Positions 1 to 33,215 of a DNA stretch of 33,215 bases are shown piece after piece (the stretch's first letter is position 1; the number at the start of each line of letters is the position of its first letter). The position numbers and the translations under genes were made by a program. The notes beneath the pieces are model-generated. The model worked only from the letters and a program-made list of their open reading frames with translations. It searched no databases and had not been told where the DNA came from. The stretch is from Chloroflexota bacterium. Its GTDB lineage: Bacteria; Chloroflexota; Anaerolineae; J036; Brachytrichaceae. The stretch is taken from positions 1-33,215 of the forward strand of contig JAUQQA010000028.1 in assembly GCA_030550095.1 (NCBI GenBank), given 5' to 3'.

Positions 1-2
1 TG

Positions 3-485
3 ATTGAGGCCGTCATCAGAGGCGTACGCGAGGGCGTCTTCGGCGTGAGAGTGGGCGAACGGGTGTGGTTCAGAGAGGTCGTGTCAGAGGCTGATCTGCA
101 AGGCGAAGCGGTGATCGTGCGCGCAACAGCGATTCAACGCGCCGATGGGGAGCGCCTTAGTTCGAGCCCGGCAGCAGCAGCGCCTGCTGTCGCGCCTTCG
201 CCTGCCGCAATGTCGGTGCGCGAGCCAGCGGCAACAGCTAACATCATTGCAACCAGCAGCGATGAGGTAACTGCGTCCACCTATGTGCTCCGCGTTCAGG
301 TGGAGCCATCGCGGATCAGCGATGTGATGCGCGGGGTACTCATCCCGCTGCAAAGGGGAGGTGCTGCGCTCCGACTGGAGCTGAGCGTGCGCGCCGAGGG
401 CACGATCCAGAAGCACACGCTCGATACAGTGCGCGAGACGCTCCAACAACTCGGCGCCGTTGTCCTCGAGGAACGCGTCGAGTAG
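3..485 (+). CDS. C-terminal part of a large protein, possibly a DUF499-type ATPase (partial)
   Basis: The reading frame is open from the left edge of the window and ends at TAG 483-485, giving the last 160 residues of a protein that starts outside. The visible part has an N-terminal piece with a VREGVFG motif, an Ala/Pro/Ser-rich linker, and a C-terminal alpha/beta domain (RISDVMRGVLIPLQ, then VRETLQQLGAVVLEE). This arrangement resembles, from memory, the C-terminus of DUF499 proteins: large AAA-type ATPases often found beside DUF1156 DNA methyltransferases in defence-like loci. No catalytic motif lies inside the window, so the family call is tentative. The ATG/GTG codons near position 45 are internal, because coding continues upstream of them. 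Confidence 0.5.
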   Translation: MEAVIRGVREGVFGVRVGERVWFREVVSEADLQGEAVIVRATAIQRADGERLSSSPAAAAPAVAPSPAAMSVREPAATANIIATSSDEVTASTYVLRVQVEPSRISDVMRGVLIPLQRGGAALRLELSVRAEGTIQKHTLDTVRETLQQLGAVVLEERVE

Positions 486-495
486 GCGGCTACGT

Positions 496-797
496 TCAGG
501 CGCCCGTCTCCGGGGCGATCCCCAAGGCGCGCAGGCGCGCTGCGAGCCGTTCGGCGCGTTGGCGCTCAGCGAGAAGCGCCTGCTCGGCATGCGCTGCGCG
601 CTCCGCATCCGTGAGCAGGATGTGCCCCTCGGCACTGCACCAACGCAGCTACGTCGCGGACATGCCCTCGTAGGCCCACCCCCACAGCGTGACGCCCAAT
701 TGCAAGGTTTCCATCCAGCCATCGTTCAAGCGCGGCACGTCTGCGGTTGGTGAAGTTGGCGATGGCTTCGAGGAAGAGGATGTGCCCGCTTGCTTTT
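496..797 (-). pseudogene. Uma2-family (DUF820) remnant, C-terminal part with in-frame stop
   Basis: On the minus strand one frame reads VPRLNDGWMETLQLGVTLW, then WAYEGMSAT, a TAG stop at 649-651, then LRWCSAEGHILLTDAERAA and a coiled Ala/Arg/Glu tail (LLAERQRAERLAARLRALGI) ending at TGA 496-498. That is the typical C-terminus of Uma2-family PD-(D/E)XK proteins, where the stop position is normally Trp (ATWLRW). The catalytic N-terminal domain is missing and a TAA closes the frame near 797. It is therefore a broken leftover of a multicopy family. The tail is intact apart from the single nonsense codon, so decay looks recent or the fragment was transferred as a piece. Confidence 0.7.
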
Positions 798-907
798 AGC
801 GAGGCGACTCGCAAGGGCGCGGCGATTGGGCTTGGCTGCGCACGTGCCTCTTCGCTAGGTAGCGGTCACCATGATCTCAGGCATGAATGAGGGCGATTCT
901 GCCAGCG

Positions 908-946
908 AAAAACGCCGCCCCAGCGCTTGTGGCACGCAGGGGCGGC
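908..946 (-). terminator. Rho-independent terminator after the aldolase gene
   Basis: Read on the minus strand, GCCGCCCC (946-939) and GGGGCGGC (921-914) form a perfect 8-bp GC stem with a 17-nt loop, followed by G and a run of five T (912-908). It lies about 20 bp beyond the aldolase stop codon and is correctly oriented to end that transcript. Confidence 0.8.
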
Positions 947-965
947 AACGCGCATGCCAACGCAG

Positions 966-2420
966 CTAATCGGCTAGCCCGCGGATGTCCTCCACGGTGC
1001 GCGGCTGCACACCAAAGTCCTCTGGCGACTTGTGGATCTCGGGCGCGGAGACGAAGCTCGCCACCAGCTCCTGCGTGTTGTTCACGCCGAGGCGGTCGAA
1101 GAGCATGGTGAAGCGCTCCTCCAGCGCTGTGCGGATGCGCGCGCGGTCGTCCTCGGGCAACGACCAGAGCTGTTTCTTGAACGGCCCCGTCGCCTTCTTG
1201 CGCGTCTTGTGCAGGAATTGCTCGTCGGTGTCGCCAGGCTTGCGCTCGTCGGCGGCGTTCTTGAAGAGCCATTGCGTGATCTCGTCGTTGAGCGCTTTGG
1301 GCAGGTTGGCATACACGATCTGCTGGAACGCGGTCGCAAGATGCACCTCGATCGCGCCCGCCTGCACGAACTTGCCGAACGCCTCCTCGGGCAACGTGCT
1401 GGCGCCGTGTTGCACTGCGCCACCCATGCCGAACTCCTCGCGCGCGGCGGTGGACAACTCGCGCAAGCAGTCGAAGTCAATCTGCACGTCGGCGATCGAG
1501 CCATCAGGCAGCACCACGCCGCCGTGCGTCGTGCCGGTCTGGATGGAGATCTTGCTCAAGCCAGGACGATGCTTGAACAGGCGCTGAAAGCCCGCCATGA
1601 ACGCGCGCAGCTCGTGCACGTCGCTGTTCTTCTGCCCCACTTCGCCAATCTCGCCGCCCAGCGAGACCACGATGTTCGCTGGCTGGCGGCTGCGGATGTA
1701 ATCCGCGAAGAGCGCGGTGTACTCGTAGTTCAGTCGCTGCTGCTCGTCCAGCGTGGGCTTGCTGAGATCAACCAGCGTTGAGGCGTCAATGTCAATGTTG
1801 TAGAACCCAGCCGCGAGCGATTCATCAATCAACTTTTGCAGCGCGGTGATCTCCTCGTCGGCATTGGTCTTGAATTTCTTGGCGTTGATTTGGAAGTGGT
1901 CGCCCTGGATGAACAGCGGCCCGCGGAAACCCTCTTTGATCGCCGCGGCAAGCATCACCGCGACGTATTCAGAGGGACGCTGGTCGGTGTAGCTCATCTC
2001 ACTGCGCGCGATCTCGAAGATCAGCGCGCCGACCTTGTGCTTGACCGCAGCGCTGAATGCAGCGCGCGCCGAGTCGTATGCCAACATGCGGATGTTCATC
2101 GCCGGCACGGTGAAGGTGTGCGGGATGGCGTTGCGCCCGCGCGCGATGTAGAGTTCGTGGATGGACGCAGGGCGAATGCCGAGCTGCTGCCCCAGCTCCC
2201 ACAGCAGCCAACGCGCCGCGCCCTTTTGCTCGTCGTTGCCGAACACGGCGAGGTTGACCAAGGTGTCCACCCCTGTGCGGCGCAGCGCCTCCATGTCGTG
2301 GATGGTGATCTCGTAGTGGCGCGTGCGCTGCGCGATCTCGTCCATGCGCTGTGGCTTATCCACCGTTACTTCCACGCAGTTGCCCATCGCGGCGGTGATC
2401 TCACGGATAACGCTCGACAT
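966..2420 (-). CDS. fba: Class II fructose-bisphosphate aldolase, long form
   Basis: This 484-residue protein should cleave fructose-1,6-bisphosphate to dihydroxyacetone phosphate and glyceraldehyde-3-phosphate with a divalent metal, in glycolysis or gluconeogenesis. Visible motifs are FIQGDHFQ (D174/H175, catalytic Asp and metal His), GGEIGEVG (E257), GTTHGGV (H299, metal) and GAVQHGAS (H338). It is much longer than the usual 280-360 residue enzymes, with about 100 extra N-terminal residues and a C-terminal extension of about 100. A perfect AGGAGG (2433-2428) lies 7 nt before ATG 2420, fixing the start. It has its own promoter (2478-2505) and terminator (908-946), so it is a single-gene unit. 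A related ketose-bisphosphate substrate such as tagatose bisphosphate cannot be excluded. Confidence 0.85.
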   Translation of the reverse strand: MSSVIREITAAMGNCVEVTVDKPQRMDEIAQRTRHYEITIHDMEALRRTGVDTLVNLAVFGNDEQKGAARWLLWELGQQLGIRPASIHELYIARGRNAIPHTFTVPAMNIRMLAYDSARAAFSAAVKHKVGALIFEIARSEMSYTDQRPSEYVAVMLAAAIKEGFRGPLFIQGDHFQINAKKFKTNADEEITALQKLIDESLAAGFYNIDIDASTLVDLSKPTLDEQQRLNYEYTALFADYIRSRQPANIVVSLGGEIGEVGQKNSDVHELRAFMAGFQRLFKHRPGLSKISIQTGTTHGGVVLPDGSIADVQIDFDCLRELSTAAREEFGMGGAVQHGASTLPEEAFGKFVQAGAIEVHLATAFQQIVYANLPKALNDEITQWLFKNAADERKPGDTDEQFLHKTRKKATGPFKKQLWSLPEDDRARIRTALEERFTMLFDRLGVNNTQELVASFVSAPEIHKSPEDFGVQPRTVEDIRGLAD

Positions 2421-2477
2421 GAGCCAACCTCCTTTTTTTTGAAGCGAGTCGAAGCGGCCAGCCTTGCTTCACATGCA

Positions 2478-2505
2478 AGTATAAGGGCGGAACACGCCTC
2501 AGCAA
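2478..2505 (-). promoter_or_regulatory. Promoter of the aldolase gene
   Basis: The minus strand reads TTGCTG (2505-2500), a 16-bp spacer, then TATACT (2483-2478). Transcription should start near 2471, leaving a leader of about 50 nt with the AGGAGG site. The spacer holds a small inverted repeat (GGCG-TGTTC-CGCC) that could be an operator. Confidence 0.55.
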
Positions 2506-2509
2506 TGTC

Positions 2510-3484
2510 TCACGGCTGCGCAATCGAGAGGACAAAAGCGACGACGTAGAACAACACAATGCCCCACATCTCGAGCGAAAGCTTGCCGATCTTCTGCCCG
2601 CTGCCATACGCCAGCCCGGCGAGCACAGCGCCAGACATGCCCAACAGCGCCGTCAGGCTAGCGAAGTGTCCAGCGCTCACGCGCGCAAAGAGCGGCATCG
2701 GTTGGAGCACATCCGCAAAGGTGATGAGCAACGTGTTGAACATCGTGCTGCCCAGCGCGTTGCCGAGCGCGAGATCGGCGGCGCCCAAGCGCGCTGCCGC
2801 CAACGTCACCGTCGCCTCAGGGAGCGTGGTGATCAGCCCAACGAGAAACGTGCCTACCCACGCGCGCGCCAGCCCGCTCTCCTCAGCGAGGCGCTCAGCG
2901 AGGTTGGGCAAGAACACTGCGGCGACAATCAGCACCACTGCGCCCGCCGCATAGCGCGCGCCCGCAACGCTCAACGTCATCGCGGGTTCGTGCGGGAGCT
3001 CATCGGGCTGCGCAGTTGGGTTCTGCTGCGTCCACTTGAACGAGATCCACAACGCAACGCTGTATAACGGCAAAAGCAGGGCAGCAAAGAGGCGCGCTAA
3101 GGTCAAGTTGCTCTGTTGCCCTAAGTGCAACCCCAGCCCTGCGACGCTGAGCAAGATCACCACCAGCCCTACGGAGAGCACATGATGCCGACTGACGCGC
3201 GTAGCGATGGGGTGAGGGTGTGTGGCGTCGAGCAAGACAAGAAGCAAAAAGTTCACCATGCTCGCGCCGAGCAAGTTGCCCAGGGCGATGTCTGGCAAGT
3301 CTTGCAATGCAGCGCTCGCCACGTTGAACGTCTCGGGCAAGCTAGTGGTCGCGGCTAGCAGAAAAAGCCCAATGAACGAGCGACCTAAGCCGGTCTTCTC
3401 GGCAAGCACATCGCCGTAGTAGGCAACCCAGCGCCCAGAGATCACCACGACGACGGCGACCAGGACGAATAGCACAAGCGTCAT
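2510..3484 (-). CDS. Calcium/sodium antiporter, CaCA family (YrbG-like)
   Basis: This 324-residue integral membrane protein should exchange Ca2+ for Na+ or H+ across the cytoplasmic membrane. The family's two inverted alpha repeats are clear. The first has TTSLPETFNVASAAL followed by DIALGNLLGASMVN. The second has ITTLPEATVTLAAARL followed by DLALGNALGSTMFN. The Glu in each PE motif is the ion-binding residue. About ten hydrophobic segments are visible. The start ATG at 3484 lies 7 bp after the P-type ATPase stop, so the two are probably cotranscribed, with the antiporter second. There is no strong Shine-Dalgarno site, which fits translation following on from the upstream gene. The substrate is assigned from the family; other cations are possible. 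Confidence 0.85.
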   Translation of the reverse strand: MTLVLFVLVAVVVVISGRWVAYYGDVLAEKTGLGRSFIGLFLLAATTSLPETFNVASAALQDLPDIALGNLLGASMVNFLLLVLLDATHPHPIATRVSRHHVLSVGLVVILLSVAGLGLHLGQQSNLTLARLFAALLLPLYSVALWISFKWTQQNPTAQPDELPHEPAMTLSVAGARYAAGAVVLIVAAVFLPNLAERLAEESGLARAWVGTFLVGLITTLPEATVTLAAARLGAADLALGNALGSTMFNTLLITFADVLQPMPLFARVSAGHFASLTALLGMSGAVLAGLAYGSGQKIGKLSLEMWGIVLFYVVAFVLSIAQP

Positions 3485-3491
3485 GTGAAGC

Positions 3492-5921
3492 TCATTGCTC
3501 GCGCGCCAGCTTGCGCACCAGCGGTAACGTGATAAATGCGATGCCGCCCGTGAGGAAGACAGCCGCGCCGACCAGCAGCAGCTCGCGCAGACCCAGCGGC
3601 ACTAAACCAAGCAACGCTTGCCCCACCGCCCAGTACACCAACCCCACCTGGAGCAACGCGCCGAGCACCACGCTGAGGTCTAACCACCTATTGGGCAACG
3701 GGCGCACGCGCAGCAGCCGCGAGGGATACGCGAAGAACAACTGCGCCAACCCTTCATACACGAACACCGCCGTCCGCACAGCAGCCAGCCCAATACCCAG
3801 CAAATAGCCCCCCAGCAACACCAAGCCGCCCATGAACGCCTTCACCATGCCGGTGAGCAGGATGAAGCTGAGCGAGGCGCGATCCAGGAGCGGCTCGCGC
3901 GGGTCGCGTGGTGGGCGGCGCATCAAGCCGGGATTGCGGTCCACGCCGAGCGCGAGCGCAGGTGGACCATCGGCGATGATGTTGATCCATAGCAGTTGGA
4001 CCGCCGTGAGCGGCAAGAACAGCGCGCCCATCTCGCGCAAACCGAGCAGAAGCGAAAGCCCTAAGCCAAGCAACACCAGCAACACCAACGCCACGTTGGT
4101 TGAGAAGAGGAAACGGATGAACTTTTGGATGTTCTCGTAGATGCTGCGCCCCTCCTCGATAGCAGCGACGATGGTGGCGAAGTTGTCGTCCATCAGCACC
4201 AACGCGGCGACCTCGCGCGAGACGTCGGAGCCGCGCTGCCCCATCGCCACACCGACGTCGGCGCGCTTGAGCGCTGGCGCGTCGTTGACACCATCGCCCG
4301 TCATGGCAACCACTTCACCGCGCTTTTGCAGGGCTGCGACGATGCGTAGCTTGTCTTCGGGCTTGACGCGCGCGAACACGTCCACGTGCACCAGTTCTTC
4401 GTCTGTGAGCTGCGCGATCGCCTCGCCAGTGACCACGCGCTGAGCAGGGATGCCCACGCTGCGCGCAATGGCGAGCGCCGTTGCGGGGTGGTCGCCGGTG
4501 ACCATCACCACGCGCACACCTGCCTCGCGCACTTTGCGCACCGCCTCGGACACCTCAGGGCGCGGCGGGTCGAGCAGCAGCACAAAGCCCAGGAAAGTGA
4601 GTTGTGTCTCGTCTTCGCCCTCACCGTGCGCTAAGGCGAGCACGCGAAAGCCTTGCTCGGCGTAAGACTCTGCCTCGCGCAGCAGCGCTGTTTGTTCTTC
4701 GGGCGTGCACGCCAAGCGCGGGATCAACGCCTCGGGCGCGCCTTTGAAGAAGCTGCCGATCGGCGTTGTGACGCGCATGTACTTCCAAGCGCTATCGAAG
4801 GGTCGCTCTGAGAGCCGAGAATACTCTGCGCGTGCGCGCGCGATGTCCACGTGTTGCGCTGCGTAGCGCAGCAGCCCCAGCTCCAGCGGATCACCAGCGC
4901 CAGTCTCCAAGTCGGCGTCGTTGCACAGCGCCAGTGCCAAGCACGCGCGCTGAGGGTCGTCGCTGATCAAGCGCTGCACGTCCATGCGGTTCTCGGTGAG
5001 CGTGCCGGTCTTGTCGGTGGCGATCACCGTCACGCTGCCGAGCGCCTCGACGGCGGAGAGCCGCCGCACCACCGCCTTGCGCCGAGCCATGCGCTCGACA
5101 CCGAGCGCTAGCGCCAACGTGAGCACCGCAGGCAACCCCTCAGGCACCGCTGCGACCGCGAGCGCCACGGCAAAAATCACCACTTCGCCTGCGCGCTCCA
5201 CACCTTGAACCAAGATGCCGCCCACTGCGATCAGCACCGCCAGCGCCATGATGTAGCGCGCCACTTGGTGACCAAACGCTGCCAGCCGCCGCTCCAGCGG
5301 CGTCTTGCCTTCTTCCATCTCAGCGAGCAAGCCCGCGATGCGTCCCATGGCGCTTTGCAGCCCTGTGCGCGTTACCTCGAACAATGCATGCCCGCGCACC
5401 AGCAGCGTGCCGGCGAAAACCTCGTCTTGCACGCCCTTCTCGACCGGCACACTCTCCCCTGTGAGAATGCTCTCGTCCACAAGCACGCCGCTCGCCTCGA
5501 GGAGCACGCCATCAGCAGCCACTCGGTCGCCCGCCTCGAGGCGCACCACATCGCCAGGGACAATCTCGCGGCTGGGGATGTGCTGGAAGCGCCCATCGCG
5601 CAGCACCCACGCCTGCGGCTCAGCGAGCATCTTCAGGCGACGCAGCGCATTCTCAGAGCGCCGCTCCTGCAACGTGCCAAGCCCGGCGTTCAGCAGCAGA
5701 ATGACCAAAATCGCCACTGACTCAGTAGGGATCCCCTCGGCGCCCTCGTACACCCAAAGTGCCGCGTCTATCACCAACGCCGCGAGCAGCACGTAGATCA
5801 ACGGGCTTTGGAACTGGCGCACGAACTTCCGCAGCAGCGATTCTGGGGGCTTTTCGGGAAGCGCATTCGGTCCAAAGGTCACCAAACGCCGACGCGCCTC
5901 CGCCGTGGAGAGGCCGCGCAT
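3492..5921 (-). CDS. P-type ATPase, calcium-transporting type (P2)
   Basis: With the chosen start (ATG 5921) the protein has 809 residues. It begins with a short cation-ATPase N domain (LSTAEARRRLVTFGPNALPE). The actuator TGES lies near residue 154, the M4 ion-binding motif VPEGLP near 259-264, and the phosphorylation site DKTGT at 303. A TGDGVNDAP hinge follows near 541, and M6 has NIIADGPPALALG. The VPEGLP and N-x3-D pattern in M4/M6 is that of calcium or calcium/manganese pumps of the P2A group. An upstream in-frame codon (6011) would add 30 poorly conserved residues. It was rejected because a TTGGCA-18-TATCAT promoter sits between it and ATG 5921. The antiporter follows 7 bp downstream, suggesting a joint cation-efflux role. 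Confidence 0.88.
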   Translation of the reverse strand: MRGLSTAEARRRLVTFGPNALPEKPPESLLRKFVRQFQSPLIYVLLAALVIDAALWVYEGAEGIPTESVAILVILLLNAGLGTLQERRSENALRRLKMLAEPQAWVLRDGRFQHIPSREIVPGDVVRLEAGDRVAADGVLLEASGVLVDESILTGESVPVEKGVQDEVFAGTLLVRGHALFEVTRTGLQSAMGRIAGLLAEMEEGKTPLERRLAAFGHQVARYIMALAVLIAVGGILVQGVERAGEVVIFAVALAVAAVPEGLPAVLTLALALGVERMARRKAVVRRLSAVEALGSVTVIATDKTGTLTENRMDVQRLISDDPQRACLALALCNDADLETGAGDPLELGLLRYAAQHVDIARARAEYSRLSERPFDSAWKYMRVTTPIGSFFKGAPEALIPRLACTPEEQTALLREAESYAEQGFRVLALAHGEGEDETQLTFLGFVLLLDPPRPEVSEAVRKVREAGVRVVMVTGDHPATALAIARSVGIPAQRVVTGEAIAQLTDEELVHVDVFARVKPEDKLRIVAALQKRGEVVAMTGDGVNDAPALKRADVGVAMGQRGSDVSREVAALVLMDDNFATIVAAIEEGRSIYENIQKFIRFLFSTNVALVLLVLLGLGLSLLLGLREMGALFLPLTAVQLLWINIIADGPPALALGVDRNPGLMRRPPRDPREPLLDRASLSFILLTGMVKAFMGGLVLLGGYLLGIGLAAVRTAVFVYEGLAQLFFAYPSRLLRVRPLPNRWLDLSVVLGALLQVGLVYWAVGQALLGLVPLGLRELLLVGAAVFLTGGIAFITLPLVRKLAREQ

Positions 5922-5929
5922 GATTTTCG

Positions 5930-5959
5930 ATGATACTTGAAGCAAGCCCACCTTGCCAA
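5930..5959 (-). promoter_or_regulatory. Promoter of the P-type ATPase gene, leaderless type
   Basis: The minus strand reads TTGGCA (5959-5954), an 18-bp spacer, then TATCAT (5935-5930), which ends 8 nt before ATG 5921. Transcription would begin at or next to the start codon. The -35 region overlaps a TTGCC-N5-GGCAA palindrome (5953-5967) shared with the divergent gap leader, a possible operator. Confidence 0.55.
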
Positions 5960-6003
5960 AGCGGCAAAGCGTTATACACTCCAAAAGAAAGCCCTGTCTT
6001 CCA

Positions 6004-6023
6004 CCGCTCACTCTCTTGAGCGG
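6004..6023 (+). promoter_or_regulatory. Hairpin in the gap leader
   Basis: CCGCTCA and TGAGCGG form a perfect 7-bp stem with a CTCTCT loop, about 60 nt before the gap start. The leader likely begins near 5985, after a weak TATACA (5973-5978). No T-run follows, so it is not a terminator. It may stabilise the mRNA or be chance. Confidence 0.3.
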
Positions 6024-6046
6024 CGCGCCTCAGGAGCACGGTCTAA

Positions 6047-7099
<1,053 letters not shown>

Positions 7100-7121
7100 C
7101 CCAGCGCAACGTTCATGCTCG

Positions 7122-7153
7122 AAGGCGGCAAGGGAATCCCTCGCCGCCTTTTT
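7122..7153 (+). terminator. Rho-independent terminator after gap
   Basis: AAGGCGGC (7122-7129) pairs with GCCGCCTT (7143-7150). AGGG (7131-7134) and CCCT (7138-7141) extend the stem past one A-C mismatch, with a 3-nt loop. T7149-T7153 form the run. It begins 23 bp after the gap stop codon. Confidence 0.9.
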
Positions 7154-7174
7154 CCTTACACCTCTCGTTTGCCC

Positions 7175-7804
7175 ATGCGCATTGCTGCGGTCGTGCTCGC
7201 CGCTGGAAGCGCCACGCGCTTCGGCAGCAACAAACTCGTGCTCCCGTTCGGCGATAGCACGGTGATCGCTCACACTGTGCGCGTCGCGCTGCAAGCCGGC
7301 GCGCAGCCAGTCGTGGTGGTGACAGGCTACGAGCAGGCGCGCGTTTGCGCCGCGCTTGCCGATTTGCCCGTGCAGTTTGCACACAACGCGCGCTACGCAG
7401 AAGGGGAGATGATCCTCTCCGCACAAGTCGGGCTACGCGCGCTCCTGGAGACAGACGCAATCGCGGCGTTCATCGTGCTCGGCGATATGCCGCTAGTGCC
7501 GACGTGGGTCTTCGAGCGGCTGGCGACCGCCTACCGCCAACGCTGCGGCACCGTGATCGCGCCGATGTTCGCAGGGCAACGCGGGCATCCTGTGCTGCTT
7601 GGGCGATCGTGGTGGGACGCTGCATTAGCGCTGCCGAGCACGGCGCCCTTGCGCACCTTGCTTCATGAGCATCCGCGCGCCGTGGCGCACGTGCTCGTGA
7701 ACACGGACGCCGTATTGCGCGATGTGGACACGCCCGAGCTTTACGCTGAGGCGTTGCAACTGCTCAAGGCGCGTTCATTTGGGGCGCAACCGAATCTCGA
7801 ATAG
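7175..7804 (+). CDS. MobA-like NTP transferase (MocA / molybdopterin cytidylyltransferase-like)
   Basis: This 209-residue protein has the nucleotidyltransferase signature LAAGSATRFGSNKL at the N-terminus (LxAGxxxRxGxxK), the metal-binding LGDMP motif near residue 105 and RGHPVLL near 145. The GHP motif is typical of MocA/MobA proteins that attach CMP or GMP to molybdopterin. It could equally be the nucleotidyltransferase partner of a xanthine-dehydrogenase-type maturation system; no such genes lie nearby. ATG 7175 was chosen because an earlier start at 7115 would lie inside the gap terminator. No Shine-Dalgarno site is visible. The last 30 bp overlap the convergent cyclotransferase gene tail to tail. 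Confidence 0.85.
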   Translation: MRIAAVVLAAGSATRFGSNKLVLPFGDSTVIAHTVRVALQAGAQPVVVVTGYEQARVCAALADLPVQFAHNARYAEGEMILSAQVGLRALLETDAIAAFIVLGDMPLVPTWVFERLATAYRQRCGTVIAPMFAGQRGHPVLLGRSWWDAALALPSTAPLRTLLHEHPRAVAHVLVNTDAVLRDVDTPELYAEALQLLKARSFGAQPNLE

Positions 7805-8620
7805 CTTGGGCCAAAGCTTGCCGGTCACAAACACGCGTTTGGCTTTCGCATCGTAGGCGATGCCGTTGAGCACGTCCACGGGTTGCTGGCGGTCGGCTGC
7901 GCTAAGCAAGCCGCTCAGGTCCACCCAGCCCACCACACGCCCATCGCGCGGGTCAATGCGCACGATCCAATCCGTTTGCCACACATTGGCCCACACCTCG
8001 CCCTCGATGTATTCCAGCTCGTTGAGCTGATCCACGGGGCGCTCGCCATCGCGCACCTGCACCGTGCGCACCACCACGAAACGCTCGGGGTCGAGGAAGC
8101 GCAGCACTGACGTGCCATCGCTCATGATCAGATGCTGACCGTCAAACGTCAGCCCCCAACCCTCGGTGTCGTAGGTCCACTCGCCGAGCTGAGCGAACGT
8201 GTCGCGGTCATACACAAAGCCGACGCGGTTCTGCCACGTGAGTTGGATCAACCGATCGCCCACCAGCGCTAGCCCCTCGCCGAACAGCTCTGGTGCCAAG
8301 TCGAAACGGCGCAACACAGCGCCGGTCTCGAGGTCCACCTCGCGCAGGCTAGAGCGCCCCCAAAGCCCTGTGCTCTCGAAAAGCCGCCCCTCGGCATACA
8401 CCAACCCTTGCGTGAATGCCTCAGGGTCGTGGGGATACACGGCGACAACTTCGTAGCCGTACACGCGCGGCGTCGCAACGAGGGTTGCGGTCGGCGAAGG
8501 TGTAGCCGTGGGTGCGTGGGTGGGTGTAGGCGTGTAGGGTTGTGGCGACACGCCGCCTGCCGTGCAGGCAACCACAGCGAACGTCGTCAGCGCGAAGAAC
8601 CAAACGCGCATGCGCTGCAT
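7775..8620 (-). CDS. Glutaminyl-peptide cyclotransferase, lipoprotein
   Basis: The 281-residue product belongs to the bacterial/plant glutamine cyclotransferase family, a five-bladed propeller that turns N-terminal Gln into pyroglutamate. Family features are AFTQGLVY, ESTGLWGRSSLR, TYDTEGWGLTFDG, MSDGTS, LNELEYIEGEVWANVW and VLNGIAYD. A signal peptide ends in lipobox VVAC (Cys19), followed by a Thr/Pro linker, so it should be anchored on the outer face of the cytoplasmic membrane. The start ATG at 8620 overlaps the stop of the O-antigen ligase gene by one base (TAATG), indicating translational coupling. An internal Met4 is a possible alternative start. Confidence 0.9.
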   Translation of the reverse strand: MQRMRVWFFALTTFAVVACTAGGVSPQPYTPTPTHAPTATPSPTATLVATPRVYGYEVVAVYPHDPEAFTQGLVYAEGRLFESTGLWGRSSLREVDLETGAVLRRFDLAPELFGEGLALVGDRLIQLTWQNRVGFVYDRDTFAQLGEWTYDTEGWGLTFDGQHLIMSDGTSVLRFLDPERFVVVRTVQVRDGERPVDQLNELEYIEGEVWANVWQTDWIVRIDPRDGRVVGWVDLSGLLSAADRQQPVDVLNGIAYDAKAKRVFVTGKLWPKLFEIRLRPK

Positions 8621-9996
8621 TATCGCCGCGCGCTGCGCGCCGCTACCACCAGCCCAAGGTAAGCGCCAAGCAAAAAATGGATGTTCGCCACGTAGAGGTT
8701 ATCGAACAACTGATGCGCGCTGAGGTGTGCCCACGCGCCCAGCACGCCAGCCATCAGCCCAAGCCCGCCCTCCGCGCGCGCTTGTTGCCACGTGTGCGCG
8801 ATCACCGCGCCCCAAAACGCCAAGTACGCGAGCAAGCCCAACGCGCCTGTCTCCGCGAACACGTTGAGGTAGTAGTTGTGCGCGTGTCCCAAAGGGTTTT
8901 CCCAGGGCAACAGCCGAAAGCGCGGGTAAGCAGCAGCATAGTTGCCCAGCCCAACGCCCAACCATGGCGAGGCTTCGATCATGCGGATCGCAGCTTGCCA
9001 ATGCGCGAGGCGCTCGATGGTGGAAAACGTGAACGGCGTGATGTGCGCGTTGCGCACGTCGAGCGCGCCTTCAGGCGCGTATGCGCGCAGTTGCGCCTCA
9101 AGGCTCATTGGCAAGTTAAGCCGATCGAAGCCGTACAACGCAAGCAGCACCACCAGCGCGCCGAACGCCCAAAGCCACGGTCGTGGCAGCGAGACCAGCA
9201 CCAACGCAAACACTGCTGCCCCAGCGCCGACCAGCGCCCCGCGCGAGCCGCTGGCGAACAAGGCGTAGAGGCTCGCTGCGGCGATAAGCAACGCTACTGC
9301 CCCCAAAAGCCAGCGACGCTCGCGCAGCATCCACACCCCTACGCCCAGCGCAAAGGTCCAGATCAACCCCATGAAGCCGCCAAAAGGGTTAGGCTGCTCA
9401 AACGAGCCGTAAGCACGGTAACGCGCTGCGCTGCCGACGAAGAGAAACTCTGCCGGCCCAGTGCCGCGCAGCACGGCTTGGTAAAACCCCGCCGCTGCCT
9501 GAATCGCGCCGCTCAGCAAGACAGCACCGATGATCACCCCGCGCTCTTTCTCCGAGGCGTTCGCCACAATCAGTGCAACAAGGGCAAATTGCAGCCACTT
9601 GATCAGCTCGCTTAACCACTCGCCGGCATCCTGCGCAACGAAAAAGCTGATGAACGCAACGCCGATGAAGATCACCAGCGGCAACATCACCGGCGTGCCC
9701 CAAGTGTGCACGTTAAGCTGGCGGTGCGCCAGCGTGCGTAGCCAGTACGCTAGCAGTGCAACGCCGAGGACCACCTGCCCGCTGCCCAGCCCAAACCCCA
9801 ACACGATGCGCTCTAGCGGTTGCAGCGGTCCCAAGATGAGGGCAAGCGCCAGCCCAAACGCAGGTTGGAGTAACGCCGCTGCGCCTACTAGCGCTACCCC
9901 AAGCGCGAACAGCCCTTCCAGCGGCAATCTCGCGGCGACCGCGCCTGCGGCTGCCGCGCTCAGCCCCATTAGCAGTTGCTGCCTGCGCCAACCCAT
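8620..9996 (-). CDS. O-antigen ligase / polymerase family membrane protein (Wzy_C)
   Basis: The 458-residue protein has about eleven hydrophobic segments. A large outer loop carries the family pattern: SFEQPNPFGGF near the middle, then WQAAIRMIEASPWLGVGLGNY and GHAHNYYLNVFAETG. Members ligate or polymerise sugar chains on the outer membrane face using lipid-linked glycans (WaaL, Wzy and related enzymes). The exact substrate cannot be read from sequence. It starts 4 bp after the MaoC stop and its stop overlaps the cyclotransferase start, so it sits mid-operon. No glycosyltransferase genes are adjacent, which is unusual for a polysaccharide cluster. Confidence 0.85.
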   Translation of the reverse strand: MGWRRQQLLMGLSAAAAGAVAARLPLEGLFALGVALVGAAALLQPAFGLALALILGPLQPLERIVLGFGLGSGQVVLGVALLAYWLRTLAHRQLNVHTWGTPVMLPLVIFIGVAFISFFVAQDAGEWLSELIKWLQFALVALIVANASEKERGVIIGAVLLSGAIQAAAGFYQAVLRGTGPAEFLFVGSAARYRAYGSFEQPNPFGGFMGLIWTFALGVGVWMLRERRWLLGAVALLIAAASLYALFASGSRGALVGAGAAVFALVLVSLPRPWLWAFGALVVLLALYGFDRLNLPMSLEAQLRAYAPEGALDVRNAHITPFTFSTIERLAHWQAAIRMIEASPWLGVGLGNYAAAYPRFRLLPWENPLGHAHNYYLNVFAETGALGLLAYLAFWGAVIAHTWQQARAEGGLGLMAGVLGAWAHLSAHQLFDNLYVANIHFLLGAYLGLVVAARSARR

Positions 9997-10000
9997 GCGC

Positions 10001-10471
10001 TCACGCGCTTGTTGCTGGGCGCGACTTTACAAGGATTGTCCAGGTGCCGCGCTGCACCACGCTGCCGTCTTGCTTTTTCACCGTGACTTTGAAAGTCACC
10101 TTGCCGTTGCCCAAGCGTGGGAAGGCTTTGGTCTCCACCACTTCAGCCTCAAGGTGGATGGTGTCGCCGATGAAGATCGGCGCGGTGAACTCCCACTCCA
10201 AACTGCGGAACGCCTCGACCGTGCCGATCAAAAAGCCCATCTGGAACGCCAAGCCGCTGGCGATGCTCAACCCGAGCAAGCCGTGCGCGATGCGGCGTTT
10301 GAACATACCCTGCTGCGCGACGGTCTCGCTGGTGTGAATTTCGTTGTAGTCCCCGCTGAGGGCAGCAAACCAGACGATGTCTGCCTCGGTGATGGTGCGG
10401 CTGGGCGAAGTCGCCTTGTCGCCGACGGTGAAGTCCTCGAAGTACAGACCATGCGGTGTGTTCAACGCCAT
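10001..10471 (-). CDS. MaoC-family dehydratase (hot-dog fold enoyl-CoA hydratase)
   Basis: This 156-residue single hot-dog domain carries the hydratase-2 motif FAALSGDYNEIHTSETVA, with the catalytic pair D41 and H46. Members hydrate trans-2-enoyl-CoA or related acyl-CoA substrates in fatty-acid, polyhydroxyalkanoate or C4/C5 acid metabolism. IAHGLLGLSIASGL is the usual second helix region. ATG 10471 lies 7 nt after GACAAT (10484-10479), a -10-like element directly behind the methyltransferase stop, so it may have a leaderless internal promoter. The next gene begins 4 bp downstream. Confidence 0.88.
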   Translation of the reverse strand: MALNTPHGLYFEDFTVGDKATSPSRTITEADIVWFAALSGDYNEIHTSETVAQQGMFKRRIAHGLLGLSIASGLAFQMGFLIGTVEAFRSLEWEFTAPIFIGDTIHLEAEVVETKAFPRLGNGKVTFKVTVKKQDGSVVQRGTWTILVKSRPATSA

Positions 10472-10478
10472 GCTCGGA

Positions 10479-10484
10479 ATTGTC
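10479..10484 (-). promoter_or_regulatory. -10 element before the MaoC gene, leaderless type
   Basis: GACAAT on the minus strand ends 7 nt before ATG 10471 and begins directly after the methyltransferase stop codon. No convincing -35 was found. It fits the spacing seen at the other putative leaderless starts in this window. Confidence 0.35.
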
Positions 10485-11303
10485 TCACTTTCGCAGCACG
10501 ACGATCATGCGCTCGCTTGCGGGGCTGCAATCGAGGGGCGGTGGCGGCACCACCATGTTGCCGAACCACCACGTCTGTGAGAACGCGCCGCTTAGGTCGA
10601 TCAACGCGCGCAGCTCTTGCGCCTGATACCAGCGATGCGGATGATGCGACTCCACCACGCGCGGGGGCTTGTCTGCCTGGCGGATCACTAAGCGCGTCGT
10701 GACGATCCACTGCTGTGTGATCCAGTCGTAGGGATCGTCTTCCGCGCCGAAGAGCACCTCCACCTCGGTGTAGGGCACATCGGCGAAGTAGGGGCTATCG
10801 GTTGAGCGCGCCACCCACGTGTTTGGCAGGCTATCGCGCCAGATGGTGGACGGGTGCGCCATCTCGATCACGTACACCCCGCCGGGGAGCAGGGCGCGCG
10901 CCACCGCGCGCAGGTGCGTCACTACCTGCTCGTTGGTGAGCAGGTGCGAGAAACTCTCCATCAAGTTCGCCACCAGCGCCACAGGCTGCTCGAGCGCGAA
11001 GTCGGTCATGTCCGCCTGCACCAGTGAGAGCGCGACGCCTTCTGCCTCGGCGCCCTTGCGGGCGTATGCGAGCATGTCGCCCGAGAGGTCGAGCGCCACC
11101 GCGCGCCAGCCTCGCCGTGCAAACGTGCGCGCGTGGCGCGCCGGTCCAGCAGCCAGCTCGAGGAACGAATGCTGCAAAGCAGCAGGCGGCGCGCCAAGGG
11201 TGCGCAGGCACCACTCCAGAAAGTTGCACTCGTCCTCGAAGTCGCGGTCGCTGAAAGCGATGTCGTAGGCTAAGGCGTTGGCGTAGAACTCTGGCGTCGT
11301 CAC
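10485..11303 (-). CDS. Class I SAM-dependent methyltransferase
   Basis: From GTG 11303 the product has 272 residues. Motif I is FLELAAGPARHA (about residues 48-57), followed by D72 at the end of strand 2 (VALDLSGDML), VQADMTDF (motif II region) and LLPGGVYVIEM (motif III). These place it with class I methyltransferases of the Methyltransf_25/11 type. The substrate is unknown. An upstream GTG/ATG extension to 11363 was rejected because GATAAT (11318-11313) lies 9 nt before GTG 11303 and the extension would overlap the divergent gene's promoter. It leads a minus-strand run into the MaoC, ligase and cyclotransferase genes. Confidence 0.85.
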   Translation of the reverse strand: MTTPEFYANALAYDIAFSDRDFEDECNFLEWCLRTLGAPPAALQHSFLELAAGPARHARTFARRGWRAVALDLSGDMLAYARKGAEAEGVALSLVQADMTDFALEQPVALVANLMESFSHLLTNEQVVTHLRAVARALLPGGVYVIEMAHPSTIWRDSLPNTWVARSTDSPYFADVPYTEVEVLFGAEDDPYDWITQQWIVTTRLVIRQADKPPRVVESHHPHRWYQAQELRALIDLSGAFSQTWWFGNMVVPPPPLDCSPASERMIVVLRK

Positions 11304-11312
11304 GGGGCGCCA

Positions 11313-11318
11313 ATTATC
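11313..11318 (-). promoter_or_regulatory. -10 element before the methyltransferase gene, leaderless type
   Basis: GATAAT on the minus strand ends 9 nt before GTG 11303, with no Shine-Dalgarno sequence. It faces the divergent promoter at 11336-11364. Confidence 0.4.
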
Positions 11319-11335
11319 GCGCCGAAGGTGGGGGC

Positions 11336-11364
11336 TTGCGGCTTTAAGCAAAACCCTGCACAAT
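11336..11364 (+). promoter_or_regulatory. Promoter of the PH-like membrane protein gene, leaderless type
   Basis: TTGCGG (11336-11341), a 17-bp spacer, then CACAAT (11359-11364), which ends 7 nt before ATG 11372. The predicted transcript start coincides with the start codon. Confidence 0.45.
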
Positions 11365-11371
11365 TCAAGGC

Positions 11372-11905
11372 ATGGACCCGAACGCGCCGATGGACCCGAT
11401 CATCTACCCGATTCTCATCTGCGCGGGTAGTTTGGTGATCAGCTCCTTGCTGCTCACGTATGCGGTGTCTTGGATCACGATCGCGATCCGCAAACGGCGC
11501 GCGGCAGCGTTGAAGAGTTGGCGTGAACGTGGTGTGGAGATTCGCCTTGGACCGACGCAGGTGAACTTTCTCAACGAGCCGCGGATGTTCGGCGTCGGCG
11601 GCAACGGCACGTTGATCATGAGCGACACCGCGCTGCACTTCGCGCAGGTCTCGCCTGAGCGCGAGATCGTCATCCCGCTGCGCGATATTGACCGCGCCTT
11701 CCTCGCCAAGCGCTTCAACGGTCGCATCGGCGGTCCTTTCCTCATCATTCGGCGCAAGATCGGCGATCTCACAGGTTTCCAAATGCCAAACCCACAAAAG
11801 TGGGCCGATGCGATCAACCAGCGCGTGGGTGCCGTAGGAGCTGAGACGGCCCTCGAAGCAGCGCCCTACGAGTTGCCAGGCACAGCACAAGCAGGCAACG
11901 CATGA
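11372..11905 (+). CDS. Membrane-anchored PH-like (bPH/GRAM-type) protein of unknown function
   Basis: The 177-residue product has one strong N-terminal transmembrane segment (about residues 10-42), a basic stretch (IRKRRAAALKSW), and a predicted beta-rich domain. That domain reads NGTLIMSDTALHFAQVSPEREIVIPLRDIDRAFLAK, then a strand pair and a closing helix (PQKWADAINQR). The layout resembles bacterial PH-like domains: tests for a value at the surface, basic strands, then a C-terminal helix. I do not recognise a specific family and assign no function. It sits 20 bp before priA on the same strand and may be cotranscribed with it. Confidence 0.7.
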   Translation: MDPNAPMDPIIYPILICAGSLVISSLLLTYAVSWITIAIRKRRAAALKSWRERGVEIRLGPTQVNFLNEPRMFGVGGNGTLIMSDTALHFAQVSPEREIVIPLRDIDRAFLAKRFNGRIGGPFLIIRRKIGDLTGFQMPNPQKWADAINQRVGAVGAETALEAAPYELPGTAQAGNA

Positions 11906-11924
11906 GCACACGCCTCTTTTCGCC

Positions 11925-14438
11925 GTGGCGCTCATTGCTCAAGTTGCCTTGCTCACGCTCAGCGTGCCCCGCGCGCTCAGCTATCGCCTCCCTGAGGCGC
12001 TTGCCGAGCGCGCGCGCGTGGGCGCATTGGTGATCGTGCCGCTCCAAACGCGGCTTGTGGCGGGGATCATCGTCGCCATTGGCGAGGAGGAAGAAGCACT
12101 AAAGCCGGCGCTGAAGCCGATCCACAGCGTCGTCGAGCCGCAAGCCCTCAACGCCCATCAGCTTGCGCTGGCGCGTTGGATCGCCGAGGAGTATCACGCC
12201 CCGCTCGGGCGTTGCTGTGCGCTGATGATCCCCCCAGGACTCACGCCGCGCTCAACATGGAGCTACACCCTTGCCGAGGACGCGCGCATCCCCGAACGCG
12301 AGGGCGCAGCAACGCGCTTGGTCCAACTGCTGCACGCGCGTGGCACGCTCACCCTCACCCAACTTGCGCGCCACTTGCGCGGGGTGGCAGGGTGGCGCAC
12401 AGCCTTACGCCGCTTGGTGCAACAAGGCGTGGTGCTGCGCACCGCCACCACGCAGCCGCCTGCTGTGATGCCGCAGCGTGCGACGTTGGTGCAACTTGCG
12501 CTGGGCGAGGCAACGCTGGCGCTGGTGCTGGAGCGCCTCGAGGCTAACCCACGTCTCCGCCCGTCCACGCGCGCACGGCGCGCAGCGGCGCTCCGCTACT
12601 TGCAAGCGCAGGGCGGATTGGCGTGGGCGGAGTGGCTGTTCGCTGAGACGGGCCTCACGCGCGCAGACCTGCGGTGGCTCGTCGCGCAAAACTACGTGGT
12701 GGTGGGCGATGCCGAGCGCTGGCGCGACCCGCTTGCCGACGTGGACTACGTGCCGCGTGCAGCCCCAGCGCTCACGCCAGACCAGCAGCGCGCCTGGCTG
12801 ACAATCGCCGCCGCGTTGGACGCAGAGACCCCCGCTCGGTTTTTGCTGCGCGGCGTGACCGGCTCGGGCAAAACCGAGTTGTACTTGCGCGCGGTCGAGG
12901 CGGTGGTGCAACGCGGCAAGGGCGCCATCGTGCTTGTGCCCGAGATCAGCCTCACGCCGCAAACCGCGCGCCGCTTCCTCGAGCGCTTCCCTGGGCGTGT
13001 GGCGCTGATCCACAGCCGCCTTAAACCCAGCGAGCGCTTCGACACGTGGCGGCGCATTCGTGAGGGACACCTCTCCGTGGTGGTTGGCGCGCGCTCGGCG
13101 TTGTTCGCGCCGCTCGCCCAAATCGGCGTGATCGTGCTCGACGAAGAGCATGAGGGCGCCTATAAACACAGCGCCCCCCCTTTCTACGACGCGCGGCGCG
13201 TGGCGTTGCACTATGCCGCGCAGGTCGGCGCAACGCTGATCTTCGGCAGCGCCACGCCCTCGCTCGAGGCATGGCACTGGGCGCGGCAAGGGCATTTGCG
13301 TTTGCTCGAACTCCCCAACCGCGTGCGCGCCCACGCGCGACGGCTTGCAGATCAAGCGGCGCGGCTCGGCGTGCAACCTGTCGCGCAACCCGAGGGCGAA
13401 GCGGTGCGCTATCAGCCGCTGCCAGAAGTGCACGTGGTGGACATGCGCGCGGAGCTGCGCAGCGGCAACACCTCGCCGTTCAGCCGCGCGCTAGCGCACG
13501 CTCTGCACGAGACGTTGCAGCGCGGCGAGCAAGCCATTCTCTTCTTGAACCGGCGCGGCGAAGCCTCCGCCGTGTTGTGCCGCGACTGTGGCTATGTGGC
13601 GCGCTGCCCCAACGACGACGTGCCGTTCACCGTGCATCTTGAGCCAGGCAGCGATACGCGCAAACTGCGCTGCCATCACTGCAACACCACCGCGCCCGTG
13701 CCTGCGCGTTGTCCCGCCTGCGGCAGCACGCGCTTCCGCTTCATCGGGATGGGCACGCAGCGCTTAGAGCAGCTCGTACTCGACCAGTTCCCAGAAGCGC
13801 GCGTGGTGCGCTGGGACCGTGACACAATGGGGAAGTACGGCGCCGACTTCCTGCTACAACGCTTTGTGCGCGGTCAGGCCAACGTGCTCATCGGCACCCA
13901 GATGATCGCCAAGGGATTGGACCTGCCGCTGGTAACGTTGGTCGGTGTGGTGCTCGCCGATGTGGGGCTGTTCCTGCCCGATTTCCGCGCCACGGAGCGT
14001 GTGTTCGCGCTGATCGAACAAGTAGCGGGTCGCGCAGGGCGCAGCTTGCTGCCTGGGCGCGTGATCGTGCAGACCTACAACCCCGAACACCCAGCCATTG
14101 TGTTCGCGCGTGCGCATGATGTGCGCGGCTTTGCACAGCATGAGCTGGTGCAACGTCGGGCGCTAAACCTGCCGCCGTTCGTGCGCCTGGTGCGCTTCGT
14201 GTGCACTGCTCAAGACGCCACACAAGCACAACGCCTCTGCACCCTGATCGCCCAGCGCCTGCGCACACGGCTCCCTGCCGAGGCGCTCATCGGACCAGCG
14301 CCTGCGTATTTCATGCGCCACCGCGGTCAACACCGCTGGCACGTGATCGCGCGTACCCCTGCGCCGCGCCTGCTTCTCGAGCAGCTAACGCTCCCCAGAG
14401 AATGTGTGGTGGACGTGGACCCAATTGATCTGCTATGA
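11925..14438 (+). CDS. priA: Primosomal protein N' (replication restart helicase PriA)
   Basis: This 837-residue superfamily 2 helicase reloads the replisome at stalled forks. The N-terminal DNA 3'-end-binding domain (VALLTLSVPRALSYRLPE) is followed by Walker A GVTGSGKT (310-317) and Walker B DEEH (406-409). The zinc module follows (CRDC, C561, CHHC, CPAC), then helicase motifs through VAGRAGRSLLPGRVIVQTYNPEHP. One expected zinc Cys in the CPNC element is Asp (D564; codon GAC at 13614-13616), leaving seven of eight ligands. The start is GTG 11925, which gives the conserved N-terminus directly; no Shine-Dalgarno site is visible. Confidence 0.95.
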   Translation: MALIAQVALLTLSVPRALSYRLPEALAERARVGALVIVPLQTRLVAGIIVAIGEEEEALKPALKPIHSVVEPQALNAHQLALARWIAEEYHAPLGRCCALMIPPGLTPRSTWSYTLAEDARIPEREGAATRLVQLLHARGTLTLTQLARHLRGVAGWRTALRRLVQQGVVLRTATTQPPAVMPQRATLVQLALGEATLALVLERLEANPRLRPSTRARRAAALRYLQAQGGLAWAEWLFAETGLTRADLRWLVAQNYVVVGDAERWRDPLADVDYVPRAAPALTPDQQRAWLTIAAALDAETPARFLLRGVTGSGKTELYLRAVEAVVQRGKGAIVLVPEISLTPQTARRFLERFPGRVALIHSRLKPSERFDTWRRIREGHLSVVVGARSALFAPLAQIGVIVLDEEHEGAYKHSAPPFYDARRVALHYAAQVGATLIFGSATPSLEAWHWARQGHLRLLELPNRVRAHARRLADQAARLGVQPVAQPEGEAVRYQPLPEVHVVDMRAELRSGNTSPFSRALAHALHETLQRGEQAILFLNRRGEASAVLCRDCGYVARCPNDDVPFTVHLEPGSDTRKLRCHHCNTTAPVPARCPACGSTRFRFIGMGTQRLEQLVLDQFPEARVVRWDRDTMGKYGADFLLQRFVRGQANVLIGTQMIAKGLDLPLVTLVGVVLADVGLFLPDFRATERVFALIEQVAGRAGRSLLPGRVIVQTYNPEHPAIVFARAHDVRGFAQHELVQRRALNLPPFVRLVRFVCTAQDATQAQRLCTLIAQRLRTRLPAEALIGPAPAYFMRHRGQHRWHVIARTPAPRLLLEQLTLPRECVVDVDPIDLL

Positions 14439-14446
14439 GCGCGTCC

Positions 14447-15208
14447 CTAGCCGCTGCGCCCCTCAGGTCCTAGCTTGCGCTCCACCCAGCGCACCAGCAG
14501 CGAGAGCACCAACGTCATGCTGAGGTACATGAACGCCAAAGTGTTGTACGTCTCGGCATAGCGGAACGAAGCCGCTGCGTATAAGCGCGCCAAGTTGGTC
14601 ACATCCGCGACGCCGAGCACAGAGACAAGCGAGGAATCCTTCAACATGCTGATGAAGTCGTTGCCCAGCGGCGGCAGGATGCGCCGAATCGCCTGCGGCA
14701 AGATCACGTAGCGCATCGCTTGGGCATAGCTCATGCCAAGCGAACGTGCTGCTTCCATCTGCCCCTTGCTCACGGACTGGATGCCAGCGCGGAACGTCTC
14801 CGCCTCAAACCCACCGTAGGCTAAGCCCAACGCGATGATCGCACGGAAGGTGAAATCAAACGTCGCTGGGCGGATGCCGAATAATTGCAACACGGGCGGG
14901 ATGAGCACCAACGCGATGTAAAAAATGAGCACAAGGATCGGCACGCCGCGCACGATCTGCACGTAGAGCGTGGCGAGGTTGTAAAGCACCACGTTGCTGC
15001 TCACGCGCCCCAGCCCTAAGATCAAGCCAAGCGTGACAGCAATCGCGTAGCCAAAGATCGTCACCGTGATCGTCACGCCCAGCCCGTTGATCACGCGGCT
15101 CAGGATGACCACATAGGTCTCGTTGGTGAGGAACTGCCAGAGCAGCAAGACGCCTGCAAACAAGATAGCGATCAGCCACCAAGGCAGCCGAGAAAGCGCG
15201 TTATACAT
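14447..15208 (-). CDS. Amino-acid ABC transporter permease (HisM/GlnP type)
   Basis: From ATG 15208 the protein has 253 residues and five to six transmembrane segments. It carries the permease EAA loop (MEAARSLGMSYAQAMRYVILPQA), which contacts the ATPase, and a PPLGNDFISMLKDSSL stretch typical of polar amino-acid permeases. It should form the membrane channel for the binding lipoprotein encoded upstream (15294-16181). The intergenic gap holds a strong hairpin (15229-15269) that may lower its expression relative to the binding protein. A weak AGAGGCAG site precedes the ATG. Longer upstream starts would read through that hairpin and were rejected. No ATPase subunit gene is nearby. The gene is convergent with priA. 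Confidence 0.93.
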   Translation of the reverse strand: MYNALSRLPWWLIAILFAGVLLLWQFLTNETYVVILSRVINGLGVTITVTIFGYAIAVTLGLILGLGRVSSNVVLYNLATLYVQIVRGVPILVLIFYIALVLIPPVLQLFGIRPATFDFTFRAIIALGLAYGGFEAETFRAGIQSVSKGQMEAARSLGMSYAQAMRYVILPQAIRRILPPLGNDFISMLKDSSLVSVLGVADVTNLARLYAAASFRYAETYNTLAFMYLSMTLVLSLLVRWVERKLGPEGRSG

Positions 15209-15225
15209 TGTCTGCCTCTGTGTGC

Positions 15226-15269
15226 AAAACACAGCGCGCAGCTTGCCGTTGCAGCGCTGCGCGCTGTGT
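15226..15269 (-). terminator. Intercistronic hairpin, partial terminator between binding protein and permease
   Basis: The arms 15229-15242 and 15256-15269 are a perfect 14-bp inverted repeat with a 13-nt loop. On the minus strand the stem ends in TGTGTTTTGC, giving a short run of four T. Its position right after the binding-protein gene suggests partial termination or a 3' stabiliser, the usual way such operons make more binding protein than permease. Confidence 0.65.
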
Positions 15270-15293
15270 CGTAGTTCGGAGAGGGTTGCGCGT

Positions 15294-16181
15294 TTAAGGC
15301 GTGGGGATCGGTGTTGGGCCGGGCTGGATGTTCTCGTAGGTGATGCCGCGCGCGAGGAACTCAGGACCGAACCACTTCTTGTTGATCTTATCCAGCGTTC
15401 CATCTGCTTTCATTGCGCGCAATGCAGCGTTGATCGGCTCGACCAAATCCGATCCCTTGGGGAAGATGAAGCCGAGCTGCTGCCCCACGAGCCGCCCCTC
15501 CACCAGCTTCACTTTATCCGCATTGGCGCCGACGTAGCCCACACCCGCCACGTCGTCAATCACCACACCGTCCACATCGCCGGCGATCACCGCTTGCACG
15601 GCGAGGTCAAATGTGTCAAAGCCGACCACGTTTTCCTCGCCGACCAACTTCACGGCTTCATCGTAATTGGTGGTGCCTTTTTGGCTGCCGAGCTTGTACT
15701 TGCCGCTCTTGAAGTCCTCGACCGACTTGAAGCGGGTGTCGTCTTTGCGCACAAGGATGCGCTGATCCACAGCGATGTAGCCCTCTGAGAAGTCCACCAC
15801 CTTCGCGCGCTCATCGGTGATGGTGATGCCGTCGGCAGCCATGTCGAACTGTCCTGCCGCCACCGCCGCGATCATGTTATCCCAAGCGATCTGGCGATAT
15901 ACAGGCTTGCAGTTCAAGCGGCGGCAGATCTCGTTGATCGTGTCGTAGTCCCAACCCTCGGGCTGATCGCTGCCGACCGGGATGAAGTTGAAGGGGATGT
16001 AGGCGTTCTCAACGGCGACGACGATCTCACGACCGCCAAGGTCGGGCAAGCCGCTGGTTTGTGCAGGCGCGCTGGTGGGTTGCGCAGGTTGCTCCGCGGG
16101 TGCGGGCGCAGCTGCTGGTGGCGCAGCGCAGGCGCCTAGAGCTACAACAGCGGCAGCGAATACAACAAATGCTTTGTTCAT
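15294..16181 (-). CDS. Amino-acid ABC transporter substrate-binding lipoprotein
   Basis: The 295-residue precursor starts at ATG 16181, preceded by AAGGAGAG at good spacing. A signal peptide ends in lipobox LGAC (Cys18), then an Ala/Pro linker. The mature part is a cluster-3 periplasmic-type binding protein: [55 protein letters not shown] (signature region), [16 protein letters not shown] and NKKWFG. These proteins bind polar or basic amino acids; the ligand is not evident. It ends in a short PTPIPTP tail. The permease follows after a hairpin. The promoter at 16247-16275 overlaps the divergent acyltransferase start region. Confidence 0.93.
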
Positions 16182-16246
16182 GGTTGCTCTCCTTCTAGCA
16201 AGGTTGAGAAGATGCAAGGAAATCACGACGCTTTGTTTGGCGCTGA

Positions 16247-16275
16247 TGTATATCATTCCCTCGCTGATTCAGCAA
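16247..16275 (-). promoter_or_regulatory. Promoter of the binding-protein operon with overlapping palindrome
   Basis: The minus strand reads TTGCTG (16275-16270), a 17-bp spacer, then TATACA (16252-16247). This gives a leader of about 60 nt. The -35 overlaps the palindrome GCTGA-T-TCAGC (16263-16273), a candidate repressor site. The -35 hexamer is identical to that of the aldolase promoter. Confidence 0.5.
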
Positions 16276-16280
16276 GCCCC

Positions 16281-17072
16281 ATGTCTGCGCACGCTACACA
16301 TCCTCGCGTCCTCACTGCGCGCAAGAACCGCGTGCTCAACGCGCTGATCTACCGCTTGCTGGTGCGCACGGCGCTCCAAAGCAGCTTCCACGCCGTGCTG
16401 GTGCATCAGCGCGTGCCTTTGCCACCAGACGACGCGCCGCTCATCCTGTATGGCAATCATTCCTCGTGGTGGGATGCCTACTTGCCAATGGCGCTGAACG
16501 AGGAGCGTTGGCATTACGACGGCTACGTGATGGTGGAAGAAACGCAGCTCGCGCGCTATCAGTTCTTCCGCTTCTGCGGCGGCTTCTCGGTGGACCGCGA
16601 GGACGCGCGCAAAGCGATGGAGAGCCTGCGCTACGCCGTCGAGGTGCTGAGCACGGGCGCGCGGCGCATGTTGCTCATCTTCCCTCAGGGCGAGATCCGC
16701 GCCAACGATGTGCGTCCCTTGCGCTTTTACACGGGCGCGGCGCACATTGCGCGGCGCGTCGCAGAGCGGCGCGGGCACTGTTGGCTTTACCCCATGGCGC
16801 TGCGCTACGAATTCATCGGCGAGCAAAAGCCTTACGCCTTCATCCGCATTGCTGAGCCGATTTGCGTGCGCGCACAAGCGGCTCCCGATGCGCGCGACCT
16901 CACGGCGCAAATGGAGCAGGCGTTAACCCAAGCGCTCGACGCGCTGCGCGCCGACGTGATCGCTTACCACTTCGCTGAATATGAGCGCTTGCTCTCGGGC
17001 ATGTGGAGCATCAACCGCCTTTGGGATGCCATTCGCGGCAAGTCGCAGATCCGACGCGTGGGCGGGATATGA
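16281..17072 (+). CDS. Lysophospholipid acyltransferase family protein (PlsC-like)
   Basis: From ATG 16281 the product has 263 residues. It has the acyltransferase H-x4-D motif in GNHSSWWDAY (H60, D65), a substrate motif in GGFSVDRED and the FPQGEIR motif (about 134-140, usual form FPEGTR). These enzymes transfer an acyl chain to lysophosphatidate or a similar acceptor at the membrane. The first 30 residues form an amphipathic or hydrophobic helix. Met 16281 was preferred over an in-frame codon at 16212, because the extension has no family similarity and would overlap the divergent promoter. Its TGA overlaps the next gene's ATG by 4 bp (ATGA). Confidence 0.88.
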   Translation: MSAHATHPRVLTARKNRVLNALIYRLLVRTALQSSFHAVLVHQRVPLPPDDAPLILYGNHSSWWDAYLPMALNEERWHYDGYVMVEETQLARYQFFRFCGGFSVDREDARKAMESLRYAVEVLSTGARRMLLIFPQGEIRANDVRPLRFYTGAAHIARRVAERRGHCWLYPMALRYEFIGEQKPYAFIRIAEPICVRAQAAPDARDLTAQMEQALTQALDALRADVIAYHFAEYERLLSGMWSINRLWDAIRGKSQIRRVGGI

Positions 17073-17857
17073 CCGCAACCCCAAAGCCGATCCCTTACGC
17101 CGCTTGGCGTAACACGCCCGTTGCAGGTCACCTTGAGGTCTGGGCCGAGGTGCACAGCCCACAGCTTGGCAACACGCGCCCCATTGTGGTTTACCTGCCG
17201 CCTTCGTACGCGCGCACGGTGCGCAAGCGCTACCCTGTGCTTTACATGCACGATGGGCAAAACTTGTTCGACGCCACGACGAGCTTCGTCGGCATCGAGT
17301 GGGGCGTGGACGAGACCATGGAGCAGCTAAGCCACGAGGGGATCGAGGCAATTGTGGTCGGCATTTGGAACACGCCGCAACGCATGGCGGAATACTGCCC
17401 ATTCCCGCAGTGGTTCGAGGGGCGGGGCGAGGCTTACTTAGACTTCCTTGTGCACACCGTGAAGCCGTTGGTAGATCACACCTACCGCACACGACGCGAA
17501 CGCGAACACACGGGCATCTTTGGCTCCTCGATGGGCGGGCTGATCAGCCTTTACGCTTTCTTCACGCGCCCACAGGTTTTTGGGTTTGTCGGCGCGATGA
17601 GTCCCGCGTTTTGGGTCGGCAACGGCGCGATACACGCCTTGGTGCGCGCGCGCCCGTGCGTGCCCGGGCGCATCTACATTGACCACGGCACGGAAGAATA
17701 CAATCCGCAGCGCATGCGCGAGGTGCTGATCGAAAAAGGGTATCGCCTTGGCGCGACGTTGCGCTATGTGACCGAGCGCGGCGGGCAACACCACGAATCC
17801 GCATGGGCGCGGCGCTTGCCCGAGGCGCTGCGCTTCCTGCTACGCCCTACCCCCTGA
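17069..17857 (+). CDS. Alpha/beta hydrolase, esterase D / enterochelin-esterase-like
   Basis: The 262-residue protein reads VVYLPPSYARTVRKRYPVLYMHDGQNLFD, a hallmark of the putative esterase (PF00756) family. The nucleophile elbow GSSMGG has Ser154. The triad Asp is probable in YIDHGTEE and the His in GGQHHESAW. There is no signal peptide, so it acts in the cytoplasm. The natural ester is unknown; related proteins hydrolyse iron-siderophore, feruloyl or S-formylglutathione esters. Start ATG 17069 overlaps the acyltransferase stop (ATGA), and radA begins 8 bp after its stop, so the three genes form one unit. Confidence 0.88.
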   Translation: MTATPKPIPYAAWRNTPVAGHLEVWAEVHSPQLGNTRPIVVYLPPSYARTVRKRYPVLYMHDGQNLFDATTSFVGIEWGVDETMEQLSHEGIEAIVVGIWNTPQRMAEYCPFPQWFEGRGEAYLDFLVHTVKPLVDHTYRTRREREHTGIFGSSMGGLISLYAFFTRPQVFGFVGAMSPAFWVGNGAIHALVRARPCVPGRIYIDHGTEEYNPQRMREVLIEKGYRLGATLRYVTERGGQHHESAWARRLPEALRFLLRPTP

Positions 17858-17865
17858 CGAGCGTT

Positions 17866-19260
17866 ATGGCGCGCAAAGAGTCCCCCCGCCTGAAGACGCG
17901 CTACGTGTGCACCGCCTGCGGTAGCGTGCAGTTGCGCTGGTCGGGGCGCTGCCCGGAGTGCGGCGAGTGGAACACGCTGGTCGAGGAAGTGATTGAGGAG
18001 CGCACTGCGCCTAAGCACACCACCACCGCGCGCTCTGCCGCGCCGCAGTCACTCGCGGAGATTCGCGCCGACGCGCTCCAGCGATGGGCGTTGCCGCTCG
18101 GCGAGTTCAGCCGTGTGCTTGGCGGCGGGATCGTCCCTGGCTCGGTGGTGTTGATCGGCGGCGACCCGGGCATTGGCAAAAGCACGCTGCTGTTGCAAAG
18201 CGCAGTGCTCGCCGCGCAGCACATCGGCACGGCGCTCTACGTGAGCGGCGAGGAAAGTGCGCAGCAAATCAAGATGCGCGCGGAACGGCTCGGCTTCGGC
18301 AGCAGCAACCTGCTGCTGCTCACCGAGACCAACCTCGACGCAGTCATTCAAGCCATTGAGTCGGTGCAGCCGCGCGTGTGCGTGGTGGACTCGATCCAGA
18401 CGATGTACGTGGACGCGCTGGCCTCCTCGCCGGGCACGGTGATTCAGGTGCGCGAGTGCGCGCAACGCCTGCAAGCCGTGGCAAAGGCTCAAAACATCGC
18501 CATCTTCTTGGTGGGGCACGTGACCAAGGAGGGCACGCTCGCGGGTCCAAAGGCGCTCGAGCACATCGTGGACACAGTGTTGCAACTCGAAGGCGACCGC
18601 TTCCACGCCTTCCGCATCCTGCGCAGCTTGAAAAACCGCTTTGGCGCCACCAGCGAAGTCGGCGTGTTCGAGATGACGGGGGAGGGCCTGCGCGAGGTGC
18701 GCAACCCAAGCGAGGCGTTCCTCGCTGAGCGCGTGCTCAACGTGCCCGGCAGCGCGGTCGCTGTGACGATGGAGGGCACGCGTCCGTTGCTGGTGGAGGT
18801 GCAAGCGCTCACAAGCCCAACCCAAGCGCCGCTGCCACGCCGCACTGCAAACGGGTTCGACTACAACCGTTTGTTTTTGCTGCTCGCGGTGCTCTCCACG
18901 CGCCTGCGCTTTAATTTGGGCGCGCGCGACGTGTTCGTCAACGTGGTCGGCGGGCTAACCATCGAAGAACCAGCAGCCGATCTCGCTGCTGCCCTTGCCA
19001 TTGCCAGCGCCTATCTCGGCAAGCCACTGCCGCCCAACGTGGCGCTGATCGGTGAAGTGGGGCTGAGCGGCGAGGTGCGCAGCGTGGGGCAAATTGCGCA
19101 GCGCCTCAATGAGGCAGCAAAGCTCGGCTTCACCCGCTGCGTCATCCCGAAGACCACGCGCAAACTCGACAGCGCGCCGCCGGGCGTGCGCGTGGTGCCC
19201 GTGCGCAGCGTGGGCGAAGCCATTGACGCGGTGCTCAACGGCAACGCGCCCGCCGAGTGA
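17866..19260 (+). CDS. radA: DNA repair protein RadA
   Basis: This 464-residue RecA-like helicase assists branch migration in recombinational repair. The N-terminal zinc finger has C15/C18 and C29/C32 (YVCTACG, GRCPECGEW). Walker A is GGDPGIGKS (about 99-106), the RadA-specific KNRFG motif is at 256-260, and the C-terminal Lon-protease-like domain (from about residue 310) reads NVVGGLTIEEPAADLAAALAI. All parts are intact and length is normal. ATG 17866 gives the canonical N-terminus just before the zinc finger. It is third in the acyltransferase-esterase-radA run and converges on the propeller gene. Confidence 0.97.
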   Translation: MARKESPRLKTRYVCTACGSVQLRWSGRCPECGEWNTLVEEVIEERTAPKHTTTARSAAPQSLAEIRADALQRWALPLGEFSRVLGGGIVPGSVVLIGGDPGIGKSTLLLQSAVLAAQHIGTALYVSGEESAQQIKMRAERLGFGSSNLLLLTETNLDAVIQAIESVQPRVCVVDSIQTMYVDALASSPGTVIQVRECAQRLQAVAKAQNIAIFLVGHVTKEGTLAGPKALEHIVDTVLQLEGDRFHAFRILRSLKNRFGATSEVGVFEMTGEGLREVRNPSEAFLAERVLNVPGSAVAVTMEGTRPLLVEVQALTSPTQAPLPRRTANGFDYNRLFLLLAVLSTRLRFNLGARDVFVNVVGGLTIEEPAADLAAALAIASAYLGKPLPPNVALIGEVGLSGEVRSVGQIAQRLNEAAKLGFTRCVIPKTTRKLDSAPPGVRVVPVRSVGEAIDAVLNGNAPAE

Positions 19261-19301
19261 AGCAAGCAGGCAAGACACGCAGCCGCTTGGCAAAGCGCAG
19301 C

Positions 19302-20174
19302 TCACACATCTTTTTCGGCGCACGCGTATCGCCACAGCCCATCGCGCTGCGTGCCGCACAGCAACACCCCTGCATCGTTAATCGCCAAGGCGAGGATGCC
19401 CTGTGGGGTTTTGCCGCGCAGGCGCGTCCAGTGCTCACCGAGGTCGCGCGAGACAGCAACCACGCTTGGCGTTGCCACAGCAAGCCAAGCGCCGCTCGGC
19501 GCCAGCGCCAGCGCACGGATATCGCCGCCACTGAACTCGGCGCGCGCGAAGAGCGTGCGCCCCATGTTCTGCGAGTAACGCAGCCCGCCGCGCTCATGCG
19601 CAAAGACCTGCACGGTGCGCGCAAGTGCAATGCCGATGATCGGATTAGCGTCCTGCGTCTTGCCCAGTTGCACCCACGCGCGCCCGAAGTCCTCCGTGAA
19701 GAACCAGCCGCTCGGCGTCGCAGCCAATGCCAATGTGGGAATCGAGGGCGCGATGGCGATCGCTGTCACCTCGTCGTCGGGGATGCCAACGTTGCACGCC
19801 TGCCACGTTTGTCCGCCATCGCGCGTGCGCAACACACCGCGATTCATCGTCGCAGCAAGCGCCATGCCATCCGCGTCGAAGTGCGGCGAGAGCGCGATGT
19901 GCGTCACGTGGGCGGGCGCTTCGAGCGCCGCAGCGATCCACGTTTGTCCTTCATCGTCCGACCACGCGATGCCGTCGGCAGCACCGATCAGCCAGCGACG
20001 TGCACCCGCAGCCACGGCGCTGATCGCTACGTTTGCCAACGCCTCATTGACGCGCTGCACGTGATCGCCGCGCACGCGCCACAAGCCCTCTGTGCTGCCC
20101 ACCAGCCACGTTTCGCCGAGCGGGAAGAGCGCTAACACCGTGCGCGGTCTGGGAAGAGACTGCCAGCGGTTCAT
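19302..20174 (-). CDS. Asp-box (BNR/sialidase-like) beta-propeller protein, cytoplasmic
   Basis: From ATG 20174 the product has 290 residues, built from about six repeats of 40-45 residues. Several end in the Asp-box pattern S/T-x-D-x-G-x-x-W: [35 protein letters not shown] (degenerate) and SRDLGEHW. This is a sortilin- or sialidase-type propeller. No catalytic sialidase residues were recognised, and there is no signal peptide, so a binding or scaffold role inside the cell is more likely than glycosidase activity. A TTG at 20186 is a possible earlier start. It is divergent from the PA14 lipoprotein gene, with only 43 bp between starts. Confidence 0.75.
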
Positions 20175-20180
20175 GATGCG

Positions 20181-20208
20181 TTGCAATGTTGGACATCTAC
20201 GCCATAAT
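20181..20208 (+). promoter_or_regulatory. Promoter of the PA14 lipoprotein gene, leaderless type
   Basis: TTGCAA (20181-20186), a 16-bp spacer, then CATAAT (20203-20208), which ends 9 nt before ATG 20218. The predicted transcript begins within a few bases of the start codon. Confidence 0.45.
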
Positions 20209-20217
20209 CAAGGCGAG

Positions 20218-21933
20218 ATGCGCCTTTCTTGCCGACGAGTGCTGCTTCGAGCAATGAGCGCGATTGTAGCGGGCTTGCTCAGCGCGTGCCAAGCGCTCAC
20301 GCCTGTATCTCCGCCCGCGCCGACAGCAACCACACCGCCGCCCTTCATCGCTATCGTGCCTGAGCAAGTTCTGCCCGGCGGCGCGCTCACCGTGATCGGC
20401 TCGGATTGGCAACCTGGCGAGTCCATCACTATTGCGCTTCTCCCTGCCCTTCCCGGCGCGAGCGCCCTTTTGCTCACCACAACAACAGCTGATGAATCAG
20501 GGCGCTTCCGCGCCGAAGCTGTGGTGCCGCTTGCAGCTACGCCTGGCACGTGGCAGGTGTACGCTCAATCCACAACGCCCGGTCGGCTCGCATCTGCTTC
20601 GCTGGTGATCCTCACGCCTACACCCACGGCGCCTCCCACTGTGACGGCAACCTCAGCGCCACCCCCGCCGCCCACCCAAACGCCGCGACCGCCGCGCCCG
20701 CGACCTACCAACACACCCGCGCCAACATCAACCCCGCCCCCGCCACCGCCGACACCGCTTCCGCCGCCGCCTAACTTCCCAGCTTGGCGAGGCGAATACT
20801 TCAACAACCCGAACCTCGCAGGCGCGCCGGTGTTGGTGCGCTTCGACGCGCCGCTTGATTTCAACTGGGGCACTGGCGCACCCGACTTCGGTTTGCCCGC
20901 CGATAACTTCTCGGTGCGCTGGACAACGCTGTTCCAAGCCGCACCAGGCACGTACCGCTTCTCGTTCTTTGTGGACGACGGCGTGCGCTTGTTCATTGAC
21001 AACGTGCTTGTGCTCGACGAATGGCAAGATGGTCCCCCGCGCACGGTGTTCCGCGATGTGACGCTCTCGGGGCGCGTGTACGTGCTGCGCGTGGAATACT
21101 ACGAGCGCACAGGCACAGCGCTGATCCGCTTTAGCGTCGGCGGTGTGCCTACTCCTACACCGCGCCCAACCGACACCCCGCGCTTGCCAACGCCAACCTC
21201 GACGCCGCGTCCACCAACACCCACTTTCGCTCCTTCACCAACGCCCATTCCGCTGCCCACAGCAACCAGCACACCAACACCGCTGCCGACTGCACCACCA
21301 CTACCGACGCCGACCCCCTCGCCGACGCCGATCCCGCTGCCCACCGCGACATTCACGCCATCGCCAACACCAATCCCGTTGCCGACCGATACACCAACAC
21401 CAACGCCCACACCGACCGCCTCACCAACACCCTCGCCGACGGCAACGCCTACGCCGACGCCTACGCCAACAGCGACGCCAACACCTACACCCGAACCACC
21501 AACGCCTTCGCCCACTCCCGAGCCACCAACGCCGACACCCACGCCCTCACCAACACCCGAGACGCCCACACCGACGGCTGCACCGCCTACACCTACGCCT
21601 TCGCCAACACCACCGCCGCCCACACCAACACCCCCGCCCCTCACGCCAACGATCACAGCAACGCTCACGCTGAGCAACTTGCAACTCACCGTGAGCAGCA
21701 GCGGTTGGCTCGCGCGCGAGCGCGTTGTGATCGCGCTCGCCAGCGCGCCCGATGGCAGCGACGCAGCAGTGATCGCGCGCACGCGCACCGACGCGCGCGG
21801 GCGATTCACCTTGTCGCTTGTGCTCGATGAGGCACCTGCGGAAGAGGAGACCCTATACGTGGTCGTGCGCGGGCAGAGCAGCCGCCGCGCTGTGATCGCG
21901 CCTGTGCAAATCGTGCGCAACGGCTCACCATGA
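20218..21933 (+). CDS. PA14-domain lipoprotein with Thr/Pro-rich stalk
   Basis: The 571-residue precursor has a signal peptide with lipobox LLSAC (Cys24). Next come an immunoglobulin-like domain (about 40-132), a Pro-rich linker and a PA14 domain (about 189-308: [43 protein letters not shown]). A roughly 170-residue PTPTP stalk (309-480) leads to a C-terminal domain (481-571). The C-terminal domain resembles the first one (GW..GE.V.IAL, TD..GRF, Y.V...SRRA..PVQI against the same pattern near residues 63-131), suggesting internal duplication. PA14 domains bind carbohydrate or cell-surface glycans. It is probably exposed on the cell surface, for adhesion or wall binding. Confidence 0.88.
21143..21657 (+). 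repeat. Low-complexity CCN-ACN coding repeat (PT stalk)
   Basis: Imperfect repeats of ACN CCN codons encode the Thr/Pro stalk of the PA14 lipoprotein, with 9-12-codon sub-blocks such as [11 protein letters not shown] and [15 protein letters not shown] recurring. Copy number is likely to vary between strains, and assembly across it may be unreliable. Confidence 0.8.
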
Positions 21934-21940
21934 GAGACGC

Positions 21941-24010
21941 CTAGCGCGGGAACGCCTCGCGCACGCCACCGTCCACGGGGATCATCGCGCCCGTTGTTTT
22001 CGCGGAACGGTCAGAGGCAAGCCAAAACACTGCCTCAGCAACGTCCTCGGCAGTAACACGCGCGCGCAGCAAGTTGCGCTTAGCGTAGTACTCCTCGATC
22101 TGGTTTTCCGGGATGCCTTGTGCCTGCGCCCGTTGCCGCCGTAGCTCAGGCGACCAAAGCTGCGTGCTGAACACGGCATCAGGGTTCACCATGTTGGCGC
22201 GGATGCCGTGCTCGCCGCCTTCAATGGCGACGATGCGGCAAAGCTGCGCCTCGGCGGCTTTTGCCGCGCTGTAAGCGCCGAACTCCTTGCCTGGCGCCGT
22301 CACGTTCTTTGTGGCGTTGAACACCAAGCTGCCACCAATGCCTTGGCGCTGCATCAAGCGCAACGCCGCGCGGCTGACGAGGAAATGTCCCGTGGCGTTG
22401 ACCGCCAAGCTGCGCTGCCAATCCTCAAGGCTTAGGTCCACAATCGCCGCAGCACGCGCGATCCCTGCGTTGGAGATCACGATGTCCACGCCGCCGTAGG
22501 TGAGCACAGCGCGATCGAACGCAGCGTTCACGCTTGCCTCGTCCGTCACGTCGAGGTGGAGCGCGAGAGCGCGCCCCAAGCCATGTTGCTGCACGATCTG
22601 CTCTGCAACCGCACGAGCAGCCGCTTCGTCAATGTCGGTGACGACCACATGCGCACCCTCAGCAGCAAGGCGCAACGCGATCGCCTTGCCGATGCCGTGC
22701 CCTGCGCCCGTCACCAGCGCGACGCGCCGTGCCAACTCGCGCTCTGGCGGCGCAAGCGTGAGCTTGTAGAGTTCAAGAGGCCAATATTCGGCATGGAACG
22801 CCTCGGCATCGTTCAAACTCACGTAGCCGCCGAGCGCCTGCGCGGCTTGCATGATCGCGAGGGTGTGATGTGCGATGTCGGCAGCGACAGTTGCCGCGCG
22901 CATGTCCCTGCCTGCTGTCCACATGCCCACGCCCGGCACGAAGATCACGCGCGGCAGGTCGCTCACTTGTGCGGCGGCTTCGGCGCTCAACAGCGAAGGA
23001 TCGTAGTGCTGCGCAAAGCGCCGTTTGCACGCTGCCTCGTAGGCTTCGAGGTGCGCGCGCAGATGCTCGCGGATGGTGGCGTCGTCGAGCGGTTCTTGGA
23101 GCGGCAGCGGCGCCCAAAGCGCAGCGCGCTTGGTGTGCAGCATGTGATCAGGTGTGGCGGCGCCTGCTTGGAGAAGCTGCGGCGCGTCTGGGCGCATCAT
23201 GAACGTCATCACGTCGTCGCTGTCGTCGAAGCGCAACACCACGCGCCGCTCGCGGCTGAGCAGCCCGCGCAAGATCGGCGCGATGCGCACAGCGAGCGCG
23301 CGGCGTCGCTCTACGTCGCTTGTGGGGACAGCAGGCGCTGCTGCGGGGAAAACGCGCTGCGCGACGAACGCCTCAGCCTCAGTGACCAGCGCGATGTGAC
23401 GGTCGTAAGCTTCCTTGGGCGTCTCGCCCCACGTCACCAAGCCATGGTTCATCAGCACCAAGCCGCGCGCGTTAGGATTCGCGCGCACGGCAGCGCCGAC
23501 GAGCTTAGAGAGTTGAAAGCCAGGGCGAAGGTAAGGCACGATCAGCACGTCGTCGCCGAAACACGCGCGCACGGTCGCCTCGCGCCCGCGCGTGTTGGTC
23601 AACATGAGGATCGCGTCGGCGTGCGTGTGCAACACGGCAGGCGCTGGGATGAAGGCGTGCAGCAACGTCTCGATGGACGGGCGCGGCGCGTCGGGGTCGA
23701 GCAACGTGTGGCGCACGTAGCGCACCATTTCCTCGTCGCTCATCGCTTCGCGCTCAAAGAGCGCCAACAACGGCGCAAGGCGCACGGCGGGGTAATCGCG
23801 GCGTTGCATGGCGAGCATGTTGCCGCCGCTGCCCTTGATGCGCATCGCTTGCACCATCGAGCCGTCGAAGTCAACTTCAATGGTCTTCATGCTGTTATTG
23901 CCGCCGCCCCACAGCACAAGCGCTGGCTCCTCGCCTACACAACGTGCTTGGTAAATCAGCGCCTCGACTGCGTCTTGCGCGATGAAGTCAGCTTGCCAAC
24001 GGTTGCGCAT
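21941..24010 (-). CDS. Bifunctional class II aldolase / short-chain dehydrogenase (rhamnulose-1-phosphate aldolase/alcohol dehydrogenase type)
   Basis: The 689-residue fusion has two enzymes. Residues 1 to about 420 are a class II aldolase/adducin domain: GGNNSMK, PSIETLLHAF (catalytic Glu), VLHTHADA (metal His pair) and LMNHGL. Residues from about 428 are an SDR domain: VTGAGHGIGKA for NAD, DID, ISNAGIA and Y-x3-K in AYSAAKAA. The usual catalytic Ser position reads NATKN. This is the TIGR02632-type arrangement: aldolase cleavage of rhamnulose-1-phosphate or a related sugar phosphate, then oxidation of the resulting aldehyde or reduction partner. The sugar is not certain. GATAAT (24024-24019) ends 8 nt before ATG 24010. 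galT lies 39 bp upstream on the same strand. Confidence 0.9.
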   Translation of the reverse strand: MRNRWQADFIAQDAVEALIYQARCVGEEPALVLWGGGNNSMKTIEVDFDGSMVQAMRIKGSGGNMLAMQRRDYPAVRLAPLLALFEREAMSDEEMVRYVRHTLLDPDAPRPSIETLLHAFIPAPAVLHTHADAILMLTNTRGREATVRACFGDDVLIVPYLRPGFQLSKLVGAAVRANPNARGLVLMNHGLVTWGETPKEAYDRHIALVTEAEAFVAQRVFPAAAPAVPTSDVERRRALAVRIAPILRGLLSRERRVVLRFDDSDDVMTFMMRPDAPQLLQAGAATPDHMLHTKRAALWAPLPLQEPLDDATIREHLRAHLEAYEAACKRRFAQHYDPSLLSAEAAAQVSDLPRVIFVPGVGMWTAGRDMRAATVAADIAHHTLAIMQAAQALGGYVSLNDAEAFHAEYWPLELYKLTLAPPERELARRVALVTGAGHGIGKAIALRLAAEGAHVVVTDIDEAAARAVAEQIVQQHGLGRALALHLDVTDEASVNAAFDRAVLTYGGVDIVISNAGIARAAAIVDLSLEDWQRSLAVNATGHFLVSRAALRLMQRQGIGGSLVFNATKNVTAPGKEFGAYSAAKAAEAQLCRIVAIEGGEHGIRANMVNPDAVFSTQLWSPELRRQRAQAQGIPENQIEEYYAKRNLLRARVTAEDVAEAVFWLASDRSAKTTGAMIPVDGGVREAFPR

Positions 24011-24018
24011 GGTGTTGG

Positions 24019-24024
24019 ATTATC
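24019..24024 (-). promoter_or_regulatory. -10 element before the aldolase/SDR gene, leaderless type
   Basis: GATAAT on the minus strand lies in the 39-bp gap after galT and ends 8 nt before ATG 24010. No clear -35 is seen at 16-18 bp, and no Shine-Dalgarno site precedes the ATG. Confidence 0.4.
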
Positions 24025-24049
24025 GGCGCGCACACATGCTGACCGGTGT

Positions 24050-25096
24050 TCACATCAGTGCGCGCAGGCGCGCCGCAGCTTGCTCGGGGGTGAGGTCGCG
24101 CTGCGGCTGTGCGAGCATCTCGTAGCCCACCATGAACTTGCGCACGGTGGCGCTGCGCAACAACGGCGGATAGAAGTGCAGATGCAGTTGCCACTCCTCA
24201 TGAGGCTCGCCGTCGTAGGGCGCCTGGTGCACGCCCATCGTGTAGGGGAAACTCACCTCAAAGAGGCGGTCGTAGCCCATCGTTAAACGCTTGAGCGCCT
24301 CTGCCAGCGCATCGCGCTCCTCTTCGCTCAGCTCGGTGATCCACCGCACGTGGCGCCGCGGCAGGATCATCGTCTCGAAGGGCCACACCGCCCAAAACGG
24401 CACCAACGCCACGAAGTGCGCGTTCTCGAACAGCACGCGCGTCTCTTGCGCCAGCTCCACCCGTAGGTAATCCAACAGCAGCGGCGCTTGCGGCGTCGCC
24501 TTCCCCATGCCGGGTAGCTCGCCGCGCAAGTAGCGCTGCTGATTGCGCGTCTCTTTGACGATCTCGGTTGGCAAGTGCGCTGTTGCCCAAAGCTGGCCGT
24601 GGGGGTGTGGGTTGCTTGCGCCCATCATCTCCCCTTTGTTCTCGAAGAGCTGGATGTAAGTGATGTCCTCGCGCGCGCCAAGCTCGGCGCACTGCTCAAC
24701 CCATGTGTCCACCACAGCGCGAATTTGCACCACGGGCAGCTCAGCGAGCGTGAGATCATGACGCGGTGAAAAGCAAATCACCCGGCACACCCCATTTTCC
24801 GCCTGCGCGCGCAGCAGCGGCGAGATCAAGGAGACCGTCTCCAGCGGAAGCGGCTGCGAGACCAGCGCGGGGAAGTCGTTGTCGAACACAAACACGCCTG
24901 TGTAGTTCGGGTTCACGGCGCCATTGGCGCGGCGATTGCCCGGGCAAAGGTAACACGCAGGGTCGTATTCAGGGCGGCGCGCCTCAGGGGGACGCTCAAC
25001 GGCGCCCAGCCAAGGGCGTTGTGCGCGTTGCGGCGAGACGAGCAGCCACTCGTCAGTGAGTGGGTTGTAGCGGCGATGAGGCAGTGACCAATCCAT
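24050..25096 (-). CDS. galT: Galactose-1-phosphate uridylyltransferase
   Basis: The 348-residue enzyme swaps UMP between UDP-glucose and galactose-1-phosphate in the Leloir pathway. N-terminal metal ligands are in CYLCPGN (C48, C51). The catalytic motif is [10 protein letters not shown] (His166 is the uridylylated residue), and [13 protein letters not shown] is the family block. The second HIT-like half has [17 protein letters not shown] and [12 protein letters not shown]. Length is typical. The start ATG lies 5 bp after the stop of the SurA/TlpA fusion gene, so it is cotranscribed with it. Function beyond galactose use, such as UDP-sugar supply for glycans, is possible. Confidence 0.95.
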
Positions 25097-25101
25097 AGGC
25101 T

Positions 25102-26220
25102 CTAGCCAGAAGAACCACGTGGGCGAACTGAGGTGCCTTCGAGCAAAGGTTGAACGTAGTCAGCGAGCTGCTGCGCGTTGAGGATGCCCACGTGCCGCGC
25201 GCGCATCTCGCCGATAGGATCAATGAACACTGTGGTTGGGATGCCCACCACGCCATACCGTTGCGCCACGCTGCCGTCCACGTCGAGCAGCAAGGGGTAA
25301 TCCATGCCGTTGGCTGCTGCAAACGCGCGCACCGTTTCGGTGTCTTCGCGCAGGTTCACACCAACCACCACGACGTTGCGCGCACGGTAGGCGCGCGCGA
25401 ACGCGCCGAAGTCTTGCGCCTCAGCACGACATGAGGGGCACCACGACGCCCAAAAGTTGAGCACTACCACCTGCCCGCGAAAGTCGCTCAGCGAGACCTC
25501 ACGACCGTCCACATCGCGCAGCGTGAAGTCTGGTGCGGGGTTGACGGGCGCAGGCGTTGGAGTCGTGGGGAGGGGCGTGGCTGATTGCAGCGCAAGCACA
25601 AGCGGCGTTTGCACGGGCGTGGGCGAGGGCGCCGCAAGCACCAATGGCGTTGCCGAGAGCGGCGCGCGCGCTTGCGAAGGGCGTGGCTGCGGTGTGCTAA
25701 AGCTGACGAACAAGCTAATGCGCGCTTGGCGGCGTTGCTCCAAGAGCCAACGTTCTGCGGCTTGCGCATCGCCAAGCTGCTGTAGCGTTTGCTCGACGAG
25801 CAGCAAGCGCTGCACGGCGGCGAGCACCTCTTCGCGGCGCAAGCCGTGAGCGCTCAATGTTGCTTCAAGCTGGGCCTCGCTCACGTTCCAGCGCGTCAAC
25901 AGCGCACGCAAGCGCGCCTCAGCTTCCGTCAGCGCGGGCAAGGGGCGTGATCGCGCTTGTTGCAACACAAGGCGCTCATTCACCAAGCGTTGGAGCACCG
26001 CTTCGGCTTCGGGCACGGGTTGCCCTGCCAACGCACTCATGGCGCGATCAAGTGCTAGGGCGTGCTCCCACTCCTCGCGCGTGATCCCTTCATCGTTCAC
26101 GCGCGCCACCCAAGCTTCTTGTGCAGAGGGCACTGCCTCGCGCGCTGGAACGCGCCCACAAGCCACCAGAAGGAGCGCCAAGACGAACACGCCGAAGAGC
26201 GGCATCCACTTAGGCTTCAC
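25102..26220 (-). CDS. SurA-N/TlpA fusion lipoprotein (chaperone-like domain plus thioredoxin)
   Basis: From GTG 26220 the product has 372 residues. A signal peptide (KPKWMPLFG..., lipobox LLVAC, Cys21) is followed by a SurA-N-type helical domain (about 37-165: [33 protein letters not shown]). A Thr/Pro linker (175-228) leads to a TlpA/ResA-like thioredoxin domain (229-372: [29 protein letters not shown] with C261/C264, cis-Pro in GIPTTVF). It should act outside the membrane, combining client binding with thiol reduction or oxidation. No peptidyl-prolyl isomerase (rotamase) domain is present. TACACT (26234-26229) ends 8 nt before GTG, supporting this start over ATG 26205. galT follows 5 bp downstream. 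Confidence 0.88.
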
Positions 26221-26228
26221 AAAGTCGC

Positions 26229-26234
26229 AGTGTA
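26229..26234 (-). promoter_or_regulatory. -10 element before the SurA-N/TlpA gene, leaderless type
   Basis: TACACT on the minus strand ends 8 nt before GTG 26220. No good -35 is apparent. The rest of the divergent 26221-26347 gap holds no other signal I can support. Confidence 0.35.
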
Positions 26235-26347
26235 CCTTGCAAGACCTGGGAAGGGATAATGGCGCACAAGCGCCCCAAATCGCCGTAGAATGCGCGTGCC
26301 CAACCGGTGAGCGTGCAAGTGCACCGCTTGGGTGGTTAGCGTTGATC

Positions 26348-27010
26348 ATGCCACCTCCGAGAGCGCAAGAGTATGCCGTCATCGGGCTGGGGCGCTTTGG
26401 CTCCAGCCTTGCGCGTACGTTGATGAGCCGCGGCGCTTCTGTGCTCGGCATTGACCGATCGCCAGAGATCGTCCAGCAGATGGCGGACGAACTCACGCAA
26501 GCCGTGGTGCTCGATGCTACCGACGAGAACGCGCTGCGCGACATCGGCATCACCGACTTCCACACCGTGATCGTGGCGATCGGCTCCAACTTTGAGGCGA
26601 ACCTCTTGACCACCGTCGCGCTGCGCGAGCTGGGCGTGCCCAACGTGATCTGCAAAGCGCTTACCATACGCCAGCGCGACATTTTGCTTAAGGTGGGCGC
26701 CACCCGCGTGATCCTCCCTGAGCACGAGGCTGGGCAGCGCTTGGCGCTCGAGCTGCTCAACCCAGGCATGCTCGGGCAACTGGAGCTAGGCCCTGGCTAT
26801 GCTGTGATGGAAATGTGCACGCCGCCGAGCATGGTTGGCGAGCCATTGGGCAAAACCGAGCTGCGCAAGCGCGGCATCAATGTGTTGGCGATCAAGCGCG
26901 CCGACCGCGTCATCGTTACGCCCACGCCAGACACCGTGCTCAAGCCCGACGATGTGCTCGTCGTATTGGGCAACGCTCAGGAGATCGAGCGCTGTGCCCG
27001 AAGCGGCTAG
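26348..27010 (+). CDS. TrkA/KtrA-type potassium uptake regulatory subunit (RCK domains)
   Basis: The 220-residue cytoplasmic protein has an N-terminal RCK Rossmann domain (VIGLGRFGSSLARTL, acidic D36 in GIDRSPE, VVLDATDENALRDIG). A C-terminal RCK domain (from about residue 140) reads VMEMCTPPSMVGEPLGKTELRKRG, then VTPTPDTVLKPDDVLVVLG. It should form a ring that binds nucleotide (ATP/ADP or NAD) and gates the membrane subunit encoded 12 bp downstream. ATG 26348 gives the normal N-terminus; reading further upstream only adds low-complexity sequence overlapping the divergent gene. No clear Shine-Dalgarno site is seen. Confidence 0.93.
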   Translation: MPPPRAQEYAVIGLGRFGSSLARTLMSRGASVLGIDRSPEIVQQMADELTQAVVLDATDENALRDIGITDFHTVIVAIGSNFEANLLTTVALRELGVPNVICKALTIRQRDILLKVGATRVILPEHEAGQRLALELLNPGMLGQLELGPGYAVMEMCTPPSMVGEPLGKTELRKRGINVLAIKRADRVIVTPTPDTVLKPDDVLVVLGNAQEIERCARSG

Positions 27011-27022
27011 CAAGCAACACCA

Positions 27023-28384
27023 ATGCGCACCCCCGTTGGTCGCCTCGGGCTTTGGGCAATGATGCCCATTCCGCTACGGCTGGTGATGGGCTTGATCGTG
27101 CTCGTGGTGCTTGGCAGCGCGGCGTTGCTGTTGCCCTTCGCAGCCGTGCGCCCGCTCTCGCTCGAGGAAGCGCTCTTCACCGCCGTTTCTGCGCTCACCG
27201 TCACGGGCTTATCCATCCTCGCCCCAGGGCGCGACCTCACCGTGCTGGGGCAAATTGTGCTTGCCGTGCTGATTCAAATCGGCGGCGTGGGCTTCATGGT
27301 GATCGCTGTGATAATCTTGCGGCTGGTCGGGCGGCAGATCATGCTGGATGACCGCCTTGCCCTGCGCGACTCGCTAGGTTTGCTTAGCGCTGCGGAGATC
27401 GTGCAGCTGGTGCGGCGCGCGCTGATCGCCATCGCGATCATGGAAGGAAGCGGGGCGCTCGCGCTTTGGCTGCATTGGCGCAACACCCTGCCGCTGAGCG
27501 AGGAGCGCGTGCTCCTCTACGCCTTTTTCCACGCCATCTCAGCGTTTTGCAACGCTGGCTTCGACTTGTTCACAGGGCTGCCCGAATTTCCCGAAGGCGT
27601 GCCGAACGACGGCATCACGCTGTTCATCCTCGCAGCGCTTATCGTGCTCGGTGGGCTGGGCATCCCCGTGATCGGCGATCTCCTCACGTGGCGCTGGACG
27701 CACAAGCTCTCGTTGCACACGCGCGTGACGCTTCTGCTCTCGGCAGCGCTGACGTTCGGCGGCGGTGGTTTGATCTTCCTCGCTGAGACGCTCTCACGGG
27801 GGGCGATCTCAGAAGCGCCCTGGAGCGCGCGTCTCGGGCTCTCGATCTTCCAAGCGATCTCAGCGCGCACAGCAGGCTACAGCGGCTTCCCGAACTTCGA
27901 TCACATCTCCGCGGGAGCGCAGTTGACTTTGGTCAGCTTGATGTTCATCGGCGCTGCGCCCGCTTCGATGGGGGGCGGCATCACCACAGGCACGTTCGCC
28001 GTGATCGCGTTGGCAGCGTGGGGCTACTTACGGCGCTTGCCCGAGACGCAAGTGGCGCAACGCACCATCAGCCACGACACCCTGCGCCGCGCCGTTGCCG
28101 TCCTCGTGGTCTCGCTGATGCTGCTTACGGCCGCCAGTTACTTGCTGGTGATCACGCACCCAATGCTGCGGGTGGACCAGGCTGTGTTCGAGGTGGTGTC
28201 TGCCTTTGCGACATGCGGCCTGTCGCTTGGCGCAACGAACGCCCTCACCTCTTTTGGACACGCCGTGCTGATGGTGGTGATGTTCTGGGGACGGCTTGGG
28301 CCGCTTACGGTGGTCGCTGCCCTCGCGACGCCGCGCCGCCAGCGCCACCTTGCCTTCCCCGAAGGCCACATCCTGATCGGCTAA
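27023..28384 (+). CDS. TrkH/KtrB-family potassium transporter membrane subunit
   Basis: This 453-residue membrane protein has four membrane-pore-membrane repeats. The filter loops, each with its key Gly, are SALTVTGLS (G62), SAFCNAGFD (G179), SARTAGYSG (G285) and SAFATCGLS (G399). The intramembrane Gly-rich loop after the third repeat (SMGGGITTGTFA) is the KtrB/TrkH gate. It imports K+ with or without Na+ coupling, together with the RCK subunit immediately upstream. Length and layout are nearer to KtrB than to the longer TrkH of Gammaproteobacteria. The start codon follows the upstream stop by 12 bp, so the pair is an operon. Confidence 0.95.
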   Translation: MRTPVGRLGLWAMMPIPLRLVMGLIVLVVLGSAALLLPFAAVRPLSLEEALFTAVSALTVTGLSILAPGRDLTVLGQIVLAVLIQIGGVGFMVIAVIILRLVGRQIMLDDRLALRDSLGLLSAAEIVQLVRRALIAIAIMEGSGALALWLHWRNTLPLSEERVLLYAFFHAISAFCNAGFDLFTGLPEFPEGVPNDGITLFILAALIVLGGLGIPVIGDLLTWRWTHKLSLHTRVTLLLSAALTFGGGGLIFLAETLSRGAISEAPWSARLGLSIFQAISARTAGYSGFPNFDHISAGAQLTLVSLMFIGAAPASMGGGITTGTFAVIALAAWGYLRRLPETQVAQRTISHDTLRRAVAVLVVSLMLLTAASYLLVITHPMLRVDQAVFEVVSAFATCGLSLGATNALTSFGHAVLMVVMFWGRLGPLTVVAALATPRRQRHLAFPEGHILIG

Positions 28385-28392
28385 ACGCGCGC

Positions 28393-28398
28393 TATCAT
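28393..28398 (+). promoter_or_regulatory. -10 element before rarA, leaderless type
   Basis: TATCAT ends 7 nt before GTG 28406, in the 21-bp gap after the potassium transporter gene. No -35 hexamer is evident upstream, where the sequence is coding, and there is no Shine-Dalgarno site. Confidence 0.4.
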
Positions 28399-28405
28399 CC
28401 ACACC

Positions 28406-29779
28406 GTGGCGCGCGACTTGTTCGATCATGCTATCGAGGCGCAGCAACAACGCGAGGCGCCGCTCGCAGCGCGCATGCGCCCGCGCACGCTGGACGAGAT
28501 TGTGGGCCAAGATCACATCATCGGCCCTGGGCGCCTGCTCCGCCGCGCCATTGAAGCCGATCGGCTGTTTAGCGCGCTTATCCTCTGGGGGCCACCTGGC
28601 AGCGGCAAGACCACGCTCGCCATGGTGATCGCTCGGCACACGCGCGCGCACTTTGAGACGCTCAGCGCCGTCACTGCAGGCGTCAACGACATTCGGCGCG
28701 TGGTGCACGAAGCGCGCGAGCGTCGCAAACTCCATGGGCAGCGCACACTGTTGCTCATTGATGAGATCCACCGCTTCAACAAAGCCCAGCAAGATGCCCT
28801 GTTGCCACATGTTGAAGACGGCACGATCACGCTCATCGGCGCGACCACGGAAAACCCTTACTTCTCGGTGAACAGCGCGTTGCTCTCTCGCGCGCGGCTC
28901 TTCGTTTTGCAACCGCTCGCCGAGGAACACATCCTAACGCTGCTTCGGCGCGCGCTGACCGACCCAGAACGCGGCTACGGCAACCGCAGGGTGCAGGTTG
29001 ACGCCGAAGCGCTGCTTCATCTTGCGCGCATGGCGAATGGCGACGCGCGCAACGCACTCAACGCGCTTGAGCTTGCCGTGGAGTCCACACCGCCCGACGC
29101 AGCAGGGACAATTCACATTAACCTTCCCATCGCCCAGGAGAGCATCCAGCGCCGCGCCGTGCTCTACGACAAAGAAGGCGACGTGCACTACGACGTGATC
29201 AGCGCGTTCATCAAGAGCGTGCGTGGCAGCGACCCCGATGCCGCGCTTTACTGGCTGGCGAAAATGCTCCACGCAGGCGAAGACCCGCGCTTCATCATGC
29301 GGCGCCTGCTCATCCTCGCCAGCGAGGACGTGGGCCTTGCTGACCCTATGGGCCTGGTGCTCACGGCTGCGGCTGCGCAATCCCTCGACTACGTGGGGAT
29401 GCCCGAAGGCGTGTATCCGCTTGTCGAAGCCACGCTCTACCTCGCTACCGCGCCGAAGAGCAACTCCGCGACGCACTACTTTCGCGCTGCTGCCGCTGTG
29501 AGCGAGCGCTCAGCTGCGGATGAGGTACCCGACCATCTCAAAGATAGCAGCCGGGATGCCGCCGGCTTGGGGCATGGGCGTGGCTATCGCTACCCCCATG
29601 ACTTCGAGGGACACTGGACGCCGCAGCAGTACCTGCCCACCCACCTCCTCGGCGAGACGTTCTACACGCCAAGCAATGAGGGCTACGAGCGCGAGATCGC
29701 AGCGCGCCTCGCACGCTGGCGCGCCGCGCAGGAACGCGCGCGCGAGGCAGAGACAAAACCAACGTCTGCACGAGGCTAA
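28406..29779 (+). CDS. rarA: Replication-associated recombination protein A (RarA/MgsA AAA ATPase)
   Basis: This 457-residue AAA+ protein is related to clamp loaders and acts at stalled replication forks. It shows the typical start [21 protein letters not shown], Walker A GPPGSGKT (62-69), Walker [17 protein letters not shown] (119 region), sensor 1 [21 protein letters not shown] and the arginine-finger region. The C-terminal tetramer domain has [26 protein letters not shown] and PDHLKD. GTG 28406 is the only start giving the right N-terminus. A Cas4-like nuclease gene follows after 5 bp, so the two are probably cotranscribed. Confidence 0.96.
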
Positions 29780-29784
29780 GGCGC

Positions 29785-30288
29785 ATGTTCAGCGCAGTCT
29801 TGTTGGCGATCGGAATCGCCCTGTTGCTCCTTGCAGTGTGGCTTTGGCGGCGCAGCGGCTTACCGCTCGGGCGGGTGATCTACAGCGATCCTCACACTTG
29901 GCAGTCCAACGCGCGCACGTTTGTCTCGCAGCGCTACGGCTTAGTAGGCCGCCCCGACTACCTCGTGCGCACGCCGCGCGGCGTTGTGCCCGTCGAGGTG
30001 AAAAACACACCTGCGCCTTCGCAGCCGCATCCAAGCCATGTGATGCAGCTTGCGGCGTACTGCCTGCTCCTGGAAGAGACCTACGGCGCGCCGCCCTATG
30101 GCATTCTGCGCTACGCCGATCGGCAGTTCGCTGTGGACTACACGCCCGCCCTGCGCGAGGCGCTCCTGAACACCTTGCAAGCAATGCGCGCTGCGCTGGC
30201 AACAGCACACGCTGAGCGCTCTCATCACGAGCCAGCGCGCTGCTTCCGATGCGGCTACCGCGATCTCTGCGATCAGGCGCTCGCGTAA
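29785..30288 (+). CDS. Membrane-anchored Cas4/Dna2-like PD-(D/E)XK nuclease
   Basis: The 167-residue protein starts with a transmembrane segment (about residues 3-21) and a basic stretch. A compact RecB/Cas4-type nuclease core follows: D58 (GRPDYLV), E71-V-K73 (VPVEVKN), and Q88-x3-Y92 (QLAAYCLLLEE, the RecB motif). Three C-terminal Cys in C153-x2-C156-x5-C162 match the Cas4 iron-sulfur cluster. The fourth Cas4 Cys, normally near the N-terminus, is absent, which leaves cluster binding uncertain. No CRISPR array or cas gene lies in the window. It follows rarA by 5 bp, so a role in end processing or fork repair at the membrane is a reasonable inference. I associate this anchored form with Chloroflexota. 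Confidence 0.85.
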   Translation: MFSAVLLAIGIALLLLAVWLWRRSGLPLGRVIYSDPHTWQSNARTFVSQRYGLVGRPDYLVRTPRGVVPVEVKNTPAPSQPHPSHVMQLAAYCLLLEETYGAPPYGILRYADRQFAVDYTPALREALLNTLQAMRAALATAHAERSHHEPARCFRCGYRDLCDQALA

Positions 30289-30298
30289 CGGCGCAGCG

Positions 30299-30613
30299 CT
30301 ACACACGCTGGCTCAGGCGTGCAACCACAACACCCAGCACAACGCCATAGACGAGGTAAGCAAGCAAGCGCGCGAGGTCCAAGCGCGCTGCGAGTGCTGA
30401 GATCCCAAAGGCGTAGGCGATCGCGGACTCCGCCAGCCACCACGCAGTGCCGCAAGCCAATCCCCACATCGTGCCTTCGACGTAGCGCACGCGGCGCTTG
30501 CCCATCACCACGCCGAAGACAAGCCCAACAGCCGCCATCACCACCATCTGGATCATCGTGGTGCTGACCAGCGCGGCGGCGCTGCGCAACACGAACCACT
30601 GATCGCTGCTCAT
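30299..30613 (-). CDS. Small membrane protein, unknown function
   Basis: This 104-residue protein has three hydrophobic segments (about 10-36, 48-70, 80-100) with a basic turn after the first (MGKRRVRY). I do not recognise a family. Its ATG at 30613 overlaps the stop of the upstream LarA-like gene by 4 bp (ATGA), so the two are translationally coupled and probably work together. It converges on the nuclease gene with a 10-bp gap and no visible terminator. Confidence 0.7.
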   Translation of the reverse strand: MSSDQWFVLRSAAALVSTTMIQMVVMAAVGLVFGVVMGKRRVRYVEGTMWGLACGTAWWLAESAIAYAFGISALAARLDLARLLAYLVYGVVLGVVVARLSQRV

Positions 30614-31926
30614 GAACGCTCAGAGGCGCGAAGGAGATCGCCGTGCTCGTCGAGAATGCCGTCTAACGGCGCGAGGAACGGCGAGAAAACAGGGCGCGTC
30701 ACGCGTGGGCGCTTAACGAGCAACACGCGCAGTGGATGGTCAACCAGGCTCTCGGTGATCTCGAGGGCTTCGGTTACCGTGCGTGCGGGGATGAAGTGGC
30801 TGCTGCGCGCGAGTTGCTCACGCGGAGTGCCAACGGCGATCACGCGATGCCGTTGCAGCAGTTGCGCCAAGAGATAAGCGCGCTCCTCGCCCTCGCGCAA
30901 GGTGCGACCGCGCAGAAGATGCACAGCTTGCTCAGGGGAATCCGCGTTGGTAAGCGCATCGTAGAACGCTTGCGCAGCTTGGGATTCATCGCCCATGCCG
31001 TCCGTCACGGGCACGATCAACGTGCCCCCTTGCGCCAGCACCGAGGTGGGCGATAGCCCCTGCGCAACGACGGCAGAGACCGCGTCAAACAAGCTCTGGG
31101 GTTGACGCCGAGGAGCCGCCAGCACCAACGCATCGTAGGCGGCATGCCGCACAGGCGCCTCGCGCAATTCGGCGAGCCGTTGCTGCATCACCGCGCGCAC
31201 CTCAGAGGGCACGCCTGCAAAGACGGCGAGCACATTTCCCTGCTCGTCCTCGAGCGCCTCGACTGCAAAGCTCAAGCCCACCCGACGCGCTAATTCTTGG
31301 AGCACGCGCTCCAGCAGTGGAACAGCGAACGCCGTTGTGCGCTCCTCGTAAAAACGCGCCTCGCGCAGATCGCGCTGCGTGCTTTCACCAGCAAGGCGCA
31401 ACAGCGTGTGATAGCTCCCCAAGTGCGTGTTCTCGTCGTCCAGCCGCAACACGCTGATGGCGATGAGCAGATCAGCCACAACAGCGTGATAGTTCACCCA
31501 AAGCGCGATGCCCTCAAAGACTCCCAGCGTTTCCAATTCGCGCTGGTCATTGGGCACGTGCGGGATGAACAGGAGGCGATCCCGCAAGTCTATGGGGAGC
31601 GCCGCCTGATCGACAGGGGCGCTGCTCGATGGAACGAGGCAGAGGATTTGGACAGCCGCTTGCGCCTCGGTGATGATCTCGCGCAGCACAGCGCGCAGCA
31701 ACACTTGGCGCGTGTGGTCTGCGGGAAAGGCGTCGAGGGCGATGACGATGCGCTGTTTGCCAGCAGCGAGTTCGCGGAGGGGCAATCCTGCATTCGGGCG
31801 CGCGAGTGCGTCTGCGCTCGCAGCTTCGACGTCGAGCGCTTCTGTGCTGCGTGGCGCGGCAACGGTCTCAATGTGCCACCGCGCCGGCAAGCGGTGCTTC
31901 ACCGACGCGCGCAGTGTGTGGCCCAC
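30610..31926 (-). CDS. LarA-like (DUF2088 plus C-terminal domain) protein, catalytic residues lost
   Basis: From GTG 31926 this 438-residue protein follows the lactate racemase LarA fold. The N-terminal part has [28 protein letters not shown] and [22 protein letters not shown]. The C-terminal part has [30 protein letters not shown] and the closing [17 protein letters not shown]. LarA enzymes use a nickel-pincer nucleotide held by a Lys, but the matching blocks here are replaced. DDxTRP has become DAFPAD, GTHR is VPSSSA, and PHxFAGFSGGRK is [11 protein letters not shown]. It is therefore probably not an active racemase. GAGGA lies 7-8 nt before the GTG, and a TATAAT promoter (31947-31976) precedes it. 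Confidence 0.78.
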
Positions 31927-31946
31927 GTTCGCATCCTCGCGAGAAG

Positions 31947-31976
31947 ATTATACCGTTGGGGGCGCACGTGCGTCAC
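31947..31976 (-). promoter_or_regulatory. Promoter of the LarA-like operon
   Basis: The minus strand reads GTGACG (31976-31971), an 18-bp spacer, then a perfect TATAAT (31952-31947), followed by a short leader with GAGGA before GTG 31926. Confidence 0.6.
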
Positions 31977-32016
31977 GACTGAGAAGCGCTGCGCTCGGAG
32001 GCGAGAACGCGCCGAG

Positions 32017-32022
32017 TATGAT
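32017..32022 (+). promoter_or_regulatory. -10 element before the epimerase gene, leaderless type
   Basis: TATGAT ends 9 nt before ATG 32032, with no -35 match and no Shine-Dalgarno site. It sits back to back with the LarA-like promoter. Confidence 0.4.
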
Positions 32023-32031
32023 CGCGCCGCT

Positions 32032-33066
32032 ATGCGGTTTCTCATCACAGGTGGCTCGGGCTTTTTGGGGATCAACTTGACGCGCTACTTGCTCGCAAAG
32101 GATCAGGACGTTGTTTGCTACGACATTGCCGACTTCAACTATCCCGAGCGCGATCGCATCACGTTTCACAAAGCCGACATTCGCGACCGCGCCGCGCTGG
32201 ATCGCGCCATGCCTGGCGTGGACATCGTGGTTCACACGGCAGCCGCGTTGCCGCTTTACTCGAAGGAGGATATCTACACCACTGATGTGATCGGCACGCG
32301 GAACGTGCTGGAATCCGCCTTCGCGCATGGCGTTCAGCGCGTGATCCATATTTCCTCAACAGCGGTGTATGGCATTCCAGACCATCATCCGATCTACGAG
32401 GACGATCCGCTGCACGGCGTCGGTCCTTACGGTGAGGCGAAGGTTGAGGCGGAGCGCATCTGCTTAGAGTTTCGTCAACGTGGGCACTGCGTGCCGATTT
32501 TGCGTCCCAAGTCTTTTGTCGGTCCAGAGCGGCTTGGCGTGTTTGCGCTGCTCTACGATTGGGCGAGCAGCGGGCACGGTTTTCCCATCCTCGGCAGCGG
32601 CAAGAATCGCTACCAGCTCCTCGATGTAGAGGACCTGTGTGAGGCGATCTGGCTGTGCAGCACGCTGCCCTGCGAGCGCGCTAACGACACCTTTAACATC
32701 GGCGCGAAGGAATTCGGCACGGTGGCAGAGGACTTTCAAGCGGTGTTGGATTACGCAGGCTTCGGCAAGAAGGTGCGTCCTTTGCCGGCGGCGCCGTTGA
32801 TCTGGGCGCTGCGCGTGTTGGAGTTCTTCCGTCTCTCGCCGCTTTACAAGTGGGTGTACGAGACTGTGGGGAAGGATTCATTCGTCTCCATTGAGAAAGC
32901 GGAGCGCGTGCTGGGCTTCAAGCCGAAGTACAGCAACAAAGAGGCGCTGATCCGAAACTTCCAGTGGTACCTTGCCAACAAGCACACCTTCCAGGGGCAA
33001 GCGGGCGTCTCGCACCGCGTGCCATGGAAACAAGGCGCCCTGGCACTGGCGAAGCGGTTCTTCTAG
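32032..33066 (+). CDS. NAD-dependent epimerase/dehydratase (extended SDR)
   Basis: From ATG 32032 the product has 344 residues. The Rossmann motif is TGGSGFLG (6-13), D31 follows strand 2 and ADIRD marks the cofactor site. The catalytic set is S109 (HISSTAVYG), Y133 and K137 (GPYGEAK). SDRs of this kind epimerise, dehydrate or reduce nucleotide sugars or similar compounds. The [12 protein letters not shown] and [17 protein letters not shown] blocks are the substrate side. It could be a UDP-sugar epimerase or a 3-beta-hydroxysteroid-dehydrogenase-like enzyme; no sugar-nucleotide genes adjoin it. Earlier in-frame starts within the LarA-like gene were rejected, as the typical N-terminus begins exactly at this ATG. 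Confidence 0.88.
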
Positions 33067-33215
33067 TAACACGTATGCACTTCAACCTCAAGCTCGCGCA
33101 GCGCGAGCGCGGGTTGGTTTGTTTGCCCATTCCGTTCTTGGGCAAAGGAGAGGCGCAGTGCACGCTTTGCGCGCGTGATGCCGACGTAGAGCAGCCGCAG
33201 CCGCTCAGCGATGTA
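33063..33215 (-). CDS. UvrD/Rep-family ATP-dependent helicase, C-terminal end (partial)
   Basis: The minus-strand frame is open from the right edge of the window to TAG 33065-33063 (50 residues). It begins [20 protein letters not shown], which contains the superfamily 1 helicase motif VI (E-x-R-L-L-Y-V-x-x-T-R-A-K) of UvrD, PcrA and Rep-type enzymes, including AddA/RecB-like relatives. The short tail after this motif is unusual, since most UvrD proteins continue for over 100 residues. It is more like the ends of compact UvrD-like proteins fused to nuclease domains elsewhere. Its stop codon overlaps the end of the epimerase gene tail to tail. Confidence 0.82.

Follow-up and report, generated by a model that had tools for sequence, protein, structure and literature searches.

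The window, by which we mean the whole stretch of 33,215 nucleotides analysed here, carries at 25102..26220 on the minus strand a gene for a 372-residue lipoprotein in which a SurA-type core is fused to a TlpA-type thioredoxin. The gene was delimited by its open frame and by comparison with orthologues; its start is a GTG at 26220, with an alternative ATG five codons further on (26205). The protein begins with a putative signal peptide (residues 1-22; 26155..26220, minus strand), recognised by eye, which ends in the lipobox LVAC (residues 19-22) followed by Gly and which the model renders as a low-confidence helix at residues 9-21. The lipobox Cys is kept in the relatives L009, L090, L091 and L010; L011 and L012 have an N-terminal hydrophobic segment that lacks it. 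There follow, all on the minus strand, the main lobe of the SurA-type core, with two strands and five helices (residues 36-147; 25780..26115), placed by its Pfam SurA_N_3 match, its model and its fold match; a closing segment of the core, formed by a helix and a strand (residues 152-170; 25711..25767), which was placed by a tail pattern and the VIA alignment and which in PrsA-type proteins is located after the parvulin; a disordered linker of Thr, Pro and Ala (residues 176-221; 25558..25695); and a TlpA/ResA-type thioredoxin domain (residues 227-365; 25126..25542). In the AlphaFold model of the whole protein, pLDDT exceeds 90 over most of both domains and falls below 50 along the linker save for one residue (176-201 and 203-221). 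The AlphaFold models were built from the window sequence together with relatives from other contigs, the N-domain model from six sequences.

Downstream of the fusion lies a gene for galactose-1-phosphate uridylyltransferase (GalT; 24050..25096, minus strand; Pfam PF01087, 207.8 bits, and PF02744, 200.8 bits), which also adjoins the fusion in G255, a genome of the same genus. The other neighbour is TrkA (Pfam). This GalT/TrkA neighbourhood gives no functional hint, and it places the fusion gene outside any Ccm/Ccs cluster. Further along, positions 21941-24010 encode a 689-residue protein with, by eye, an aldolase-type domain and a short-chain dehydrogenase. An antisense open frame of 576 codons (22556-24286) overlies that gene and is probably an artefact of the high G+C content.

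The SurA identity of the N-terminal half rests on profile, orthologues and fold, because a phmmer search of this half against PDB sequences found no SurA. The Pfam model SurA_N_3 (PF13624) matches residues 8-145 with 31.5 bits against a cut-off of 27.2, a modest score, and residues 23-175 by themselves give 30.9 bits. The sister models stay under their cut-offs (SurA_N_2, 25.0 versus 28.5; SurA_N, 18.7 versus 30.8), as does SurA_N_3 itself in the orthologues L090 (24.0) and P0002 (17.3); in a further orthologue, P0003, it gave no match at E <= 0.01. Fourteen Pfam families match the window protein at E <= 1, and neither a rotamase/parvulin model nor the DsbC_N dimerisation domain is among them.

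The predicted fold of the N domain (model ma2806ae57937; pLDDT 95.3, pTM 0.86) points to the same family. The top four Foldseek matches are SurA chains (E 3.1e-4 to 1.6e-3, with just two matches at E <= 0.001). The VIA alignment with SurA 1m5y_B gives Z 12.1 and an rmsd of 3.2 over 131 aligned residues. It spans SurA residues 26-427, so that the N- and C-terminal regions of the core are both matched, including the region beyond both parvulins. The 18 top VIA rows (Z 8.7-12.4, all within the range below about 13 that in helical models can reflect a common arrangement alone) comprise SurA, the SurA-like Cj1289/PEB4, PPIase, LIC12922, PrsA of L. lactis and PpiD (8zht_A, Z 9.4). The highest of these that carries none of the labels SurA, PrsA, PPIase and PpiD is a leptospiral hypothetical protein (3nrk, Z 10.7). 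Lower rows are other PrsA or PPIase entries (5.1-8.2) and 9a7d_B, a YrvJ-YacD model (5.1), the remainder reaching 4.1 at most.

The closing segment has a counterpart in the window genome's own PrsA-type protein (L227), the product of a gene separate from the fusion, which consists of a SurA_N domain, a parvulin and the tail EEWMARLRARAQIERF; this tail is the segment that stands at residues 152-170 in the fusion. A pattern W-[LMIVFRQ]-x8-[IV] near the C terminus, picked after inspection of sequences that are themselves related to one another, occurs in 15 of 20 parvulin proteins and in 56 of 70 fusion-type domains, compared with about 3% of shuffles. By its model, the fusion seems to keep a complete SurA core, closing segment included, from which only the parvulin is missing. 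It would thus share with E. coli SurA, PrsA and PpiD the entire core fold up to the closing C-terminal helix and strand, and differ from them in that a long linker and then a thioredoxin stand in place of the parvulin. A chance or false match to SurA is ruled out by profile, fold and recurrence, despite the fact that phmmer against the PDB returned nothing relevant. According to the accessible text of PMC7195389, the core of E. coli SurA is made up of the N- and C-terminal regions, takes 16 of 26 OmpX cross-links and by itself largely complements the loss of SurA.

In the thioredoxin half, the Pfam model AhpC-TSA matches residues 227-341 with 114.6 bits (cut-off 26), and Redoxin scores 98.7 bits. 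The active site CPSC (C261 and C264; codons TGC CCC TCA TGT; 25429..25440, minus strand) and the cis-Pro P328 are present, all three residues being invariant in 8 aligned family members. ResA 1st9_A heads the Foldseek list for the thioredoxin model (TMt 0.96), and ResA is also the nearest to the C half among PDB sequences. The window protein stays under the cut-offs of all 25 NCBIfam families listed, that of ResA (NF002854) included, with 101.5 versus 170 bits; its tri-domain relative P0002 exceeds this cut-off with 175.3 bits over two stretches. With TlpA, ResA and CcmG (PF00578, PF08534) the domain has in common the fold, the WCPxC site, the GIPTT cis-Pro region and the Glu after CxxC. It differs from them in bearing a SurA core and in having no recognised Ccm gene next to it.

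The earlier note on this DNA had read the gene as a SurA-N domain fused to a TlpA thioredoxin on one lipoprotein, with a Thr/Pro linker leading to an intact CPSC thioredoxin instead of an isomerase, and had pointed to SurA_N profiles and predicted structure as the means of checking the N-terminal helices. The fusion, the lipobox, the linker and the active site all stand, and both profile (through SurA_N_3, of the three models) and fold place the helices with SurA. What has to be amended is the extent of the SurA part, which was taken for the N-terminal piece alone, as the model matches the core in full, up to and including the closing segment at its C-terminal end.

A profile of the N domain matched 178 of 396 genomes of the class Anaerolineae at E <= 1e-3, and 142 of 400 genomes in a sample of the phylum. 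The closest named relatives of the window protein belong to Candidatus Roseilinea (best segments 58% for L009 and 46% for L010), followed by Anaerolineaceae 4572_78 and Anaerolineales HSG25. We classified the best-scoring 70 loci of a longer list; they come from 68 genomes, one of which (G651) gives three, and L009, L010, L011 and L012, which recur as L111, L118, L112 and L116, were counted once. Writing N for the SurA-type core, T for the TlpA-type thioredoxin and S for a SelL-like redoxin, these 70 loci divide into 29 N-T, 21 N-T-S, 15 N-S and 5 N alone, a redoxin being present in 65. Two of the N-T rows (L136 and L144) reach a contig edge and may be N-T-S. No parvulin match was found in the 70 with a parvulin profile built from two sequences. 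The redoxin partner is replaceable, and may be TlpA, a SelL-like redoxin often with selenocysteine (Sec), or both. The survey of other Chloroflexota that the earlier note had suggested thus returned the same architecture many times over, in the 29 N-T and 21 N-T-S loci. The SurA-core/TlpA architecture is common in Anaerolineae, and since the same order recurs in many genomes, it is more than chance.

Outside this set, the 22 further loci from the phylum sample (L199-L220) comprise 19 with a parvulin, two with N alone and one T-N (L216). The T-N order, with the TlpA domain first and the SurA-type core C-terminal, was seen in L216 and L042, both from other Chloroflexota. At L097, a gene for N only is followed by a separate, adjoining TlpA gene. 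That N and T are coupled in either order, and also as neighbouring genes, speaks for a joint function, and we regard it as the main evidence for one. Small proteins with a SurA-type core and neither a redoxin nor a parvulin match were observed at L149, L153, L154, L170 and L212; G393, the genome of L212, has two N-domain matches on one strand, separated by about 400 bases.

A tree was built from 88 N domains, and a branch with support 80 sets apart the 13 parvulin-bearing rows included in it (of 20). Consequently, a recent loss of the isomerase from a parvulin protein is not favoured as the origin of the fusion. All N-T-S and N-S rows, together with 5 N-T and 4 N rows, form a group of 45 with support 94. 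For N-T, the starred branches require no fewer than 4 changes; with 41 of the 85 inner branches open, the tree does not fix how many fusion events there were.

The third domain, S, is found in 36 of the best-scoring 70 loci, where it follows the TlpA domain or else joins straight on to the core. Its redox site contains an in-frame TGA in 25 of the 36 and reads CGxC in the other 11, all of which belong to the family of the window protein (f1). In 24 of the 25, a further 106-110 codons can be read past the TGA without a stop, with homology to the Cys forms; the remaining one (L150) runs off its stretch. The N-T-S copies show FYR..[TG]UG.C. Thirteen of the 15 N-S copies show FF.[RK]C[GA]UGPD, in which CxU takes the place of UxxC, and the other two (L145 and L148) FYRGQTUGPC. 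Among the best NCBIfam matches of the S stretch in three relatives are the SelL-related redoxin NF040769 (60-71 bits, cut-off 120) and the thiol peroxidase NF006960 (49-86 bits, cut-off 140); in L090 the peroxidase scores above the redoxin (86.0 versus 71.2). S shares the UGxC or CGxC motif with these families and differs from them in being the third domain of a chaperone fusion, with scores under both cut-offs.

A hairpin with a 7-bp stem and a 3-base loop follows the TGA, starting at base 18 counted from its T. Over 24 Sec loci, 97.0% of the stem cells are paired (82.2% in shuffles) and 20 cells change on both sides. The covariation score is 0.356 versus 0.107 in shuffles, none of 500 being as high, a comparison in which relatedness among the sequences can by itself raise values above those of shuffles. 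When the partners are slid by 1-3 columns, 17-43% (at most 42.9%) are paired, against the 97.0% of the stem itself. In the 11 Cys copies, taken as a control, 58.4% of the cells are paired, a value equalled or exceeded in 51 of 500 shuffles. Neither the number of changed pairs (4) nor that of extra pair types (4) exceeds what shuffles give (114/500 and 366/500). Single windows have a weak folding z-score (mean -1.15 over 25), and the stem overlaps the codons of a conserved Q-[LI]-x-x-L peptide. An ordinary stop at the TGA of the relatives is ruled out by the open frame and the homology beyond it, and by the hairpin. For annotation, this means that a conventional reading of Sec copies ends at the UGA, as in L011, and that the third domain is easily missed.

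A tRNA-Sec (anticodon TCA, ARAGORN) was found in 7 of the 10 genomes searched, and SelB in these same seven. Three of the searched genomes have a TGA in S: G184 and G400 (L011) contain both tRNA-Sec and SelB, and G401 (L012) neither. The missing machinery of the latter is perhaps due to an incomplete assembly, its twin G538 being 80% complete. Several TGA-containing redox genes were observed in this pair, with DsbA-type genes among them (in G538), next to the lack of a tRNA-Sec or SelB over the cut-off in G401. In the window genome and in G255, the Rfam matches for tRNA-Sec lie just over the cut-off (52.0 and 49.2 bits) and are tRNA-Ser by ARAGORN; SelB is under its cut-off in both.

Close relatives of the window protein mostly have the third redoxin, often as a selenoprotein, and domain order and partner vary across the family (N-T, N-T-S, N-S, T-N). 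In G255 the orthologue is an N-T-S with Cys in S, followed by GalT as in the window. Window and G255 DNA can be aligned as far as a Leu-Leu-Glu that closes the TlpA domain, and the match resumes where GalT starts; some 400 bases between these points are absent from the window. In their place stand a replacement tail and stop (25102..25143, minus strand), where the G255 protein has a SelL-like redoxin of about 140 residues, and GalT starts five bases past the stop. An S domain hidden by a frameshift is ruled out by this same absence and spacing. Elsewhere in the window genome no close relative of S was found, the best score outside the gene itself being 48.8 bits versus 234.3 for the G255 domain. 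Taken together, the alignment suggests that the window copy lost its third domain in place. G649, of the same genus, also lacks S and has other neighbours around the fusion. Two separate losses in the genus are likely, because window and G255 are sisters on the N-domain tree (starred 99) while G649 also lacks S.

The earlier note had further imagined the fusion as a compact folding factor for a cell without a classic periplasmic Dsb set. This is contradicted by the window genome, which encodes three Thioredoxin_4 (DsbA-type) matches, a DsbB (44.6 bits, cut-off 22.1), one CcdA-like protein and, encoded immediately behind CcmF and CcmH, a CcmG-like thioredoxin (WCEEC). There is also another TlpA-like protein (L002), and the SurA_N-parvulin protein is encoded separately, so the fusion is not the sole PrsA-type protein of the cell. 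A search for VKOR came back empty for the window genome, and in all it gave no match in 7 of the 8 genomes searched.

Foldase chaperones and the enzymes of disulfide chemistry are as a rule distinct proteins outside the cytoplasm. We propose, giving it slightly better than an even chance, that here they are combined in a lipid-anchored extracytoplasmic thiol-disulfide oxidoreductase. The complete SurA/PrsA-type core without parvulin would capture partly folded exported clients, the TlpA/ResA-type thioredoxin on its long flexible linker would reduce or reshuffle their disulfides, and the CcdA-like membrane transporter would be the most likely source of electrons. Client binding, reductase or isomerase activity and electron donor are all what we infer from the two modules and the genome around them. 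It speaks against this proposal that TlpA/ResA-type proteins are mostly specific reductants and not isomerases. A related logic is known from DsbC and DsbG, which consist of a client-binding N module, a linker and a thioredoxin. The fusion would work like them, with a client-binding N module linked to a thioredoxin; however, it is built from other parts, its thioredoxin being of TlpA rather than DsbC type.

The frequency of the third domain (N-T-S in 21 and N-S in 15 of the 70 loci, 25 of these 36 carrying TGA in the redox site) would also suit an envelope antioxidant relay. The TlpA domain would pass electrons to the adjoining SelL-like redoxin, with Sec or Cys, which would reduce peroxides or small oxidants; the SurA core would mainly be a scaffold and the window copy a reduced remnant. 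The SelL-related redoxin and NF006960, a thioredoxin-dependent thiol peroxidase, score about alike on S, both under the cut-off, which fits this idea, and there is a precedent: in 2012, Cho et al. reportedly described an ScsB-type electron transporter with a cell-envelope peroxiredoxin and a link to TlpA. Both systems would lead reducing electrons to a peroxiredoxin-like partner outside the cytoplasm, but in the family studied here the two redoxins are joined to a SurA core in a single chain, and the partner, often with Sec, is SelL-like. Against the relay, 29 of the 70 loci are N-T without S, the window included (two of them cut by a contig end), and no close relative of S was found elsewhere in the window genome. 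Moreover, the active site of S lacks PxxxTxxC, the signature of true peroxiredoxins, and peroxide reduction needs no complete chaperone core. We consider the relay unlikely.

The T domain is nearest to ResA in fold and sequence, the tri-domain P0002 passes the ResA cut-off, and E267, three residues past the second Cys and invariant in the 8 aligned members, occupies the position that we take to be E80 of ResA. These features recall a ResA/CcmG-like apocytochrome c reductase, whose SurA core would recruit apocytochromes for haem ligation. We rate this lower, as quite improbable, because the CcmF-CcmH group has its own CcmG-like thioredoxin. In addition, the TlpA-like L002 is available, no cytochrome gene was recognised by eye among the listed open frames around the fusion in the window, G255 or G649, and the window protein reaches only 101.5 of the 170 bits of the ResA cut-off. 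Least probable of all is that the core acts as a docking module or translocon tether, like PpiD, that brings a generic thioredoxin close to exported proteins without itself acting as a chaperone. In its favour, PpiD occurs among the fold matches (8zht_A, Z 9.4) and the family has both lipobox-type and plain hydrophobic N termini; against it, the core is complete and has been retained in many families, more than a mere spacer would presumably require.

The gene neighbourhood in one clade speaks for the reading of the fusion as a client-capturing oxidoreductase. This clade of ten N-T loci, all of family f8, has a tandem-DsbA gene next downstream on the same strand in eight cases (L138, L156, L157, L158, L160, L164, L166 and L168); of the exceptions, L171 has no tandem-DsbA within 2 kb and L159 is cut by a contig end. 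The first active site of the tandem-DsbA reads WSDYTUPYC, with a TGA codon, in seven loci and WSDFTCSHC in one (L166), and the second resembles FSDYQCPFC. These genes were recognised by active-site motif and by eye, the family search giving two side-by-side Thioredoxin_4 matches for G397 only. It is tempting to propose, although we put this wider claim somewhat short of even, that Anaerolineae possess a lineage-wide set of envelope redox-chaperones. In these, a parvulin-free SurA/PrsA core would be combined with thioredoxins and Sec redoxins (N-T, N-T-S and N-S, with T-N in other Chloroflexota) and would work with the Sec tandem-DsbA in a selenium-boosted system of disulfide folding and repair. 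The window copy would then be a shortened form, in a genus where the Sec machinery was not found.

If this is true, much of the Anaerolineae would rely on an unstudied way of dealing with exported proteins that contain disulfides, in which a redoxin, often one with Sec, takes the place of the prolyl isomerase. The fusion family would also make it simple to test whether the SurA core acts as a portable module for client binding. Both modules belong to known families; their combination, a parvulin-free SurA core with a thioredoxin, and the tri-domain form with Sec did not turn up in searches of the open-licence literature. The accessible text of a 2026 review of prokaryotic selenoproteins contains no mention of SurA or Chloroflex (PMC13188914), and that of a paper describing selenoprotein domain fusions contains none of SurA (PMC2398784).

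Among the Dsb-type genes of the window genome, the DsbB homologue (L229; G000:C29:27234-27596) drew our attention for another reason. Its reading frame continues into a short region with the cytochrome c motif CIGCH, which may point to a fusion of DsbB with a cytochrome c.

Follow-up and report, generated by a model that had tools for sequence, protein, structure and literature searches.

In the window, the whole 33,215-nucleotide stretch of DNA analyzed here, a gene at positions 30610..31926 of the minus strand encodes, from a GTG start, a 438-amino-acid protein. Pfam and NCBIfam models, a PDB sequence match, alignment and the predicted fold assigned it to the LarA fold without the residues for the nickel-pincer (NPN) cofactor. 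Just upstream of this gene lies a promoter-like site of the form GTGACG-18-TATAAT (31947..31976, minus strand), with TATAAT at 31947-31952 and GTGACG 18 nucleotides upstream of it. The original prediction had given the gene its own TATAAT promoter, and the hexamers were indeed present, agreeing with the consensus at 10 of 12 positions; as a consensus match, the site is a candidate promoter. At the other end of the gene, its stop codon overlaps, in an ATGA, the start of an open reading frame for a 104-amino-acid small membrane protein on the same strand (30299..30613), the overlap being read as tcat on the plus strand at 30610-30613 just as predicted. This protein was recognized from its reading frame and hydropathy, together with a weak match to DUF6789 (Pfam, E 0.0012) below the cut-off. 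Two hydrophobic stretches were clear in it and a third, in the middle, was seen only in its homologue from the related genome G002, and the three-helix topology proposed earlier is thus plausible.

On the far side of the membrane gene, a gene whose product combines a hydrophobic N-terminal segment with a nuclease domain of the Cas4/PD-(D/E)XK type (29785-30288, plus strand) adjoins a RarA/MgsA-type ATPase gene (28406-29779), and G002 has both as neighbors too. The plus strand also encodes, at 27023-28384, a cation transporter of the TrkH family (Pfam TrkH, E 4e-47).

The relationship of the 438-residue protein to LarA was assessed at the levels of both sequence and fold. The Pfam model Lar_N scored 31.2 bits, above its cut-off of 23.3, and LarA_C scored 22.3 bits, slightly under its cut-off of 25; NCBIfam LarA-type models covered residues 9-405 with scores far under their equivalog cut-offs. 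The top solved match in phmmer was LarA itself (PDB ID: 2yjg; E 1e-10, residues 39-402), and the likeness is therefore far beyond chance. Furthermore, an AlphaFold2 model built from 17 aligned sequences (pLDDT 85, pTM 0.82) retrieved LarA first in Foldseek (E 1.9e-26), and VIA-align superposed it on 2yjg with Z 35.1 over 389 residues, as compared with Z 6.5 or less for unrelated folds. The model thus predicts the two-domain LarA fold from end to end.

Within this scaffold, a multiple alignment with LarA from Lactiplantibacillus plantarum revealed the replacements D72A, R75A, H108S, H174D, K184H, H200R, Q295D and K298S. Both the Lys of covalent NPN attachment (K184) and the nickel ligand (His200) were accordingly replaced, and the catalytic pair His108/His174 together with D72, R75 and K298 had become S, D, A, A and S, respectively. 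The whole chain contains only three Lys residues (10, 57 and 405), none of them near the K184 or K298 positions. The claim of an intact LarA scaffold stripped of its NPN residues was confirmed, and it was strengthened by the gene content of the genome described below. Domain-based annotation would label this protein a nickel-dependent lactate racemase, a label that is almost certainly wrong.

In the window genome (G000, 97% complete) and its g1 companions G001 and G002, no LarB-, LarC- or LarE-type gene scored above the family cut-offs, and the nickel-pincer pathway is therefore not detectable in G000. The same search of the examined g4, g5 and g6 genomes likewise returned none. LarC was found in one of the 13 genomes with fully degenerate copies, namely G004, and in five of the six whose copies are intact or partly degenerate, counts that come from related genomes and are not independent. 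G004 has kept LarB, LarC and LarE, its sole LarA-type match is fully degenerate, and neither a canonical LarA nor another NPN user was found there.

Relatives of the window protein occurred in 31 of 40 related genomes and, with intact paralogues counted in, in 24 of the 28 genomes of the family. Named records place this family near Candidatus Roseilinea and Thermoflexales, in the class Anaerolineae, and a scan of named genomes yielded 13 loci, mostly from the same family, the only one in which the clade of the window gene was seen. In the tree, the degenerate and partly degenerate family copies formed one group (support 100/100), separate from the canonical LarA sequences found elsewhere in the Anaerolineae and from the intact paralogues of g7 and g8. 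The g7 copies of this group retain R75, H174 and K184, and H108 as well in two of the three aligned; the g8 copies retain D72, H174 and K184. The g7 and g8 genomes also carry an intact LarA paralogue and have mostly kept LarC. The set of NPN-binding and catalytic residues was lost throughout g1, g3, g4, g5 and g6, in all copies whose sequence extends over the site (the G001 copy being a C-terminal fragment), despite isolated residues such as H200 persisting in a few of them. The tree gave weak support (69/54) for grouping the fully degenerate copies by themselves, and the active-site losses may therefore have been independent. Outside the family, the top matches from across the class whose loci were read had an intact site; this comparison covers the loci of the best matches, and degenerate copies may exist elsewhere in the class. 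Successive stages of site loss (intact paralogues, partial loss and complete loss) can be seen within one bacterial family, and they allow one to follow and test how a rare cofactor was retired and its enzyme scaffold reused.

Such stepwise loss of active-site residues, accompanied by loss of the cofactor pathway, is also what would be expected of a LarA copy heading for disappearance. However, full-length open reading frames of the clade were present in seven genera, and dN/dS was 0.17 between the window gene and its G002 counterpart and 0.16-0.27 within g6. The LarA-like proteins of the clade are under purifying selection (dN/dS 0.16-0.27), and gene decay, disfavored by these estimates, is very improbable.

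To which part of the protein this selection applies was considered using the 20 pocket positions named in PMC7583248. Mean conservation of these positions in intact LarA was 0.92 (background 0.73), compared with 0.70 (background 0.68) among the degenerate copies. This favors retention of the protein for its scaffold or its surface over retention for the old active site, a new site being possible. Purifying selection, in a chain whose old pocket does not stand out in conservation, is consistent with a former enzyme that works without the cofactor and has been retained in a different role. Meanwhile, nine degenerate copies from g1, g3 and g6 share invariant, clade-specific charged residues, for example D65, D164, R185 and R191 (window numbering), which may thus mark a new activity or ligand-binding site. 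These four lie at or near the old site and, together with the purifying selection, would suit a repurposed scaffold that is still catalytic, through a new NPN-independent active site. The pocket columns as a set, however, are conserved no more than background, and the C/H-rich loop of g6 and g1 (DDxxx[C/H]xGxC), considered as a new metal site, was rejected on account of its variation (R in G016, Y in G043); repurposed catalysis of this kind is accordingly unlikely.

The earlier proposal that the LarA-like pseudoenzyme works together with the small membrane protein as a sensor was evaluated from gene order. In its favor, the two genes overlap on one strand in the window and are both under purifying selection, and G002 carries a homologue of the membrane gene (62% identity) on the same strand, two genes 3' of its LarA-like gene. 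In G002, however, a MetY-like gene (Cys/Met-metabolism PLP enzyme) intervenes, and no homologue of the membrane gene was found in G001. In other genera, distant homologues were absent or unlinked, those of G020, G043 and G022 lying away from the LarA-like genes. The pairing is therefore local to the window genome, or to at most part of the genus, and the expectation of a gene pair conserved across relatives did not hold. The membrane gene is probably co-transcribed with the LarA-like gene in the window genome; its standing as a dedicated partner is not supported, and a functional pair is quite improbable, even though a sensor or regulator role of the LarA-like protein itself is possible. A search for a conserved downstream partner of the LarA-like gene likewise gave no neighbor common to the whole clade: a fused FAD/2Fe-2S protein follows in most g6 loci and in g3, DnaN in g4, g7 and g8, MetY in G002 and a GH99-like gene in G001. 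The fused protein is of molybdenum-hydroxylase type (L033:6594-8048) and has an orthologue, 70% identical, in G000 on another contig (G000:C20:34417-35802).

Taken together, we favor, with a probability of roughly 0.65, the reading that the window protein is a former NPN enzyme acting without NPN, a LarA-fold paralogue kept for a non-catalytic role. This paralogue has lost the covalent cofactor Lys, the nickel-ligand His, the phosphate-binding Arg and both acid-base His residues, and would most likely serve in non-catalytic binding, as a scaffold or in regulation, using the two-domain LarA cleft or its surface. The new role is probably binding or scaffolding. The invariant charged residues, and the degenerate copy of G004 alongside retained LarB, LarC and LarE, speak against this reading. 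There is about an even chance that, once nickel-pincer chemistry had been dropped by most of the genomes concerned, a family-specific, cofactor-free LarA-fold lineage took on a new function in either binding or catalysis.

That the pseudo-LarA lineage is real is well supported, and among the papers searched none was found on Roseilinea LarA or LarA pseudoenzymes; we found no earlier description of the clade, although LarA homologues without these residues had already been noted in 2020. These are the LarAH groups 12, 13 and 16, annotated LarA homologues that do not conserve the residues for catalysis and NPN binding and whose homology the authors doubted (Desguin et al., 2020; PMC7583248). As described, they resemble the window protein in residue loss, whereas for the latter both the sequence and the predicted fold back homology to LarA. 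The opposite arrangement to that of the window genome, larB/E/C without larA, is known from about 15% of genomes (PMC11796402). NPN binding persists in LarA-like enzymes that have one catalytic His (9q3j, 9q3k; PMC12611868). These enzymes combine the LarA fold with an altered active site (Z 25-26 to the window model) and retain both the covalent Lys (195/197) and the His that binds nickel, one having been seen NPN-bound, whereas the window protein has lost both residues. The canonical LarA homologues of other Anaerolineae (L044-L061, L092-L105), of the same fold family, have all key residues intact save for K298R, and in L047 genes of Fe-S and FAD oxidase type come after such a homologue. With LarA from L. 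plantarum (5huq) and T. thermosaccharolyticum (2yjg), the window protein shares the two-domain architecture from end to end (Z 34-35, ~20% identity), and differs from them in lacking D72, R75, H108, H174, K184, H200 and K298, in a genome without LarB, LarC and LarE.
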